Shown here piece by piece: positions 1 through 64,000 of a stretch of DNA of 64,000 nucleotides. Made by a program: the position numbers and the translations under genes. Position 1 is the stretch's first letter; each line of letters begins with the position of its first letter. The notes beneath the pieces are model-generated. The model was not told where the DNA came from. It saw only the letters and a list, made by a program, of their open reading frames with translations, and did no database searches. This stretch comes from Methanobrevibacter millerae (lineage in GTDB: Archaea; Methanobacteriota; Methanobacteria; Methanobacteriales; Methanobacteriaceae): positions 62,001 to 126,000 of the forward strand of contig SUTF01000007.1 in assembly GCA_015063005.1 (NCBI GenBank), in the 5' to 3' direction.

Positions 1-1
1 T

Positions 2-1099
2 GATGAGTTGAGACTTGTTCTTGTCGGGTCTGCCGTTGGTATTACAGCAGCATTCAATGCTCCATTGGCGGGTGTTATTTTTATTTTGGAAGAGATAAAT
101 CATGGTTTTGATAAAACCTTGGTTTTTGTTGCTCTGGTTTCTGCCATTGTGTCTGATTTCATATCAAAAATGATTTTTGGCCAATCCACTGTACTGTCTT
201 TTCCGATAGCCAACATTCCTTTGTCTTCATATTGGCTTTTGGTATTGCTTGGTGTATTATTAGGTCTTTTAGGATATCTTTATAATGTCGGAATGATTAA
301 GGCAGAGGATTTGTGGGCTAAAATTCCAAATTTGAGTTTGGAAGTCAAATTCATCATTGTATTTGTAGTTTCAGGTATTATAGCTTTAATAATGCCTGAG
401 ATAAGTGACGGAGGACATTTCATGATGGGAATGCTTGATGTTGCCGTTCCGTCCCTTGGATTGCTTTTAATCTATTTTGTTGCAAAAGCACTATTTTCAA
501 TATTTTCCTTTTCATCAGGAGCTCCGGGCGGAATATTTTTACCTATTCTTGTTTTGGGAGCTTACATAGGTGCTATTTTTGCATCAGTTTTCATTCCGAT
601 TTGCGGTCTTGAAGGCATTTTGGTTTATAGGTTCATTATAATTTCAATGGCAGGATTTTTCACGGCAACTGTAAGGTCACCGATTACGGGCATAGTTCTT
701 CTCTCAGAAATGAGCGGTTCAACCGAAGCTTTGGTGTCAATGCTGGTTGTCTGTCTGATAGCATATGTGGTACCTACATTGCTTGGAAATGAACCGATAT
801 ATGAATCTCTTTTGGAAAGATTGCTAAACAGACGCCAGGAAAAGTTCACTCCAGAGCCTTCACGTCATGTATTGTCCGAATATATTGTTCCTTTGGAGTG
901 CAAATATATTGGTGTTAAAATCAAAAACATTCCGTTTCCTAAAAACTCAATTGTAGTATCTGTCATTAGGAATGGAAGTTATGTCATTGCACAGGAAGAT
1001 TTTCAGATAAATTATGGTGATCAGATTCATATTTTAACTGATGTGAATGATTTTCCATATGCAAACCGTGAGATAGAAGAGATAATTAATGGAAAATGA
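2..1099 (+). CDS. ClC-family chloride channel/transporter with C-terminal RCK_C domain (5' end cut off)
   Basis: Integral membrane anion channel or H+/Cl- antiporter of the ClC family; the reading frame is open at the window edge, so the N-terminal half lies upstream. Counting from the TTG at base 8, residues 11-29 match the ClC helix carrying the internal glutamate (AAFNAPLAGVIFILEE), residues 174-179 are the pore motif GGIFLP, and residues 222-235 are the late membrane segment VRSPITGIVLLSEM. About ten hydrophobic segments end near residue 265. Residues 290-360 form a soluble tail resembling the TrkA-C/RCK_C ligand-binding domain. The gating-glutamate motif would be in the missing part, so channel versus antiporter cannot be decided. 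The family assignment is firm. Confidence 0.93.
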   Translation, partial: DELRLVLVGSAVGITAAFNAPLAGVIFILEEINHGFDKTLVFVALVSAIVSDFISKMIFGQSTVLSFPIANIPLSSYWLLVLLGVLLGLLGYLYNVGMIKAEDLWAKIPNLSLEVKFIIVFVVSGIIALIMPEISDGGHFMMGMLDVAVPSLGLLLIYFVAKALFSIFSFSSGAPGGIFLPILVLGAYIGAIFASVFIPICGLEGILVYRFIIISMAGFFTATVRSPITGIVLLSEMSGSTEALVSMLVVCLIAYVVPTLLGNEPIYESLLERLLNRRQEKFTPEPSRHVLSEYIVPLECKYIGVKIKNIPFPKNSIVVSVIRNGSYVIAQEDFQINYGDQIHILTDVNDFPYANREIEEIINGK

Positions 1100-1277
1100 T
1101 TGCTTTTATCTACATATTCTAAATTAAATATTTGAAATTCTTACTTTAATTCTATTTAATTAATTTAATATTTAATAAAACTATTATTTTTACTGAGTCC
1201 TATTAAGAATATTGTTCATATCTTCAACTAAATGGCAGGTAAATATTTTTAAATATTTTCAAATTCATAATATTACT

Positions 1278-1778
1278 ATGAATCCGATTTTTGAAAGGCA
1301 TAGTGTTAGGAAATATTTGGATGATGAAGTTTCCAACAGTCAGATTGATAATCTTTTGAAAGCAGGTATGCAGGCACCATCTGCATGCAATCAGCAGGCC
1401 TGGGAATTCATCGTGATTGAAGATGATGAGGACAAAACTGCAATTTCTGAAATGCATCAGTTTGCAAAGCCTGCCAAAGACGCATCAAAGCTCATAGTTG
1501 TTTTGGGAAACTTGAATGAGGCTAAAATTGAATCAATGATTCAGCAGGATCTGGGTGCATGCTGTGAAAATATTCTTCTTCAGGCAACATATGATGGTTT
1601 GGGTGCAGTATGGTTAGGTTTTCATCCGATAGAGGATAGGTGTGTAAAGATTAGGGAATATCTTAATATTCCAGATTATTGCATTCCCTTTGCCGTAATT
1701 TGTGTTGGTGTACCTGCAGCAAGTAATGATGTAAAGTTAAGGTATGATGGCTCAAAAGTTCATTATAATAGATATTAG
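1278..1778 (+). CDS. Nitroreductase family protein
   Basis: FMN-dependent oxidoreductase of the nitroreductase superfamily, about 166 residues, likely cytosolic; the substrate is not predictable. The N-terminal RHSVRKY (residues 7-13) and APSACNQQAWEF (33-44) are the usual FMN-phosphate and flavin-contacting motifs, and LGAVWLG is the conserved late segment. The start at 1278 was chosen over an upstream in-frame ATG at 1212 because family homology begins at MNPIFERHSVR and a TATA-like AT stretch (about 1240-1258) sits at the distance expected for a leaderless transcript. Its stop overlaps by 4 bases the end of the convergent winged-helix gene. Confidence 0.9.
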   Translation: MNPIFERHSVRKYLDDEVSNSQIDNLLKAGMQAPSACNQQAWEFIVIEDDEDKTAISEMHQFAKPAKDASKLIVVLGNLNEAKIESMIQQDLGACCENILLQATYDGLGAVWLGFHPIEDRCVKIREYLNIPDYCIPFAVICVGVPAASNDVKLRYDGSKVHYNRY

Positions 1779-2035
1779 AGATATTTGAGAATCTCCAAAC
1801 CTTTTGGTGTGCATTTGTATAAACGTCCTTTTCTTACTTCCTCGTTTACACATATCACGATGTCCTGTTTTTTCAAATCAGCTAAAGCAGCGGAAACTTG
1901 GCTGGTTCTGATACCAATGTCTTTGGCAATTTCAGAAGGCATTTTGATATCGTCGCCAATGCTTTTTAATGTGTTTGTTCTATATGGTGAAATCTTAATA
2001 TATCCAAGTTTGTGATATAGCTCTTTTTCTTCCAT
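1775..2035 (-). CDS. Small winged-helix transcriptional regulator
   Basis: An 86-residue protein that is almost entirely one winged helix-turn-helix domain. Residues 30-60 (PSEIAKDIGIRTSQVSAALA, then the recognition helix and wing) look like archaeal MarR/ArsR-type regulators, and the end TPKGLEILKYL is the usual final helix of such domains. No ligand-binding domain is present. It converges on the nitroreductase gene with a 4-base overlap, so the two are unlikely to share a promoter. Target genes are unknown. Confidence 0.82.
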   Translation of the reverse strand: MEEKELYHKLGYIKISPYRTNTLKSIGDDIKMPSEIAKDIGIRTSQVSAALADLKKQDIVICVNEEVRKGRLYKCTPKGLEILKYL

Positions 2036-2129
2036 GATATTAATTTTTATTATTTGATTAAAAATGTTTATATAAGCTTTTATATGGATTTTAATATGCT
2101 TATCTGTTTTTAAATATAATTTATTAACA

Positions 2130-4076
2130 TCATGCTTTTAATTTTTCATTATTTTCTTTCAATATTTTATAAATGCTTTCTGCACCTATAATTTCATCAT
2201 TTGACACATCCCAGCTTGAAGGATATAATATAAATGGCTTTGACTGGTCACCTCCGACACCGCCGTGACTTCCCACAAGCTCTTCAAAGGCACATACCTC
2301 ATCATTTTTGCTGTCATAGAAACTGTTTACCAGAATGTCCGGGGTATGTTCAAAGGAGCTGTTTCTTTTAAGGTGTCTTACAATGTTTTCTCCAAATCCT
2401 TCAAGAGGATTTTCACCTTCAATTTTGTCGCTGTCCAAATAGTATGTTCCTTTCTTTCCAATGGCAAGGTCTCCATGTTCACTTGATCTGACCAATATGA
2501 ATCCGATAAGTTCATTATTTATTATTCCGCCAATCAGTTCGGGAAACATTGAATTTATTTCCTCATAGGTCAATCTGTAAGACCATTGAGTTAAATATAT
2601 CATTGCAAGATTTCCTGAAGCAAGAACAACCACATCAGAATCCGTATCATCATCTTTGGATTCCTTTTTATTTTTTGGGAATGGGGATAGTGACTCTGTA
2701 TAGTGGTCTTCATTAGATGACATGTTCGCATACATGGACATGTCCTCTGGCAGGAGTGATTTCACCAATTCCTCAAATGACTGTCCTGCTCTTTGTTTGA
2801 ATGTTGCCCCATTTGTCTGGCCGTGGTCTGACTGAATTACAAACTGATACGGTCTTGGAGCATACTTGTTTGCATTAATCAGATGTCTGATTTGACTGTC
2901 CATTCTTTTCAATGCCTTGAAAGCATCCTTATCCCTCACTCCTGAGTGATGGGCAATCTCATCATATCCCAAGTATGTTGAGTATGCAATATCAACTTCC
3001 CCAACCATCATGTCTCCAATTAATGTGGATGTGTTGATTTCCGCCATGAAAATGTTGGTGCTGGCTCTTGTTGGAATATATTTAATTCCCCTATTGATCC
3101 TAGGTCTGATATCAAGTATCTTGTGTGTTATCTGAGATATGATTTCCTGAATCATGTCTCCTATGAGAAGAGCTACGATACGTGCGAAGTTACTTGGATT
3201 TGAAAATACTGAATACCATGCGGTATTGTACAGTTTTTTAATGTCCATGATTTTGCTTAATGTAAATATGACATTATCCGTATCTCCTGAAAAGAGATTA
3301 GAACGGCTAGCTCCATTTTTTGCAAGAAGACCATTGCCGTTTGAAATTCTTTCCTCCAATACTTTAACCTTTTGAGGTCCTGAACACTGCATCATGGTAT
3401 TTCCGTTTGATTTTTCAATCCACCTGAATGCAGTAATTCCCTCATTGTTTCCATGAAGAATTCCGGCCTGGCTGGCGCCGGTCTGTGATGAGAGGTCTGT
3501 TTCCCATTGTCTTAAAGTATGTGACTTTGAATCAATCAGTTCCTTGACTGTAGGCATCAGGCCTTTATCGATAGCTTCTTTCAATACCTTGTGTGCAAGA
3601 CCGTCAATCTCCACAATGATTAATCCGGGATAGGTTTTGGCTTCCTTCGGCCTTTTTTTCTTCGCATCCCTAATGACTGACCTGTAGTATGTACTTTCAT
3701 CTTCCAAGGTAACCAATGCAGATAATATGGTCGAAACTGCAGCCATAGCAAGTGGAGCAAGAATTATTCCTGCTCCATCAATGTTGATGTTAAATAACGG
3801 TGCAAAAAACTCAAGCATCAATCCGTTCAATATCAATGAGCCGATACCGAATGTTATGATGAAAAATGGCATGAATATTCTTGTAATGAGCGGCCAGAAA
3901 AGGGAATTTATTATCCCTATGAATAGGACAAGAAGGAATATGTCATCGAAATACTCCACATGCACTCCCAAACCAAAAAACGATACAATATATAACCCTA
4001 TCACATTTCCAATAAATACAAGTAAAGTCCTTTTCAATGACCGTGGAGGGTTATCTATTTTATCAGAATTAAGCAT
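2130..4076 (-). CDS. Membrane-anchored type I phosphodiesterase/alkaline phosphatase superfamily protein with holin-like N-terminus
   Basis: A 648-residue protein in two parts. Residues ~12-125 contain four hydrophobic segments resembling the phage-holin family 4 (LydA/YvlD) module (INSLFWPLITRIF then a Gly/Leu-rich hairpin). From ~148 (GLIIVEIDGLAHKVLKEA) it is a type I phosphodiesterase/nucleotide pyrophosphatase domain: metal ligands are suggested by EIDG, SQTGASQAG, YDEIAHHSG, QSDHGQTNG and VGSHGGVGG, and the catalytic Thr/Ser probably lies in the TGAS segment. The active domain could be on either membrane side. The natural phosphodiester substrate is unknown. It is transcribed divergently from mch across a 337-bp spacer. 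Confidence 0.85.
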   Translation of the reverse strand: MLNSDKIDNPPRSLKRTLLVFIGNVIGLYIVSFFGLGVHVEYFDDIFLLVLFIGIINSLFWPLITRIFMPFFIITFGIGSLILNGLMLEFFAPLFNINIDGAGIILAPLAMAAVSTILSALVTLEDESTYYRSVIRDAKKKRPKEAKTYPGLIIVEIDGLAHKVLKEAIDKGLMPTVKELIDSKSHTLRQWETDLSSQTGASQAGILHGNNEGITAFRWIEKSNGNTMMQCSGPQKVKVLEERISNGNGLLAKNGASRSNLFSGDTDNVIFTLSKIMDIKKLYNTAWYSVFSNPSNFARIVALLIGDMIQEIISQITHKILDIRPRINRGIKYIPTRASTNIFMAEINTSTLIGDMMVGEVDIAYSTYLGYDEIAHHSGVRDKDAFKALKRMDSQIRHLINANKYAPRPYQFVIQSDHGQTNGATFKQRAGQSFEELVKSLLPEDMSMYANMSSNEDHYTESLSPFPKNKKESKDDDTDSDVVVLASGNLAMIYLTQWSYRLTYEEINSMFPELIGGIINNELIGFILVRSSEHGDLAIGKKGTYYLDSDKIEGENPLEGFGENIVRHLKRNSSFEHTPDILVNSFYDSKNDEVCAFEELVGSHGGVGGDQSKPFILYPSSWDVSNDEIIGAESIYKILKENNEKLKA

Positions 4077-4413
4077 AATCTCCTTTTTGTTTATTCGGAT
4101 ATAAATTATTTTTTTGTTTATGTTATCAGGTATCTCATCAGTTAATGCTTATAATTTAGTTAAAACTGTAAAAAATACTTCATATATATCATAATACAAA
4201 TATTTTATTTATATTGTAATTTTAATTTGAAATAATGATATTTTAATGAAAAAGTGTTTTTGTATTCGTTTAATGGGCTTTTAGTTGGATAATCTCATAA
4301 AAAACATGTATGCTCTTGAGATTATTTAGGCAAATATAAATAATAATAAAACTAAAATTTTAAGTGATAACTTACTATATTTGTAAGTTTACAATATTAT
4401 TCGAGGTTAAATG
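4077..4413. promoter_or_regulatory. Divergent intergenic region with mch promoter and leader inverted repeat
   Basis: AT-rich spacer between the phosphodiesterase gene and mch with no coding potential. A TATA-like stretch (about 4330-4345, CAAATATAAATAATAATAAA) is placed for mch. In the predicted 5' leader a 7-bp inverted repeat AACTTAC (4369-4375) / GTAAGTT (4383-4389) flanks a 7-base loop. A Shine-Dalgarno GAGGT lies at 4403-4407. The repeat could be a weak hairpin or an operator. Confidence 0.5.
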
Positions 4414-5385
4414 ATGGTAAGTGTAAACTTAGAAGCTAAAAAAACCGTAGATGTAATGATTGAAAAAGCAGATGCATTAAACATCGCAGTATCAACTTTA
4501 GATAATGGTGCTACTGTTTTAGATTGTGGTGTGAATGTAGATGGAAGTTTTAAAGCAGGTGAACTTTATACTAAAGTTTGTCTCGGTGGACTTGCAGATG
4601 TTGGAATTTCAATTCCTGGAGACTTATCTGAAAAATTCGCTCTTCCTTCTGTAAAAATCAAAACTGACTCTCCTTCTATTTCAACTTTAGGTTCTCAAAA
4701 AGCAGGTTGGTCCGTTAGTGTAGGAGATTTCTTTGCATTAGGTTCAGGTCCTGCTCGTGCAATCGCATTAAAACCAGCTGAAACCTATGAAGAAATAGAT
4801 TATGAAGATAAAGATGCTGATTTGGCTATCTTAACTTTAGAAGCTGACGTATTGCCTGGTGAAGACGTTGCACAATACATTGCTGATGAATGTGACGTTG
4901 ACGTTAAAAACGTTTACTTGCTTGTAGCTCCTACCTCTTCCCTAGTCGGTTCAATCCAAATTTCAGGAAGAGTTGTTGAAAACGGTACCTACAAAATGTT
5001 GGAAGCAATTAAATTTGATGTAACCAAAGTAAAACACGCAGCAGGTATTGCTCCTATCGCACCAATTGATCCTGACGGATTAAAAGCAATGGGTAAAACC
5101 AACGATGCAGTTTTATTCGGTGGAAGAACCTATTACTATGTTGAATCTGATGAAGATGATGATATTGCTGAAGTAGCTGCAAAATTACCATCATCCGCTG
5201 CTGATGGATATGGAAAACCATTCTTCGATGTATTTAAAGAAGCTGAATTTGACTTCTATAAAATCGATAAAGGAATGTTTGCTCCAGCAGAAGTTGTTAT
5301 CAACGATTTAACAACCGGTAAAATCTATAAAGAAGGATTTGTAAACGCTGACTTGCTTAAAAAATCTTTCGGTGTGGATGAATAG
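4414..5385 (+). CDS. mch: Methenyltetrahydromethanopterin cyclohydrolase
   Basis: Cytosolic enzyme of methanogenesis from CO2: reversible hydrolysis of N5,N10-methenyl-H4MPT+ and 5-formyl-H4MPT (EC 3.5.4.27). The ~323-residue length and sequence are textbook for the family: CGVNVDGSFKAGELYTKVCL, GGLADVGISIPGDL, GWSVSVGDFFALGSGPARA and VLFGGRTYYYVES. There are two adjacent ATGs at 4411 and 4414. The second gives the usual N-terminus MVSVNLEAKKTVD and sits 6 bases from the GAGGT Shine-Dalgarno, so it is preferred. Codon use is strongly biased, as expected for a highly expressed gene. It has its own promoter region and a clear terminator. Confidence 0.98.
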   Translation: MVSVNLEAKKTVDVMIEKADALNIAVSTLDNGATVLDCGVNVDGSFKAGELYTKVCLGGLADVGISIPGDLSEKFALPSVKIKTDSPSISTLGSQKAGWSVSVGDFFALGSGPARAIALKPAETYEEIDYEDKDADLAILTLEADVLPGEDVAQYIADECDVDVKNVYLLVAPTSSLVGSIQISGRVVENGTYKMLEAIKFDVTKVKHAAGIAPIAPIDPDGLKAMGKTNDAVLFGGRTYYYVESDEDDDIAEVAAKLPSSAADGYGKPFFDVFKEAEFDFYKIDKGMFAPAEVVINDLTTGKIYKEGFVNADLLKKSFGVDE

Positions 5386-5395
5386 ATTTGATGTG

Positions 5396-5425
5396 CTATC
5401 TTTTTAGATAGTACTTTTTTTATTT
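5396..5425 (+). terminator. Hairpin plus T-run terminator after mch
   Basis: A 6-bp perfect stem CTATCT (5396-5401) / AGATAG (5406-5411) with a TTTT loop begins ten bases after the mch stop codon and is followed by a long T-rich run. This layout fits transcription termination; archaea often need only the T-run. Confidence 0.65.
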
Positions 5426-5563
5426 TTTTTATTAATATTTATTGTTTTTATAATTTAAAGCCTGTCTGGGCTTGTTTAACTAATGTTTAGTTAATTTTAA
5501 ATATCATATTTTTTTTAAATATTAAATGATGAAGTTATTTTTAGCTTTGTCAAAATTCCATAA

Positions 5564-5619
5564 TATGCTAATGCCTTCTCAAAATTATACATTTTATATG
5601 TATAAATGGCATTAGCCAT
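5564..5619. repeat. Nested inverted repeat upstream of the DUF4013 gene
   Basis: An outer 9-bp inverted repeat GCTAATGCC (5567-5575) / GGCATTAGC (5608-5616) encloses an inner 8-bp repeat TTATACAT (5585-5592) / ATGTATAA (5598-5605) with a 5-base loop. It lies just upstream of a TATA-like box (about 5625-5635) for the gene at 5696, so it may be an operator for that promoter rather than an RNA structure. The rest of the 310-bp spacer holds only AT-rich DNA and a weaker repeat, TTAACTA/TAGTTAA near 5475-5493. Confidence 0.5.
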
Positions 5620-5695
5620 ACATTAATTTATATATGACTTTTTTTAAACTATATATGTGCTCTTATTGAGTAAAAAATTTAAAGGTGTATATATT

Positions 5696-6499
5696 ATGGA
5701 ATTTGGTGAAATTTTTAAAGATGCATTAAAATATCCAATGTCAAATCCCAAATGTTTATTGATTGTGGGAGTACTTTTCCTGATTTCAAGTTTGCCTCGT
5801 GTACTTAGGCAGTTTGGAGTAGTTAATAAATCATTGAATCTCATATGGATTGTTGTTTTACTTATTATTTCAATCATTTTGATGGGATATGCTCTTAGCG
5901 TATTGAAAAAAGCTATTGGTCGTGAAGATGGAATTCCTGGCTTTGATTGGACTAACAATTTTATGGATGGTATAAAACTTTTAGTTGTTGAATTCATTTA
6001 CATGATTATTCCTTCCATTATATGTTCTGTAATTGCTTTTATAACTATGGCTCCTGTAGCTTCCAGAATTATATCCTATGCAAACGTGGCATATATGGCT
6101 ACTAATTCAACTAATCCTAATGTTATTTTAAGTTCAATTCCTGCTAGTGCATGGTCAGGATTAGCTACCGGTATGATAGTAACTTTCATCATTGCAGTGA
6201 TATTATTCATCATATTTGGTCTTTTCATGGTAATTGCACAATGCAGATTGGCTAAATACGATTCATTAGGTGAAGCATTCAGCTTTGGTGAGGTATTTTC
6301 AGATATTAAGGAAATTGGTTTCTTAAGATTAATCGGATTTGTTATTGTTTTATGGCTTATAGCATGTGTAATCGGATTAGTCGGATCTATTATTTCCGCA
6401 ATCCCAATTGTTGGATGGATTATTACTTTATTAGTTATTTATCCATTTATAACACTATATTCAAACAGAGCATTAGGTTTATTATACTCTGATATCTAA
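5696..6499 (+). CDS. DUF4013 domain membrane protein
   Basis: Polytopic membrane protein of 267 residues matching the DUF4013 family, which is common in Methanobacteriales and has no known function. Residues 1-12 (MEFGEIFKDALKYP) are the typical amphipathic start. Hydrophobic segments follow at about 20-35, 50-72, 100-130, 160-190 and 215-250, with the conserved Gly/Pro-rich region ISAIPIVGWIITLLVIYPF near the end. The start at 5696 is favoured by the Shine-Dalgarno AAAGGTG at about 5681; an in-frame TTG at 5657 has no such support. A nested inverted repeat lies upstream of its promoter. Confidence 0.85.
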   Translation: MEFGEIFKDALKYPMSNPKCLLIVGVLFLISSLPRVLRQFGVVNKSLNLIWIVVLLIISIILMGYALSVLKKAIGREDGIPGFDWTNNFMDGIKLLVVEFIYMIIPSIICSVIAFITMAPVASRIISYANVAYMATNSTNPNVILSSIPASAWSGLATGMIVTFIIAVILFIIFGLFMVIAQCRLAKYDSLGEAFSFGEVFSDIKEIGFLRLIGFVIVLWLIACVIGLVGSIISAIPIVGWIITLLVIYPFITLYSNRALGLLYSDI

Positions 6500-6598
6500 A
6501 CCTAATCCTTTTTCTTTTTTTTAATACTATTAACATTTTTTTTGACATTTTCATGAATTTAGAAATATTTATTAATATTTTTTTAAAGACATTTATAT

Positions 6599-7147
6599 AT
6601 GAAGGGAATTAGTAAACTAATGGCAGATGTTGATGTTGAAGAGTTTGTTGAAGATTATGTTGATGTTGAAAGGTTTCAGGGCCTTTGCAAGGATTGTGAA
6701 GACTATGGAAAGAATTGGAGCTGTCCTCCCTTTGATTTTGAAGTGGAAGATGTTTGGAATTCATTCAATAAATTGAAAATCATCGTATTCAAACTGGAAT
6801 TTGATGATGAGGAACTCAGTACTGTTTTTCCAGATAAGGAATTGGAATTCGTATTGAAGAAATTGGAACGCATGAAAATAAGGTTGATGAATGAGATATA
6901 TGCATTGGAAGATGAAAATTCATTGGGATTGTTCCTTGGTAAATGTAGTCTGTGCATGAAATGTACCCGTGAATTTGGAATGCCTTGTAAAATGCCGTTT
7001 AAGATGAGATATTCAATAGAATCTTTGGGTGGAAACGTTGACCAATGTGTTGAGGACATATTTGATTTGAAGGTTCTTTATGCAAAAGATAATCACCTGC
7101 CTGAATATATGGTTTTTGTAGGTGGGTTGTTGTACGATAAGAAATAA
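6599..7147 (+). CDS. DUF2284 predicted metal-binding protein
   Basis: A 182-residue protein of the DUF2284 family (annotated as predicted metal-binding). Two cysteine clusters are visible: CKDCEDYGKNWSCPP (residues 30-44) and CSLCMKCTREFGMPC (about 118-132). Together they could bind Fe-S clusters or zinc. Between them lies a mixed alpha/beta region. No partner gene is obvious. The ATG at 6599 sits within a TATATATG sequence and has no Shine-Dalgarno, so transcription may be leaderless or the true start may be the ATG at 6620. Confidence 0.82.
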   Translation: MKGISKLMADVDVEEFVEDYVDVERFQGLCKDCEDYGKNWSCPPFDFEVEDVWNSFNKLKIIVFKLEFDDEELSTVFPDKELEFVLKKLERMKIRLMNEIYALEDENSLGLFLGKCSLCMKCTREFGMPCKMPFKMRYSIESLGGNVDQCVEDIFDLKVLYAKDNHLPEYMVFVGGLLYDKK

Positions 7148-7277
7148 TTATCAATTAGTTTATTTTCCTTTTACAAATAATTTTTAAACAATTTTTACTG
7201 TTTTTCTTATTTTATCTGATTTTTTTTATTAAAAAATTATTTTAAATATGAATCATATATAATAATATGGTGATAAA

Positions 7278-7958
7278 ATGATAGTTAGTATTATCGGGGG
7301 AACTGGACCTCAAGGACTCGGAATTGGTGAAAGATTAGCTATTGAAGGTGTAGATGTCATCATCGGTTCTAGAAAAGAAGAAAAAGCTTTAGAAGTTGTT
7401 GAACAAGCAAAAAAAGACTTAGCAGACTATGATTTATCAACTATGTGTGGTATGGCAAATGAAGATGCTGCACGTGAAGGTGACGTATTGATTATTACAG
7501 TTCCATTAGCTGCACAAAAGCCAACAATTGAAGGAATCAAGGAATTCTGTAAGGATAAGATTGTCATGGATGCGACAGTACCATTGGAAACTGCAATCGG
7601 TGGAAAGCCATTCAGGTTCATTGACTTGATGGAAGGATCTGCTGCTGAAAGAACCGCTTCAATCCTTGAAGGAACAGGTGCAAAAGTAATCTGCGCATTC
7701 TGTAACATTTCAAACTCACACCTAGCAAACATTCCAGAAGAAATCGACTGTGACTGTTTGATTGCAGGTGATGACAATGATGCAAAGGCAACTGCTGCAG
7801 AAATCATTGATAAAATCCCAGGAATTAAAACAATAGACTGCGGTATTTTGGAAAAGGCACGTGTTATCGAAAAAATCACACCATTATTGATTGGATTAAA
7901 CATCAAATACAAATCCCACTATGGCGGATTGAGAATAACTGGAATTAATTTCGATTAA
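7278..7958 (+). CDS. npdG: F420H2:NADP+ oxidoreductase (NADPH-dependent F420 reductase)
   Basis: Cytosolic enzyme exchanging hydride between reduced coenzyme F420 and NADP+ (EC 1.5.1.40), which supplies NADPH for biosynthesis in methanogens. The 226-residue protein begins with the dinucleotide-binding loop IIGGTGPQGLGIGERLA. GSRKEEKA (33-40) is the NADP 2'-phosphate binding region. DATVPLETAIGGKPF and the C-terminal YKSHYGGLRITGI are family signatures. The start is fixed by the Shine-Dalgarno GGTGAT just before ATG 7278. It appears to be monocistronic. Confidence 0.96.
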   Translation: MIVSIIGGTGPQGLGIGERLAIEGVDVIIGSRKEEKALEVVEQAKKDLADYDLSTMCGMANEDAAREGDVLIITVPLAAQKPTIEGIKEFCKDKIVMDATVPLETAIGGKPFRFIDLMEGSAAERTASILEGTGAKVICAFCNISNSHLANIPEEIDCDCLIAGDDNDAKATAAEIIDKIPGIKTIDCGILEKARVIEKITPLLIGLNIKYKSHYGGLRITGINFD

Positions 7959-7989
7959 TTTCATAATTTTTTTCTTTTTTTGGATTCAA

Positions 7990-8475
7990 ATGGATGAGCT
8001 TGAAAATCTTGTCGGAAAAGACATTTCGGAAATTGATGCAGATATTGTTGAAGCATTCAAAAGCATCAATATTAATGTAGCTGTCCTGGAATATAAATAT
8101 AAGAATTGCGGTAAGAGATATCCTTCAGATTCTTTTAAAATAGCTAGCATTGACTTTTCAAATCCATTACCATTTGATGAATTGATTGATTTTAATAAAC
8201 TTTTTATTTTCTGGCATTTCAACGGAATAATAACTGATATGGAGCTTTTCGATATACGTCCGGATAGGGATTCGTTAAGAAATGATTATGATTTCATAAT
8301 TGACATGATTGAAAATGATGAAGCCCACAACCTCAGATATGGGGATACGAAGTTTCTGGCGGCCAAAAGATTGGATGATGTAATATTGGTTAACAACCGA
8401 AAAGCAAACAGAAGAGATTTTGTCTTTAAGGTCAGCTATCTTCAAAAGATGCTGAATGAAATCAAATTATATTAA
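7990..8475 (+). CDS. Hypothetical protein, 161 residues
   Basis: Not recognised. A soluble, acidic protein with a lone CGKRYPSD segment (about residues 38-46), an alternating alpha/beta pattern, no signal peptide and no membrane segment. Codon use matches neighbouring genes, and it fills the space between npdG and the anchored protein at 8508 (32-base gap). There is no convincing Shine-Dalgarno before ATG 7990. Confidence 0.6.
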   Translation: MDELENLVGKDISEIDADIVEAFKSININVAVLEYKYKNCGKRYPSDSFKIASIDFSNPLPFDELIDFNKLFIFWHFNGIITDMELFDIRPDRDSLRNDYDFIIDMIENDEAHNLRYGDTKFLAAKRLDDVILVNNRKANRRDFVFKVSYLQKMLNEIKLY

Positions 8476-8507
8476 CCACTTTAACACAAATATTAATCAG
8501 TGGTTAT

Positions 8508-9095
8508 ATGGACAATGATAAAATCATAATAATTCTTTTGGTTGTGATTGTTGCAATGCTAGCTGCAGGAATTGCATTTTTAAATCCTTTTTCTAAGCAA
8601 ACATGCAATATGGAAATAGTATCTATGGATTCATTGTATGTTGGAGGACAGTTCACTGTATATCTAAGCGATTCTCAAGGCAAACCTATTGCAAATGAGG
8701 AAATAGCTATTACTTTTACAGGTTCAAACGGAGAGATTGTAAATAAAAAGGCAACGACAGATGCATCGGGCAATGCTGTAGTACAACTGGAGAGCTTGCC
8801 TGCGGGTACATATACAGTTTCATGCAGTCTTTTGGAGAACAGCAAATATGGAGGAAATTCAACCTCCAAACAGATTACTATCAATGATGTGACAGAAAAA
8901 TCCACACAGTCAAGCGGTTTGAGTGAGGACGGATACTCATATTATCCGGAATACGGTCCTGCTGTAGATAGTCAGGGCGTAACGAGGGAAGAGGCAATTG
9001 CAAATAACATGCACTACATTTCCATGAGAATCGATGGTGAAGATGTTGGTGGATATGTGCCTTATGATCCTAAAGCAGGATGTTATCATACCTAA
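8508..9095 (+). CDS. N-terminally anchored surface protein with one Ig-like domain
   Basis: A 195-residue protein. Residues 1-6 (MDNDKI) precede a single hydrophobic segment (7-27, IIIILLVVIVAMLAAGIAFL) that acts as a signal anchor. An extracellular Ig-like/carboxypeptidase-regulatory-like beta domain follows at about 36-130, with the hallmark GKPIANEEIAI, TDASGNAVVQL and LPAGTYTVSCS. A Ser-rich linker and a Tyr-rich tail end it. It is a member of a local paralogous family (see 41270, 43758, 45822, 49335, 50397, 50934). The presumed role is an exposed cell-surface protein; the ligand is unknown. Confidence 0.72.
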   Translation: MDNDKIIIILLVVIVAMLAAGIAFLNPFSKQTCNMEIVSMDSLYVGGQFTVYLSDSQGKPIANEEIAITFTGSNGEIVNKKATTDASGNAVVQLESLPAGTYTVSCSLLENSKYGGNSTSKQITINDVTEKSTQSSGLSEDGYSYYPEYGPAVDSQGVTREEAIANNMHYISMRIDGEDVGGYVPYDPKAGCYHT

Positions 9096-9112
9096 AAAAA
9101 GAAAAAGGGAAA

Positions 9113-9631
9113 TTATACAAAGTGGAATGCAATATTTCCCAATAAAGCTTGTATAGGAATTTGAAATACATTCATTCCGTTTTTAGTCATTGCAGCATTA
9201 ACTGCGTCTCCTCTTGACATGGTACCTTGAACCTTATCGTTTCCGGCATATCCGTTGTATGCATCGTTTGCTCTTATGTCATCGACAATGCTTGTTCCGA
9301 AAATGGCTTCGGCGCCATCATTGTTAATGCTGACAATTAGATGAGGCGTAAAATTATATGTGTATGTCATGATGTCACGGGCTGCACCATAAGGATCATC
9401 CGGGCTGTCAAGATGTATGTTGTGCAAGGTCTGGCCTTGAGCATTGACTGAACTTCCAGGATAAATCCATTCAAATCCGGTAATTGAGAACTTGGCGGCC
9501 ATATCAACGGCACCGCCGCCACCCTCTTCAACATCATCTGCCATAATCAAAACAGGACTGGAGAGTGTTGAAAGCATAAATCCTACAACCAGGACTATTA
9601 TTATCAAAAGAACAACACTTAATTTTTTCAT
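9113..9631 (-). CDS. Secreted or membrane-anchored hypothetical protein
   Basis: A 172-residue protein with a Lys-rich start and a hydrophobic segment (residues 4-24), then MADDVEEGGGGAVDMAAKF. The exported part has no recognised domain. It contains TYNFTPHLIVSI, EAIFGTSIVDDIRANDAYNG and a hydrophobic C-terminus. It converges on the anchored Ig-like gene at 8508 with an 18-base gap. The function is unknown. Confidence 0.65.
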   Translation of the reverse strand: MKKLSVVLLIIIVLVVGFMLSTLSSPVLIMADDVEEGGGGAVDMAAKFSITGFEWIYPGSSVNAQGQTLHNIHLDSPDDPYGAARDIMTYTYNFTPHLIVSINNDGAEAIFGTSIVDDIRANDAYNGYAGNDKVQGTMSRGDAVNAAMTKNGMNVFQIPIQALLGNIAFHFV

Positions 9632-9716
9632 GATTAACTGTTATAATTACTTCAAATATTAAAACTTATCTTTTTTTGCAATATTATTAATAATCTTTAA
9701 ATATAATATAATAATC

Positions 9717-10046
9717 ATGAAAAAGGTAAAAATCACTATTCTAAAGACTACGCTACAGGAAGACCTTGCCCGTGAATATGGAATTGAAGGTCTTTCAACA
9801 TGTCCGCTGATGAGTGAAGGACAGGTCTATTATGCTGATTACGCCAAGCCGGACGGATTTTGTGATGAGGCATGGAAGGCAATATATCAGTATGTTTTTG
9901 CATTGGCACATGGTGTTGACGAGCTTTTTTACTATTCAGACTGGATTAAAACACCTGCCGTAGCTATTGTAAGCTGTAATGACGGTTTAAGGCCAGTCAT
10001 CATGAAGCTTGAGTCAACGGATATTGAAGCTGTTGCGGAGGATTAA
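9717..10046 (+). CDS. TIGR04076 family protein
   Basis: A 109-residue protein matching the TIGR04076 family of small cytosolic proteins of unknown function. Conserved features visible are the KVKITILKTTLQEDLAREYG start, CPLMSEGQVY (residues 28-37), the DGFCDEAWKAIYQYV segment and the C-terminal VSCNDGLRPVIMKLE. The conserved cysteines (28, 50 and about 88) suggest metal or thiol chemistry, but no activity is known. It is followed after 2 bases by the zinc-ribbon gene, whose GGAGG lies inside this gene's end, so the two are probably co-translated. Confidence 0.8.
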   Translation: MKKVKITILKTTLQEDLAREYGIEGLSTCPLMSEGQVYYADYAKPDGFCDEAWKAIYQYVFALAHGVDELFYYSDWIKTPAVAIVSCNDGLRPVIMKLESTDIEAVAED

Positions 10047-10048
10047 AA

Positions 10049-10666
10049 ATGCCTACATGTCCGAATTGCGGAAGCTATGTCCCATTGGGAAATCATTCTT
10101 GCAGCTGCGGAACTACAATTGGAAGTCGTGATGATGAATATCTCGAAGAAATGAAAGAGATGGAAAGATTAAAACATCAATACTTTCTAGAAGAACAAAG
10201 AAAGGAATTGATGCAAAGGAAAAAAGAAAATCCATATAAACAAGACTTTTTGAATGATTTATATCATGAAGGTGCTAAGGAAATATATCTTGAACGAATG
10301 GAAGAGGGAATATCTGAAATTGAGGAAAAGTTCTCCGCTAAATTTAATGGAATTTATTTCCATAATTCGGCAATCTTTTTTAAGTTTTTGGTTGAAACTG
10401 AATATTATGATGCTATTATTCGGGCATATTATGATATTTCTTATGCATATAACTATGTTGAATTGATAACGGACATTGTAACTCCTTATTTTGATAAGTT
10501 ATATTCAAATCAGGATTTTAGAAATCTTGTTAAAATGACAGAATCAAAAATCAATGCTAAGTTCAGATATTGTGAGATTGTCATTTTGGGAAATGAGCTT
10601 GTTGTATATGCTTATTTTGAAAATCGTAGGTTTTTCCTGGATGTTGATAATATGGTATTAAGTTAA
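10049..10666 (+). CDS. Zinc-ribbon protein with helical central region
   Basis: A 205-residue cytosolic protein. The N-terminus CPNCGSYVPLGNHSCSCGT (residues 4-22) is a compact zinc ribbon of the same style as those at 43107 and 45014. Residues ~30-70 are a highly charged helix. The remainder is an unrecognised alpha/beta domain rich in Tyr and Phe. GGAGG precedes the ATG. It belongs to a set of zinc-ribbon proteins in this window that neighbour anchored surface proteins. The function is unknown. Confidence 0.68.
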   Translation: MPTCPNCGSYVPLGNHSCSCGTTIGSRDDEYLEEMKEMERLKHQYFLEEQRKELMQRKKENPYKQDFLNDLYHEGAKEIYLERMEEGISEIEEKFSAKFNGIYFHNSAIFFKFLVETEYYDAIIRAYYDISYAYNYVELITDIVTPYFDKLYSNQDFRNLVKMTESKINAKFRYCEIVILGNELVVYAYFENRRFFLDVDNMVLS

Positions 10667-10696
10667 TTTAATATATATTATTGCGAGGCATAAATA

Positions 10697-10754
10697 ATGA
10701 AAAAAATGTCCTGAATGTGGTGTAATTAGTGATGATGCATCAATTTTTTGTTAA
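10697..10754 (+). pseudogene. Remnant of a zinc-ribbon gene (frameshift, then early stop)
   Basis: From ATG 10697 the frame stops after five codons. If one A is removed from the run of seven A's at 10700-10706, the sequence reads MKKCPECGVISDDASIFC and then hits TAA at 10752-10754. That is the start of a double-Cys zinc ribbon, cut exactly where the second CxxC should continue. A Shine-Dalgarno-like GCGAGG lies upstream. It sits directly after an intact zinc-ribbon gene. Confidence 0.6.
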
Positions 10755-10802
10755 ATTGAGGAAATAAGTTGGAAAGCATTGAAATTTTGAGTTTGCTCAT
10801 AA

Positions 10803-11426
10803 TTAAAATGAATCAAACTCCTCCTGGGCATATTCATAGAAGTATGCCAGGTCACGTCCCATAACAAATATGTGGCTTACGGTAATTGCAACGGTCATTT
10901 CATAGTCATCATTAACCTTTCCCCATGTAATCAGAGGCTGGATTGCTCTCGGGTCAACCTCGCATGATGTAATCATGTCAAAATCAACCCAGGGGATGCA
11001 GGAATAGTTGGCTATGTTTGTCAGGTCTCTCTGTTCCATTTCAATGAAAAATCCTTCTTTTTCACCGGATAATATGTCATCCGACAGCTTCTTTACATAA
11101 TCATGCCATTGGAAAATGTCTTCAAATTCCTGTGGTGTTTTGACTCTCATTTCCCTGTATATATCCTGGTCTTCATTCATTATTGGGGTCACGCCTTCAA
11201 GATAGTCATATTCGAAAGCTTCATCATCTATAATTCTTCTTTTAAGGTTTTCAACACGGTTAGTTGCATTCATGAGGCATCCTAAACTTAGGACGAAGAA
11301 TGAATAGTCATTTTCCTTACAGAATTTCCATAAATTTTCAACATTGATTCTGGCAGACATTGCATATCTTGCAGAACTAAAATTGTAGAATGGATTGTTT
11401 TTTACATCAAAATTAATTTTTTTCAT
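10803..11426 (-). CDS. Chloramphenicol acetyltransferase-like protein with altered active-site motif
   Basis: A 207-residue protein with the fold-level features of the trimeric CAT family: the N-terminal NPFYNFSSARYAMSARINVE, the FFIEMEQ region and the late PWVDFD segment. In true CAT the motif HHxxxDG carries the catalytic His and a structural Asp. Here it is SHIFVMG (184-190): His185 is kept, but the Asp is Met189. Acetylation of chloramphenicol is therefore doubtful; an unknown acyl acceptor or a non-catalytic role is possible. It is transcribed divergently from the flavoprotein at 11506. Confidence 0.8.
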   Translation of the reverse strand: MKKINFDVKNNPFYNFSSARYAMSARINVENLWKFCKENDYSFFVLSLGCLMNATNRVENLKRRIIDDEAFEYDYLEGVTPIMNEDQDIYREMRVKTPQEFEDIFQWHDYVKKLSDDILSGEKEGFFIEMEQRDLTNIANYSCIPWVDFDMITSCEVDPRAIQPLITWGKVNDDYEMTVAITVSHIFVMGRDLAYFYEYAQEEFDSF

Positions 11427-11505
11427 GATAATACCTTAATTATTTATATTAATTATTGATATATTAAATATTGTTAAATAATTATTTTATATAGGTTTTG
11501 TTAAA

Positions 11506-12837
11506 ATGAAAGTAGTAATTGTCGGTGGAGGAGCTGGAGGAATCTCAACAGCTTCCAATATTCGTAAAATTGACAACGATTGTGAAATAGTTGTTCTTAC
11601 AAGGGATGACAAAGTTGCATACTCACCATGTGCTATTCCTTATGTTTTATCCGGTACAATCAAATCTTTTGATGATATTGTAATGAGGACACCTGAAGAC
11701 TATAAGAAAAAGAACATTGATGTCATAACTGAAGTTGAAGTCACAGCTGTTGACAGCGATAAAAAAACTGTTACTTATGAATCTGGTTCTAAATCAAAAA
11801 CTATCAAGTATGACAAATTGGTTTTAGCTACTGGTGGAAATCCATTTGTTCCTCCAATGGGTGGAGTTGATTTGGAAGGTGTATATCAAATCAGAAATAT
11901 AGATGATGGTAAAAAGGTTCAGGAAGCAATGAAAGATGCAAAAAGTGCAATTGTAACTGGAGCAGGTTTAATTGGTATTGAAATTGCATTCGCTTTGATG
12001 AAGCAAGGATTGAACGTTACATTAAGTGAAATGATGCCTCAAATTGTACCAAGATCACTTGATAAGGACATGTCTGACATATTGGTTAAATATCTTGAAA
12101 TGGAAGGAATCAATGTTGTTTTAGGCAAACCAATCACAAAATTGATTGGTGAAAAGAAAGTTGAAAAGGCATGCTTCGGTGATGAAGAGTTGATTGATGC
12201 GGATATGGTTATTTTAGCTACTGGTGTTAGAGCAGAGCTTGATTTAGCTAAAATGGCCGGATGTGAAATCGGAAGGTGGGCTATTCTTGTCAACGACAGA
12301 ATGGAAACTTCTGTGGAAGACATATATGCTGTTGGAGATTGTGTAGAGTCCAAAGACTTGATTTTAGGATTCAATACCATTTCTCAGTTAGGTACTACTG
12401 CAGTTCGTGAATCAAAAACGTTGGCTCGTACAATATGTGATAAAAAATCCAAATTCAATCCAGTTTTAAATTCAATGGTTTCCAAAGTTGGAAAATTGGA
12501 ATTTGGAGCTGTAGGTTACACTACAAGTTTTGCTCAGCAAAATAGAATCAGGCCTGTTGTACAAAAAGTCGAGGCGCTTACAAGAGCACGCTACTATCCG
12601 AATGCAAAACCTATGGATATCAAAGTTATTTGTGATGGAAACGGAACCATTATCGGTTGCCAAATCATAGCAGAAGAAAGGGTAGCTGAAAGAATTGATA
12701 CAATGACCTTGGCTATTACTGAAGGTTTAACCTGCTTTGATTTAAGTAATATGGAATTTGCTTATGCACCACCGGTATCTATGGTTACTGATCCATTAAT
12801 ACTTGCTGTAGAAGAAGTCAGTAAAAAATTCAATTAA
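11506..12837 (+). CDS. FAD-dependent pyridine nucleotide-disulfide oxidoreductase (CoA-disulfide reductase/NADH oxidase type)
   Basis: A 443-residue flavoprotein with the full domain order: an FAD-binding Rossmann loop (VIVGGGAGGISTA, residues 4-16), a single active-site Cys43 in YSPCAIPY, an NAD(P)-binding motif (GAGLIGIEIAF, about 154-164), the second FAD motif (IYAVGDC, about 281-287) and a C-terminal dimerisation domain. One Cys of the SFxxC/SPC type marks the CoADR/Nox/Npsr group, which reduces CoA disulfide, polysulfide or O2. The exact acceptor cannot be chosen from sequence. An Mrp-type ATPase follows 14 bases downstream, so the pair likely forms an operon linked to thiol and Fe-S metabolism. 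Confidence 0.9.
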   Translation: MKVVIVGGGAGGISTASNIRKIDNDCEIVVLTRDDKVAYSPCAIPYVLSGTIKSFDDIVMRTPEDYKKKNIDVITEVEVTAVDSDKKTVTYESGSKSKTIKYDKLVLATGGNPFVPPMGGVDLEGVYQIRNIDDGKKVQEAMKDAKSAIVTGAGLIGIEIAFALMKQGLNVTLSEMMPQIVPRSLDKDMSDILVKYLEMEGINVVLGKPITKLIGEKKVEKACFGDEELIDADMVILATGVRAELDLAKMAGCEIGRWAILVNDRMETSVEDIYAVGDCVESKDLILGFNTISQLGTTAVRESKTLARTICDKKSKFNPVLNSMVSKVGKLEFGAVGYTTSFAQQNRIRPVVQKVEALTRARYYPNAKPMDIKVICDGNGTIIGCQIIAEERVAERIDTMTLAITEGLTCFDLSNMEFAYAPPVSMVTDPLILAVEEVSKKFN

Positions 12838-12851
12838 ATGGGGGAGAATAT

Positions 12852-13733
12852 ATGGCACATAATCCACATCATGGTCACGGTCATGGTCATGGGGGTCAAA
12901 TGACTCCGGAACAACAAAAGCAGATGATTGAACAGGAAATTAAATTATCCAGAAACTTGGGTCAAATCAAATATAAAATATCAGTTATGAGTGGAAAGGG
13001 TGGAGTCGGAAAATCCACAGTTGCAGCTAACCTTGCAGAAACTTTCCAAAAGTTAGGATTCTCAACAGGTATTTTGGATGCTGATATCCACGGACCTAAC
13101 ATTCCAAAGATGTTGGGACTTGAAGGAGAAGACCTATTCATTAATGAAAACCGCAATATGGTGCCAGTTGAAGCTCCAAGCGGACTTAAAGTAATGTCAA
13201 TGGCATTCATGCTAGACAGTATAGACACTCCAATCATCTGGAGAGGACCTCAAAAATCAGGTTCAATCAAACAGTTGATTGCAGAAGTGGAATGGGGTCC
13301 ACTTGATGTTTTAATCATAGACAACCCACCGGGAACAGGTGACGAACCATTGACAGTATTGCAAACCATTCCAAATACTGATGCAGTAATTATGGTAACC
13401 ACTCCTAACGTCGTATCACAGGAAGATGTTTTGAAATGTGTAAAGATGGTTAACATGATGAATGTGGAAAATATCGGGCTTATTGAAAATATGGCTTACT
13501 ATATCTGTCCACACTGCGGTGAAAAGTTAAACGTATTCGGTGAAGGTGACGGGGAAGCATTTTCCGAAGAGATGGAAATAGAATATCTTGGAGACTTGCC
13601 GTTAACCGAAAAGGTAAGCGAATCACCAAATCAGGATGGTGTTGTATCAACAATTGACCCTGATGGTGAGGTTTCAAAAAGATTTGAGGAAATTGTCGCT
13701 AAGATAAAAGAAGATTTCCTTAAAGATGAGTAA
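12852..13733 (+). CDS. Mrp/NBP35 family P-loop ATPase, Fe-S cluster carrier
   Basis: Cytosolic ATPase that holds and transfers Fe-S clusters (ApbC/Mrp/NBP35 family), 293 residues. The Walker A deviant loop SGKGGVGKST is at about 46-55, DADIHGPNIPKMLG is switch I, and DNPPGTGDEP is Walker B. CPHCGEKLNVFG (about 218-229) supplies the CxxC that bridges a 4Fe-4S cluster across the dimer. The N-terminus carries an unusual His-rich tract (HNPHHGHGHGHGG, residues 3-15), a plausible metal-binding tail. A strong Shine-Dalgarno GGGGGAG precedes the ATG. Its 3' end overlaps the convergent SseB-like gene by 14 bases. Confidence 0.94.
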   Translation: MAHNPHHGHGHGHGGQMTPEQQKQMIEQEIKLSRNLGQIKYKISVMSGKGGVGKSTVAANLAETFQKLGFSTGILDADIHGPNIPKMLGLEGEDLFINENRNMVPVEAPSGLKVMSMAFMLDSIDTPIIWRGPQKSGSIKQLIAEVEWGPLDVLIIDNPPGTGDEPLTVLQTIPNTDAVIMVTTPNVVSQEDVLKCVKMVNMMNVENIGLIENMAYYICPHCGEKLNVFGEGDGEAFSEEMEIEYLGDLPLTEKVSESPNQDGVVSTIDPDGEVSKRFEEIVAKIKEDFLKDE

Positions 13734-14091
13734 TGTAGCTGACGCTAGCTATATTAATTAGATATCCTAAGAAATTGGGATCATCTATTTTTTCTATTTT
13801 TTCAATGATAAATTCATCATTATCCATTTCATTCAATTCATAATATTCCATTCCACGCTCATATTCCCTTAAGTCAGTGAAAATCGGAATTACATATTCT
13901 CCATCGTTTCCGTATGGTATTGTGAAAAGCTCATCTCCTTTGCTTGAAATGATGAATGTGTTTTCTGCTAGATACTCCCTGATTTGTGAGTCTGTTTTTT
14001 CAATCATTTCCTGGTTGTTGTTCTCTCCGTGGAGATAGCTCATATTAATCAATTGCTTTAATTGTGGGTGTTTGATGTCTTCAGCTTTCAT
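13720..14091 (-). CDS. SseB-like domain protein
   Basis: A 123-residue soluble acidic protein. The central stretch EYVIPIFTDLREYERGMEYY matches the core of the SseB N-terminal domain, and a C-terminal DDPNFLGYLIN corresponds to the family's FxGLxIN motif. SseB-type proteins have no established enzymatic role. Three further relatives sit at 16673-17810. Its end overlaps the end of the Mrp gene by 14 bases. Confidence 0.7.
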   Translation of the reverse strand: MKAEDIKHPQLKQLINMSYLHGENNNQEMIEKTDSQIREYLAENTFIISSKGDELFTIPYGNDGEYVIPIFTDLREYERGMEYYELNEMDNDEFIIEKIEKIDDPNFLGYLINIASVSYITHL

Positions 14092-14266
14092 TGTTAATAA
14101 TTTTTGATTTAATGATATTTAGTTATATCTAAAGCAAATACCATTTGGAACAATTTTCATCAATGAAGACAATATTTATCACTAAAAACAATTTTTATTG
14201 GTCATTACAACAAACTATTTAATTTTAAACCTTCAATATTTGTTTAAATAAGTTTGAGGTGGTTTT

Positions 14267-14845
14267 TTGAATTATTCGTTATGGAACCAATTTGAAAATT
14301 TCATTAATAGTGATTATGAAAAATGTTTTTCACCTGTTTCATTGTTGCCATATTTGAGTTTAAAACATAATTTCCAATATGAAAATATTTTGAATGAATT
14401 AAGTGATGAATATTGTTTTAAGAATATAAGTTTAAGTAATACTTCAGAAATAATTAATGATTTATATTCAAAAAGTAAAATCATCAATGAAAATGTATTT
14501 AAATTTGTAATGCATGAAGTAATTGATAATATTTTCGAGCATTCTCAGTTTACTCAGGCTTTTGCATTAGCTAAATCTTGTGTAAATATTGCTGATTATT
14601 GTTTTTTAGATAATGGAATTTCTATTCAAAACTCTTTTGAAAATAAAAATTTTAATTTTAAAAATGATAGTGATGCAATTTTAAAAGCTATTAATGGAAA
14701 ATCAACAAAACAAGTATCCGGATACATTGAAAGGGGATATGGATTAAATAACATTGTATCGTTACTCACTTTAAATAATAATGGGTCTGTATTAATTGCT
14801 TCAAGAAGAGGGATTGTATATATAGATAATAAAAAGTATATTTAA
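14267..14845 (+). CDS. GHKL-type ATP-binding protein, probably truncated by frameshift
   Basis: A 192-residue protein with a histidine-kinase-like ATPase (HATPase_c) domain: N-box HEVIDNIFEHS (residues 83-93), G1 box LDNGISI (114-120) and G2 box RGYGLNNI (156-163). Such domains occur in anti-sigma-like kinases. The start is TTG 14267 with GAGGTGG upstream at 14256. After the stop at 14845 the next frame continues plausibly as KELLKKSIEGTIICLRF, which looks like the missing C-terminus with its GT motif. A second in-frame stop then follows, and the tail would run to 14976, overlapping the next gene's ATG. One missing T near 14841-14843 explains the first shift. Likely a damaged gene or a sequencing error. 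Confidence 0.72.
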   Translation: MNYSLWNQFENFINSDYEKCFSPVSLLPYLSLKHNFQYENILNELSDEYCFKNISLSNTSEIINDLYSKSKIINENVFKFVMHEVIDNIFEHSQFTQAFALAKSCVNIADYCFLDNGISIQNSFENKNFNFKNDSDAILKAINGKSTKQVSGYIERGYGLNNIVSLLTLNNNGSVLIASRRGIVYIDNKKYI

Positions 14846-14962
14846 AAGAATTATTAAAAAAATCTATTGAAGGAACTATTATATGTTTAAGGTTTTAAAT
14901 TAATCAAGATTTTAATAATTTCTATTCTTTAATTGATGGTTTTCATAATTTTGAGGTTGACT

Positions 14963-15232
14963 ATGATAAGAATTAAATTATCTGAAGAAATAGGTTCTGA
15001 TTTGGGTCAGAGATATTTGATTGAAGAAATATTTGATGATATGGATTGTAATTCACAAAAGGTACTTTTTGATTTTGATGGTATTGAGTTTATTAGTCGC
15101 AGTTTTGCTCAGGAATACTTAAATCGTAAAATGATGGCAGATTATGAAATAGGGGAAGTTAATATTCCATGTGTTGTCAAAAAAATGTTCAATGTCATTT
15201 TAAAAAATAATGATTATGATTCTATATACTAG
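14963..15232 (+). CDS. STAS-like (DUF4325-type) domain protein
   Basis: An 89-residue protein beginning [20 protein letters not shown]. The strand-helix pattern [21 protein letters not shown] is the core of the STAS-like DUF4325 family, which is often encoded next to GHKL ATPases, as here. By analogy with anti-sigma/anti-anti-sigma pairs it may be the phosphorylatable partner, with Ser49 of ISRSFAQ as a candidate site. Archaea lack bacterial sigma factors, so the output is unknown. The start at 14963 has GAGGT at 14953; longer in-frame starts lack such a site. Confidence 0.68.
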
Positions 15233-16134
15233 TTAAATAGAGCAATATAGTCACCATAACCCTCTTTTTCCAAATCATTTTTAGGAATGAATCTCAATGC
15301 GGCAGAATTGATGCAGTATCTTTTAGATCCGTTAGGCCCGTCATTGAATTCATGGCCCAAATGTGAATTTGCCTTTCTGCTTCTCACTTCAGTTCTAACC
15401 ATTCCATGCGAGAAATCTCTGTGCTTTATGATTGCATCATCATCTGCCGGTTTTGAAAATGCTGGCCATCCGCAGCCTGAATCGAACTTGTCCTTTGAAG
15501 TAAAGAGAACTTCACCATTAACTACATCCACATATATACCATCTTCAAAAAAGTTATCGTATTTTCCACTAAATGGTGCTTCTGTCATAGAAAGCTGTGT
15601 TATTTCATACTCTTGTCTAGTAAGATGGTCGAATTCTTTATCGTCTATTTGATTTAAATCGACATGACAATATCCCTGCGGATTCTTCTCAAGGTATTTC
15701 TGATGATAGTCCTCGGCATGATAGAATCCCCAGATTTCATGAGCCTCAACAGCAATCTTTTTATTAAATTCCTTCTGTTTTCTGTTCAGAAATTTGATTA
15801 CAGTGCTTCGCTGTGACGGCTCCTGCCAGTAGATGCCTGTTCTGTATTGGGTTCCGATGTCTGCACCCTGACGATTGATGCTGAATGGATCAATGATTTT
15901 GAAATATTGCTCTAGAATCTCTTCAAGGGAAATGATTTCTGGGTTGTAGGTGACTTTTACGCATTCCGTGTGTCCTGTTTTTCCACTGCATACGCTTTCA
16001 TATGTTGGATCATGTGTTTTTCCATTGGCATATCCCACTTCGGTTAAGTTAACTCCTTTGAGTCTTGATATATATGCTTCAACACCCCAAAAGCAACCGC
16101 CGGCTAAATAAATGATTTGCTGTGATTTATACAT
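15229..16134 (-). CDS. msrAB: Bifunctional peptide methionine sulfoxide reductase MsrA/MsrB
   Basis: Fusion enzyme repairing both S- and R-methionine sulfoxide in oxidised proteins. The N-terminal MsrA domain has [11 protein letters not shown] with catalytic Cys14. The C-terminal MsrB domain has [20 protein letters not shown] and the catalytic Cys in [11 protein letters not shown]. The zinc CxxC pairs of many MsrB proteins are absent. The start at 16134 ([15 protein letters not shown]) was chosen because the 44 residues that a longer frame would add are AT-rich low-complexity sequence. The last bases overlap the STAS-like gene by 4. This is an oxidative-damage defence gene in an anaerobe. Confidence 0.93.
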
Positions 16135-16232
16135 ATTTAAAGTGTATAAAAATCTAATATATATAATTTTGTAATTAACAAACTTTATATTATTTAAAAA
16201 ACTTATTTTAATATAGATATTGGAGGAATTTA

Positions 16233-16415
16233 ATGTTTTACTCAACAATAATGAAAATTGATTCAATTGATAGATTAAGAGATATCAGAGATGCATTGCT
16301 TGTAGAACAAGGTATTAATCCAACTCGTCAAGGAGAGCAAGCTATTAAAGTTGTAGTTGAAAGGATTGATGAAATCCAAGCTACATTAGATAAATCCGCT
16401 TCTAAAAACAAGTGA
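16233..16415 (+). CDS. Small conserved-looking hypothetical protein, 60 residues
   Basis: A short, mostly helical protein ([20 protein letters not shown]...) with charged residues spaced as in an amphipathic helix and no Cys. A good Shine-Dalgarno (GGAGG at about 16222) fixes ATG 16233. A downstream in-frame ATG at 16251 is less well placed. Its stop overlaps the next short gene by 4 bases. The function is unknown. Confidence 0.65.
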
Positions 16416-16678
16416 TTTTCGTGTTAAAATTAACATCTGGTCGTCGACGTTTACTTAGAAAAAAAATGTACCGGTCACCTCACGAAAGAAATAGACAAAG
16501 CTATTTCCGTGAGAATAGAAATTTAAATAAGGACTTTCAGGAAGAGTATAAAAATAAAGAAAGAATCCTTAGAAAACGTAGACCAAAAAGAGAAGTAATG
16601 ACTGGATTTAAAATGTCATACAGATATAGAAATTTAAACGAGGAAAATGAGGAGGAAGAATATGATGAAGAATCATAG
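16412..16678 (+). CDS. Small highly charged hypothetical protein
   Basis: An 88-residue frame that starts with GTG overlapping the previous stop and ends in the acidic tail EENEEEEYDEES. The body is very Arg/Lys-rich (GRRRLLRKKMYRSPHERNR), suggesting nucleic acid binding. The 4-base overlap with the preceding gene supports translational coupling. Its end overlaps the convergent gene by 6 bases. No family was recognised. The start is uncertain: a GTG at 16421 or ATG at 16466 are alternatives. Confidence 0.5.
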   Translation: MIFVLKLTSGRRRLLRKKMYRSPHERNRQSYFRENRNLNKDFQEEYKNKERILRKRRPKREVMTGFKMSYRYRNLNEENEEEEYDEES

Positions 16679-16945
16679 CTTCAATATTTCTTCTTTTGAA
16701 ATTATCTTATTTTCATTGTGAATATTCAAAATTAAACCGGAAAACTCATCATCATTTTTTGCAAGTTCCCTAAATAATTCAATGGACACTTCACATGGTT
16801 TGTAGTCAGCTATTTCCAGATATTCAAAGCCTTCATTATAATTGTCCATGTCGGAAAACACTATTATCTTGAAATCATCCAGCTTTCCCATTACAAGGAA
16901 ATCCTTTTCATGATCTTCGCCTAGTGTAGGGCATATGAAGTTCAT
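16673..16945 (-). CDS. Short SseB-like protein
   Basis: A 90-residue acidic protein. FSDMDNYNEGFEYLEI resembles the FTDxxxYxxG core of its SseB-like neighbours, and DDEFSGLILNIHNENKIIS matches their C-terminal motif. It lacks the N-terminal part of the domain, so it may be a reduced copy. Its start overlaps the end of the upstream gene (16942-17385) by 4 bases, which points to one operon. Confidence 0.62.
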   Translation of the reverse strand: MNFICPTLGEDHEKDFLVMGKLDDFKIIVFSDMDNYNEGFEYLEIADYKPCEVSIELFRELAKNDDEFSGLILNIHNENKIISKEEILKL

Positions 16946-17385
16946 ATGTTCCCCTCCTTATCCATTCTGAAGTTTTGAGAATGTGGATTGAAAACCATTC
17001 CCATGAAATATTCATCGCTTTCGCCAAGCTCTTCAATGTCTTCGACTGAAAATAGCTTTGGGGAGAGCTTGTCAAGGAACAGTTTAGCTATCTTTTCGCT
17101 GCCTTCATTGTATTGGCATACGTCAGTGAAAATTGGAATGACATATTCCTTTGATTTTTCGTCCAACGTGAACCTTACCGGAGATTCGTGTTCATCGACT
17201 ATGGCCAAATAGACTTCCTGAGGGTAGCTTCTTTTGATGTTGATTTTTACGCCGTCAAGCTCTGAGGCTGATTCCTTTTTGACCCTTTTTAAAATGGTTG
17301 CATATAGGTCAATGAAATCCTTCATCTGGCTTTTGCAGCCACCTTCGCCGGTTTTTTTATAATATTCGTAATCTTTAAGTTGCAT
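16942..17385 (-). CDS. SseB-like domain protein
   Basis: A 147-residue soluble protein. The core KEYVIPIFTDVCQYNEGSEK is nearly the same as in the SseB-like protein at 13720, and the end ESDEYFMGMVFNPHSQNFRM is the C-terminal motif of the group. It is the middle gene of a three-gene run on this strand, with 2-base spacing from the upstream copy and a 4-base overlap with the downstream one. The run probably arose by tandem duplication. Confidence 0.7.
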   Translation of the reverse strand: MQLKDYEYYKKTGEGGCKSQMKDFIDLYATILKRVKKESASELDGVKINIKRSYPQEVYLAIVDEHESPVRFTLDEKSKEYVIPIFTDVCQYNEGSEKIAKLFLDKLSPKLFSVEDIEELGESDEYFMGMVFNPHSQNFRMDKEGNI

Positions 17386-17387
17386 AT

Positions 17388-17810
17388 TTATTCTTCACAG
17401 CAGTCGTGTACGGTTTCAGCAAATACTATAAATCCGTTATCCGGTGCATTTATTGCAAGGCCTAAAAAGTCATCGTCTTCTGAGTATGATGCAACAATGT
17501 CTGCTCCGGTTGCCTTGTCAAATTCAAACTCACCGCTTCCTTCCTGTTGGGAGAAGAATTCAACAGCCTTTTTGGCTTCCTCTTCACTGGTATATACTGG
17601 TAAGAAGTAGCTTTCGTCGTCTTCCTCTTCGCCGATGAGCAATGCTACTATTTCAGTTTCTTCGCCTACTTTGTTTAAAAGAATGATTAACTCACTGTGA
17701 TAGACTACATGATCTATTTCATGAGCTAATTCATGCAATTCCTCTTCTGATGTTCCGTTATCTTCAAGTTCAATATACTGTTCAGTTAATTGTTTTAAAT
17801 TATCTTCCAT
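17388..17810 (-). CDS. SseB-like domain protein, acidic
   Basis: A 140-residue, strongly acidic protein. ESYFLPVYTSEEEAKKAVEFF corresponds to the SseB core and DDDFLGLAINAPDNGFIVF to the C-terminal motif. The start is ATG 17810, 6-7 bases after the Shine-Dalgarno AGGTGAT; the GTG at 17819 is part of that site, so it is unlikely to be the start. It is the first gene of the three-gene SseB-like operon, and inverted repeats lie upstream. Confidence 0.7.
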   Translation of the reverse strand: MEDNLKQLTEQYIELEDNGTSEEELHELAHEIDHVVYHSELIILLNKVGEETEIVALLIGEEEDDESYFLPVYTSEEEAKKAVEFFSQQEGSGEFEFDKATGADIVASYSEDDDFLGLAINAPDNGFIVFAETVHDCCEE

Positions 17811-17858
17811 AATTATCACCTAAATAATTAATAAATAAAATAAGTATTCTTTAAACAA

Positions 17859-17965
17859 ATAAGCATTCTCTTCCTAAACACCACTAAAGGAATACAAACG
17901 AATGCTTATCATTAACCATCACCATTGTTCATATTATAAAAAAATAGTATGTAAAATATGAACAA
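17859..17965. repeat. Two perfect inverted repeats between divergent genes
   Basis: ATAAGCATTC (17859-17868) pairs with GAATGCTTAT (17900-17909), a 10-bp arm with a 31-base spacer. TTGTTCATATT (17925-17935) pairs with AATATGAACAA (17955-17965), an 11-bp arm with a 19-base spacer. They fill the 260-bp gap between the SseB-like operon and the secreted protein at 18071 and may be operators for either promoter or transcript-end hairpins. Confidence 0.5.
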
Positions 17966-18070
17966 TAATATTTTACTACTTCCAAGTATTTAAGTGTTTA
18001 GGATATTTGTGTGATTTTTCCAGGATTTTGCACTTAATTTTATATATAAGTTGTTATTATAGTATTATTA

Positions 18071-18661
18071 ATGAAGAAAATTATCCTTGTAATGTCAATA
18101 TTTGTATTGGTAGGTTGCGTCTATGCAGAGGAATTTTCAACAGTCAATGTCAATGGTGTAGACTTTGAGATTCCAAGCAAATATGCAAATGGAGATTCAA
18201 GCAAAGGCAAATATGTGTTCAACGATTTGAGGACATTTGCAATATTGTGCGTTGACGATTATATTGTCAGCAATTATGGAGGATTCTACAAAATCTGTGA
18301 TTCCAGTCAGAAGATGACTGTAGGTGACCGCCCATGCATGCATTTGGTAATTTACAACAAGTATATCGACAACAATGTATCTTATCTGTATTTCCCATGT
18401 GAAAAGTCAGTTTACTGCATTTGCTATCAGGGAAATGATGTAAACGGAAGCATATCTCATATTGTTGAAAGTGCAAGTCCGTCAAACATGTCCGATGAGA
18501 CCTTTTATGGACTTTTAAATGAAGCGTATAAGGAACATCAAAACAGGGAGTATCTAGACACTTTAACAGATGATAACTCTGATTATGTTTCCAAAACTAA
18601 TCAGCATGAAACCTACAGCAACGATCAATTGGTTAAATGGTACTTGCTTACACACTGGTGA
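18071..18661 (+). CDS. Secreted hypothetical protein
   Basis: A 196-residue protein with a clear signal peptide (residues 1-19, MKKIILVMSIFVLVGCVYA) that may be lipoprotein-like because of Cys16. The exported part begins FSTVNVNGVDFEIPSKYANG and contains several Cys (CVDDY, CDSS, CMHLV, CEKSVYCICY). An Asn-rich C-terminus follows. No family was named with certainty. The stop is 6 bases before the zinc-ribbon gene, so the two are probably co-transcribed. No Shine-Dalgarno precedes the ATG, fitting a leaderless transcript. Confidence 0.68.
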   Translation: MKKIILVMSIFVLVGCVYAEEFSTVNVNGVDFEIPSKYANGDSSKGKYVFNDLRTFAILCVDDYIVSNYGGFYKICDSSQKMTVGDRPCMHLVIYNKYIDNNVSYLYFPCEKSVYCICYQGNDVNGSISHIVESASPSNMSDETFYGLLNEAYKEHQNREYLDTLTDDNSDYVSKTNQHETYSNDQLVKWYLLTHW

Positions 18662-18666
18662 TAGAA

Positions 18667-18960
18667 ATGATTTGTCCAAACTGTCATAAAACTTACGATA
18701 ACGGTAATGTGTATTGCGTTGAATGCGGCGTACGTCTCGTTCCTGAAAGTATGAAAGCTAATGTTCAAAACCCGATGGAGAGACACTCTTCACGTTTCAA
18801 GTCTTCAAAGCCTAAAACGGAAGATGAAGTTCCATCCAACAAGCCTCGCATTGAGTTGTCCTCATCAGACCAGAAACTTGATATTATGATAATGCAAAAT
18901 AAGGAGCTTATCAGACAGAATAACAGGATTATAGAATTGCTTGAAAGACTTAATCGCTGA
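18667..18960 (+). CDS. Zinc-ribbon protein with C-terminal coiled coil
   Basis: A 97-residue protein. CPNCHKTYDNGNVYCVECG (residues 3-21) is a full double-CxxC zinc ribbon. A disordered Ser/Lys/Pro linker follows, and residues ~68-97 (KLDIMIMQNKELIRQNNRII) form a coiled-coil helix suited to oligomerisation. The start is ATG 18667 because the ribbon begins right there; upstream in-frame starts would overlap the preceding gene. The last 11 bases overlap the end of the opposing panE-like gene. It follows a secreted protein, as in other zinc-ribbon/surface pairs here. Confidence 0.72.
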   Translation: MICPNCHKTYDNGNVYCVECGVRLVPESMKANVQNPMERHSSRFKSSKPKTEDEVPSNKPRIELSSSDQKLDIMIMQNKELIRQNNRIIELLERLNR

Positions 18961-19906
18961 AGTCACTTTCAATGGCTTTGATTAAGTCATAAATTATTTT
19001 ATTTGTTTTAACATCAACCCCATATTTTTCTCCAAGATCTATTACTTTTCCGTTCAGTGTGTCTATTTCCGTTTTTATTTTTCTTTTTATGTCCTGGTGC
19101 ATTGATGAATAGTGATTATATGTATCGGGAACTAGCTTTCCATAAAATACCTTTTTGTAGTCGTCTGCATTGTCCCATAATGTCGTATATGGTGATGCAT
19201 TTATGACATTGAAAAGCTCATCTATGATATTGTCCATCACTTCTATTGAATATTGATTTTCGGTCAGCTTTCCGTATGTAACATCAAGAATAGTTCCAAG
19301 AGGATTTAACGCGCAGTTATAAAGCATCTTTGCCCACAAGTACTTGTCCACTTCCTCGCTCAGTTCGCATTTGATTCCTGATGCTGTGATTTTGTCTGCT
19401 ATTGGTTGAAGATGACTGATGTCTTCATTCTGCAGTGACCCTAAAAGCATAGGTTCTGTGTAAACCGTCACTTCACTTATGTTTGGTTCGGGTCTTGTAA
19501 ATCCGGTTATGATACGTGCACAATACACCTGATTTGTTTTAAAGTATTTGAGATATTCCTCATCGTTTCCAAAACCATTCTGGACTATTAAAATAGTGAA
19601 ATCATCTTTCAGTATGTTTCTGTAGCTATTCAGCATTTCAGCTATGTTTCGATTAGCTGTTGTTTTGCTTGAAACGATAATGAAGTCAAATTCTTCATCC
19701 GGCAGTTCATCGTAGCTTTCATATACTTTAAATTCGTCTGGACTGAATGAATAGTGTTCAAATAGCCCTACTCTTTTAATTCCATTTTTTTTCATTTCAC
19801 TTGCCGTATTTTTTCTTGCAAGGAATGATACTTCTGTTTTTTGGGATAGCAGTGATGCACCGAGACCTATTCCAACAGATCCTGATCCTATAATTAATAT
19901 TTTCAT
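18950..19906 (-). CDS. Ketopantoate reductase family protein (PanE/ApbA)
   Basis: A 318-residue NADP-dependent 2-dehydropantoate 2-reductase family protein. The Rossmann loop IIGSGSVGIGLGASL starts at residue 4. SSKTTAN and VQNGFGNDE (about 115) are family landmarks. The catalytic Lys/Asn region is LWAKMLYNCALNPLGTI (about 190-206). Ketopantoate reductase makes pantoate for CoA synthesis, but the family has several paralogues with other substrates, so a role in CoA synthesis is likely but not proved. Confidence 0.88.
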   Translation of the reverse strand: MKILIIGSGSVGIGLGASLLSQKTEVSFLARKNTASEMKKNGIKRVGLFEHYSFSPDEFKVYESYDELPDEEFDFIIVSSKTTANRNIAEMLNSYRNILKDDFTILIVQNGFGNDEEYLKYFKTNQVYCARIITGFTRPEPNISEVTVYTEPMLLGSLQNEDISHLQPIADKITASGIKCELSEEVDKYLWAKMLYNCALNPLGTILDVTYGKLTENQYSIEVMDNIIDELFNVINASPYTTLWDNADDYKKVFYGKLVPDTYNHYSSMHQDIKRKIKTEIDTLNGKVIDLGEKYGVDVKTNKIIYDLIKAIESDFSD

Positions 19907-20220
19907 GTTATTCTGTCCTATTTTTGTATACTGGATTATTTGTATAATCTATTAAAAAAGCTTTTTTTCTTGGGGATTTTACACTTGAAATGTATCTATC
20001 AAAATTTTTAAAAATTGATAAGCTTACTTATTCTTTTATTTAGTGAGCTTAGATGCAATATTTTTAATCTATTGTTTATTTGAATTTGGTCATATATTTC
20101 TATTGTAAATTTTTAAACATAATTTATACACAAACTATATATATTAGCATATCCAAATATATTATTATCTTGTGTATAACTTGTTGTTGAGAGTGATGTA
20201 ATTTTTCATGGAGGTATATT
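19907..20220. promoter_or_regulatory. Divergent promoter region (panE-like / histone-fold gene)
   Basis: A 314-bp AT-rich spacer without a reading frame. For the rightward gene a TATA-like box (AAACTATATATATTAG, about 20131-20146) lies 75 bases before the ATG, and a strong Shine-Dalgarno GGAGGT is at about 20211-20216, so this gene has a real leader. No strong repeat was seen. Confidence 0.45.
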
Positions 20221-20565
20221 ATGTCTGAAGAGGAAAAGTTGCCGTTTGCAAAAGCTGAAGTAACCCGTTTGATGAGAGATAATCTTGATGCTGATAAGCA
20301 GATAAGAGAACAGGTAAAGGTCGAGATGAACAAATTCCTTGGAGAAATCCTTAAGAATGTATGTAAGCAGCTAAACGATTATCCATACACCACCATTGAC
20401 TATGAAATGTTCAAGGAGTCAGTCTATCCATACACCAATATAGAAAGGATAAATCAGGAAAGGGAAAGAATCATAATGCATCTGGAATCAATAAAAAACG
20501 ACTGCGACCTATTGTCAAGTGATGTGAAAAGAACCATGAAGATAAGGGATGTTGCTGAAGAATAG
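20221..20565 (+). CDS. Histone-fold protein with C-terminal coiled-coil extension
   Basis: A 114-residue protein. Residues 7-69 read as an archaeal histone fold: helix 1 [15 protein letters not shown] (7-21), long helix 2 (24-52, [18 protein letters not shown] and on), a short loop, then [11 protein letters not shown] (57-67) as the strand and helix 3. Residues 73-108 ([20 protein letters not shown] and on) form a long charged helix with heptad-like spacing, absent from classic HMf-type histones of about 67 residues. It is therefore a candidate non-canonical histone that could oligomerise through the coiled coil. A strong Shine-Dalgarno GGAGGT precedes the ATG. Basic charge on the DNA-facing side is weaker than in HMf, so DNA binding needs proof. 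Confidence 0.7.
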
Positions 20566-20594
20566 CAGCATTATTTTTTTAGGATGTGATAATA

Positions 20595-20969
20595 ATGAAC
20601 TGTATCGATGAACTGCTGTTTGGAAGCATTACAAGGGAAAAATTGAATTTCAACAATTGCCATTTGAATTTTCGCCTAAAGCAAAATAGGATTTCACTTG
20701 AATTCATTGAAAATTCCCTTTTGAATGTTGAGCCTATTGATTGCCTGCCGGGAAAAAAGAAAAACAGCTATGAACTGTTTTATGATGCTCCTGAGGGAAA
20801 GTCATATGATTCCATTAAGATTGTCGTATATGACTGCAGCACCCACATCAACGTTTCGACAGTGATGTCTCCCAATGAGGCTAAATCAAGCAGGCATAAG
20901 AATTCTGAAAAGCCAAATGATTTGAAAAGAAAGGACAAGGCCGTTGGAAAGGCTTTCTACTGCGGTTAG
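20595..20969 (+). CDS. Hypothetical protein, 124 residues
   Basis: Not recognised. Begins MNCIDELLFGSITREKLNFN, then a beta-rich region, and ends with a Lys/Ser-rich tail (SSRHKNSEKPNDLKRKDK) and AFYCG. The start at ATG 20595 lies 5-6 bases from GGATGTGAT; the GTG at 20586 is part of that site. It sits 29 bases after the histone-fold gene and 5 before the next gene, suggesting an operon of three. Confidence 0.6.
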   Translation: MNCIDELLFGSITREKLNFNNCHLNFRLKQNRISLEFIENSLLNVEPIDCLPGKKKNSYELFYDAPEGKSYDSIKIVVYDCSTHINVSTVMSPNEAKSSRHKNSEKPNDLKRKDKAVGKAFYCG

Positions 20970-20974
20970 GTAAC

Positions 20975-21400
20975 ATGAAATTCAATTTGAAAAAGGAGGA
21001 TATCAATTCTATGGTCGATGAGGTTTTGGAAATCTCTCCTTCGGATTTGGGGGATTTATCACATGTCCAATCATATCTTCCATTGGTTAGGCTAACTGAC
21101 GATATCCTTGATTGCTATGATATTGAATACGAATACGAATCTCATGAGTTTGAAGAAACGGATCATATTTCATTTCTTTCAGACTCATCAAGGATACTTT
21201 TAATAATGCCTAAGGATCTTGATTTGAACTGCAGTTTCGATTCTGTTGATTATGGTATTATAATTGATTCAAAAATAAGCTTTGCTCAAAGGAATAATTT
21301 GTCTGAAACTTTCAAAACTTATCCATATTGCTGCGGCAGTCCGATTGACATGATAATTGTAAAGATGATATGTGACGAATTATTAAAAGATAAAAATTGA
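20975..21400 (+). CDS. Hypothetical protein, 141 residues
   Basis: Not recognised. An acidic soluble protein whose first half is helical (KKEDINSMVDEVLEISPSDL) and whose second half carries PYCCGSPIDMIIV near the end. It has no signal peptide. The gene is 5 bases downstream of the 20595 gene and ends about 120 bases before the FMN reductase gene. Confidence 0.6.
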   Translation: MKFNLKKEDINSMVDEVLEISPSDLGDLSHVQSYLPLVRLTDDILDCYDIEYEYESHEFEETDHISFLSDSSRILLIMPKDLDLNCSFDSVDYGIIIDSKISFAQRNNLSETFKTYPYCCGSPIDMIIVKMICDELLKDKN

Positions 21401-21519
21401 AAAGAATTTGTTTTTCATAATATGCAATCCTATTTTTCGATTATGAATATAATCACTTACATACGATTTTGGCTACATTAGTTAACTATTAATATATACT
21501 TTTGATTTAATTATAATAC

Positions 21520-22065
21520 ATGAAAGTTATAGCTTTAAACGGTAGTCCAAGAAAGAGAGGCAACAGTAATCGTTTCCTGGATGAGATGATTGATGCGTGC
21601 AAGAGCAATGGCCATGAAGTAAAGAAATACTTTTTAGACAAGATGGATATCAACCCATGCAGTGGCTGTGAAATCTGTTCCAAAGGCAAGGATTGCAGAT
21701 TCAATGATGATGGAACTGAAATAATTGATCAATTGGCTGAGGGAGCCAGTCTGATAGTTGCTTCACCAATATACTTTGGTCAGATGACAGCGCAGTTAAA
21801 GACTATTATAGACAGGTTCTATTCAATTTTCAACAATCCCGACAAGAAATTCGACGGAAAGGTTGCAGTGATATTTGTCCATGCATATCCTGGAGATGAT
21901 TTCTACAGGCCATATGTCGATTCAGTATTAAAACAGCCTTTTGAGATGAACACAGAACTTGAAATTGTCGGTTCGCTTGAAGTCGGTGGTGTCAAATTCA
22001 TTGGCGATGCAGACAAGGCTGAAGAAGCTCTTAAGAAAGCCTATGAAATCGGATTGAAATTTTAG
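21520..22065 (+). CDS. Flavodoxin-fold NADPH-dependent FMN reductase / iron-sulfur flavoprotein-like
   Basis: A 181-residue flavoprotein. The N-terminal GSPRKRGNSNRFLDEM (residues 8-23) is the FMN-phosphate loop, and ASPIYFGQMTAQLKTIIDRF (about 84-103) is the flavin-contacting motif. Between them, CSGCEICSKGKDC (47-59) has the compact Cx2Cx2Cx5C spacing of archaeal iron-sulfur flavoproteins, so a 4Fe-4S cluster is possible. Its electron partner is unknown. A leaderless start is suggested by the AT-rich sequence right before ATG 21520. Confidence 0.88.
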   Translation: MKVIALNGSPRKRGNSNRFLDEMIDACKSNGHEVKKYFLDKMDINPCSGCEICSKGKDCRFNDDGTEIIDQLAEGASLIVASPIYFGQMTAQLKTIIDRFYSIFNNPDKKFDGKVAVIFVHAYPGDDFYRPYVDSVLKQPFEMNTELEIVGSLEVGGVKFIGDADKAEEALKKAYEIGLKF

Positions 22066-22121
22066 ATAATTATTTCTATCATAATTTAGTAACATAATAT
22101 TAATTATTAGGTTGTGTTACT

Positions 22122-23687
22122 TTGTCAGTTGATTGGAAAGCTGAAATTAATGAATTGTATGAATACTGTGATTTGATTGACAGTCGTGGAGACTACTCAA
22201 AAACTCCAATAATAGCTGAAATCAGAACACATGATACGATTAAGGATTTGGTTCAAAGGGATTTGGTTAATTTTTTATCCTATATTGCCCATGAGGGAAA
22301 ATCCGAATGCGGTGAGAAGGACAGGTTTGCTTTAGATATTTTGGGGAAGGGTTTTGATAATGCTAATCCCGTTAAAAATGATTTGCCTGATTCGTTTAGG
22401 GTATTTCATGAAAACGATATGTTGCACAAGGATTTTCTAGATGAAAAGAATCTGGACGGATATACAACAAAGCTCTATGGAATCTATCGCAGTCTTGGAG
22501 GCGATTTTCTCAAGTGCGGAGAAACACAACCTAAGGCCTATGGGGTTTTGGACGAGTTCATGAACAGTCTCGCACATAACATCAGCCAGTTCAAAAGAAA
22601 CTATTCCCTTGGATTGAAGCCTGCTGATGAAAATCATCTGAAGGACATGACCGATGAGCTTCTTAACTGCAAAAGCATATCCGATGTTGATGAAAAAACA
22701 ATAGCAGATGCCCGAAACTTCATCAATTCCGCTGTTGAAGGAAATGAGGAATATGCTGATTTTTATGATGAGCTATCTTCAAAAAGGCCTGATGTGGTTG
22801 CTTCCATAATAATTTCAAGCAACAGTGATTATATATTCAAAAGTGATGGAAAACCTGATGGTGCAATTGAAGAGGAAGAGGAAACCCTGCAGGATTTGCT
22901 TGACGAGCTTGATAAGCTGGTCGGTCTTGAAAAGGTTAAAAAGGATGTCAATTCTCTTGTAAATCTTGTCCAAATCAGAAAGATTCGCTCCGAGAGAGGC
23001 ATGAAGCAGCCTCCGATGTCTCTTCATCTTGTGTTTTCCGGAAATCCTGGTACCGGAAAGACAACTGTTGCAAGATTGCTTTCCAAAATCTACTGCAAGC
23101 TTGGAGTCATATCAAAAGGGCACCTTGTGGAAACAGACAGAAGCGGACTTGTTGGCGGATATTTGGGCCAGACCGCTATTAAAACTCAGGAAGTAATCCA
23201 AAAGGCAATGGGGGGCATACTGTTTATAGATGAAGCCTATACCTTAACTCCAAAAACTCAGAATGACACATATGGTCAGGAAGCCATTGACACTATTCTT
23301 AAGGCAATGGAGGATCATCGTGATGACTTGATTGTTATCGTTGCCGGATATCCTGAGTTGATGGACAATTTCATTCATTCCAATCCCGGTCTTGAATCAA
23401 GATTCAACAAATATATCTTCTTTGAGGATTATAATCCCGAAGAGCTTCACGGCATATTTTTGAGCATGTGCGAAAATTCATCATTAAAACTTGACGGAAA
23501 GGCTGATGAGTATCTCAGAGGATTATGTGAGGATATATACAATACTCGAGGGGATAATTTTGCAAATGCAAGGCAAATCAGAAATATCTTTGAAAACGTA
23601 TTGACTGCACAGGCCAACAGGCTTGCCGGTGACGATGACATCACTGATGATGAGCTGATGACAATATTATTGGAAGATTTCAAATGA
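22122..23687 (+). CDS. CbbX/SpoVK-type AAA+ ATPase with unknown N-terminal domain
   Basis: A 521-residue protein. Residues 1-235 form an alpha-helical domain with no clear match. From ~255 (LLDELDKLVGLEKVKKDVNS) it is a CbbX/CfxQ-type AAA+ module: Walker A SGNPGTGKTTVARLL (about 306-320), pore-loop region GHLVETDRSGLVGGYLGQTA, Walker B GGILFIDEAY, sensor 1 IVAGYPE and arginine finger NPGLESRFNKYI. Relatives remodel Rubisco, act in sporulation or in ESX secretion; here the substrate is unknown and may be set by the N-terminal domain. The start is TTG 22122, the only plausible initiator near the beginning of homology-like sequence. Confidence 0.85.
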   Translation: MSVDWKAEINELYEYCDLIDSRGDYSKTPIIAEIRTHDTIKDLVQRDLVNFLSYIAHEGKSECGEKDRFALDILGKGFDNANPVKNDLPDSFRVFHENDMLHKDFLDEKNLDGYTTKLYGIYRSLGGDFLKCGETQPKAYGVLDEFMNSLAHNISQFKRNYSLGLKPADENHLKDMTDELLNCKSISDVDEKTIADARNFINSAVEGNEEYADFYDELSSKRPDVVASIIISSNSDYIFKSDGKPDGAIEEEEETLQDLLDELDKLVGLEKVKKDVNSLVNLVQIRKIRSERGMKQPPMSLHLVFSGNPGTGKTTVARLLSKIYCKLGVISKGHLVETDRSGLVGGYLGQTAIKTQEVIQKAMGGILFIDEAYTLTPKTQNDTYGQEAIDTILKAMEDHRDDLIVIVAGYPELMDNFIHSNPGLESRFNKYIFFEDYNPEELHGIFLSMCENSSLKLDGKADEYLRGLCEDIYNTRGDNFANARQIRNIFENVLTAQANRLAGDDDITDDELMTILLEDFK

Positions 23688-23765
23688 TTTGAAATTTTTT
23701 CTAAACTAAAAAACATATTATTTTTATAAAATGATTATAAGATATAATAAATGGAGATGTATATT

Positions 23766-24311
23766 ATGACTGATTTAAAAGGTACAAAAACTGAAGCAAA
23801 TTTACAAGCTGCTTTTGCTGGTGAGTCCCAAGCTCACACAAAATACCAATATTTTGCTGCAAAAGCTAAAGAAGAAGGCTATGTTCAAATCCACGATATT
23901 TTCATGGAAACTTCCAAAAATGAAAGAGAACATGCTAAAATCTGGTATAAACTTTTACACGATGAAGAAATCCCAGACACAATCGAAAACTTGAACGCTG
24001 CTGCTGACGGTGAAAACGAAGAATGGACTGCAATGTACAAAGAGTTCGCTGAAACAGCTCGTGAAGAAGGTTTCCCTAAAATCGCTTTCTTGTTTGAAAA
24101 AGTCGGCGGTATCGAAAAAGAACATGAAGAAAGATACAGAACCTTACTTGCAAACGTAGAAAACGAAACTGTTTTTGCTAAAGAAGAAGAAATTGAATGG
24201 AAATGTGAAAACTGCGGATTCATTTTCAAAGGTCCTAACGCACCTGAAAAATGTCCTGTCTGCGGATATCCTAAAGCACATTTCGAAGAAAGAGCTCAAA
24301 ACTTCAAATAG
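23766..24311 (+). CDS. Rubrerythrin
   Basis: A 181-residue diiron peroxidase that reduces H2O2 to water with rubredoxin-type electron supply, protecting anaerobes from oxygen. The four-helix domain carries the EAxx and ExxH ligands ([37 protein letters not shown]). The C-terminal rubredoxin-like domain has [10 protein letters not shown] and [12 protein letters not shown]. The start is ATG 23766, 8 bases after GGAG; the upstream ATG at 23751 is less likely. It is followed by T-runs and a triplicated regulatory module that may include part of its transcription control. Confidence 0.96.
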
Positions 24312-24349
24312 ATTTTGATCTTTTTTTTACTTTTTTTTAATTTTTTTAG

Positions 24350-24611
24350 AAAATAAGAGATAATAAAAGGTGTTTACTATTGGCGTCATAAACACCCTTA
24401 TTGACATATTTGAAAAATTTTTTTTGGCAGATAAATTTTTCTTTTTTTTTGAATTAGCAAATTGTGAAAAAACTAATTCATAATTCGATTTTGGAGATTG
24501 TATTAGTTTTTGACTAATAATGTTTGAAAAGCAATGTTTTCACATCACTTAGTTAATATGTTGTATTAAGTAGTATATAAATGTTTCGCTAATTTTTAGG
24601 TATGCCTAAAA
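24350..24611. repeat. Regulatory module repeat, copy A
   Basis: First of three imperfect direct copies. In order it holds AAAATAAGAGATAAT (24350-24364), a hairpin GGTGTTTA/TAAACACC (24369-24376/24389-24396), the phrase TTTTTGGCAGATAAATTTTT, inverted repeat TGAATTAG/CTAATTCA (24450-24457/24473-24480), GGAGATTG followed by inverted repeat TATTAGT/ACTAATA (24501-24507/24513-24519), TATATAAA (24574-24581) and palindrome TTTAGG-TATG-CCTAAA (24595-24610). It begins about 40 bases after rubrerythrin. Confidence 0.85.
24574..24610 (+). promoter_or_regulatory. Predicted promoter plus operator in repeat copy A
   Basis: TATATAAA at 24574-24581 is followed exactly 21 bases (start to start) later by TTTAGG-TATG-CCTAAA. 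The expected archaeal transcription start falls inside the palindrome, so a bound repressor would block initiation. No gene follows before the hairpin of copy B. Confidence 0.5.
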
Positions 24612-24697
24612 TTAAGAGATCTTTTTTTTGAAGTTGAAAATCAATAGAGAGACAAATTTTTTTAAAGTTAAAAATTTAGTAAAAATAAGAGATAATT

Positions 24698-24736
24698 AGG
24701 CGCTTTATGGCAGTAAAACGCCTTTGACTTTTTTTT
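24698..24736 (+). terminator. Terminator-like hairpin in repeat copy B
   Basis: AGGCGCTTTA (24698-24707) pairs with TAAAACGCCT (24714-24723) with one mismatch and a 6-base loop, followed by TTTGAC and an eight-T run (24729-24736). This is what a terminator of a short transcript starting at copy A's promoter would look like. Confidence 0.55.
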
Positions 24737-24900
24737 GGAAAAAATTTTTTGGCAGATAAATTTTTTCTTTTTTTTTGAATTAGGAAATTGTGTGAAAACT
24801 AATTCAAATAATTTGATTTTGGAGATTGTATTAGTTTTTGACTAATATTTTTTGGAAGCAATGCTTTCACATCACTATTTAATAATGTTGTAAAAAGTAG

Positions 24901-24937
24901 TATATAAATGTTTCGTAAATTTTTAGGTTTACCTAAA
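24901..24937 (+). promoter_or_regulatory. Predicted promoter plus operator in repeat copy B
   Basis: TATATAAA (24901-24908) and the palindrome TTTAGGTTTACCTAAA (24922-24937) keep the same 21-base offset as in copies A and C. The palindrome has 7-bp arms with a TT centre. Only about 130 bases of non-coding DNA follow before the next hairpin. Confidence 0.52.
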
Positions 24938-25085
24938 TATTTGTGGTGATCATCATAAAAAAATCAGCAGTGGCTATATAAAGATAGTATTTGATTATAT
25001 ATAAATATAACTATTGTGATATTTTTCAGGTAAAAAAAATTCGAAAAATCAAGTGAAATATTTTCAGAAAAATAAGAGATAATAG

Positions 25086-25122
25086 AGGCGTTTTTGGCAG
25101 TAAAACGCCTTTGACTTTTTTT
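25086..25122 (+). terminator. Terminator-like hairpin in repeat copy C
   Basis: A perfect 9-bp stem AGGCGTTTT/AAAACGCCT with a 7-base loop is followed by TTGAC and a seven-to-eight-T run ending at about 25122. It is in the place where a transcript from copy B's promoter would end. Confidence 0.58.
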
Positions 25123-25295
25123 GGAAAAAATTTTTGGCAGATAAATTTTTTTCTCATGAATTAGGAAATTGTGTGAAAACTAATTCATTTTTGATTTTGG
25201 AGATTGTATTAGTTTTTGACTAATAATGTTTTTAAGCAATGTGTTTTTAGGTTGACCTAACTTTACATCACTAGTTATAATGTAGTTGGAAGTAG

Positions 25296-25332
25296 TATAT
25301 AAAGCTTTCTATAATTTTTAGGATTACCTAAA
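25296..25332 (+). promoter_or_regulatory. Promoter and operator of the vWA gene (repeat copy C)
   Basis: TATATAAA (25296-25303) and TTTAGG-ATTA-CCTAAA (25317-25332) with the same 21-base offset as the other copies lie about 75-110 bases before the vWA gene. An additional palindrome, TTAGGTTGACCTAA, sits 36 bases upstream of this TATA box. The half-site TTAGG is like those of DtxR/IdeR-type metal regulators, but this likeness is inference only. Confidence 0.55.
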
Positions 25333-25407
25333 ACTAAAACACCAAACATATATATACTACAATTTATAAATAATTTAAACACAAGATAGTTACAAGAGGT
25401 AATGAAA

Positions 25408-25995
25408 ATGAGTAGAGAACAAATCGATATAATATTTTTACTTGACAGAAGCGGATCCATGTACGGATGTGAAAACGATACCATCGGAGGATTCAATTCC
25501 TTCATTGAAAATCAAATCAAACAGGAAGTGGATGCAAAAGTAACCACAGTTCTTTTCGACCATGGCTATGAAGTATTGTACAGAAGAAAAGACATCCATA
25601 AAATCGGAAAACTAACTCATGAAGAGTACTACGTAAGGGGATCAACTGCACTTTTGGATGCAATCGGAAAGACAATAGTTTCCATGGACAGGGAAGTCTC
25701 AAACAGGGTACTGTTTGTAATAACAACTGACGGGCTTGAAAACTCTTCAGTGGAATTTTCAAAAGACCAAATCAAAAACATGATTAGGAACCACAACTGG
25801 GAATTCATATTCCTTGGCGCAGACATTGACGCATACTCCGAAGCGTCCAAAATCGGAATCAGAATGGACAACACTGCTATTTATAAAAAGTCCTCCCGTG
25901 GAATGAACGACATGTTCAAGTCAGTTGAAAAGGCATGCATGAATGTGTCAATGGAAAAAAAATTGGATGCCTCCTGGAAAGCGGATTTGGAATAG
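25408..25995 (+). CDS. von Willebrand factor A domain protein
   Basis: A 195-residue stand-alone cytosolic vWA protein. The metal-ion-dependent adhesion site is complete: DRSGSM (residues 12-17, DxSxS), the Thr in RGSTALLDAIG (about 75-85) and the Asp in TTDGLEN (about 108-114). Such proteins resemble TerY-type or VWA chaperone-like proteins that bind partners through Mg2+. The start at ATG 25408 has GAGGT seven bases upstream; the ATG at 25402 is too close to that site. It is preceded by the triplicated promoter module. Confidence 0.85.
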   Translation: MSREQIDIIFLLDRSGSMYGCENDTIGGFNSFIENQIKQEVDAKVTTVLFDHGYEVLYRRKDIHKIGKLTHEEYYVRGSTALLDAIGKTIVSMDREVSNRVLFVITTDGLENSSVEFSKDQIKNMIRNHNWEFIFLGADIDAYSEASKIGIRMDNTAIYKKSSRGMNDMFKSVEKACMNVSMEKKLDASWKADLE

Positions 25996-26093
25996 ATTTC
26001 TATTCATCAGCCATCACCACCAACAAAAATATATAAATATCAATGTTATACAAATTAAAAACAAGAAAAGTTATTTCTTTTTTAGGTGAAATA

Positions 26094-26438
26094 ATGGCTG
26101 ATAAAAAATTATTGAAAGATTACACGAAAGAGGAAATTGCTGAATTTTCCGCTTTGGAAAAGGAAGCATATGATAAAGCAAACAAGTTAAATAAAGAATT
26201 CATCCATATCGAAAGCCTTTTAGGTGACTTGACAGAACACTGGAAAGAATACTTCATCTTCTTGGAAGACAAAAAAATCTCAAAAATCTGTGAGTTCTAC
26301 GGAGATAAGACTGCTCCTTTTGATGACGAATTGCGTGAAGTAATCGCAAACAACCTTAAGACTTCACTCAACAGCGTTCACAAGGCTGTCAACTACAACA
26401 CCAAAAAAATCGATACCGGAAGAATCAACGACAGATAA
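26094..26438 (+). CDS. Hypothetical helical protein, 114 residues
   Basis: Not recognised. A charged, mostly helical soluble protein (KDYTKEEIAEFSALEKEAYD; ESLLGDLTEHWKEYF) with no signal peptide. The start at ATG 26094 is preceded by AGGTGA. It follows the vWA gene after about 100 bases of AT-rich DNA and may have its own TATA (AATATATAAATATC, about 26027-26041). Confidence 0.62.
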   Translation: MADKKLLKDYTKEEIAEFSALEKEAYDKANKLNKEFIHIESLLGDLTEHWKEYFIFLEDKKISKICEFYGDKTAPFDDELREVIANNLKTSLNSVHKAVNYNTKKIDTGRINDR

Positions 26439-26508
26439 GTGTTATAATTAACACTTTAACTTTTTTTTTAAACAAAATTTATTAACTCTTAAATTTTATA
26501 ATATTATT

Positions 26509-27369
26509 ATGAATTCAAAATTAAGAATAGCTAAAACAATTTCAACATTCACGAATCCTCCTATTCTTTGCATACCTCTGTTTTTCTTAATATCCCTGGT
26601 ATTGTCATTGAATAATCTGTGGGATTTTCCGTTGCTTGAACTGGTCTCCCTGGTCTTTGCATCAATTCTGCCTATGGCAATCATTCTGTATTGGGCCAAA
26701 AAAAGCGGAAACGACAGGGATATATCCAACAGGCAGGACCGCTTCACGCCATTGATTGTGGGAACTGTATCCTATTTCATTGGATTTCTGCTCTGCCTGA
26801 CATTGGGACTGCATAACTTTCTAACATTTCTCTTTTTATGCTATTCGATTAACACGTTCATAGTGATGATAATAACGACAAGATGGAAGATAAGCATACA
26901 CACGACAGGATTGAGCGGACCTGTATGCGCACTGATAATACTTTTAGGACCGATTGGAGCTTTATTCGCTTTGCTCTATCCGATATTGATCTGGTCAAGG
27001 GTGACATTGAAAAAGCATACTATGGCACAGGCAATAGCCGGAGGAGTTCAGGGATTTTTCCTCACGGCAATTGAAATGTTTCTATTCATTTCAATATTCA
27101 ATCTTAATGTTGGAAACGTCTACCCATTCCTTTATGTAATAGGATTTATTCTGGCCATCATATTCACTCCGGTAGTGCTTGGAATATTAAGCTATAGAAA
27201 GATATCCAATTCGCTGATTTTCTACCTTGTAGTGATTATTGGATTCTGCTTCTTTTTGGCGGTAACTCCAATAGACGTTACACTAATCTATGTCCTTGTG
27301 ACTTTGGCTTCAATATACATCAGCTACTATGCCGGCGAACGCTTTGCATGGAATAAGATAATAATGTGA
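26509..27369 (+). CDS. Polytopic membrane protein, PAP2 phosphatase-like
   Basis: A 286-residue protein with about eight membrane segments. The motif set ISIHTTGLSGPV and IWSRVTLKKHTMAQAIAGG resembles the second and third PAP2 motifs (SGH-like and SRxxxxxH), and KKSGNDRDISNRQDRF could supply the first basic motif. Lipid-phosphate phosphatase or phosphotransferase activity is a reasonable guess, though the motifs are degenerate. The alpha/beta hydrolase and glycosyltransferase genes follow in the same direction with 4-base spacing and a 4-base overlap, so an envelope-lipid operon is plausible. The start looks leaderless. Confidence 0.7.
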   Translation: MNSKLRIAKTISTFTNPPILCIPLFFLISLVLSLNNLWDFPLLELVSLVFASILPMAIILYWAKKSGNDRDISNRQDRFTPLIVGTVSYFIGFLLCLTLGLHNFLTFLFLCYSINTFIVMIITTRWKISIHTTGLSGPVCALIILLGPIGALFALLYPILIWSRVTLKKHTMAQAIAGGVQGFFLTAIEMFLFISIFNLNVGNVYPFLYVIGFILAIIFTPVVLGILSYRKISNSLIFYLVVIIGFCFFLAVTPIDVTLIYVLVTLASIYISYYAGERFAWNKIIM

Positions 27370-27373
27370 TAGC

Positions 27374-28126
27374 ATGAATATAAATTACAGATACTTTGGC
27401 AAAGGGGATGAAACGATAGTCTTTATACATGGTCTGAGTGATGACATGACCTACTGGATGAGTCTGTCAGAACATCTTAAGGACAGTTATAAAATACTCT
27501 TATATGATATCAGGGGACATGGAGAATCCCAATTTGAATATTTCACTATTGACACGCTTGTTGAAGACTTGCATGATTTGCTTTTAAAGGAAAATATTGA
27601 AAAGGCAACACTTGTTGGATTTTCCCTTGGAGGAAATATTGCTCTTGAATTTACAATCAGATATCCCGAAATAGTTGAAAAACTGATATTGATGGCGACC
27701 TTCAGTGAATTTGACGAACAGCTCGAGTCAACATTCATTGAATTTAGAAATGCCCTTAACGTTTCTTTTGAAGAGTTCTATGATGTCATAATCAATTATG
27801 TCCTGCCGAAAGATATTATTGACAGACATCATGAAGAGCTTGAATTTATTAAGTATGAAAAGGCAAAAACGGCTAATCTGGAAGCTATTCTATGTGGAGT
27901 TGAAGCCGGATTTGACTTTAACTGTACTGACCGGCTTCAGCTAATTGATGCCGAGACATTGATACTGGCAGGACGAGATGATGAAATAGTAAGCATCAAT
28001 ATTTTAAAAATTCTGAATGATAATATCAAAAACTCCAATTTGATTGTTTTTGATGATACGAAGCACAATCTGCTTATTGGAGGAAACATTGAAGAAATCT
28101 TGGGATTGATGAGGAAGTTCATATGA
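27374..28126 (+). CDS. Alpha/beta hydrolase
   Basis: A 250-residue hydrolase of the alpha/beta fold. The oxyanion strand FIHGLSDDMTYW (17-28), the nucleophile elbow LVGFSLGGNIAL (Ser about 84), the acid Asp in LAGRDDEIVS and the His in DTKHNLLIGG form a complete catalytic triad. An ester or thioester substrate is expected; none can be named. It lies 4 bases after the PAP2-like gene, and its stop overlaps the start of the glycosyltransferase. Confidence 0.88.
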   Translation: MNINYRYFGKGDETIVFIHGLSDDMTYWMSLSEHLKDSYKILLYDIRGHGESQFEYFTIDTLVEDLHDLLLKENIEKATLVGFSLGGNIALEFTIRYPEIVEKLILMATFSEFDEQLESTFIEFRNALNVSFEEFYDVIINYVLPKDIIDRHHEELEFIKYEKAKTANLEAILCGVEAGFDFNCTDRLQLIDAETLILAGRDDEIVSINILKILNDNIKNSNLIVFDDTKHNLLIGGNIEEILGLMRKFI

Positions 28127-29103
28127 AGATTTCTGTAATCCTGACAGCATACAATGAGGAAAAATATATTGCAAAGGCAATTGAAAGCGTTTTGTCACAG
28201 ACATTAACAGATTTGGAGCTGATTGTCGTAAATGACGGCTCAACCGACAATACCCTGAACATAATAAATTCATTCGACGATTCCAGAATAAAGGTAATTT
28301 CTCATGACAACATCGGTCCGGGTGCATCAAGAAACAGGGCCATGAAAATAGCTGAAGGAGAATACGTTGCATTCATAGACGGCGATGACTGGTTCAGTCC
28401 CGATGCTCTTGAGGAGTCTTTCAATCAGGCAAAGCTATATGATGCAGACATTACAATGTATCAGATGATAAACTATGACGATGAGACCGGAAGAATCTAT
28501 GAAAACGACTGGTTTGATTTAGTTTCATTTGACGAGTCATTCGACGGCAGGGCATTTCACCCAAGCGAATGTCATGACTTTCTCTTTGACCTGTCCGTTG
28601 GGGTGTGTCAAAAGATATATAAAAACTCATTTCTTAAGGATTCGGGAGTTCTCTTTCCTGAAGGAATATTTTTCGAGGACATGCCGTTTTTCTTTGAGAT
28701 ATTTTTGAAGGCCGAAAGAATTTCAATTATCCGCAGGCATTTCTACTACAGGCGCAAGCATTCCAAATCAATAACGAATGTGGTTGACTGCAAGTTTCTT
28801 GATACCGTTCCGGCAGGTCGTGAGCTGATGAGGCGTTTTGTTGAAAACGGATTTTATGATGACTATAAGTATGATATGATTGCCTATAAGATAAACGGTC
28901 CACGCCTTGCTTTGTCTGACATTGTTGATAAGTGTAAAAGCGATTTGTTTGATTTGATTCATGAGGACTATCTAGAAATCAGGGATTCGATTTATTATGA
29001 TGACTTTTTGAATGAACTTGGTCCTGTGAAAAGAAAGTTCTTTTTGGATATCATTGAAGCCTCAAGTTATGATGAGTATTTGCTTAATTTATCGACTAAT
29101 TAA
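28123..29103 (+). CDS. Glycosyltransferase family 2
   Basis: A 326-residue inverting GT-A glycosyltransferase. ISVILTAYNEEKYIAKAIES is the nucleotide-sugar-binding start, VVNDGSTDNT the second motif and FIDGDDWFSPDALEE holds the metal-binding DxD (about 84-86). The C-terminal half (FFEDMPFFFEIFLKAERIS, YRRKHSKSI) is typical of surface glycan transferases. It probably adds sugars to a lipid- or cell-wall-linked glycan. ATG overlaps the stop of the hydrolase gene (ATGA), showing translational coupling. Confidence 0.9.
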   Translation: MKISVILTAYNEEKYIAKAIESVLSQTLTDLELIVVNDGSTDNTLNIINSFDDSRIKVISHDNIGPGASRNRAMKIAEGEYVAFIDGDDWFSPDALEESFNQAKLYDADITMYQMINYDDETGRIYENDWFDLVSFDESFDGRAFHPSECHDFLFDLSVGVCQKIYKNSFLKDSGVLFPEGIFFEDMPFFFEIFLKAERISIIRRHFYYRRKHSKSITNVVDCKFLDTVPAGRELMRRFVENGFYDDYKYDMIAYKINGPRLALSDIVDKCKSDLFDLIHEDYLEIRDSIYYDDFLNELGPVKRKFFLDIIEASSYDEYLLNLSTN

Positions 29104-29232
29104 ATTAATTTAATTTTATAAACTATATGTTTAATGATAGCTATTTTTAATTTAATTAGTTTTATTTATATAAATTTCTTTTTGCATTTGATTTGCCTAC
29201 ATCATATTATTTAATTATATGATATTTTAAAT

Positions 29233-29275
29233 TGTTGCATGTGCAATAGTTGTTGGTGCAACAGTTTTATATACT
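29233..29275 (+). promoter_or_regulatory. Operator-like palindromes and TATA box of the MarR-MATE operon
   Basis: TTGCA-TG-TGCAA (29235-29246) is a short palindrome lying within a wider repeat, TGTTGCA (29233-29239) / TGCAACA (29257-29263). A TATA-like GTTTTATATACT follows directly (29264-29275). MarR-family regulators usually bind such palindromes in their own promoter, so this is the likely autoregulatory site. Confidence 0.55.
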
Positions 29276-29336
29276 AGTACTTACCAATGATTAACTATCA
29301 ATAATTTTTCTAAAAAAATTGAAATGAAGGTAAACT

Positions 29337-29807
29337 ATGTCATATTGCGATTTAGAAAAAGTTGATGTTAATGAAATGCCTGTTGGTAAGTTGATTGCAA
29401 TTCTTGCAAGGGCTCAGGCAACATATTTCAATCATATGCTGTCTGAAATCGGGATTAACGACCCTCAGCTCCATATACTCTTTGAAATAAATAAGGATTC
29501 CAAAATTAACCAGGACAAGATTGCTTCAAGATGCAATACAAATAAGGGTGCGGTTGCAAGGTCCATTAAAAAGCTTGAGGAAAATGGGCTCGTAACAAGA
29601 ACAATAGACGAAAACAACAGAAGGCAAAATATCATCACATTGACGCAAAAAGGTAGCCAAACTTTAGACAAGGCAATAGGAATGCTTGATGAACTGGAAA
29701 GTTATCTTTTTGAAGATGATAATGAAAAACAAGCTTTACAAATAATATTAAGAGATTTATCAATAAAAGTAATGAAATTAAACGATGATAGGTTCGGGAA
29801 AAAATGA
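29337..29807 (+). CDS. MarR family transcriptional regulator
   Basis: A 156-residue winged-helix dimer of the MarR family. The DNA-binding part covers about 55-110 (NQDKIASRCNTNKGAVARSI, the recognition helix, then the wing TIDENNRRQNIITLTQKG). The N- and C-terminal helices form the dimer. Its stop overlaps the ATG of the MATE transporter by 4 bases; this is the classic arrangement of a ligand-sensing repressor with the efflux pump it controls. Palindromes sit upstream of the TATA box. Confidence 0.92.
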   Translation: MSYCDLEKVDVNEMPVGKLIAILARAQATYFNHMLSEIGINDPQLHILFEINKDSKINQDKIASRCNTNKGAVARSIKKLEENGLVTRTIDENNRRQNIITLTQKGSQTLDKAIGMLDELESYLFEDDNEKQALQIILRDLSIKVMKLNDDRFGKK

Positions 29808-31171
29808 GTGACAAAAACAAAAACATTCAAATGATTACGGGAGATCCGAAAAAGGCGATAGTCAAGTTAAGTATCCCAATGATGATTTCCATGCTTTTAA
29901 TCATGCTGTACAATATCGCTGACAGCATATGGGTTGCAGGGCTGGGTGCAGATGCCCTTGCAGCTATCGGATTCATCACTCCATTATTCATGGTATTGGT
30001 GGGATTGGGAAACGGAATAGGTGCAGGCGCAAACTCATTGATTGCACGTTACATTGGAGCTAAAGACCATGACCAGGCAAACAATGCAGGTCTTCATGCG
30101 ATTTTATTGTGTATAGTTGTTTCATTGATATTCACAGTTTTGATGCTTGTATTCATGAGACAGATTCTTGAATTGATGGGTGCCGGCAGCACAATAGATT
30201 ATGCTCTCGGATATGGTTACATCATATTCGGCGCATTGATAATCTTTGTATATTCCGGTGTGGCATCTGCAATTTTCAGGTCAGAAGGAGACATGAGAAG
30301 GGCAACAATTGCAATTGCGGTAACTGCCGTAATGAACATCATATTGGATCCTTTATTCATCTACGTTTTGAATATGGGAATCACCGGAGCTGCATGGGCA
30401 ACGGTATTTTCAGCAACATTGTCCTGTCTTGTAATGAGCTATTGGATATGGGGTAAAAAGGATTTATTCCTTGATTTGTCCCCTAAAAATTTCCATTTTG
30501 AAGGCCAGATGATTATAGACGAGCTTCAGGTTGCAATTCCTTCAACACTGGAAAACATCATATTTTCACTTTTGGCAATTATGATTAACGGAATGCTTGT
30601 GATTGTTGCAGGAACAACTGCAGTGGCAGTATATACTGCATCAATGAGGATTGTTCAGCTTGCTATGATTCCATTGATAGGTATAGGAACGGCAGTACTG
30701 ACCGTGGCCGGAGTTGCATATGGTGCACGTAACTATGAAAATCTGAAAACTGCACACAGCTATTCAATCAAGCTGGGTTTTGTTCTGTCAATTGCATTGG
30801 GTGCGGTAATGTTCATATTCTCATCACAAATTGCAGCAATGTTTTCATATACTGCAGCAAGTGCGGACATGGCTCCTCAAATCGCTACAGCATTGTCAGT
30901 ATTGAGCCTTTTCGTTCTGGCAATTCCTCATGGTATGATGTCATCAATGGTTTTCCAGGGTGTTGGTAAGGGTGTAAACTCACTGATCATTACTCTGCTT
31001 CGGTCATTGATTCTTGAAACCGTATGTGCATACATATTCTGCTTTATCTTCGGATGGGGGCTTGTAGGAATATATTCTGGTGTGATTGTAGGATGTTTCC
31101 TCGGAGGAACGTTCGGTTACATATGGGCTAAAATATTCATCAAAAGATTCGGTGAAAGCTTACATGCGTAG
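29804..31171 (+). CDS. MATE family multidrug/metabolite efflux transporter
   Basis: A 455-residue, 12-segment membrane transporter of the MATE family (Na+- or H+-coupled export of organic compounds). Two six-helix halves are visible; the first has GDPKKAIVKLSIPMMISMLL and ADSIWVAGLGADALAAIGF, and the second begins at about 240 (LQVAIPSTLENIIFSLLAIM). The gene starts inside the stop of the MarR regulator gene. Its substrate is presumably linked to the signal that MarR senses. Confidence 0.93.
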   Translation: MSDKNKNIQMITGDPKKAIVKLSIPMMISMLLIMLYNIADSIWVAGLGADALAAIGFITPLFMVLVGLGNGIGAGANSLIARYIGAKDHDQANNAGLHAILLCIVVSLIFTVLMLVFMRQILELMGAGSTIDYALGYGYIIFGALIIFVYSGVASAIFRSEGDMRRATIAIAVTAVMNIILDPLFIYVLNMGITGAAWATVFSATLSCLVMSYWIWGKKDLFLDLSPKNFHFEGQMIIDELQVAIPSTLENIIFSLLAIMINGMLVIVAGTTAVAVYTASMRIVQLAMIPLIGIGTAVLTVAGVAYGARNYENLKTAHSYSIKLGFVLSIALGAVMFIFSSQIAAMFSYTAASADMAPQIATALSVLSLFVLAIPHGMMSSMVFQGVGKGVNSLIITLLRSLILETVCAYIFCFIFGWGLVGIYSGVIVGCFLGGTFGYIWAKIFIKRFGESLHA

Positions 31172-31193
31172 GCTTTTGCTTTGCTTATTTTTT

Positions 31194-31745
31194 TTAAAAT
31201 CCTAAAAGAATTTTTGCACCGATTAAAATTAGAATGACACCACCAAGTATCTGGAAGCGTCCGCCAAAGTAATTTCCTATTTTTTTGCCCAGAAATATTC
31301 CGGCAACAGTAAAGAGAAATGCCACAATTCCGATTATGGCTGACGGCAACAGTATATCTTCGCCAAGGATTGCGTATGTCATTCCCACTGCAAGGGCATC
31401 GATGCTTGTTGCAATGGCTAGAATGAAGACTTCCCTGAAGCTGAAGCTGTCGGTTATTTCATCTTCATCCCCAAGGCTTTCCCTGATCATGTTAAGTCCT
31501 ATGGCCAAAAGAAGTATGAATGCCACGATTGATGCAACTGAAACGATAAATCTGGAGATGACTCCTCCAATGTAGTATCCTATTATGGGCATCATGAACT
31601 GAAAAAATCCGAAAAAAAGTCCATAGTAAAGTATCTGATTTTTAGTCAGGTTCTTTTGGGTAAATCCTTTTGTGAGCGATACGCTGAATGCATCCATTGC
31701 AAGTGCGATTGCTATTAGTAATGTTGAAATTATTTGAAATGCCAT
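31194..31745 (-). CDS. mntP: Manganese efflux pump MntP family protein
   Basis: A 183-residue six-segment membrane protein of the MntP (DUF204) family that exports Mn2+. The two repeats each carry a conserved acidic motif, ALAMDAFSVSLTKGF (residues 15-29) and ATSIDALAVGMTYA (about 111-124), the predicted metal-binding Asp residues. A Mn-sensing riboswitch (yybP-ykoY) was looked for upstream and not seen. It converges on the MATE gene with a 22-base gap. Confidence 0.92.
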   Translation of the reverse strand: MAFQIISTLLIAIALAMDAFSVSLTKGFTQKNLTKNQILYYGLFFGFFQFMMPIIGYYIGGVISRFIVSVASIVAFILLLAIGLNMIRESLGDEDEITDSFSFREVFILAIATSIDALAVGMTYAILGEDILLPSAIIGIVAFLFTVAGIFLGKKIGNYFGGRFQILGGVILILIGAKILLGF

Positions 31746-32145
31746 TACTAATATTATTTGTTCAGATTTTATTTAAAATTAGTGGTGTTTTATTTTTTTG
31801 ATAAAATTTATTCTTCAATTATTTATTTGGGATAATAATTCTATAAAATATTATTTTTCATGTTGATTTTATGTTTTCTGTTTATTATACAATATATTTT
31901 TTCAGTTTTTGTCGTTCATGAAATATGGGTGATTTGTGTTTTTTCCTATATTGATGCATTTATATTGATTATTTTTTTATTTTGAAAAAGTATTACTTTT
32001 TTATTTGTGATATAAAACGTAAAATTTATTTTTTAAAAAATTTTTAAATATTTAAAATTGTTTTTTTGTCTGAAATAAACCCCATTAATGCATTATTTTA
32101 TATATTATAAACATCATATCTATTTGTAATAGTGAAGGAGATAAT
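31746..32145. other. AT-rich spacer with divergent promoters
   Basis: 400 bases with no reading frame or RNA gene that I can see. The right end carries a TATA-like TTTTATATATTATAAAC (about 32096-32112) and a Shine-Dalgarno GAAGGAG for the DUF11 gene at 32146. The rest is T/A-rich without notable repeats. Confidence 0.4.
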
Positions 32146-33042
32146 ATGAATTCGAAATTTATATTATTATCGTTTGCTTTAATATTCTCCACGTTGTTCT
32201 TAATTGGAGGGGTTTCGGCTAAGGACAATGTAACTATCTTAAGCGATAATAATTTGGATAATGATGTATTAAACCTCGAATTAAATCAAAATTATACTCC
32301 AGATTCTATTAATAAAGGTCAATTATTCGATTTGTATTTAAGTGTTAAAAATAAGGGGTCTGACCCATATCATAACTTAACTATACTTTATAATTTACCT
32401 AAAGGGTTAGAATTGGTTCTCTGGCCTGATGAATACTCCAATAACTCAACATGGAATATTGATACTCTCTATCCTGGTGAAACCAATACTTTAACATTGG
32501 TCTGTTTGCCTATGTATTCAAATTATACTTACGAATTAACCGCAAGTATAGAACCTGAGTTGGATACAATGGAGGTACAAACTAATCCATTAGCTGATCT
32601 TTCTGTCAGCGTTGATTATATTGTTGGTGACGGTATTATTAAGTGGTTTGTTAATGTTTTGAATAATGGTCCAGATTATGCAACGAATAGTGTAGCTAAT
32701 AATTTGCCTACGGACTTAGGGATTATATCATATAATTTAACAAAAGGAAGTTTGTTCAATAACCAATGGTTTATTGGAGATTTGGCTAGTGGTGAAGCCC
32801 AAACGTTGACATTGATTACAAACTTCGCTGATGGCTATACATATGATATTAGTGTAACGAGCGATACTGCAAGTGAAGATTTATCAAATCAAACTGCGTC
32901 AGGAACAGTTAAATTAAATGATACTGAAAAGGATGTTCCAGTTTTCGAGGAAATCCTTGATTCAAGAGCAACTGCTAATCCGATAGTGCTTTTATTACTT
33001 GCAGTAATTTTTGTTCCAGGTTTAATATTTAAAAAAGATTAA
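32146..33042 (+). CDS. Secreted DUF11-repeat surface protein with C-terminal anchor
   Basis: A 298-residue exported protein. Signal peptide 1-25 (ending GGVSAKD). Two DUF11/CARDB-like beta domains follow, about 45-140 and 150-255, with matching phrases NKGSDPYHNLTI / NNGPDYATNSVA and TLYPGETNTLTL / DLASGEAQTLTL. The C-terminus TANPIVLLLLAVIFVPG then KKD is a tripartite signal (NPI, hydrophobic stretch, basic end) shared with the adhesin at 54196. Many NxT/S sequons suggest glycosylation. It is a likely adhesin-like cell-surface protein. Confidence 0.82.
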   Translation: MNSKFILLSFALIFSTLFLIGGVSAKDNVTILSDNNLDNDVLNLELNQNYTPDSINKGQLFDLYLSVKNKGSDPYHNLTILYNLPKGLELVLWPDEYSNNSTWNIDTLYPGETNTLTLVCLPMYSNYTYELTASIEPELDTMEVQTNPLADLSVSVDYIVGDGIIKWFVNVLNNGPDYATNSVANNLPTDLGIISYNLTKGSLFNNQWFIGDLASGEAQTLTLITNFADGYTYDISVTSDTASEDLSNQTASGTVKLNDTEKDVPVFEEILDSRATANPIVLLLLAVIFVPGLIFKKD

Positions 33043-33069
33043 ATAATTATAAGAATAATACTTTTAATT

Positions 33070-33426
33070 ATGAAAAAAATCTGGATTTTATTTTTTATTT
33101 TATTTTTATGCATGAATGTGAGTTTTGCTTTTTCTTTTAATGATAATGATAATCCATTAGCCGACAGATTCAAATACTCTTTTAATTCAACTGATTTAGT
33201 TAAAGACCATCAAAACTCCAGCCAGTATAGCGTTCAAATCCTGGAAAATGGAAAGCATATAGGTGCAGGTGAAAACGTTAGCTTTTTGGTAAATGGGGTT
33301 AATTATACCAGAACAACAGACGTAAACGGCATTGCAACATTGAACATTAACCTTGAACCTGGAAACTACATAGTTTACTGCGAATACAAGTCATGCAAAA
33401 ACTACAACAACATAATGGTGCTATAG
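33070..33426 (+). CDS. Secreted single Ig-like domain protein
   Basis: A 118-residue exported protein with signal peptide 1-21. The rest is one Ig-like domain of the kind repeated in Methanobrevibacter adhesins: VSFLVNGVNYTRTTDVNG and LNINLEPGNYIV. The same pattern occurs three times at the end of the protease-adhesin at 57794. A free single module with no membrane anchor is unusual and may be released or bind another surface protein. It is 27 bases after the DUF11 gene. Confidence 0.78.
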   Translation: MKKIWILFFILFLCMNVSFAFSFNDNDNPLADRFKYSFNSTDLVKDHQNSSQYSVQILENGKHIGAGENVSFLVNGVNYTRTTDVNGIATLNINLEPGNYIVYCEYKSCKNYNNIMVL

Positions 33427-33434
33427 TGATTTAA

Positions 33435-33767
33435 ATGCAAAGTGAAATCAATCCCATAAAATCAGATTCAATGGAGATAGACTGCCAAAGGATTTATGAC
33501 AGTATAATCGCATGCCAGAGGGAGTTTGACGGAAATCCGGAATTTGAAGAATGCCTTTCAGAAACATTGGATGAGATAGAAACTCTTTTATATGCCGTCA
33601 ATGATATAAATCTCTTTCCCGAAATGATTGATATTATCTACAGGTTCAAGTATCGGCTGAGGGAATTGGAAGGCCAGATGAAATTCATCGATGATGAAAG
33701 GATACTGCTTTCTAAAAATATGAACTATATTTTGGATGAAATGGCAAAATTCAAAGAAATAATTTAA
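33435..33767 (+). CDS. Hypothetical helical protein, 110 residues
   Basis: Not recognised. An acidic, fully helical soluble protein with Leu/Glu heptad-like spacing (FEECLSETLDEIETLLYAVN; YRLRELEGQMKFI). It has no signal peptide, in contrast to the two exported proteins before it. The gap to the upstream gene is 8 bases, so it is probably co-transcribed. The function is unknown. Confidence 0.62.
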   Translation: MQSEINPIKSDSMEIDCQRIYDSIIACQREFDGNPEFEECLSETLDEIETLLYAVNDINLFPEMIDIIYRFKYRLRELEGQMKFIDDERILLSKNMNYILDEMAKFKEII

Positions 33768-33809
33768 ATGTAATTAAGATTATATTATATTTTATAGGAG
33801 TTTTAGAAG

Positions 33810-34235
33810 ATGTTTAATAAGATACTATTACCCACCGACGGATCTGAGTTTTCTGAACGTGAAGTTGAAAGGGCAACCAAAGCCCTTGCAGATGATGGCG
33901 AAATCATAATTTTGTCCGTTGCAGGTAAATTAGCTGCAACAACACCATTTCAAAGAAAAAAGAACATTGATCAGATGAATGAAGGATTTTTAAAGGAAGC
34001 TCATCAGAACGTTGAACGCATGGCAAAACGTTTTGATGATAGTGTGAACGTAAGAACTATGGTTGTTACAGGAATTCCTGCCGAAACCATTATTGACGTG
34101 GCTGAAAAGGAAGATGTTGACTTGATTATCATTGCAGCATCAGGAAAATCAGGTATACACAGATTCTTCATTGGAAGCGTAGCTGAAAAGGTGCTTAAAA
34201 GTTCTGAAAGGGATGTTTTGTTGATACATAACTAA
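33810..34235 (+). CDS. Universal stress protein (UspA family)
   Basis: A 141-residue Usp-fold nucleotide-binding protein. The start FNKILLPTDGSEFSEREVER is the first strand and phosphate loop. The ATP-binding motif near the end reads AASGKSGIHRFFIGSVAEKV; relative to the usual Gx2Gx9G(S/T), the first Gly is Ala and the rest is kept. It likely binds ATP or AMP in a stress-linked role. GGAG precedes the ATG. Confidence 0.92.
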   Translation: MFNKILLPTDGSEFSEREVERATKALADDGEIIILSVAGKLAATTPFQRKKNIDQMNEGFLKEAHQNVERMAKRFDDSVNVRTMVVTGIPAETIIDVAEKEDVDLIIIAASGKSGIHRFFIGSVAEKVLKSSERDVLLIHN

Positions 34236-34316
34236 ATCCCAAACTTACTGTGGGAATATTGCTTCATCCCACTCCACTATTTTTTTTAAATTTATCGTTT
34301 GACCTCAGGCAGGATT

Positions 34317-34613
34317 ATGGTAAAAAAGGAAACGTATTATATTGATTTTGATGTGGATGAGGTTTCATCAAGGATTTGCACTCTCATGAGCAAATGGGCA
34401 GTCCATATGATTAAAATCAGAGGCCAGAACTGGCAAGTATACAATCATTCTGATGAGGTGGTGTATGAATTTCACTTCTTCATTGATTTCAAAAACATTG
34501 AAGGCAGAATCAAGCTTGAGGATTTAAAGCTGAACGTGATTCATCATATCGAATCGATGAGGGATGACACTACATATATCGATGAGCTTGTTATAGCTGA
34601 GCTGTTGTACTGA
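34317..34613 (+). CDS. Hypothetical protein, 98 residues
   Basis: Not recognised. A small soluble alpha/beta protein (YYIDFDVDEVSSRICTLMSK; GQNWQVYNHSDEVVYEFHFF). The start is ATG 34317 with GGCAGGATT upstream; an in-frame TTG at 34299 is weaker. The last 23 bases overlap the end of the convergent uracil-DNA glycosylase gene. Confidence 0.6.
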   Translation: MVKKETYYIDFDVDEVSSRICTLMSKWAVHMIKIRGQNWQVYNHSDEVVYEFHFFIDFKNIEGRIKLEDLKLNVIHHIESMRDDTTYIDELVIAELLY

Positions 34614-35268
34614 GCTTCCAGTCTATTTCTTCAATGTCATTTTTTCTTAGATATTCATTGGCAAGTCTGAAATGATTGCATCCGAAAAATCCACGCCTTG
34701 CAGAGAATGGTGAAGGATGTGACGTTACCAGAACAAGATGATTAGGATTTTCAAGAAGTTCCATTTTCTTTTCAGCCTGTTTTCCCCATAATAGAAATAC
34801 TATAGGCTGTGGCTGTTCGTTGAGTGCTTTTATGACATTATCTGTAAAAGTTTGCCATCCGCAGTCGCTGTGTGAGTTGGCTTCACCTTCGCGCACGGTG
34901 AGAACTGTATTCAATAGGAACACTCCCTGTTTTGCCCATTTCTCAAGACATCCTGAATCAGGAATTGGATAGTTGTACTCGTCTTCTATTTCCTTGAAGA
35001 TGTTTTTAAGTGATCTTGGAATTGGCCTTCCCTCAGGGGTTGAAAATGCAAGTCCGTGGGCCTGTCCCTCTTCGTGATATGGGTCCTGGCCTAGAATAAC
35101 AACCTTGACCTTGCTTGCTGGAGTGAATTTGAATGCATTGAAAATCTCTTCTTTAGGAGGATAAACGGTTTTGGATGAGTATTCCTCTTCAATGAACTCC
35201 ATGATTTCTTTAAAGTATTCCTTTTCGAACTCTTCATTTAATATTGAATCCCAATCATTGCCAATCAT
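34591..35268 (-). CDS. ung: Uracil-DNA glycosylase, family 1
   Basis: A 225-residue DNA repair enzyme removing uracil from DNA. The catalytic motif GQDPYH (60-65, Asp62), the uracil-binding LLWGKQAEKK region and the C-terminal HPSPFSARRGFFG (catalytic His) are all intact. Family 1 (Ung) is typical of bacteria and eukaryotes; archaea more often carry family 4 or 5 enzymes, so gene acquisition from bacteria is possible. The 3' end overlaps the opposing hypothetical gene by 23 bases. Confidence 0.95.
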   Translation of the reverse strand: MIGNDWDSILNEEFEKEYFKEIMEFIEEEYSSKTVYPPKEEIFNAFKFTPASKVKVVILGQDPYHEEGQAHGLAFSTPEGRPIPRSLKNIFKEIEDEYNYPIPDSGCLEKWAKQGVFLLNTVLTVREGEANSHSDCGWQTFTDNVIKALNEQPQPIVFLLWGKQAEKKMELLENPNHLVLVTSHPSPFSARRGFFGCNHFRLANEYLRKNDIEEIDWKLSTTAQL

Positions 35269-35661
35269 GGAATTTTCTTTGTATCTTGTATGATTAATAT
35301 TTTTTTATTTTTTAAAATTTTCTAAATTTTATTGAAAATCATGAGAAAAAACGATATATTTATATACTTGTTATGATATAATATTAAGTACTGTACTAAA
35401 AATTATCACACCATTTGAAAACTGACTATATACGAATTTATCATAACTTTAGGGAGTTGATAAATATGATAGCATTTGTAAAAGTCACTGGAGACACAGT
35501 GTTCTAATCTAAAAATATTTTTCCTAATTGTATACTTGCTTTTGATTTGTTTAACAAAAGGAGGTTTTATGAACTTTCCCATATGACAGTATGCTCTAAC
35601 GAGCTTTAAATAATGTCTTTTGCTGTTAAATATTTAACCATTATCATAAACGAGGAGAAAT
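35269..35661 (+). other. Long leader region with two SD-preceded mini-ORFs
   Basis: A 393-bp spacer. A TATA-like GATATATTTATATAC lies at about 35353-35367. Downstream, GGGAGTTGAT precedes a 13-residue frame MIAFVKVTGDTVF (35466-35507), and a perfect AAAGGAGGT precedes a 5-residue frame MNFPI (35569-35586). They may be leader peptides, remnants of lost genes, or chance. The next real gene starts at 35662 with its own GAGGAG. Confidence 0.4.
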
Positions 35662-36126
35662 ATGAAGATTAATGTGAGAAAAACCATTGAAAATACTGTA
35701 ACTTGTGCTGACGAATTCCCATTTTACATTGAAGAGCTTTCTGCAAACGATGAAATGCCTACACTTTTAGGTATTGCAGATGAAAAATACGGCTTCGATG
35801 AAATGGACGATGATTTTTTTGAGTTTGTATCAAGAAAAATCAATGAAAATGGTGTCTACATCAGACTCATTCACATAGTCGAAAAAGGTTGTGAAAACAA
35901 CACAGTCACTTTCGAAATAGAAACTGGTTTGGCAAAAACCACCATCAAAACCGAATTTGAAACGCCTGAAGAGGTCACCGATATTGGAATTAAAATCCAC
36001 GGTGATGAAATCAGTATCGGAACTACAAGCTATTTTGAAATACCACATTTCGAAAGGATTGAAAAAAATAATTTCTTGTCATCCATTGCGGATGAAATGA
36101 TTGGGGATTTAATCTTTTACGATTAA
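35662..36126 (+). CDS. Hypothetical protein, 154 residues
   Basis: Not recognised. An acidic, beta-rich soluble protein (NVRKTIENTVTCADEFPFYI; HIVEKGCENNTVTFEIETGL) with two Cys and no signal peptide. GAGGAG before ATG 35662 fixes the start. It appears to be the first complete gene after the unusual leader at 35269-35661. The function is unknown. Confidence 0.62.
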   Translation: MKINVRKTIENTVTCADEFPFYIEELSANDEMPTLLGIADEKYGFDEMDDDFFEFVSRKINENGVYIRLIHIVEKGCENNTVTFEIETGLAKTTIKTEFETPEEVTDIGIKIHGDEISIGTTSYFEIPHFERIEKNNFLSSIADEMIGDLIFYD

Positions 36127-36250
36127 ACCCTTAATTTTTTTAGGAGTGATTTGCTATCAGTGATTTAACTAAATATGTATTCATGATATGTTATTTGTTG
36201 AGCTGCATCGTTTTTGGAAATTTCTTGATTTAAGGGAGGAGTGATATATA

Positions 36251-36583
36251 ATGGCTAACTGTCCAAACTGCGAAAACAGGGTGTGTGTAAATACATCATA
36301 CACCCACGTGTCTAACTTCATCGATTTGACCTCAGAATCAAATCTTTTTGACCTTGTAAACAATGAACGCGCAATGCTTATGAGGTTTATCCTTCCTCAT
36401 GATTTCTTCAATGTGCATGTGCCAAGGACAATTCCCCAAAAGATTCCAAGGCCATATTCAAGCTCATTGTTCGGTGATGAAATTATCATGTTTCCGGGAG
36501 TGGTGTCAGTCACATGCAAGAATTCCCCATTTGTATTCGAATACAATGACTTCGATGCGGATTTGGAATACCTTGACAACTAG
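36251..36583 (+). CDS. Hypothetical protein with N-terminal Cys motif
   Basis: A 110-residue protein beginning MANCPNCENRVCVNTSYTHV; the CPNC plus Cys12 may bind one metal but no second CxxC pair follows. The remainder (RFILPHDFFNVHVPRTIPQK; VVSVTCKNSPFVFEYND) is beta-rich and unassigned. A strong Shine-Dalgarno GGGAGGAGTGAT lies 6 bases upstream. Confidence 0.6.
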   Translation: MANCPNCENRVCVNTSYTHVSNFIDLTSESNLFDLVNNERAMLMRFILPHDFFNVHVPRTIPQKIPRPYSSSLFGDEIIMFPGVVSVTCKNSPFVFEYNDFDADLEYLDN

Positions 36584-36634
36584 GCGGTTAAGTTCAAAAG
36601 CTTCACCCGCCAAATATATAATTAAGTGATAGTT

Positions 36635-36925
36635 ATGGAAGAGATAAAAAAAGAGCTGATTAAGTTTCAGTCAGAAAGGGACTGGAAGAAATTCCACACA
36701 CCGGAAAACCTTGCAAAGTCAATCTCCATCGAGGCCGCCGAGCTTCTGGAGCATTTCCAGTGGGGATATGATTATGACATTGATGAGGTGGCAGATGAGC
36801 TTGCAGATGTATTGAACTACTGTTTTTTGATGGCGATAGAGCTTGATTTGGATGTAAAAGAAATAATATTAAATAAGATGGAGAAGAATGCTATAAAATA
36901 TCCTCCAAAAAGGGATATTTCATAA
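36635..36925 (+). CDS. MazG-like nucleotide pyrophosphohydrolase
   Basis: A 96-residue all-alpha NTP pyrophosphatase-like protein. The metal-binding pattern ExxE...ExxD is visible in SIEAAELLEHFQW (about 31-43) and VADELADVLNYCFL (about 52-65). Family members hydrolyse (d)NTPs to NMP and pyrophosphate, cleaning nucleotide pools. The ATG at 36635 begins at the conserved N-terminal helix; the GTG at 36626 is an alternative. Its 3' end overlaps the convergent TPR gene by 6 bases. Confidence 0.9.
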   Translation: MEEIKKELIKFQSERDWKKFHTPENLAKSISIEAAELLEHFQWGYDYDIDEVADELADVLNYCFLMAIELDLDVKEIILNKMEKNAIKYPPKRDIS

Positions 36926-38272
36926 CTCTTCAAATGATTTTGGGAAATTAGGTTCCAGAGTCAGTATTTCATCATAGTATCTTCTGGCCTTTCCCATATT
37001 TCCCTTTTCCTTGAAGTGACTTGTCAGGGAAACCATAGGCATGATGTCGAATGGATCGATTTCATATGCCTTGATAATGCATTCGATATACTTTTTCTCA
37101 TCATCCATTTCCTCATATATGGTTCCTTTTGCCATATAGAATCTGTTTGATTTAGAATTGCTTTCGATTGCCTCATCAAGGATTTCAATGGCCATATCAC
37201 TTTCTTCAAGTGCATGATATGCAAATGCCATTGTAATATATGTGTCATAGTTTTCCTTGTCCATATTCAATATCCTGTTTGAATAGCTGATGCAGTCGAC
37301 AAACTCCTCAGTTGCAAAGGATATTGTACACATAAGCTCCAATGGACGGACGCTCTCATTAATTTCCAAAGCCTTTTCAGTGATTTCACGGGCATTTTCA
37401 TAGTCATCTATTAGAATGTATGTATCTGCAAGGTCAATCAGTGTTTCATACCTATGTTCATCATATTCCAATGCCCTTTTGAGATTTTCAATCGCTTCAA
37501 TGTATTTGATCATGTCTTTCTGGCCTATTGCCCTTGCATAGAACTTTGCCCAGCAGTCATCCAGCTGCTCGATTAGGCCGTTGATCTTTTCATGATTTTC
37601 TAAATCTTCAATCTTAAGCTCTATTTCATCTGCAATTTCAGGATGCTGCAATCCAAGATTGTCAAGTGCAATGTTTGCAGACATCATCTCCAGAGTAGTA
37701 TCTCCGTTTTTTATAAGATTATCAATCAGTTCGATGGATTTTTCATACTGATTCATGTTAAATAGTGTTGTAGGCTTAAAGACAAGATTATTTTCGCTGT
37801 CAATATATTCAAAGCACTTTTCCCAGTTACCCATTTCACTGTATAATGTTACTTTCAGCTGATTTTTTGCAGGATTTTCATCACTTAGCCTGTCAATGCA
37901 GAACAACGCTTCATCAAAGTTTTTTTTGCTTTTGCATACCATAGCCTTTCCAAGGTTGCAAAGCTCATGATTGGGCAAAAGTTCTAAGGCCTTGTCATAG
38001 AATCCAATTGCACTGTCAAAGTCGTTAAGTCCAATGTATGCCTGGCCTTTTATATAGTATGAGTCTGCCTCATCGTAGATGTTGACGTCATGTTCAAGAT
38101 ACCTGTCGATATATTCTATGCACTTTTCATACTCGGACATGTTGGAATATGTAAGTGCGATAAGTTTATTCAGTTCAAAATCAGATGGATTGTTTTTCAA
38201 ATCTTCCAATTCAATTTCTAATAATGCTTCATCATCATTATTTTGTAAGGCAGTGATTAATTTTTCGTTCAT
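36920..38272 (-). CDS. Tetratricopeptide repeat protein
   Basis: A 450-residue soluble protein made of about ten TPR units of 34 residues, for example YSNMSEYEKCIEYIDRYLEH, GLNDFDSAIGFYDKALELLP and ILIDDYENAREITEKALEIN. TPR arrays are protein-binding scaffolds; no enzymatic domain or signal peptide is present. The partner is unknown. It converges on the MazG-like gene. Confidence 0.9.
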   Translation of the reverse strand: MNEKLITALQNNDDEALLEIELEDLKNNPSDFELNKLIALTYSNMSEYEKCIEYIDRYLEHDVNIYDEADSYYIKGQAYIGLNDFDSAIGFYDKALELLPNHELCNLGKAMVCKSKKNFDEALFCIDRLSDENPAKNQLKVTLYSEMGNWEKCFEYIDSENNLVFKPTTLFNMNQYEKSIELIDNLIKNGDTTLEMMSANIALDNLGLQHPEIADEIELKIEDLENHEKINGLIEQLDDCWAKFYARAIGQKDMIKYIEAIENLKRALEYDEHRYETLIDLADTYILIDDYENAREITEKALEINESVRPLELMCTISFATEEFVDCISYSNRILNMDKENYDTYITMAFAYHALEESDMAIEILDEAIESNSKSNRFYMAKGTIYEEMDDEKKYIECIIKAYEIDPFDIMPMVSLTSHFKEKGNMGKARRYYDEILTLEPNFPKSFEEL

Positions 38273-38343
38273 GAAGTTAATTTGTAATGAATGTATATTA
38301 AGTTTTGTCTAATTGAAAATTTTTTTCTACTTTCTCATTGTGA

Positions 38344-38400
38344 AGTGTCTTAAATGTCACTAAAAATTTTATAAAATATGATTAAAAAATATATAAATAT
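38344..38400 (+). promoter_or_regulatory. HxlR operon promoter with operator-like site
   Basis: AAGTGTC-TTAAA-TGTCAC (38343-38360) is similar to the palindrome upstream of the aldo/keto reductase (GTGTCA-TGTG-TGACAC). A TATA box AAATATATAAATA (38388-38400) lies about 25-30 bases before ATG 38423, which fits a leaderless transcript. Confidence 0.45.
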
Positions 38401-38422
38401 AAACAATAATAGGAAATTTATC

Positions 38423-38812
38423 ATGACTTTTTTCGATTTTGATGTAACGTACTGTCCGGTTGAACTGTCCCTTCAGCTCATAAACAGAAAATGGGTTATA
38501 CAAATCATAAGGGACATGTTTTTCGGCAAGAAAAGGTTTTCTGAGTTTAAGGAAGGCAAGCCTGAACTTACAAACAAGGCACTGTCCAGATGCCTCAGAT
38601 ATATGGAAGGCGAAGGACTGATAGAAAAGATTACTGATGAAGAAGACAAAAGAGTTAACTATTACATCTTAACCGAAAAGGGAAGGTCATTAAACAGGCT
38701 GATATATGACCTTGTCGTTTTCACTTTGGACAATGATGACGACCCGACACACTACAGCGAAAAGACAAAAGAGGAAACCAAACAGATATTCAGGGAAAAA
38801 TTGGGTGTATAA
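38423..38812 (+). CDS. HxlR family transcriptional regulator
   Basis: A 129-residue winged-helix protein of the HxlR family. CPVELSLQLINRKWVIQIIR (11-30) is the family start, with Cys11 at the place used for thiol sensing in YodB/HxlR-type regulators. The recognition helix is in LTNKALSRCLRYMEGEGL, and the wing is in DKRVNYYILTEKG. The start at ATG 38423 was chosen because a TATA box overlaps the longer frame's first codons. Its TAA directly abuts the next ATG, so it is co-translated with LtrA. A disulfide/electrophile-sensing role is inferred from Cys11. Confidence 0.88.
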   Translation: MTFFDFDVTYCPVELSLQLINRKWVIQIIRDMFFGKKRFSEFKEGKPELTNKALSRCLRYMEGEGLIEKITDEEDKRVNYYILTEKGRSLNRLIYDLVVFTLDNDDDPTHYSEKTKEETKQIFREKLGV

Positions 38813-39913
38813 ATGGTAGAAATCTTCAAAAAGGAAGTCAAGCTCATCGAGCTTTTCTATGACTTGATTTTCGTATATGCAATATCCAGGCTGACATCAC
38901 TTATCAATGAGCCTGCAGGCCACATCATTCCATTTGGAAACCTTTTCGTATATTTGATTACTTCCTTTGTAATTCTGCAGGCATGGCTCTATTTTACCAA
39001 TTACGTTAACAGGTATGGGGAATGGAAGGGATATGAGTATGTTCTGGCCTGCATAAACATGATTGCAGTAATATTCATGGCCAATACCATAAGCACCAAC
39101 ATGGAACAGATGCTTTTGCCATTCAATATCTCAATGCTTATCATGCTTCTGACGGTAGTCGGACTGTACTCGGTTCGCGCATATGAAGAAAAATCATTGG
39201 CCGGAGCTGCCGGAAACTCAATAACGATTCTTTCAATCGTCTGTACAATATATGCAATAGCTATTTTCCTGACATTTGCAGGATATCATGACACTGCAAT
39301 ATGGGTTGATGTCGTTGCCGTTTTATGCGGAGCATTCCTGCCATTCTTCATCCGGGGAAAGTTCAACAAGAACATCATCAATTTTCCGCATCTTGTCGAG
39401 AGATTCGAGCTTCTCACAATCATAACCTTCGGTGAGGCCATTGTGGGCATGACTCACTTTTTTGATGTCAATAACTTAACGATGATTCCAATTCTGGTTT
39501 TTCTTGTAGTGATAACAATGTTCGGATGCTATGTCGTCCAGATACATGAGCTTATGAATCATTTCAGGCAGGAAAGAAGCCTTCGCCTAATGTTCAGCCA
39601 TTACTTCATTATCATAAGCATCAATCTGATGACTGTTGCATTTGAGCTTCTCCACAGCGGCCATGTCGACCCGCTTTTCAATGCCGTGCTTTTAATAGTT
39701 TCCTTAATCGTATTCTACATGTCAATAATGGCAAACAAGGAGTATTATGCAGATGGTGTAATATTGTCAAAAAGGGAAGTGATGATGATGGTTTTCTTTG
39801 TTGTGGTGGGCAGTTCAATTATTCTATTGTTTCTCAATGACATCCATGCATTCCTTTTAGGCACGTTAGTCATCACAGCAGGAAATTTGGCTGTTCTTCT
39901 AAAAAAGATTTAG
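38813..39913 (+). CDS. Low-temperature-requirement A (LtrA) family membrane protein
   Basis: A 366-residue polytopic membrane protein with about ten segments, matching the LtrA family. ELFYDLIFVYAISRL (residues 13-27) and the mid-protein LVERFELLTIITFGEAIVGM (about 192-211) are its two conserved motifs. The function is not established; the name comes from a Listeria mutant. TAAATG joins it to the HxlR regulator, so its expression is probably controlled by that regulator. Confidence 0.88.
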   Translation: MVEIFKKEVKLIELFYDLIFVYAISRLTSLINEPAGHIIPFGNLFVYLITSFVILQAWLYFTNYVNRYGEWKGYEYVLACINMIAVIFMANTISTNMEQMLLPFNISMLIMLLTVVGLYSVRAYEEKSLAGAAGNSITILSIVCTIYAIAIFLTFAGYHDTAIWVDVVAVLCGAFLPFFIRGKFNKNIINFPHLVERFELLTIITFGEAIVGMTHFFDVNNLTMIPILVFLVVITMFGCYVVQIHELMNHFRQERSLRLMFSHYFIIISINLMTVAFELLHSGHVDPLFNAVLLIVSLIVFYMSIMANKEYYADGVILSKREVMMMVFFVVVGSSIILLFLNDIHAFLLGTLVITAGNLAVLLKKI

Positions 39914-39974
39914 CTTTTTTGCTTAAAAGTTTTCAAGTACTGCAATATCCATTGTGATAACTGAAAGGGATTGT

Positions 39975-40916
39975 TTATTTCATTTCCTTTTCCCAGAATC
40001 TGATGGTATTGACGTTTACTTCATCACCTGCTTTTTCAATCATGTCAATTTCATCTTTGGTGAGTTCGATTTCGCTTGCCTTGAAGGCGTCGCTTACATG
40101 ATGCTTTTTGGTTGCACCTACAATAGGCAAGGTGCCCTTAGCTATTGCCCAAGCGACAGGAATCTGTGCTATGTTGACGTCATGGTTTGCTGCAACTTCA
40201 CCTAAGACCTTGTTGAGCTCTTCAATTTTGTCCATGCTGTCGCCGTAAGCCATTGCCCTGTCTGATCCTTCAGGGAAAGGATGTGTGGTATCATATTTTC
40301 CGGATAATGCTCCCTGCTCCAATACCATGTATGCAAAGAATGTGATGTCGTTTTTCTTACAGTAATCAAGGATTCCTGAGGTTTCGGATGACCTGTTGAG
40401 GAGGCTGTAATGGTTTTGCACTGCAGAGAGTTTCAATCCGTTGTCCTCTAGAATTTCATTAGCCTGCTTGATTTCTTCCAAGTCGTGGTTTGAGACACCA
40501 AGCATTCCGATGTCATATTCTTTTGCAGTCAATGCAAGCTTTTCAGTCCATTTTGGTGCATCTACGGTGTTGTGAATCCAGAAGATGTCAATGAAGTCAG
40601 TGTTCAGGAGATCCATACTGTTTTCAATCATTGCTGTAACTGCATTTTCAGCCTGTGGATTTGCGCATTGCGGGGTGAATTTTGTAGAGATGATATAGTC
40701 TTCTTTAGGGGTTGTTTTTAGAAATTCTCCTAAGACCTTTTCTGAAGTACCCATTCCGTAAGCAAATGCTGTGTCCCATAGGTTAAGGCCTAAATCCATT
40801 GCTTCATCATAGATTGGACGTAATTCATCAATGTTTAATTCGCCACCGAATGTATTGTCGTTTCCCCATGCCCAAGCACCGAGAGCTATTTTTGGTAATT
40901 TTTTGTTATAAGTCAT
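39975..40916 (-). CDS. Aldo/keto reductase
   Basis: A 313-residue NAD(P)H-dependent TIM-barrel oxidoreductase. The catalytic tetrad is visible: Asp in LWDTAFAYG (about 47-55) with the following Tyr, Lys in ISTKFTP and His in FWIHNT. The C-terminal cofactor loop contains PIVGATKKHHVSDA. The physiological aldehyde or ketone is unknown. On its strand the start has GGTGAT, with a TATA box (TTTTATATATTG) and the palindrome GTGTCA/TGACAC upstream. Confidence 0.92.
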   Translation of the reverse strand: MTYNKKLPKIALGAWAWGNDNTFGGELNIDELRPIYDEAMDLGLNLWDTAFAYGMGTSEKVLGEFLKTTPKEDYIISTKFTPQCANPQAENAVTAMIENSMDLLNTDFIDIFWIHNTVDAPKWTEKLALTAKEYDIGMLGVSNHDLEEIKQANEILEDNGLKLSAVQNHYSLLNRSSETSGILDYCKKNDITFFAYMVLEQGALSGKYDTTHPFPEGSDRAMAYGDSMDKIEELNKVLGEVAANHDVNIAQIPVAWAIAKGTLPIVGATKKHHVSDAFKASEIELTKDEIDMIEKAGDEVNVNTIRFWEKEMK

Positions 40917-41269
40917 TTTATCACCATTTAAAAGTTTATTTTACAATATATAAAACATTAAAGTGTCATGTGTGACACCTTTTTAAAATAAGCCTATAAT
41001 CGTGTTTTTTAACATTGAATTAGTAAAAAGCTTGATTTTTTCATTTTATCATGTAGATTTCATAAAACAAATGCCTGTGAATATTTTTAATCTTAGTTTA
41101 AAACACATTTTAAATCAAATATATTGCATTTGTAGCAATGGATATGCTGAATTATGATGGATATTTTGAATATAACTGATGGAAAAAATGCTGCGTTTTC
41201 ATGAAAATGGATTAATTTTATAATAGTCCTTTTTTAAATATATACATAATTTATACATAAGGTGATATT
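40917..41269. promoter_or_regulatory. Divergent regulatory region with GTGTCA-N4-TGACAC palindrome
   Basis: GTGTCA (40963-40968) and TGACAC (40973-40978) form a perfect 6-bp-arm palindrome directly upstream of the aldo/keto reductase TATA box (40942-40957, minus strand). The rest of this 353-bp spacer is AT-rich; near its right end a TATA-like AAATATATACATAATTTATAC (about 41236-41256) and GGTGAT serve the anchored-protein gene at 41270. Confidence 0.55.
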
Positions 41270-41989
41270 GTGGATAACGACAGGATAATAATTGGACTTT
41301 TGATAGTGATTGTGGCGATGCTGGTTGCAGGTCTTTTAATGTTCAATCCTCTTTCAGCCAAAAATCCCACTTCAATCATGGTGACAAGCAACGGCCAGCT
41401 CTATGATGGGGATTCCTTTACGATTCTTTTAACTGACATCAACCAGACGCCGATAGCAAACCAGAAAGTAAGCGTTGTAATTTATGATGCCGGCGGAAAC
41501 CCTAACAATCAGGAGATAACAACGGACGGATCAGGAAACGGTGCACTGCAGCTCAATGGACTGGCGCCCGGACAGTATACGTTCAACGTAAGCTATGATG
41601 GCAATGACCGGTACAGCTCAAGTGCTGTTTCACAAAGCATTTCAATCGCTCAGGCTTCAACTTCATATGCATCACAGGGATCATCATCTGCAGATTCCCA
41701 TCTGATAACAATCGAGCTTGATGAATATGACAAAAACATAGCAAGCGGAAGCGGAGAGTACAAAGGTGAAGCGATAAAATGGAGAGGCACATCAATAGGT
41801 GGGCTTGGAGTATCCCTTTACAAGAACGGTCAGCTGATGAACAAGAACGATTATCTTTCAAGAGGATATATCTATATGAATGGCCAATGGAAATGGACAG
41901 AATGGAGCCACGGGGAAGTGGATGCAATGTATCACAAGTACAATGTCGGCAATGATGTCCAGATTCAAAAGGTAGAGATATCCTATTAG
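41270..41989 (+). CDS. N-terminally anchored Ig-like surface protein
   Basis: A 239-residue member of the local anchored family. Signal anchor at residues 6-26 (IIIGLLIVIVAMLVAGLLMF). The Ig-like domain spans about 33-125 with SNGQLYDGDSFTILLTD, TPIANQKVSVVI, TDGSGNGALQLNGLAPGQYT and YDGNDRYSSSA. A Ser-rich linker leads to a C-terminal domain (about 145-239) with EAIKWRGTSIGGLGV. The start codon is GTG 41270, three bases after GGTGAT. A zinc-ribbon gene follows after 8 bases. Confidence 0.78.
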   Translation: MDNDRIIIGLLIVIVAMLVAGLLMFNPLSAKNPTSIMVTSNGQLYDGDSFTILLTDINQTPIANQKVSVVIYDAGGNPNNQEITTDGSGNGALQLNGLAPGQYTFNVSYDGNDRYSSSAVSQSISIAQASTSYASQGSSSADSHLITIELDEYDKNIASGSGEYKGEAIKWRGTSIGGLGVSLYKNGQLMNKNDYLSRGYIYMNGQWKWTEWSHGEVDAMYHKYNVGNDVQIQKVEISY

Positions 41990-41997
41990 GTGTAAAT

Positions 41998-42843
41998 ATG
42001 GGTCTGTTTAAAAAGTCTTTAGGCGATGAAAAAATTAATGAGCTCTGCGGAGGTTTTGTCTGCAATGATGCGTTCAAATACCGAGCTTCAAGATTCAAGT
42101 CAACGGACTGGCTGTCAAATACCTATGAAAAGTCCATTCTGAAAAATGAATATGAAAATGGAACATTAGCTATTGAAGATATGGAAAATCGTCTCGATGA
42201 GCTTCTCCAGCTTGACTGCAAATCGCTGGATACAAAAATCAGAATCAAATTCAATATGGATACAAGCCAGTTCAGGACCCAGGATGATATTGACAGTTTT
42301 CTTGGTGATGAGTATGCCAGAAAATATGCTCGAAAGCTTGAAAAGGATAAAATCATGCACAATTCCCAATTTGAAAAGGATGAAAGGCACAAGCTTGAGG
42401 CAATTGAAAAGAACGATATCTTCAGAGGAGTGAAGGCCTATGTGGAGTATCCTCCATCAGGAGTGAAGCTCAAAAACCAGTTTTTCACTCCCAAAAATGG
42501 TAATGCCACTGTCAGGGTAGTTGACGATGGAGTAATATTTAAGGACAAAAATTCTGAAATTCTTGTTGGAAACGACTCCATAATTTCTGTTGGGGATGGA
42601 AAATCATACAAGCTTAATTTGAACCTGATATACAATCAGTTCATTGCAATACAGTTTGACCTGGCGGGAATTCTATTTGTTCCTGAGGATAAGGGTTATG
42701 TTGAGGAATATTTCATGCATGTCGTTAACAGTCAGGCCTGCGGTGATGAATTTGAATCATTGGCGAGTGAATGTCCTGAATGCGGAATGGTGAACGGCAT
42801 AAACCGAAGCTTTTGCATCAATTGCGGCCGTCAGCTTCGATAG
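41998..42843 (+). CDS. Cytosolic protein with SHOCT-like motif and C-terminal zinc ribbon
   Basis: A 281-residue protein. About residues 45-72 (ILKNEYENGTLAIEDMENRL and on) resemble a SHOCT oligomerisation motif. Residues ~75-145 are charged helix. The middle domain (about 150-245) is beta-rich and unassigned. CPECGMVNGINRSFCINCG (about 259-277) is a complete zinc ribbon at the end. It follows an anchored Ig-like gene by 8 bases, so the two are probably co-transcribed. The function is unknown. Confidence 0.72.
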   Translation: MGLFKKSLGDEKINELCGGFVCNDAFKYRASRFKSTDWLSNTYEKSILKNEYENGTLAIEDMENRLDELLQLDCKSLDTKIRIKFNMDTSQFRTQDDIDSFLGDEYARKYARKLEKDKIMHNSQFEKDERHKLEAIEKNDIFRGVKAYVEYPPSGVKLKNQFFTPKNGNATVRVVDDGVIFKDKNSEILVGNDSIISVGDGKSYKLNLNLIYNQFIAIQFDLAGILFVPEDKGYVEEYFMHVVNSQACGDEFESLASECPECGMVNGINRSFCINCGRQLR

Positions 42844-42844
42844 T

Positions 42845-42918
42845 AGTTCTTCCTAGATGTGCCGAACAATTGGAAGATCACACATAATATGATAAGAAAA
42901 ACATCATCTAGGAGAACT
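42845..42918. repeat. Long inverted repeat after the zinc-ribbon gene
   Basis: AGTTCTTCCTAGATG (42845-42859) pairs with CATCTAGGAGAACT (42905-42918): 14 bp with a single bulged T and a 45-base loop. It starts two bases after the stop codon of the gene at 41998. It may be a transcript-end structure or the ends of a tiny mobile element; no T-run follows, and no target-site duplication was seen. Confidence 0.55.
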
Positions 42919-43106
42919 TGTATATTATTTTGTTTATTATCTTATTTAAATCTTTTTAATTATTAAATGAAGTCAATATTGTTCTATGTTTGTAAAATTA
43001 CTTTGTTTAAGTAATATTTACTTCAGCTAAAACTTTCATCAATAACTATTTAAAGTAATGTGTATAAATTATTGGTAAAAGGTAAATATTTTTTGAGGTT
43101 AAAATC

Positions 43107-43739
43107 ATGGGAATATGTCCTAATTGCGGAAGCTGGATTGATGAGGGAGACATTTGCAATTGCTGCGGAGGAAGCGGATACTACTGTCCTGATGATGAAT
43201 TGGAGGATACGCCTAATTTCGTGATAGAGCTTCCAAAAGCCACTGAATTGGTTGAAAATGAAAGATATCATGAGGCACTCGACATTGTAGATAAATATCT
43301 TGAATATGATATGCACGCCCATCAGTTCTGGAACCTTAAGGGAATAATCATGAAAAACATTGCAGATGACGATTCAGATACCAGATTTGCCCAATCTGTT
43401 GAATGCTACAGAAAGGCACTGAAGGAAAAGGATATCTGCCTTTACAGAAACAACATGTCAATAACTTTCAGTGACTGGGCATGGTATCTGATTGACAGAA
43501 GAAACTATGTTGTGGCTCTTGAAAAGGCTAATGAAGCTATTGAATTTGCCTGTGAAGATGCTGATCTTGCCTATGCATTCAATGTGAAGGCAGTGGTGTA
43601 CAACAGGTACGGTGCTCGTGAATTGGCGATGAAATTCTATGATTTGGCATTGGAATATGACCCTGAAAACGAAGTCTATAAGGAAAACAAGACCAATTTT
43701 TATAAAGCCGTTGACTATAAATATGGTAGTGGCCATTAA
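43107..43739 (+). CDS. Zinc-ribbon protein with TPR-like repeats
   Basis: A 210-residue cytosolic protein. Its N-terminus CPNCGSWIDEGDICNCCGG (residues 4-22) is the same ribbon type as in 45014 (CPDCGGWIDEGDCSCSCG). From about 45 on, three or four TPR-like helical pairs follow (ENERYHEALDIVDKYLEYD; AYAFNVKAVVYNRYGARELA; FYDLALEYDPENEVYKE). It is 18 bases upstream of an anchored surface protein gene. It could be a scaffold; the function is unknown. Confidence 0.75.
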   Translation: MGICPNCGSWIDEGDICNCCGGSGYYCPDDELEDTPNFVIELPKATELVENERYHEALDIVDKYLEYDMHAHQFWNLKGIIMKNIADDDSDTRFAQSVECYRKALKEKDICLYRNNMSITFSDWAWYLIDRRNYVVALEKANEAIEFACEDADLAYAFNVKAVVYNRYGARELAMKFYDLALEYDPENEVYKENKTNFYKAVDYKYGSGH

Positions 43740-43757
43740 ATTAATTAAGGTGAAAAT

Positions 43758-44261
43758 ATGAATTTCAAAAATATCATATTGGTTATAGCTATTATTGTGG
43801 TTGTAATGGGTGCTGCAGCCTTTCTGATGTCTCATAAGGCACATCCAAAAGATGACTCAAGAATTTCAATGGTCAGCGCCAGCAACCTTACTGAAGGGGA
43901 CAACTTCACTGTCAAGCTGACTGATATCAATGGAACTGCGCTTCCAAATCAGAATTTGAATATAATAATTGTTGGTGACGGAGGAAATTCCACCCAGATG
44001 AATCTGACAACAAACAGCACAGGTGAGGCGAGCTTTGAGCTTGACGGTTCAACATTCGGAAACTGTGCAGTAAAAGTAAAATACAGCGGAAATGACAAGT
44101 ATAATGGATGCAACTTCACCGACAACATCAGAATCAATCAGAAAGTCGTGATAATCCAGACCAACCAGACCACTTTCAACAACACAACAAACAATACCTA
44201 TACTTCCTATTCATATTATGACGACGAAGTCGTAACGACTACATACAATGAATATTACTAG
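43758..44261 (+). CDS. N-terminally anchored Ig-like surface protein, Asn/Thr-rich
   Basis: A 167-residue anchored protein: hydrophobic segment 5-25 (NIILVIAIIVVVMGAAAFLM), Ig-like domain about 33-128 (SNLTEGDNFTVKLTDINGTA, TNSTGEASFELDGSTFGNCA, YSGNDKYNGCNFTDN) and a Thr/Asn-rich, Tyr-rich tail. At least nine NxT/S sequons suggest heavy N-glycosylation. It pairs with the zinc-ribbon gene 18 bases upstream. Confidence 0.77.
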   Translation: MNFKNIILVIAIIVVVMGAAAFLMSHKAHPKDDSRISMVSASNLTEGDNFTVKLTDINGTALPNQNLNIIIVGDGGNSTQMNLTTNSTGEASFELDGSTFGNCAVKVKYSGNDKYNGCNFTDNIRINQKVVIIQTNQTTFNNTTNNTYTSYSYYDDEVVTTTYNEYY

Positions 44262-44390
44262 CTTTACCAATAATGGATAATCCTGATTAAAAAGACATGC
44301 ATTTGGTTGAACAGCTGAATGTCGTTATCAGAAACTAAAATTAATGTCCTTGCAGAGATGTTCTTAAAAATACTCAGACATTAATTTTTT

Positions 44391-44915
44391 TTATTTTAAT
44401 ATTTCAGTCATTATACTTTCTCCAAGATGCCTTGATTCATCGCTGATGACGGCAAATATGATTTTGATATCCCAGTCGGGATTGTCATCCAAAAAGTCAC
44501 GGCAGCTTTGAATAGCTATTTTCCATGCCTGCTTTTTCGGATATCCATATATTCCTGAGGATATTAATGGAAAAGCTATTGAATGGCAGTCATTTTCTTT
44601 TGCCAGTTTCAGGGATTTTGTGTATGCGCCGGATAGAAGTTCCGCTTCGTTTGCATCTCCGCCATGCCAAACTGGGCCGACTGCATGTATGACGTATTTT
44701 GCCTTGAGATTGAATCCGGGTGTTATTGCGGCACTTCCGGTTTCGCATCCTCCAATCTCGTCACATGATTCCTGCAGTTTTTCAGGTCCTGCCTTTCGAA
44801 ATATTGCTCCGCATACTCCTCCGCCTTCTTTTAGCTGGCTGTTTGCCGCATTGACTATTGCATCACTATCCAATTCTGTTATGTCAATCTGTTTTACTTG
44901 TATTTTTCTTTTCAT
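44391..44915 (-). CDS. Macro domain protein (ADP-ribose binding / deacetylase type)
   Basis: A 174-residue macro domain of the MacroD/YmdB type. The ADP-ribose site is complete: DAIVNAANSQLKEGGGVCGA (about 18-37) and SSGIYGYPKKQAW (about 118-130). The family removes O-acetyl-ADP-ribose or mono-ADP-ribose from proteins or DNA. No ADP-ribosyltransferase gene is visible nearby. It is transcribed against the anchored/zinc-ribbon genes around it. Confidence 0.92.
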   Translation of the reverse strand: MKRKIQVKQIDITELDSDAIVNAANSQLKEGGGVCGAIFRKAGPEKLQESCDEIGGCETGSAAITPGFNLKAKYVIHAVGPVWHGGDANEAELLSGAYTKSLKLAKENDCHSIAFPLISSGIYGYPKKQAWKIAIQSCRDFLDDNPDWDIKIIFAVISDESRHLGESIMTEILK

Positions 44916-45013
44916 TAATCATCACTTCCCATTAAATATATTTGATACAAAACATTTATATGTGTTTGTGTATAAATTATTATTAAGTTATTATTTATTG
45001 TGAGGTGGCGATT

Positions 45014-45808
45014 ATGGGAATATGTCCAGATTGCGGAGGATGGATTGATGAAGGAGACTGCTCATGCAGCTGCGGTTCAACAAGATATATGGATGATGAC
45101 CGTGAAGATGATGACAGTTACGATTACAGCGGCTCTTCAACGAGCTGGGGCTGGCAATATGTTCCTTCCCAAACTTTTAATGAACCGGTTAACGAAAACA
45201 CGAAGGAAAATGAGATATTGAGAGGTCGAAGTGAATGGGAAATAGACCAAATATTGAAAAAACAGCGCGAAGAGAAAGAAAAACAGCGTAAAGAGAAAGA
45301 AAAACAGTTTGAAGAGAAAAGAAAACGCGCTCAAATGGAGTTTGAAATCAGACAATACGAAGCCCGAAAAAGGTGGGAAAAAGAGCAGAACGAAAAGAAT
45401 CCTGATTATCTTGCCACACAGATTGGAAAAGTCAAGCGCAAGGTAATTGCAAACAAGATTCTTCTCATTTCAGGTCCAGATCATCTCACTGGAATTCAAA
45501 AAAAGGTTGACAATGGATTTGGTGAAGTCATAAGGCTTCAAAATAAGCTTTCCCAATTTGACATTGATGAAAGTGATGACTATGAGGCTTTGGATGAGGA
45601 AATCAGGACTCTCAAAAAGGAAAACAAGTCAATCTCATATATCATTGACCATATCGATGAGGCATACAGCGCAAATGCAAAAGAGGTATTGCACAGAAAC
45701 ACGCAGAGACTAAATTGTCTGGAAGAGAAATTCGACAGCCTATATCCCAAAAGGGGACTTTTCAAAAAAAGGGACAGAACAAAAAGGACAAGGATAACCC
45801 TTGAATGA
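45014..45808 (+). CDS. Zinc-ribbon protein with long coiled coil
   Basis: A 264-residue protein. CPDCGGWIDEGDCSCSCG (residues 4-21) is closely related to the ribbon of 43107. An acidic/Ser linker follows. Residues ~73-125 are a highly charged coiled coil with near-repeats of EKEKQRK. A second helical region (about 140-250) ends LFKKRDRTKRTRITLE. The start is ATG 45014, not the GTG at 45005, which belongs to the GAGGTG Shine-Dalgarno. An anchored protein gene follows 13 bases downstream. Confidence 0.73.
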   Translation: MGICPDCGGWIDEGDCSCSCGSTRYMDDDREDDDSYDYSGSSTSWGWQYVPSQTFNEPVNENTKENEILRGRSEWEIDQILKKQREEKEKQRKEKEKQFEEKRKRAQMEFEIRQYEARKRWEKEQNEKNPDYLATQIGKVKRKVIANKILLISGPDHLTGIQKKVDNGFGEVIRLQNKLSQFDIDESDDYEALDEEIRTLKKENKSISYIIDHIDEAYSANAKEVLHRNTQRLNCLEEKFDSLYPKRGLFKKRDRTKRTRITLE

Positions 45809-45821
45809 TGATGGTGTTAAA

Positions 45822-46187
45822 ATGGATTTAAATAAAATAATAATTATTTTGATTGCCGTATTGGCCATAATTGCCTGCGGACTGATTTTTACAATGAACG
45901 GCCATGAGGCACCAGCCGCAAACAGCACTGCAAACGTTTCTCAAAATGTCACAGTCGAGAAAATTTCTGCTGAAGATGAAAGCCCTCAGCAAAGCAGCGG
46001 CAGTTCCTCCAGCAGCACCCACAAGGTCATGGGTGAGGACGGCTATTACTACATTGTTGATGATAATGGAAACATACTGGAAAGCCTTGGACCGAGCAAA
46101 AAGCATTATCCTAACGGAGACAGGGGCCAGAGCAGCGTAGAATATTCCGATGCGGAGCCAGCATATAAATATATGGACAAGTCATAA
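45822..46187 (+). CDS. Small N-terminally anchored surface protein
   Basis: A 121-residue protein: MDLNKI, then hydrophobic segment 6-26 (IIIILIAVLAIIACGLIFTM), a Thr/Ser-rich linker with VEKISAEDESPQQSSGSSSS, and a short C-terminal domain (GYYYIVDDNGNILESLGPSK). It is a close relative of 49335: both share V(E/D)K(I/V)S and a THK/IHK phrase after the Ser run. No Ig-like domain is present. ATG 45822 has GGTGTT upstream. Confidence 0.72.
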   Translation: MDLNKIIIILIAVLAIIACGLIFTMNGHEAPAANSTANVSQNVTVEKISAEDESPQQSSGSSSSSTHKVMGEDGYYYIVDDNGNILESLGPSKKHYPNGDRGQSSVEYSDAEPAYKYMDKS

Positions 46188-46383
46188 TGAGGATGTTGTG
46201 ACTGCTCGTATTGATGGAATGATATGTCGGGCAGAAGAAGCAGGTTTTGAAAAAGGTCGTGAAGAGGGTATTAAATCAAATAAATTTAAAACTGCTAGAA
46301 TCATGTTTGATAAGGGATTTTCAGTTGAAGATATTGTTGAAATTACAGGATTATCCGAAAAAAGTATTTTAAATAGTTTATAA
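46186..46383 (+). pseudogene. C-terminal remnant of an Rpn/PD-(D/E)XK nuclease-type transposase protein
   Basis: The frame encodes about 65 residues: ARIDGMICRAEEAGFEKGRE, a Lys-rich helix, then FDKGFSVEDIVEITGLSEKS. The end is the characteristic C-terminal tail of the Rpn/PD-(D/E)XK nuclease family (KGREEG repeats plus a small GLS...I helix-turn-helix). The catalytic N-terminal ~200 residues are missing; upstream sequence is the intact anchored-protein gene. It is therefore a relic of a mobile-element-type gene. Confidence 0.65.
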
Positions 46384-46919
46384 GTAACTATTTAATTCTT
46401 TTTTTAATTTTTGGTATTGAAAATTTTTATCATGCGGTATTTTTTTCTAAGGTTTTTGGCGATAGGGAATTTAAATCATATTTTGGGAAATGGATTTTGC
46501 CATTGCCTCATTTAATTTTTTTCCATTTTTCTAGATATCTTCCAGATTTTGCATCTCTTTTCTAGGTCAATCCTATTATAACTATGTTATTAATTGAAAT
46601 TGTTTAATTATTAGTAAAATTATAAAACAGTTCGTTAATTATAATATGGATTTTACACTGACTGATTACTATTTTTTTAATTTTTAGTTAAAATGTATAA
46701 CTTTATATATTATGAAGGATTATATAAAGATAAGCTATAGTAATGGCTCAATTTTAAGATGTTGAAAAATGGGTATTTTCAATTCAATATGAGAGGTAAA
46801 TTATAAGAAAATTATTTAAATACTTTAACTGGTGATATCATGAAGGAAAAATCGATTTTATTTGCAGCTAGCATTTTAGACTCCCCCACATCGAGGCTCT
46901 AGTTAATGGTTGTGTTCAA
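46384..46919. other. AT-rich spacer with one SD-preceded mini-ORF
   Basis: 536 bases without a standard gene. TATA-like stretches occur near 46703-46712 and 46722-46735. GGTGATATC precedes a 20-residue frame MKEKSILFAASILDSPTSRL (46840-46902) ending in TAG; it could be a leader peptide or the start of a decayed gene. The GC-richer CTCCCCCACATCGAGGCTCT inside it stands out from the AT-rich surroundings. The real gene starts at 46920. Confidence 0.4.
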
Positions 46920-47528
46920 ATGGGTTTAAAAGATATTATTTTAGTACTAATACTTATTTTTATTTTTGGAATCGTGATTTTCGGTTCACTTGGCAGCTTT
47001 TTAAGCAATGTAAATACTGCCGTAACTGATGTTGCGGATGCAGTTGCCGAGGATGAAAGTTTTTCAGTTGATTTTTTACAGAAAAACAGTCAGTCAATGC
47101 TTTATAAGGAACATTCAGACAATGATGGTTTAGGCGGAAGTTCTTCAGGCAAGCAGTCTTCTAGTGGAAGTTCTTCAGGTGCAAGTTCTTCAGGCAAGCA
47201 GTCTTCAGGTGGAATTTCTTCGTTCGTAGGCAGTTCTCAAAACTCTTTTTCTAATAATGATGCAGGAAACAAGGATGCTTCAAATAATGATAAATCAGAT
47301 AATGAATCTTCATTCTGGAACATTATAGATATCCTAGGTCCTAAAAGCGAATCATCAAAGACTGAATATGACGACTATCAGATAGATAAGGAAACAGGCA
47401 TGTTTGACTCAGAAGGAAATCCGATATTCTTAAGCATTGTTTCAACAAGCGGAGGACAGATGGAACCTGGAATATATGAAGTGTACTGGTCAGAACTTCA
47501 TGTGTTCAACTACACCAAAATCAAATAG
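46920..47528 (+). CDS. Anchored surface protein with Ser-rich repeat linker
   Basis: A 202-residue protein: N-terminal hydrophobic anchor (about 5-29, DIILVLILIFIFGIVIFGSL), then a Ser/Gly low-complexity segment (about 76-105) built of tandem SSSGKQSSSG-like units, an Asn/Asp/Ser-rich region and a C-terminal domain (about 150-202) with YQIDKETGMFDSEGNPIFL and EPGIYEVYWSELHV. It ends 2 bases before the Cas6-like gene, so both are on one transcript. Its surface role is inferred. Confidence 0.72.
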   Translation: MGLKDIILVLILIFIFGIVIFGSLGSFLSNVNTAVTDVADAVAEDESFSVDFLQKNSQSMLYKEHSDNDGLGGSSSGKQSSSGSSSGASSSGKQSSGGISSFVGSSQNSFSNNDAGNKDASNNDKSDNESSFWNIIDILGPKSESSKTEYDDYQIDKETGMFDSEGNPIFLSIVSTSGGQMEPGIYEVYWSELHVFNYTKIK

Positions 47529-47530
47529 GG

Positions 47531-48178
47531 ATGATTGGATTGTCTCGCGTCAAGATCTATTTCAAGGGATATGCAAGCAGAAACATACAGAAGAACTTCG
47601 ATGATTACATGTCTTATCTCTTTCACGAAAAGGTAAATGAACTCTTTAGAGGTACTGAATTCGAGGACTTTCGTTTTTTTACCTTTTCAGGATTCAGAAT
47701 CGAAAACCGCATTATCAATTTCATCGTATCAAGCGTCAGCGATGAATTCATAAGGATGCTGGTATCCGCATTCGTGATGGGCGAAAGCATAATATTCAAC
47801 AACTGCAAGCTTGAAATAGTTAAAGCGGAATTTCTGCCAAGGCCTATTCTTAAAAACGGTGAAGCATCATTCATCACGGCTTCACCAATATTTCTTGCCG
47901 ATTGCCTTGTAATGGATAATCTCGGAGATATTCTGGAGGATTTGCTGATACAAAACTTCTGCGACTATTTCAACAGGCAAAGAGGAGACCTTCACTGTGA
48001 GTTCTATTCCCGCCATGACCACTACGGCACATACAGCGAAGAGAGCGAAACTTTCAGGAACTACTACTATAACATAGATATTGTAATGAAAGGCAGCCCA
48101 GAGCTTATAGCCTTTGCATATGACGTTGGACTTGGAAACAGCAACAATCAGGGATTTGGAATGCTGGACATATATTAG
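47531..48178 (+). CDS. Cas6-like CRISPR-repeat RNA endonuclease, stand-alone
   Basis: A 215-residue protein with two RAMP/ferredoxin-like halves. FFTFSGFRIENR (49-60), FITASPIFLA (114-123) and above all the Gly-rich loop near the end, VGLGNSNNQGFGMLDIY (199-215), match Cas6 signatures (GxGxxNxxGFGM). Cas6 cuts pre-crRNA within repeats. The segment aligned with the catalytic His of Pyrococcus Cas6 seems to lack His; His32 or others might substitute. No CRISPR repeats and no other cas gene are in the window. It lies 2 bases after an anchored surface protein gene and 9 before a membrane protein gene. Activity is unproven. Confidence 0.85.
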   Translation: MIGLSRVKIYFKGYASRNIQKNFDDYMSYLFHEKVNELFRGTEFEDFRFFTFSGFRIENRIINFIVSSVSDEFIRMLVSAFVMGESIIFNNCKLEIVKAEFLPRPILKNGEASFITASPIFLADCLVMDNLGDILEDLLIQNFCDYFNRQRGDLHCEFYSRHDHYGTYSEESETFRNYYYNIDIVMKGSPELIAFAYDVGLGNSNNQGFGMLDIY

Positions 48179-48187
48179 GTGTTTAAA

Positions 48188-48508
48188 ATGAACAGTAATG
48201 ACTCAAGCAAGCATCTTTTTTTATATCTGGTTTTGGGATCATTCATCATGTTTTTCATGATAGTCTTTCTTTTTTCGTTTTTCAATCAGAGAAGCATGAT
48301 TTTTCTGGTAATCATTTTTGGATTTCTGGTGTTTTTTTCTGTGATTTTCAAATGGTTCAAAAAGGAAAACAAAAATACGATTGATTTTTTAAATCAGGAA
48401 AGCAAATCGAAGGTGCAGTTTGCATCAAAAGTAGATTATCAAGAAGAAAAGCTTTACAGCCTGAACGGAAGCTATCCTCAAAAATATTCCAGGCTAAAAA
48501 AGCTTTAA
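48188..48508 (+). CDS. Two-segment membrane protein downstream of the Cas6-like gene
   Basis: A 106-residue protein with two hydrophobic helices (about 10-34 and 38-56; FIMFFMIVFLFSFFNQRSMI then IIFGFLVFFSVIF) and a basic, helical cytosolic tail (KENKNTIDFLNQESKSKVQF). No family was recognised. Start ATG 48188 has AGGTG upstream; the GTG at 48179 belongs to that site. It is third in the operon with the anchored protein and the Cas6-like protein. Confidence 0.66.
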   Translation: MNSNDSSKHLFLYLVLGSFIMFFMIVFLFSFFNQRSMIFLVIIFGFLVFFSVIFKWFKKENKNTIDFLNQESKSKVQFASKVDYQEEKLYSLNGSYPQKYSRLKKL

Positions 48509-48518
48509 CTATTTTTTT

Positions 48519-49232
48519 TTAAAATTCATTGACTATTGCCAATGCGTTAAGGGACCTTGGAAAGCCGATATATGGCAGAATTACAGTTATTGCAGAGATA
48601 AGTTTCTCTTTTGTGTTTCCAACATTCAGGTTTGCTTGGATGTGGCTCCTAAGCTGGTTTTCACAGCCTCCAAGTGTTGCGATGAATGTGAATGTTATCA
48701 GTTCCCTTTCAGCGTCATTCAATCCGTCACGTGTGTAGAAGTCTCCGAAGCAGTATCCCTCAAGGAATGTGTTGATATGCTTCTGGCCTTCAGGTGCATT
48801 GTCGTTCATAGCCTGAATCATCTCTTTGCCGAAATATCTGTCCTGTATTTCACGTCCTTTTTCGTACCTGTTTTGGGAATCTGTATTTGAACGCTTTTTC
48901 ATGGGCATCACTATTTCCTTTTTCTTGAATACCTTGATTACAACTCCAAAAAAGTTGTGTGCACGTCCGAATCCTACATAGGGCACAGACTGGTAAAGCA
49001 GTTCCTTGACCTCTTCGGCAGTGATGTATTTGCCTACTGCTGAGAGCAAAATCTTTTTAAATGCCTTGGGTGACTGGCATGCAATAAGTGATGCCAATGT
49101 TACCAAAACAGACTCTTTTTGTGTAAGTGTAGAGTATTTGAATACTTCATCATATGCAAAGTTTTTGAAAATTTCATGAAATTCCGGGTCGTTACTTTCT
49201 ATTCTTTCAAAATTGTCAAATAGGTCGTTCAT
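48519..49232 (-). CDS. Carboxymuconolactone decarboxylase (AhpD-like) family protein
   Basis: A 237-residue all-alpha protein with two CMD/AhpD-like domains (about 25-105 and 135-232). The second has ERELITFTFIATLGGCENQL followed by RSHIQANLNVG; a His is kept but the CxxC pair of true AhpD peroxidases is absent (single Cys), so peroxidase chemistry of the AhpD kind is doubtful. The function is unknown beyond the family. It converges on the membrane protein gene at 48188. Confidence 0.86.
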   Translation of the reverse strand: MNDLFDNFERIESNDPEFHEIFKNFAYDEVFKYSTLTQKESVLVTLASLIACQSPKAFKKILLSAVGKYITAEEVKELLYQSVPYVGFGRAHNFFGVVIKVFKKKEIVMPMKKRSNTDSQNRYEKGREIQDRYFGKEMIQAMNDNAPEGQKHINTFLEGYCFGDFYTRDGLNDAERELITFTFIATLGGCENQLRSHIQANLNVGNTKEKLISAITVILPYIGFPRSLNALAIVNEF

Positions 49233-49334
49233 TGTATCACAGACTTATATTTGGAATTTCCACTATAAAAATTCTGAATTTTTCATAAGGCAAAAGGTAA
49301 TATTTAATAGAAATTATATTCATAACTTAATAAC

Positions 49335-49709
49335 ATGGACAACAAGAATATAGTTATAATAATTTTAGTTTGCGTAATTGTGGCGCTGGTGGCATATGTT
49401 GCAGTTTCAGGCATGTCATCAAAGCCAACCCAGACCAATCAGTCTGTCAATAACACCACACAATCACTGACTGTGGATAAGGTCTCCTCAGATGATCAAT
49501 CCGGCAGCAGTTCCTCTGGCAGCTCAAGCAATAATGGCATACACAAGGAGCATTTGAACGGCGGAGATGTTGCAGTTGACAGCAATGGAATGGTTGTAGG
49601 CCATTACAATTCTAAAGGAGAATATGTGCAGGGCGGACAAATGGCAGGTTCCACAATAGAAGAGGCCAGAGCATTTGATGAGCAGGTAAGCAAGTATGGA
49701 ATGCAATGA
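49335..49709 (+). CDS. Small N-terminally anchored surface protein
   Basis: A 124-residue protein: MDNKNI, hydrophobic segment about 5-25 (NIVIIILVCVIVALVAYVAV), a Thr/Asn linker, a Ser run, then IHKEHLNGGDVAVDSNGMVV and a polar tail. It is closest to 45822 (shared T-V-(D/E)-K-(V/I)-S and HK after the Ser run), suggesting gene duplication. Its TGA overlaps an ATG (ATGA) that could start trmO. Confidence 0.72.
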   Translation: MDNKNIVIIILVCVIVALVAYVAVSGMSSKPTQTNQSVNNTTQSLTVDKVSSDDQSGSSSSGSSSNNGIHKEHLNGGDVAVDSNGMVVGHYNSKGEYVQGGQMAGSTIEEARAFDEQVSKYGMQ

Positions 49710-49729
49710 AAAGCAATTTGCGTGATATT

Positions 49730-50122
49730 ATGGATGAGGAAATAATTTTCAGGCCAATAGGGTATGTGCAATCTCCTTATGATGATGTTTCAAACATGCC
49801 TAAATCCACAAGGCAATCTGGAGATGTTGAGGCCAAAATGATTATAAATGAGGAGTATATTGAAAGCATGTCAAGCATGAAGGCTGGCGAGGAGTATATG
49901 GTGCTCTTTTATTTCCACAAGTCAAAAGGATTTAAGCAGAGGGTTCCTTTCATGGGAAACGGTCCAATTAAGGGACTCTTTTCAACTCATGCGCCGAACA
50001 GGCCAAATCCCATTGGAGTTTCAACAATCAGGATTAAGGAAATTGACGGCAATGTCATCACATTCACAGGCGTTGACATGCTTGACGGAACTCCTGTTTT
50101 AGACATTAAAGATATTTTGTAA
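49730..50122 (+). CDS. trmO: tRNA (N6-threonylcarbamoyladenosine(37)-N6)-methyltransferase TrmO family
   Basis: A 130-residue protein of the TrmO/UPF0066 (VirR/YaeB) family that uses SAM to N6-methylate t6A37 in tRNA. FRPIGYVQSPYDD is the SAM-binding start. STHAPNRPNPIGVSTIRIKE and the end GVDMLDGTPVLDIKDI are the signature motifs. ATG 49730 gives the usual N-terminus; ATG 49706, overlapping the preceding stop, would add eight residues and is a possible alternative. A tRNA-modification gene inside a run of surface-protein genes is a chance neighbourhood as far as I can tell. Confidence 0.9.
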   Translation: MDEEIIFRPIGYVQSPYDDVSNMPKSTRQSGDVEAKMIINEEYIESMSSMKAGEEYMVLFYFHKSKGFKQRVPFMGNGPIKGLFSTHAPNRPNPIGVSTIRIKEIDGNVITFTGVDMLDGTPVLDIKDIL

Positions 50123-50396
50123 TGTAGATGTCAACTTGAAATAATGTTTAATATTTCATAATGATTAACTAAATTGACATTTACTGTCATAAAAATTAAC
50201 ATGTGTTGAATAGCTAGTGGTTATATTGGAGCTGTCTTTTAGCAAAATGACATTTGTTGATGATCAGTTCACTATAATCATTTTTCTTGAAATTTTTTCA
50301 ATATTCATGATAATCTCTCCTATATGATAAGCATTATTTGCGAGTATGTCTAAAATATATTTAAGGAGAACAATTTTGTTTTAACATGGTGATAAA

Positions 50397-50924
50397 ATGG
50401 ATAAGAGAGATTATGTGATAATCGGTCTTTTGGTTGTGATAATAGCAATGCTTTCATATGGTGTTTACAATTCATATATGGACTCACAGCCAGAAGTTTT
50501 TGATTTAAAAGATTATAAAGTAACTGGACCAGCAGGAAGTCATTACCATCAGGGAATTAATGGTACTGAATTTTATTTGGGTGAAAATTTTACTACACCT
50601 GTTTTTGATATTGGTATTATGGACATGAATGTGGATGATTTTTATGCAATGTTAAATTCATACAATAATGGTGAAATATCAAAAACTGAATTACTTGATT
50701 TATTTAGTGATAATCCCGAAGTGAATATGAAAGCTTTAGACTTCAATGTCGGGGACTTCAGGGGAGAGCCAGAAATAAGTATTCTATGCCAAAATCCATA
50801 TGATGGAACTAAAACTATTCTGTTGCATATGATACTTCACAATAATGATAAGGTATTTTTGGCAATTGAATTTATGGACAACCCTGTAAGTACGCAAATG
50901 TATAATTCAGTACAATTAAAATAA
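50397..50924 (+). CDS. N-terminally anchored surface protein, distinct ectodomain
   Basis: A 175-residue member of the local anchored family by its N-terminus (MDKRDYVIIGLLVVIIAMLS). The ectodomain differs: GSHYHQGINGTEFYLGENFT, then a helical, acidic region (DMNVDDFYAMLNSYNNGEIS) and a beta-rich end. No Ig-like motif is seen. GGTGAT lies before the ATG. It is followed after 9 bases by another anchored gene. Confidence 0.7.
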   Translation: MDKRDYVIIGLLVVIIAMLSYGVYNSYMDSQPEVFDLKDYKVTGPAGSHYHQGINGTEFYLGENFTTPVFDIGIMDMNVDDFYAMLNSYNNGEISKTELLDLFSDNPEVNMKALDFNVGDFRGEPEISILCQNPYDGTKTILLHMILHNNDKVFLAIEFMDNPVSTQMYNSVQLK

Positions 50925-50933
50925 TATGGTATT

Positions 50934-51533
50934 ATGGATAATAACAAATTAATAATTGCTTTGGTTGTTATATTAATTGTCATGATTGCGGCTGGAATTT
51001 TCCTTTTAAATCCGGGACATGCAAAGGTTGATTCAAGGGTCATTGTTACAAGCAATTCCACATTGCATGATGGTGATAATTTCACAATCAGACTGACTGA
51101 CTTGAACAACACTCCAATAGCTAATCAGCGTGTAAACATTACTATAATTGATGCTAATGGTGGAAAAAATCCTCAGGCTGTAACCACTGATGCAAATGGT
51201 GATGGAAGATTGCAATTGAATGGTTTGACATTGGGAAACTACACTGTAAATGTCACTTATGGAGGAAATGACAATTATACTGTTTGCAATACTACTCAAA
51301 GGTTGCAGATGACTGAAAAGGTTACTCCTCAGGCATCCACTACCAGTACAAGTTCCTCTAAGAATTATGATGATGGATATTGGGAAACAAGTATGGATGC
51401 AGATTTTGAGTATCATACAGAATATTATTCAGACGGTAATTTCCGTCAATATGATCGCTCTGGAAGGTTAGTCGGTTCAAGTTATGATGCAGACCAATAT
51501 GAAGTTGGTTCTAATGTAGGCTTTAAAATTTAA
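50934..51533 (+). CDS. N-terminally anchored Ig-like surface protein
   Basis: A 199-residue protein very like 41270 and 43758: anchor (KLIIALVVILIVMIAAGIFL, about 5-24), Ig-like domain about 31-125 (SNSTLHDGDNFTIRLTDLNN, TDANGDGRLQLNGLTLGNYT, YGGNDNYTVCN), Ser/Thr linker and a Tyr-rich acidic C-terminus. Many NxT sequons are present. Zinc-ribbon gene 51596 follows. Confidence 0.77.
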   Translation: MDNNKLIIALVVILIVMIAAGIFLLNPGHAKVDSRVIVTSNSTLHDGDNFTIRLTDLNNTPIANQRVNITIIDANGGKNPQAVTTDANGDGRLQLNGLTLGNYTVNVTYGGNDNYTVCNTTQRLQMTEKVTPQASTTSTSSSKNYDDGYWETSMDADFEYHTEYYSDGNFRQYDRSGRLVGSSYDADQYEVGSNVGFKI

Positions 51534-51595
51534 TTTTAAACTCATTTTTTCTTTTTTACTAAATTTTATTAACTCTAATTTAAATAATAGATAAT

Positions 51596-52075
51596 ATGAA
51601 GTGTCCGAATTGCAATGCAGAAACTGTTGACGGTGCAGGCTTTTGTCCTTCATGCGGTCATGAATTGAAAAACGATGAGTTAATATATTGTCCAAACTGC
51701 GGTGAGCTGACCAAGGCAAGGGCAAGCTTCTGTGCCAAGTGCGGATTCAAGTTTCAGGAAAAATACAAATCATCCGGAGTGGAAACACGTTCAGTCGAGT
51801 TCATTTGCGGATTGATAGGTTCACTCATAGGCATAATCGTAGCTCTTATCATTCTCTCTTCAGGTCTTTTGGATACGCGTTACACAGGCATTATCCTTCT
51901 TACATTGTCATGCATTGCTCTTGCAAGCACAATTTTTCTTACAAAGGACAGAAAGGTCGGTGGTGCAGTGCTTATTGTTGTGGCATTGATATTATTGGCA
52001 AACACAAACCGCTTCGGCTTTATTGAACTGATTTTTATTGCAATTGCAGGATTATTGGCAGTGTTTAGAAAATGA
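51596..52075 (+). CDS. Double zinc-ribbon membrane protein
   Basis: A 159-residue protein. Two consecutive ribbons fill residues 3-48: CPNCNAETVDGAGFCPSCG and CPNCGELTKARASFCAKCG. About five hydrophobic segments follow from 60 (FICGLIGSLIGIIVALIILS) to 155. The ribbons should face the cytosol. It follows an anchored Ig-like gene by 62 bases. The function is unknown; such ribbons often bind proteins rather than nucleic acid. Confidence 0.78.
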   Translation: MKCPNCNAETVDGAGFCPSCGHELKNDELIYCPNCGELTKARASFCAKCGFKFQEKYKSSGVETRSVEFICGLIGSLIGIIVALIILSSGLLDTRYTGIILLTLSCIALASTIFLTKDRKVGGAVLIVVALILLANTNRFGFIELIFIAIAGLLAVFRK

Positions 52076-52125
52076 CTCCTAATGGATTAATAATGTCTAG
52101 ATGAAATTATATGGGGTAGTTGTAT

Positions 52126-53301
52126 ATGAATGTTGAAAATGATGAGAAAATATTTACGAAATCTTTCTTTTTGATATTTGGAGCATTGCTTTTCACGGCT
52201 CTTGTGATGTATGCATTGATGTCAACAGTCACAGAATATGCAACTGCAATGGGTTCTTCAGCAACTATTGCGGGACTTGTATCTGGAATATATATTTTTG
52301 GAGGATTATGCTCTAGAATCTATTCCACAAATGCTTTTGATAGGATTGGCTGGAGGAAAACGGCATTAATTTTCATGAGCATTCATTTTTTATCCTGTAT
52401 TTTGTATTTTTTTGTAAACGATGTGAATTTACTTTTGATTGTGAGATTTATTCATGGAATAGGATTTGGAGCTTCATCTAATGCAATTGTTACAATAGCT
52501 TCAGTTGTTCTTCCTAAAAAGCGTTTTGGGGAGGCATTTGGTTATTTCATGATGGGAACTACTTTGGCGGTTGGCATAGGGCCGTTTATCGGAGGGTTTT
52601 CATATGATTATTTTGGTTCAAATGGCTGTTTTTTAATTGCAGCAGTATTTTCGGCTCTGGCTTTTGTTTTTATATATTTGCTTGATGTTGACAAATATGA
52701 TTGGGCCAACGGCAAAGAAACTAAAAATGATGCCGGTTATAAAGGTTTGGATAAGATTATAGAAATAGGAGCAATTCCTGCATCTTTCTTCACTGCACTC
52801 ACAGCTTTAGGTTACGTTTCAATTTTGTCTTTTTATCGGCTGTATGCGGTTGAAGTTGATTTGACAAATATTTTTTCATGGTTTTTTGTCATATATTCTA
52901 TTGTATTAGTTGCATCACGGCCAATTGCTGGTAAAATTCAGGATGCTGGCGGAGATTTGATAATATGCATTATTGGAATTATCGCACAGACTATAGGTTT
53001 GTTTATGATTGCCTGCTGGCCTTCCACGTTATCCGTTATACTTTGTGCAGTATGTCTTGCTATAGGATTCGGAACATTGAATTCTGCATGTGCAACAATT
53101 GTCACTAGAAGATCACCTGAACACCGCAATTCTTATGCCTTGTCTACATATTTCATATTTTGTGATGCGGCCGTAGGCTTTGGGCCTGCCCTTTTGGGAA
53201 GTTTTGTGTCTTCATCCAGCGGATACGCTCCAGTTTATTTCATATCATCCTTCATAACGATATTGGCATTGCCGATTTGCCTGTATGCTTTGAGAAAATA
53301 A
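52126..53301 (+). CDS. Major facilitator superfamily transporter
   Basis: A 391-residue transporter with 12 predicted segments. The loop after segment 2 reads DRIGWRKTALI (MFS motif A-like), and RFIHGIGFGASSNAIVTIAS is the segment-4 motif. The second half repeats the pattern (SRPIAGKIQDAGGDLI). The overall look is of drug:H+ antiporter-like arabinose-efflux type permeases. The substrate is unknown. ATG 52126 has GGGGTAG upstream; the TTG at 52120 is weaker. Confidence 0.92.
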   Translation: MNVENDEKIFTKSFFLIFGALLFTALVMYALMSTVTEYATAMGSSATIAGLVSGIYIFGGLCSRIYSTNAFDRIGWRKTALIFMSIHFLSCILYFFVNDVNLLLIVRFIHGIGFGASSNAIVTIASVVLPKKRFGEAFGYFMMGTTLAVGIGPFIGGFSYDYFGSNGCFLIAAVFSALAFVFIYLLDVDKYDWANGKETKNDAGYKGLDKIIEIGAIPASFFTALTALGYVSILSFYRLYAVEVDLTNIFSWFFVIYSIVLVASRPIAGKIQDAGGDLIICIIGIIAQTIGLFMIACWPSTLSVILCAVCLAIGFGTLNSACATIVTRRSPEHRNSYALSTYFIFCDAAVGFGPALLGSFVSSSSGYAPVYFISSFITILALPICLYALRK

Positions 53302-53435
53302 TGTCTGATATTATGAAAAAATTTGTTTGTCATGCTTAAAGAGGGTAATGGGTTGCAATATAGTGATTATTGGCGGTGTTTAGAAAATGAAAAAATAGTA
53401 AATTAAAAAAATAAGATTAGGAAGTTTTCAGCTTC

Positions 53436-53801
53436 CTATTTTCCTTGATAATAGAAATAGATTGTTTCTATTCCGTTTCCTTTTGAATGTTCTTCGTGAA
53501 GTGTTTTATTGTCTTTGACTAAAAAGACATCTGTAGGTCCGCTTTTTTGGTTTATTGTTACACTAGTGAAATTTAGGTCTGTTGTATTTAAATCGATTGT
53601 TTTTGAACCTTCTGTTTCAAGTGAAGAGTATTTTCCGTCAACTACAAGATCAAGTCTCCAGCTTCCTGTCGTGTTGATCTGCAGTGTGCAGTTGCCGTTT
53701 TCGTCATTCTTTGTCTCTGTGCTGCTTACTGCGGTTATGAGTGTAAGTGCACAGACCAATATGAGTAGAGTTCCTAATATTTTAAATGTTTTTTTGTTCA
53801 T
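53436..53801 (-). CDS. Small secreted hypothetical protein
   Basis: A 121-residue exported protein with signal peptide 1-23 (MNKKTFKILGTLLILVCALT). The mature part is beta-rich (GNCTLQINTTGSWRLDLVVD; TTDLNFTSVTINQKSGPTDV) with several NxT sequons; no family recognised. ATG 53801 is preceded by GGTGAT on this strand; the upstream frame extension to 53816 overlaps that site. It converges on the MFS gene. Confidence 0.66.
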   Translation of the reverse strand: MNKKTFKILGTLLILVCALTLITAVSSTETKNDENGNCTLQINTTGSWRLDLVVDGKYSSLETEGSKTIDLNTTDLNFTSVTINQKSGPTDVFLVKDNKTLHEEHSKGNGIETIYFYYQGK

Positions 53802-54195
53802 TTTATCACCTATCAAATAGCTTAGGTAATTTTTAATTTAAACATTATAATATTTAAATTATACAGTCTGATAATAATATTTAACTAACCTAATCACTGT
53901 AAATTAATGGTTATAATTATTATCTGTCTGTTTTATATTTTTAATTAATATTGAACAATTAATATTTATAACAAAGTTATACTCTGCCATATCCATTTTC
54001 TTGTATTATTTGCTTAAAAAATTGGATAAAATCCAGTATTTTAAATATGTGTGGTTATAAATTTTGTTTGGCCAAAAAATAAACCATGCATAAATTTATA
54101 AATCAAACGGTAGAAAATTAATTATAACTGTTGATGACATTAAAACAATGAAGCATTTTCAGTTTTCATGTCTTTAAATTCAATGAGGTTAAAAA
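53802..54195. promoter_or_regulatory. Divergent AT-rich spacer upstream of the beta-helix adhesin
   Basis: 394 bases without coding potential. A TATA-like CATAAATTTATAAATC is at about 54089-54104, some 90 bases upstream of the adhesin ATG, and GAGGTT lies at 54184-54189. I see no strong repeat or RNA gene here. Confidence 0.4.
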
Positions 54196-56454
54196 ATGAA
54201 TAGAAATAAAATATTTTTCATATTTTCATTGCTTTTACTTTTTATTTGTATAACATCAGTTTCGGCAATGGACAATAATGATACTCTGCTGATGGAAGAA
54301 AGTCAGATAACTGTAAGGCCGGGCGATTCAATCCAGTCGGCCATTGACAATGCCACAGCAGGAAGTACAATAATAGTTGAAAGCGGAGACTACTCAGAAG
54401 ACCTGACTGTTGACAAGGAACTATCAATCATAGGACATAATGCAAATCTCAATTCGAACCTTGCCGGGTTCACGATTCTGTCAACTGCAAACAGAACATC
54501 CATTTCAGGATTCAACATTGTCGTTTCCGATATAAACGGAACGGGAATTTCTGTAAATGCAAGCGACTGCAAAATCACGGACAACAGCATATCCGGAGGA
54601 AAAATCGGTATATCAGCCAGCCCGACAATTTCAAATTCATCAGGAATTGAAATATATATAATCAGCAATATCGAGATTCTAAGAAACAGCATTTCAGGTA
54701 TGAGCGATGCAGGAATTTCAATAATGGCTTTCAATCCGGTTGTTTCAAAAAACAATGTAAGCAACATCAAAAACAGGCGGGAAAACGGAACCGCTTCAGG
54801 GATTCTTGTAAACGGCACTGGACTCACGAGTGATGACTTGAAGGTAGTCGTAACAGACAATCGTGTTTTTAATATCGAATCGGTCAATTCCTCAGCATAC
54901 GGTCTTGACATAAGGGCGGCTTCGGTTTTCGACAACCTGACAGAGTTTGATGTTGGAGGAAATACTGCTGAAAACGTCATGGGTGCAGTTGAAGCATACG
55001 GAATCAACATTGACGTTTTTTCACTGGAATCCACCCTTCCAACACTTGATGTATGCGACATGAACATCACAGGGATTTCCTCAGGCAATTATGAAAACGC
55101 CTCAGTAACGGGAATAAGGGTTTCTGTAACGACCATAGGTCAGAATGAAAGTTCAGACACCTTCATACATGACATTCATGTCAGTAACTTAAGTGCAATG
55201 GGTGCAAACTCAGCTGTAACAGGGCTTCTTGCTTCAGGTGTGGGATGTGCAGACATCTATGCCATAAACAATAACATCACAGGCATCCGCTCATCCACAT
55301 CAATAACCGGAATATCCGGAAGATGCATAGACTACACCAACTTCATGGGATACATTGAGATTTCATCCAACAATGTCACTGACCTGAACTCTCCGAAAAG
55401 CAGGCCGATCAATGTCATGTCATTGGGTAATGTTGCCATCAACAAAAACCTTGTCTATAATGTTCCTGGTGAGAATTCAACTTATTTAACGGGTCTTCCA
55501 TTAAGCATTAACGTAAAGGAGTTCAATGTAACTATTCCGGCCAATGCAACGATAGATGAAATCATAGCCATACTTGATGCCATTTTCAACAACACCAACT
55601 TCACAATCAACGGAAACCTTTCAATGATTGGAAACAATCTTGAAGGTTCAGGTGTTGAAACAGCCTTTGCAGCCGTGATGCAGACAAGCACAATACACTA
55701 TAACCGTGCAGTGAACTTTAAGATGAATGTTTTAAAGGACAGCTCCAAACGATTCCTTCTTGATTCATACAACATTGATCCCGACATTTCCATGGAGGAG
55801 CTGGCTTATCTTCTTGCAAAGTCACAGCCTGGAGCTAAAAACTATACCGAAGAGGAGCTTAGAAACATGAGTGCCCAAATGGTTCCCCTTTTGGAAAAGC
55901 TCTTCGGCAACATGGACAGGCTGACATCCGGTGATGTCGATGCAAGATTCAACTGGTGGGGTACTAATTCAAGACCTCAGGACTCATCATTTAAAAACAA
56001 CAATGGGACAATCATATATGACCCTTGGCTTTTATTGCGCGTCAGCTCAAATCCTTCAGTGATGAGCTACGGCGATTATTCTAAGATAACCGCAGATGTA
56101 TACATTGATTCAACGGGAACTGACCACAGCTCAAACGCAAGCCAATTCTTCAGCGGACCAAGAGTGAGATTGTCCACAGATTTAGGAAGCTTCAACGGAC
56201 AAAAGTCAATTGTTCTTGATTGGATCAACGGAAGTGCCGTCAGCTATCTATACGGGGACTATTATGGCCTTGCCACAGTCCGGGCATTTGACTATGATGA
56301 GGCATTCACTACAGTGCTTATTCCGGGCGGTGAGGATTCATATTCTGACGGATATGGTGAAAAGTCATTGAAACCTGCTGGAAATCCAATAATATTGCTT
56401 TTAGGTGTCTTTTTAATGATGTTTGGATTTACAGGAGTTTATAAAAGAAGATAA
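54196..56454 (+). CDS. Parallel beta-helix adhesin-like surface protein with C-terminal anchor
   Basis: A 752-residue secreted protein. Signal peptide 1-24. QITVRPGDSIQSAIDNATAG (about 35-54) is the typical cap of a right-handed parallel beta-helix, and from 60 to ~430 short Asn/Ser/Ile-rich rungs repeat (ITDNSISGGKIGIS; VSKNNVSNI; ISSNNVTDL). A middle linker includes NWWGTNSRPQDSSFK, a common segment after such helices. The C-terminus AGNPIILLLGVFLMMFGF and KRR is an NPI-type tripartite anchor. It is a likely host- or particle-binding adhesin; many NxT/S sequons are present. Confidence 0.85.
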   Translation: MNRNKIFFIFSLLLLFICITSVSAMDNNDTLLMEESQITVRPGDSIQSAIDNATAGSTIIVESGDYSEDLTVDKELSIIGHNANLNSNLAGFTILSTANRTSISGFNIVVSDINGTGISVNASDCKITDNSISGGKIGISASPTISNSSGIEIYIISNIEILRNSISGMSDAGISIMAFNPVVSKNNVSNIKNRRENGTASGILVNGTGLTSDDLKVVVTDNRVFNIESVNSSAYGLDIRAASVFDNLTEFDVGGNTAENVMGAVEAYGINIDVFSLESTLPTLDVCDMNITGISSGNYENASVTGIRVSVTTIGQNESSDTFIHDIHVSNLSAMGANSAVTGLLASGVGCADIYAINNNITGIRSSTSITGISGRCIDYTNFMGYIEISSNNVTDLNSPKSRPINVMSLGNVAINKNLVYNVPGENSTYLTGLPLSINVKEFNVTIPANATIDEIIAILDAIFNNTNFTINGNLSMIGNNLEGSGVETAFAAVMQTSTIHYNRAVNFKMNVLKDSSKRFLLDSYNIDPDISMEELAYLLAKSQPGAKNYTEEELRNMSAQMVPLLEKLFGNMDRLTSGDVDARFNWWGTNSRPQDSSFKNNNGTIIYDPWLLLRVSSNPSVMSYGDYSKITADVYIDSTGTDHSSNASQFFSGPRVRLSTDLGSFNGQKSIVLDWINGSAVSYLYGDYYGLATVRAFDYDEAFTTVLIPGGEDSYSDGYGEKSLKPAGNPIILLLGVFLMMFGFTGVYKRR

Positions 56455-56541
56455 TTTTTCTTCTTTTATCTTTTATTTTATAATCATTAATTAATCATCA
56501 TATTAATAGGTTTATTTAGGAATTTCAATAAAGTATTATCT

Positions 56542-57025
56542 ATGTTGATAGGTCTTATTTCTGATACACATATAGGTGCAAAAAGAGGCAGTCTTCGAAA
56601 GGGTTTTTGAGATATTTCATGGTGTTGACCTGATTGTTCATGCAGGAGACATCACTCAAAAGAAAGTTTTGGATGAGCTTGGATCAATTGCACCTGTCGT
56701 TGCAGTTCTTGGAAACAATGACAAATTGGATTTGAAAATGACTGAAATCATTGAGGCGGGCAATTTCCAGATTGCCGTTAACCATGCAACAAGCTATTCT
56801 GCTGATTTTGAAAAGCTTCATAAATTTGCATGTAAAATGGATGCCGACGTTTTGATAACCGGCCATATCCACAGACCACATTGCAAAATCGTTGACGGAG
56901 TTCTTTTAGTCAATCCCGGAAGCTCAAACAGGCCGATAGAATCCGATGCGTCAGTTGCTTTAATGGAAATCTGTGACGGGCAAGAGACGGTTGATGAGAT
57001 TGAAGTAATATTCCTTGGATTGTAA
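56542..57025 (+). pseudogene. YfcE/MJ0936-type phosphodiesterase, interrupted by a +1 frameshift
   Basis: A metallophosphoesterase gene split in two frames. ATG 56542 gives MLIGLISDTHIGA and then runs to a stop after KGF; dropping one A from the run of five at 56580-56584 joins it to AVFERVFEIFHGVDLIVHAG in the next frame. Together the pieces give all metal-binding motifs: SDTH, HAGDI, LGNND, NHA and GHIHRPH. The second frame alone (from 56576) would lack the DxH motif and be inactive. It may be a true mutation or a homopolymer error. Confidence 0.8.
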
Positions 57026-57155
57026 TTTTTTTTAAATTAAGACAATTTTTGTAAATATAGAACATAAATATGAGGATAATGTTGTCTAAATTAACAATAC
57101 TTTTATCAATCATTAATATAAAAAACCATTATAAAGAATAATGTAAAGTGATATT

Positions 57156-57668
57156 ATGGATTTGGATAAAACTAAAGAAAAACTATCAGTAAAACATGAC
57201 GAAAGAAAAGTTAAATTTCAAGAGAAAAAAGAACAGCTTAAAATCAATCATGAAGAAAGAAAATTAGCATTAAAAGAAAAACACAGCGATAAAAAGATTG
57301 CTCATCACATAGAAAAGGCTATCAAAAAAATCAGCAAAGCTGAAGACGAAGCAGACAAAGACATTATCAAATTGTTGGATGCTGTAGATGAAGAAATTGC
57401 TGAAAATGAAGAAAAACCTATTGAATTCATTCTCTACAAGGCTGAAAACAACCTTGAAGAAATCCTTTTAAACACACAGCTAAAAATGCAAAAGGTTAAA
57501 AACGAATTAATCAAAAACTTTGAAAAGGATATTGTAAAAGTTGCTGAATTGGTCACCCTTGAAGAAGACCTTGCAGTCGTCAAGGATGAAATGGATGAGG
57601 TTTCAAGCATTTTAGATGAAAGAATCGACATCGAAAAGGAAACCTTAAACATCAAAGCTAAAGAATAA
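57156..57668 (+). CDS. Coiled-coil hypothetical protein, 170 residues
   Basis: A very charged, entirely helical cytosolic protein. Residues 1-60 (DERKVKFQEKKEQLKINHEE; KLALKEKHSDKKIAHHIEKA) and 60-165 (acidic) form long heptad-type helices. No domain was recognised; a spectrin-like or scaffold role is conceivable. Its codon use is biased to A-ending codons, hinting at good expression. It stands alone between the phosphodiesterase and the convergent adhesin gene. Confidence 0.66.
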   Translation: MDLDKTKEKLSVKHDERKVKFQEKKEQLKINHEERKLALKEKHSDKKIAHHIEKAIKKISKAEDEADKDIIKLLDAVDEEIAENEEKPIEFILYKAENNLEEILLNTQLKMQKVKNELIKNFEKDIVKVAELVTLEEDLAVVKDEMDEVSSILDERIDIEKETLNIKAKE

Positions 57669-57793
57669 ATTGTTGAAATCAAATTTCAATAATTTTCCTT
57701 TTTTTTACTGTATTTTGTATTTAAATATTTTTTAATTATAAACATCAAAAAACGTTTCATGAATTAAAAAAAGAAAAAAGGTTGAGAATTACC

Positions 57794-60700
57794 TCAACTT
57801 CTGATAGTTACTTTGTTTGATGTTGCAGCGCCGTTTTCATACATTGATGTGATGATGTATTCGCCTGCCATCAGTCTGATGTTTAGTCTTGCGGTTCCAT
57901 TCTCATCGGTTGTTCTGTTATAAAAGACTCCGTTGATGTTGAATGTGATGTTGACACCAGCCAGTGCTTTTCCGGTTCCGTCAAGCAATGTTGCCGCAAA
58001 CTGTGTTCCGTCCATGTATGTCATGTTAATGTCTTCTGCGCTCAGTACAGGCAATACTGTAATACTGTATGACATTTGAAGGCCGGTCAATGGGTCTATT
58101 GCTGTTAATATGTATTCTCCAGGGTTAAGGTTGATGTTTAGTCTTGCGGTTCCGTTTGCATTGGTGGTTCTGTTGTAGAACACTCCGTTGATGTTCATTG
58201 TAATGTTGACATTAGGGACAGCTTTGCCTGCACCGTCAATCAATGAAATATAGAACTGTGATTCGTTTTTATAGTATTTAATAAGATTTTCAGCCATTAA
58301 TGTAGGCAATACTGTAATCGTGTTTTCAACAGTTGCTTCGTTGTATGTTGTTTTTATTGTGTAGTTTCCAGGATTTAGGTTAATGGCTATTTTTGCTGTT
58401 CCGTTTTCATCTGAGATTCTTGTATAGTTCATGCCGTTGATTTCAAATGTCACACTTTCGTTTGCTGCACTGATTTCAGCTTCAAACCTGGAATCGTTTT
58501 TATAAATTTTAACTAAATCTTCGGTTATTATCTGATTTTTGGACTCCAGTGTGTATACTTTAAGACATACTGTCTTGTTCTCATTGGAAAAGTCAATCCA
58601 TGTGTTTGCATCACTGCTTACATAAGACATTTCAGGCAATAAGTGTTGTCTTGATTTATCTTGGAACGGAACGTTATTGCTTTTGAATACGACTTTGAAT
58701 GTGTCATTCTCTTTCACTGGGATGTTTTTGTTTAGTTTGATTGTTCTGAATCCTGCAAAGGGGCTTGTTCCGTTTTGAGTAAGTTTCAACTCGCCATTTA
58801 CATATATCTTGAACTCGTAGTCAACCCCAGTATCGTTGAAGTAGGTTCCCACTGCCGCCAGGTCTGCCTTTTCAACAGCTTTAAATTCATTGCTGTAGAA
58901 TGTGTAGTTGCTTGTGAAATTTTTAAGGCCTGAAAAATCTGTCTGATAATTGTATGTGTAGTTTTCAGTGTTTTCTATTATAAAAGCTACAGAATAATCA
59001 ATAGAGTCTTTATCTTTAGCATAAACTGATGTATCATAATAGGATATGTGTGCGTATCCGCCATCTCCCCAGTCTTTACCCCAGCTGTTTTTTATTATCC
59101 ATGCTCCGTTGCCTGGTGGGATTATATTAAATTTTTCCTTAGGGTAATTGTCATCCCATCCTATTACAGCTACTTCATGATTTGGTTCATATGTGTCGTT
59201 GTTGTATATTGAAGTTGTTTTTTCATTGTAATATTTACCGTCTCCTGCATATATAAAAGTAACTGCTCCATATTCGATAATTGCTCTTTTGATTAATTCT
59301 CCTGTTTGGTTGTAGCATAATTTGTTTTCATCTCTCTTGATTGGAATAAATAATGCATCCTGGATATGAATTTTGTTTATGCTGTCGAGTATGTCTGAAA
59401 TTTTTCCTGCCTGATCGTATATGTCATCTTCTTGAGGCAAAACACCCATCCAACTTAAGATATATCCTAATGCGTCTAGTGCAACTCCTCCTTCAAAGTT
59501 AGGTGTGGATCCGTATCTGCTGTATACCAGTCCGCTGTTTTGAACATTGTTTTCAGATAAGTCGTATACGGTTCCTGTTGCTTTTAGAAGTGCTGATTCA
59601 AGTGCTGCAATTGTACCGAATGCCCAGCAGGCACCCATTCGTCCCTGATCTTTAATTGGTGTTACCCATCCCCAGTCACGCAAGTCAAATTTGGATGGCA
59701 AGTCTGTGACGTTGATGCTGTTGTTGATTAGGGTAAGTTCAAGGCCTTCATCCGTATATGCAATCGGATAAATGCTTAATTTTGTGTAAAATTCGTCATC
59801 GTTCCATATATTGTTCTCCTCAATGAATTCCTTTGTAAAAAGTGATGATATGCTTTGCTTTGAGTTGTTGAAAAATGAATTTCTGATATATGTTGAGGTA
59901 TCATAATTATAGATTGTGTTTGGATTGAATTCACTGGAATTATCAACTTTGTTTGAAATAAAACTGCAGTTATCTATAATTGTGGCGTTCAATTCAGAAT
60001 ATATTGCTCCACCATATTTTAATGCGTTATTATCTTTGAATACAGAATCTTCAATAATCAGGTCTGAATATGATGTGTATAGTGCTCCGCCGCTAACGCT
60101 TGCTTCATTGTTTGTAAAGCTGCTGTTCAGTATGTATAAGGCACCGTTGAGGTGTAGGATTGCACCTCCAAATTCGGATTTGCAATTGATGAAATTGGAA
60201 TCGGAAATAAGCATATCTCCTGCAGTACTGTTATTTTCGAAATACATTCCTCCCATATCTGTAAATATTGCTCCTCCGTTCTTTTCACTTGAAACATTGC
60301 TGAAAATAGACTTTTCAATCACTATTCTTGTTTCATGAGGGTAATTTTTTGTCATATTGTTAAGGGGTATTCCTTTGACTGCAATTGCGCCGCCGGTCAA
60401 GCTTGAATGCAAATTATTGAACCGACAGTTTTCAACGAATAATTCTATTCCATTATAGTATAATGCCGCACCGTATTCTGATTCAATATTTTCAAATACG
60501 CAATTGTCCAATCTCACGGTTTCTGTTCTGGCATTTATGAATCCCATTTTTGTTTTTGAATTTGAAAAGACTGAGTCTTTTACAGTCAGTGATTTAGCTG
60601 ATTGTATGCGAATCCCATATCCTGAAATATTTTCCATAATACACTCATTGAGTGTTAAATTGGATGCAGAATAAATAACTGGGTCATTTATTGTGCCTGA

Positions 60701-61135
60701 ATTGATAAACTTGACGTTGTTTAGAGTTAGGTTGGATTTTGAATTAATTGACATTTTTAAAACATTTTTAATTGTTAAATCATTAATCGTTATATTGGAT
60801 CCTTTCAAATTAAATAAACTTAGTCCCTCTGTGCTGTCGGCATCTATGGTGTGGTTATTTCCATTAATTACAAAATTCTTCTGGTCTATAGTTATGTTAT
60901 TCTTATTTTTTGGATTTAAAAAATCCGAATCCGCTTCTTTATTAAATTTATAGTCTGAGCTCATGCTGAATTCATTTTCACTAGCCGTAATATTATTTTT
61001 CAGGTCGGTGAATGTGGCTGGAGAATTTGAACCACCATCTGCCAGTTCATATGTGCTTTCCATGTCGCCTGCACAAACACTACCTATTGAAAACATAAAT
61101 AATACTAAAACTAGTCCTATTATGTATTTATTCAT
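57794..61135 (-). CDS. Adhesin-like surface protein with papain-family (C1) protease domain
   Basis: A 1113-residue exported protein. Signal peptide 1-22. About 30-430: beta-helix of Pmp/adhesin type with GGAIY/GGALY repeats. About 475-735: C1-like peptidase with FDLRDWGWVTPIKDQG, catalytic Cys in GACWAFG (about 500), His in NHEVAVIGWDD (about 652) and Asn in IIKNSWGKDWGDGGY (about 681). About 870-1113: three Ig-like repeats (NGVFYNRTT...NGTARLNI). No C-terminal membrane segment. Start ATG 61135 is set by GGTTGAT just before it. It may cut proteins or peptides at the cell surface or cell-wall peptides. An insertion sequence ends 38 bases upstream of its start. Confidence 0.88.
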   Translation of the reverse strand: MNKYIIGLVLVLFMFSIGSVCAGDMESTYELADGGSNSPATFTDLKNNITASENEFSMSSDYKFNKEADSDFLNPKNKNNITIDQKNFVINGNNHTIDADSTEGLSLFNLKGSNITINDLTIKNVLKMSINSKSNLTLNNVKFINSGTINDPVIYSASNLTLNECIMENISGYGIRIQSAKSLTVKDSVFSNSKTKMGFINARTETVRLDNCVFENIESEYGAALYYNGIELFVENCRFNNLHSSLTGGAIAVKGIPLNNMTKNYPHETRIVIEKSIFSNVSSEKNGGAIFTDMGGMYFENNSTAGDMLISDSNFINCKSEFGGAILHLNGALYILNSSFTNNEASVSGGALYTSYSDLIIEDSVFKDNNALKYGGAIYSELNATIIDNCSFISNKVDNSSEFNPNTIYNYDTSTYIRNSFFNNSKQSISSLFTKEFIEENNIWNDDEFYTKLSIYPIAYTDEGLELTLINNSINVTDLPSKFDLRDWGWVTPIKDQGRMGACWAFGTIAALESALLKATGTVYDLSENNVQNSGLVYSRYGSTPNFEGGVALDALGYILSWMGVLPQEDDIYDQAGKISDILDSINKIHIQDALFIPIKRDENKLCYNQTGELIKRAIIEYGAVTFIYAGDGKYYNEKTTSIYNNDTYEPNHEVAVIGWDDNYPKEKFNIIPPGNGAWIIKNSWGKDWGDGGYAHISYYDTSVYAKDKDSIDYSVAFIIENTENYTYNYQTDFSGLKNFTSNYTFYSNEFKAVEKADLAAVGTYFNDTGVDYEFKIYVNGELKLTQNGTSPFAGFRTIKLNKNIPVKENDTFKVVFKSNNVPFQDKSRQHLLPEMSYVSSDANTWIDFSNENKTVCLKVYTLESKNQIITEDLVKIYKNDSRFEAEISAANESVTFEINGMNYTRISDENGTAKIAINLNPGNYTIKTTYNEATVENTITVLPTLMAENLIKYYKNESQFYISLIDGAGKAVPNVNITMNINGVFYNRTTNANGTARLNINLNPGEYILTAIDPLTGLQMSYSITVLPVLSAEDINMTYMDGTQFAATLLDGTGKALAGVNITFNINGVFYNRTTDENGTARLNIRLMAGEYIITSMYENGAATSNKVTIRS

Positions 61136-61172
61136 TATATCAACCATTTTTTTAATTAATTTAAAAATTGCT

Positions 61173-62429
61173 TAGGGGTCTGAAATTTTACTCCCATAAA
61201 ACTCAATAATTTGAGCTTGTTTTTTTCATATTTCATATTAATTTTAATTGCCTTTCGATAGTACAAAAGGATTTTTATTATTTTTAAAAAATAGAGTCAA
61301 TTTCATAGTAATATATAAATATTAGTTCATATATACATTATATTATGATTTAAATGATGCATGGACTAAATTTTGATGAAACTGACTCTAATTATATGTT
61401 GTTGAATGAAATATTTAAAATTATAGGTTCTAGAGAATCTAAACAAATAATGAGTAGAAATGGTATTAAACCATTAAATAAAGTTATTTCTTTGGTTAAA
61501 ACTATTATTCTGGCAGCTTATTTTGAATGTAGTATTTCTTTTGTTGTTGATGAGTTAAAAAGTAAAATCTGAACTTAGAAAAGGTTTGAATTTTGATATT
61601 GTTTTGGGAGCACAGGAAATTTATGATAGATTATCTAAAGTAAATCCGGAACAATTGGAAAATACTGTTAATAGTATTTTGAATAAGCTTAGAAATGATT
61701 ATAATCGTGGTAGGAGAACTTTTATCATTGATGCCACTCCAGGAGATTTGAATATTAATTTTAAAAGTAAAAAAATTTCTAAAGAATCATTGGATGATAA
61801 AGATTATGCTTGGGCATGGGGAACATCAATCGGCTTTTATATAGGCTATAAAATCACATTAGTCCTTGATTATAAGACCAAAATGCCAGCATACTTTATG
61901 ATAGATAGAGGTTCACCAAATGACACTACCATAGTTAGTAAAATACTTCCAATATTACAAAGAAAAAAAATAATCCGTAAAGGAGACTGTATATTGATGG
62001 ATAGAGGATATTACTCTTATGAAAACTATAAAATTACATTGCAAAAATTTCATGTAATTCCATTAATCCTGACAAGATCCAAATTCAACAAAGAAAAGTT
62101 AAAATCAATGTTAAACTACCCATTACATTTATTTCATGCAAAATCCAATTTAAAAAAAGTTAAAAAAGCATATGAAAAATTAATAAATGAATTTTTAGAA
62201 AAAATAGATAAAAGAGATAAAATTAAATTCCATCGAGGATTCATTGAAGATTTCTTCAAATTACTAAAAGAAGGATTGGGCTTTAAACAATTAAACAGAT
62301 ATACACTCAATTCAATGTCAAAATACACATCTATTGTTGTACTATTAGCAGGCATAATCACATACTTAAGAATTAACTCAAAAACAGATTTTCAGAAGTT
62401 CTCAGAAGGCAAATTTTACTAGACCCCTA
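61173..62429 (+). mobile_element. Insertion sequence, about 1.26 kb, with imperfect terminal inverted repeats
   Basis: Left end TAGGGGTCT (61173-61181) and right end AGACCCCTA (62421-62429) are perfect 9-bp inverted repeats; inside them AAATTTTA/AAATTTTAC-like stretches extend the similarity weakly. Between them lies a frameshifted DDE transposase. No convincing target-site duplication was found at the two borders. Methanobrevibacter carries ISM1-type elements of similar size; identity with ISM1 cannot be checked here. The element sits directly upstream of the protease-adhesin gene. Confidence 0.8.
61354..62422 (+). pseudogene. IS4-like DDE transposase, split by a frameshift
   Basis: Two frames make up one transposase. 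The first (61354-61572, 72 residues) ends FVVDELKSKI; the second, from about 61560, continues VKSELRKGLNFDIVLGAQEI. Removing one A from the five-A run near 61558-61562 restores one frame of about 355 residues. Catalytic features are in the second part: FIIDATPGDLNI (first Asp), CILMDRGYYSYENYK (second Asp) and RGFIEDFFKLLK, matching the R(3)E(6)K signature of IS4-type enzymes. The frameshift may be natural decay or a homopolymer error, so activity of this copy is doubtful. Confidence 0.82.
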
Positions 62430-62669
62430 GATATTTAATATTGAATAGTTGAAATAAATTAATTCTTGCAGTTTTCATGTGATGTTGTGATTAGGCTTTT
62501 TGTGATTTCAACTGAGTGCTGATTGTTTAAATCAGTCCTATAGTTATTGGGTTATCATGAAAACATCTAAAAAATAGTTTTTTTAAAATAATGGAATCTA
62601 AACAGTTGTTTGTACAGCTTGAGTAATATATTAATAGTGAATCGTTTCAATTATTATTTAAGTGATAAA

Positions 62670-63311
62670 ATGGCAATAGATTTAACTGATATAGGCATTG
62701 AAGAAGGGCAAAAATATGAAGGAATTTACACCACAATGAGCAGCGACGGAGTTAAAAATGCAGCTCCCATAGGAATCGCATGTAAAGGAAAGGATAAGCT
62801 TGAATGCAGGCTCTTTGTAGGTACTCAAACATTGAAAAATATTATGGACACAGGAAAATATGTCATAAACATAACGTTCGACCCCCTTTATTTTGCAAAA
62901 TCAACCATCGGCAATCTTGATATAGCTGAGTTCAGTGATGATGAGGATATTGCAATACTTAAAAATGCTGAAGCATACATTATCTGTGAGGTTACCAATA
63001 TCAGAAAAATGGATCCGATTAAAGACCATGTAACATCCAACGGCGAAGCATATATCGTATCCAGTGACGCTTTAAAAATAGTCAAGAACAATCCCTGTGC
63101 AAAAGCTATAAACCGGGGACTTTTCGCGCTTCTCGAATGCCTTACAAACTATACCCGACTTGACCTTGTAGGAAAGGACCAGCAGGATTATTTCATTGGA
63201 AGATTCAATGAAAACAATCGTATGATAAAAAGGGTTTCCGATGAAGACACGATTGAAGCAATGGAGATTCTTAAAAAGAGCATGATTGAAAAGGGCTTTG
63301 ATGTTGAATGA
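62670..63311 (+). CDS. DUF447 family protein (FMN-binding split-barrel-like)
   Basis: A 213-residue protein of the DUF447 family, found widely in methanogens. The first part (YEGIYTTMSSDGVKNAAPIG; RLFVGTQTLKNIMDTGKYVI) resembles a flavin-reductase-like split barrel, and CAKAINRGLFALLECLTNYT is the conserved C-terminal helix. Flavin binding is suggested by the fold only. ATG 62670 has AAGTGAT upstream; longer starts lie in AT-rich non-coding sequence after the IS. Confidence 0.88.
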   Translation: MAIDLTDIGIEEGQKYEGIYTTMSSDGVKNAAPIGIACKGKDKLECRLFVGTQTLKNIMDTGKYVINITFDPLYFAKSTIGNLDIAEFSDDEDIAILKNAEAYIICEVTNIRKMDPIKDHVTSNGEAYIVSSDALKIVKNNPCAKAINRGLFALLECLTNYTRLDLVGKDQQDYFIGRFNENNRMIKRVSDEDTIEAMEILKKSMIEKGFDVE

Positions 63312-63370
63312 ATTTGAGTATCGAAATTGACATGCTTAATGGAGGATTAGGTAAATCCTAATTTAATAAT

Positions 63371-64000
63371 ATGGGCAATTCTAAAATCGTAAATCTATTA
63401 TTCTATTGGCGGGAAAATAACCGTTATTTATTTTCAAGGACAAAATTCCTGACGCTTGCAGTTTTTGCAGTGTCCTTTATCTTCACTTTGAATGACTTGT
63501 CATTTTTCTTTTCAATAATATATTCATTGTCTGTTTCTCTAATTGTCTTTATAGCAGGCTTTGCAGTCCATAAGATTGTTGATATTGATGCAGGATTTTA
63601 TGAGGGCAATCTGGGTGATGACATTAGGCATTTTCTGTTATTTTGGAATGATGGATACAGGAAATTCAGGCTGTCAAAAACTAAATTGCTTACTGTTTCT
63701 CTGGTAATAATAGGGCTTATAAGGGGTATTGCATCATATTTTGCCGGTGAAGGCAGCTTGATTGCATTGGGTAACATTCTCGTGTTGGTGGTTTTTGCAA
63801 TTATTGCATTTGTCATAGGTGCTGTCATTCACCAGCTGACAGGCCATGACCATTCAAGATATGCTCAAAAAGATGTGGATGTTTCTAAAAGCACAAAACT
63901 TCCAAAAACAAATGAAAATACCTCTCCGATTTTTGTTGATTATTTGAAAAGTGCCGATGAATTGAAAAGGGAGTTTGATGAAAGCGAATCAAAAGCAAGG
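63371..64000 (+). CDS. Membrane protein, 3' end beyond the window
   Basis: An open frame of 210 codons with no stop before the window end. It begins MGNSKIVNLLFYWRENNRYL, has hydrophobic segments at about 27-66 and about 105-155 (FLTLAVFAVSFIFTL; LGNILVLVVFAIIAFVIGAV), and a cytosolic, charged tail (KSADELKREFDESESKAR) that continues out of the window. No family was recognised. It lies 59 bases after the DUF447 gene. The start lacks a strong Shine-Dalgarno and may be leaderless. Confidence 0.68.
   Translation, partial: MGNSKIVNLLFYWRENNRYLFSRTKFLTLAVFAVSFIFTLNDLSFFFSIIYSLSVSLIVFIAGFAVHKIVDIDAGFYEGNLGDDIRHFLLFWNDGYRKFRLSKTKLLTVSLVIIGLIRGIASYFAGEGSLIALGNILVLVVFAIIAFVIGAVIHQLTGHDHSRYAQKDVDVSKSTKLPKTNENTSPIFVDYLKSADELKREFDESESKAR

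What the first reader, a model, noticed from the sequence alone, without database searches (positions are those of the whole stretch)
46920..48508. Orphan Cas6-like RNA endonuclease inside a surface-protein operon
The protein at 47531-48178 carries the Cas6 glycine-rich loop (GLGNSNNQGFGM) and an ITASPIF motif, yet there is no CRISPR array, no other cas gene and no phage-defence gene in 64 kb. It is packed between an anchored Ser-rich surface protein (2-base gap) and a two-helix membrane protein (9-base gap). Stand-alone Cas6 proteins can serve a distant array, but the tight operon with membrane proteins suggests a different use, such as cutting cellular or operon mRNA, or a membrane-linked RNA processing unit. 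The residue aligned with the catalytic His of Pyrococcus Cas6 appears not to be His.
Basis: partly seen in the sequence, partly recalled or inferred. Interest (0 to 1): 0.75.

Follow-up and report, generated by a model that had tools for sequence, protein, structure and literature searches.

The report
Repurposed Cas6 in a membrane-protein operon
A rumen-type methane-making archaeon carries a CRISPR RNA-cutting protein (Cas6) that has lost its usual cutting and RNA-gripping residues, has been kept under strong selection beside two membrane proteins, and has most likely been given a new, still unknown job.

Summary
The protein at window 47540-48178 is a real Cas6 by sequence (TIGR01877, above cut-off) and by predicted fold (best PDB hits are all Cas6). 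It lies between a Ser-rich one-helix membrane protein and a two-helix membrane protein. The same three-gene order occurs in two further Methanobrevibacter genomes, in one of them as a duplicated unit, and nowhere else in 151 genomes of the order. The orphan group differs sharply from 12 canonical Cas6 proteins of its relatives. It has no catalytic His, no positive charge in the glycine-rich loop, no KRKR hairpin, and a net charge of about -10 instead of +6 to +16. It sits on a very long stem branch but is tightly conserved within the group (dN/dS about 0.07). I read it as an exapted, probably non-nucleolytic Cas6. Array and orphan Cas6 dissociate in both directions among relatives, so the array is probably not its client. 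Actual function, RNA binding and membrane partnership are inferred, not shown.

The parts
46690..46919 (+). Probable promoter and leader (TATA-like TATATATTATGA near 46700); about 400 bp upstream is conserved in G021 and G097 copy A
   Evidence: 74-77% identity in upstream blastn blocks; the promoter reading is by eye
46920..47528 (+). Surface protein: one N-terminal membrane helix, Ser/Gly/Asn-rich linker, conserved C-terminal domain
   Evidence: 17 of 139 family genomes have a relative, mostly away from any cas6
47540..48178 (+). Orphan Cas6 (212 aa, conserved TTG start; ATG 47531 is an alternative)
   Evidence: families; fold; residues, tree
48188..48508 (+). Two-helix membrane protein with conserved cytosolic tail; convincing matches only next to the orphan Cas6 (3 of 139 genomes)
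   Evidence: low-confidence helical model
48510..48519 (+). T-run after the third gene, probable terminator; T-rich stretches follow in G021 and G097 too
   Evidence: read by eye

Best explanation
This is an exapted Cas6. A type I-B-like Cas6 of Methanobacteriaceae left its cas operon and became fixed between a surface protein and a two-helix membrane protein. It lost the catalytic histidine and the basic RNA-binding surface, while keeping the two-domain fold under strong selection. It most likely works as a cytosolic, non-nuclease binding or scaffold subunit of a small envelope-linked unit, with the two-helix protein as its membrane anchor or effector and the surface protein as the outer part. 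Shown: fold, operon conservation, residue losses, charge inversion, selection. Inferred: loss of RNA cleavage, loss of crRNA binding, complex formation with the two-helix protein, any regulatory or defence output.
For: Cas6 by profile and fold: best PDB match Cas6 5yi6, E 1e-12, TM-score 0.80 by query. The gene order surface/Cas6/two-helix is conserved in G021 and G097, at different genomic places. The two-helix protein occurs only with the orphan Cas6 (two further hits are weak, E 7e-5 and 1e-3). The catalytic His column (12 of 12 canonical) is empty in all three orphans, and a second conserved His became Asp. 17 of 23 canonical basic columns are lost and 14 acidic ones gained; the glycine-rich loop Lys is lost. 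pI 4.9 versus 9.0-9.6. The orphan clade has 100/100 support on a 3.06-change stem, with short branches inside. dN/dS: Cas6 0.07, two-helix protein 0.19, surface C-terminus 0.065.
Against: Only three genomes carry it, all of one genus. Active Cas6 enzymes without His exist (SsoCas6, PMC3652601), and two basic positions near the active site persist (Lys31 and Arg/Lys45). Net charge is not a measure of local charge. The orphans share two His in the C-terminal hairpin (RHxHYGTY) that could form a new active site. No binding or complex evidence exists. The fold model has moderate confidence (pLDDT 76), and the glycine-loop end is below 50.
Confidence: 0.6

Rival explanations
1. It is a trans-acting Cas6 that still cuts the transcript of the 92-repeat array 46 kb downstream.
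For: Array on the same contig; the only Cas6 match in the genome; related arrays lie next to Cas10/Csm1 (type III-A) in relatives, and most type III systems borrow Cas6 from elsewhere (PMC12669027). The repeat is unstructured, as Pyrococcus-like Cas6 prefers.
Against: G013 has the same repeat family (37 copies, including the identical 37-mer) without an orphan Cas6 and without a TIGR01877 match. G021 and G097 have the orphan Cas6 without that repeat. Catalytic His and basic surface lost. No Cas10 or Cas1 was found to use the crRNA, though the assembly is only 89.5% complete.
Confidence: 0.13
2. It is an atypical RNA-binding protein or RNase with a non-CRISPR substrate (own operon or cellular mRNA), using Lys31, Arg/Lys45 or the new RHxHYGTY hairpin.
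For: Retained basic positions and orphan-specific conserved histidines. His-free Cas6 enzymes exist, and an inactive Pyrococcus homologue still binds RNA (PMC3727216).
Against: Acidic, with glycine-loop and hairpin charges lost. No structured element was detected in the leader and no Rfam match in the operon. No CRISPR-like repeat in the window.
Confidence: 0.18
3. It is a decoy or regulator of CRISPR effector complexes, mimicking Cas6 through protein contacts.
For: Retained Cas6 fold without RNA-handling residues. G097 also has a canonical Cas6 with its effector genes, and G000 has an array.
Against: G000 and G021 show no detected effector to regulate (G000; no Cas1 in either). The link to two membrane proteins is unexplained.
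Confidence: 0.06
4. It is a decaying relic of a lost CRISPR locus.
For: No cas operon around it; array without cas genes.
Against: Open frames in all copies, dN/dS 0.07, conserved order and a duplicated unit.
Confidence: 0.03

Closest known systems
Type I-B-like Cas6 of Methanobacteriaceae (e.g. L034:10007-10735, L067:9604-10341)
   Same: Sequence family, two-domain RAMP fold, FFTFS, SPI and GxGxxxxxGFG motifs; 22-33% identity
   Different: Canonical ones mostly lie near cas genes, keep His and KRKR, pI 9.0-9.6; the orphan lies in a membrane-protein operon, no His, pI 4.9
PhCas6nc, inactive Cas6 of Pyrococcus horikoshii (3qjj)
   Same: Cas6 fold without catalytic activity; among the best PDB fold matches
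   Different: PhCas6nc binds CRISPR-type RNA; no membrane-protein partners are reported in the passages read
SsoCas6 (Sso1437) of Sulfolobus
   Same: No catalytic His
   Different: SsoCas6 cleaves repeat RNA with a network of Lys/Arg; most basic positions are lost here
Exapted CRISPR modules reviewed in PMC8730458
   Same: Cas components used outside adaptive immunity
   Different: In the passages read these keep several effector genes; here a single Cas6 remains, with membrane proteins

Membership tests
Cas6 (TIGR01877 / PF01881) | Match above curated cut-offs | tested here: met
Cas6 (TIGR01877 / PF01881) | Two RAMP domains, Cas6-like structure | tested here: met
   nine top PDB hits, all Cas6 or Cas6-related
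Cas6 (TIGR01877 / PF01881) | Glycine-rich loop with at least one positive residue (consensus in PMC3727216) | tested here: not met
   Loop shape kept, but the Lys column reads S/N/N in the orphans and Lys in 12 of 12 canonical
Cas6 (TIGR01877 / PF01881) | Catalytic Tyr/His/Lys of the Pyrococcus type | tested here: not met
   His missing in 3 of 3; Tyr is His in 2 of 3; Lys kept as Arg/Lys. Known active exceptions without His exist
Cas6 (TIGR01877 / PF01881) | crRNA-processing activity | not testable with these tools
   needs biochemistry
Cas6 of a CRISPR-Cas system | Genetic link to an array or cas genes | tested here: inconclusive
   Array 46 kb away but no cas genes found; orphan and repeat dissociate among relatives
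Trans-acting Cas6 of type III-A | Presence of Cas10/Csm1 in the genome | tested here: not met
   (control genomes ring); genome 89.5% complete, so absence is not certain

The most novel reading that the evidence does not exclude
A single Cas6 has been domesticated into a three-gene, duplicable envelope unit in which the dead Cas6 fold acts as a cytosolic sensor or scaffold that controls a two-helix membrane protein, a use of a Cas6 outside CRISPR.
Probability: 0.35. Interest if true: 0.75.

Novelty: new variant of a known kind. Interest (0 to 1): 0.55.

Why it matters
Exaptation of whole CRISPR modules is known, but my library searches found no described case of a lone Cas6 fixed in a membrane-protein operon after losing its RNA-handling residues. 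If right, it shows that the RAMP/Cas6 fold can serve a non-RNA or envelope-linked job. It also warns that a curated Cas6 profile match (here above cut-off) does not by itself mean crRNA processing. The same genome offers a clean test, because its own array provides the obvious substrate.

Tried and rejected
Scan of phage, plasmid and viral collections for the orphan: nothing. GTDB contig scan: only the G021 record, named uncultured Methanobrevibacter RUG12316. Rfam on the operon: one chance hit below threshold. Leader folding: not better than shuffles. CRISPR-like repeat in the window: none. A generic helicase similarity to Cas3 (E 7e-5, 24% identity, C16) was not counted as Cas3. Two weak TIGR01877 hits (C20, C7:60691) were not Cas6. 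Array against phages: only a chance match. Structure of the two-helix protein: too low in confidence to search (pLDDT 62). The pattern search for TTGAAAY arrays missed the real array, because its repeat ends in ATTGTGAC.

Full report
What is there. The ORF at 47531-48178 is a Cas6 by Pfam, NCBIfam (69.2 bits against a cut-off of 58.65) and PADLOC. An AlphaFold2 model (pLDDT 76) matches solved Cas6 structures first (5yi6 at E 1e-12, then 3qjj, 3i4h, 3ufc and 3pkm). The start shared with both other genomes is TTG 47540. Upstream is a one-helix Ser-rich protein (46920-47528); downstream is a protein with two hydrophobic segments (48188-48508). A T-run follows the third gene.

Genome context. The window is G000:C7:62001-126000 of a 2.16-Mb, 20-contig genome, 89.5% complete. 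Its genus is Methanobrevibacter, because the same-genus genome G021 is record RUG12316, 'uncultured Methanobrevibacter sp.'. I read the whole genome in stretches and searched it for arrays; known arrays in relatives served as positive controls. One array was found: 92 repeats of 37 nt, ATTGCAAAGATTATTCTATTAAAACAAGGATTGTGAC, with 91 spacers of 33-40 nt, at C7:156492-163142. It lies 46 kb downstream of the Cas6 gene and 30.5 kb beyond the window. No cas gene was seen beside it. The genome has no second Cas6, no Cas1, no Csm1 and no I-B effector subunits by tblastn. Other CRISPR types were not searched.

Is the array the client? The repeat family is common in Methanobacteriaceae and lies next to Cas10/Csm1 in two relatives and Cas1 in others, so it looks like a type III-A array. 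Such systems often borrow Cas6 (PMC12669027), which makes a trans-acting role a fair rival. Against it: G013, a single-contig 99% complete genome with the same repeat, has neither the orphan nor a TIGR01877 match, while G021 and G097 have the orphan but not the repeat.

Distribution. The orphan occurs in 3 of 151 genomes of the order: G000, G021 and G097. G021 has the same three genes (84% identity in Cas6). G097 has two copies, one between nusA and rpsL and one elsewhere, with Cas6 parts near-identical. The full G097 protein was read across two contigs that overlap by 295 identical bases. Convincing relatives of the two-helix protein occur only beside the orphan Cas6. The surface-protein family is wider, in 17 of 139 genomes, usually without Cas6.

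Divergence from canonical Cas6. Aligned with 12 canonical Cas6 proteins, all three orphans lack the active-site His (12 of 12 canonical) and a second conserved His. The Pyrococcus structures place these residues. Of 23 mostly basic columns, 17 are lost, among them the KRKR hairpin and the Lys of the glycine-rich loop; 14 acidic columns are gained. Net charge is -9 to -11 against +6 to +16. An orphan pI of 4.9 is ordinary for this proteome (median 5.0), which fits a protein no longer selected to grip RNA. The tree groups the orphans with full support on a 3.06-change stem, with crown branches of 0.08-0.29. Between G000 and G021, dN/dS is about 0.07 for Cas6, 0.19 for the two-helix protein and 0.065 for the surface C-terminus; dS is near saturation, so these ratios are rough.

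Interpretation. A long stem and slow crown, with loss of catalytic and RNA-contact residues but retention of fold and partners, is the pattern expected of a changed function. I therefore favour exaptation as a non-nuclease subunit linked to the membrane (0.6). The step from residue loss to lost RNA activity is inference: SsoCas6 cleaves without His (PMC3652601), and in the related Cas5c family Tyr can be His and the catalytic His can be Phe/Tyr (PMC3727216). Two orphan-specific conserved histidines (RHxHYGTY) keep a relocated active site possible.

Limits. Three genomes only, one of them 75% complete; moderate model confidence; no electrostatic map; no complex prediction; closed-genome confirmation lacking.

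Noticed in passing
G000:C7:156492-163142 (L047:10492-17142): 92-repeat CRISPR array of type III-A-like repeats with no cas genes beside it and no Cas1, Cas2 or Csm1 found in the assembly; three spacers duplicated.
   Followed up: partly
L064:10724-11561 and L066:1-985: In G097 one copy of the three-gene unit sits between nusA and rpsL of the RNA polymerase/ribosomal operon, on the opposite strand; a second copy is on contig C33 (92% identical from the surface-gene start on).
   Followed up: partly
window 47375-47525; L231-L243: The surface-protein C-terminus belongs to a family of short membrane proteins (DWQxDYETGxYDEDGNPIYRSVxSTSGGQYxPGIYExYWS) in at least 17 Methanobacteriaceae genomes, several beside argB or htpX-like genes.
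   Followed up: partly
L032:11370-11558 and window about 46600-46680: A 62-aa hydrophobic ORF upstream of the unit in G021 appears broken by stops in the window's genome.
   Followed up: no
G000:C7:141020-165176: McrB/McrC-like genes, UvrD-like helicases and an McrB-N-like gene flank the array; two array-side genes (HIRAN-like, McrB-N-like) are shared with G013. Names are by eye.
   Followed up: no
G013, G012, G123, G124, G069: Genomes with many copies of this repeat but no TIGR01877 match; what processes their crRNA is unclear (a divergent Cas6 was not excluded).
   Followed up: no
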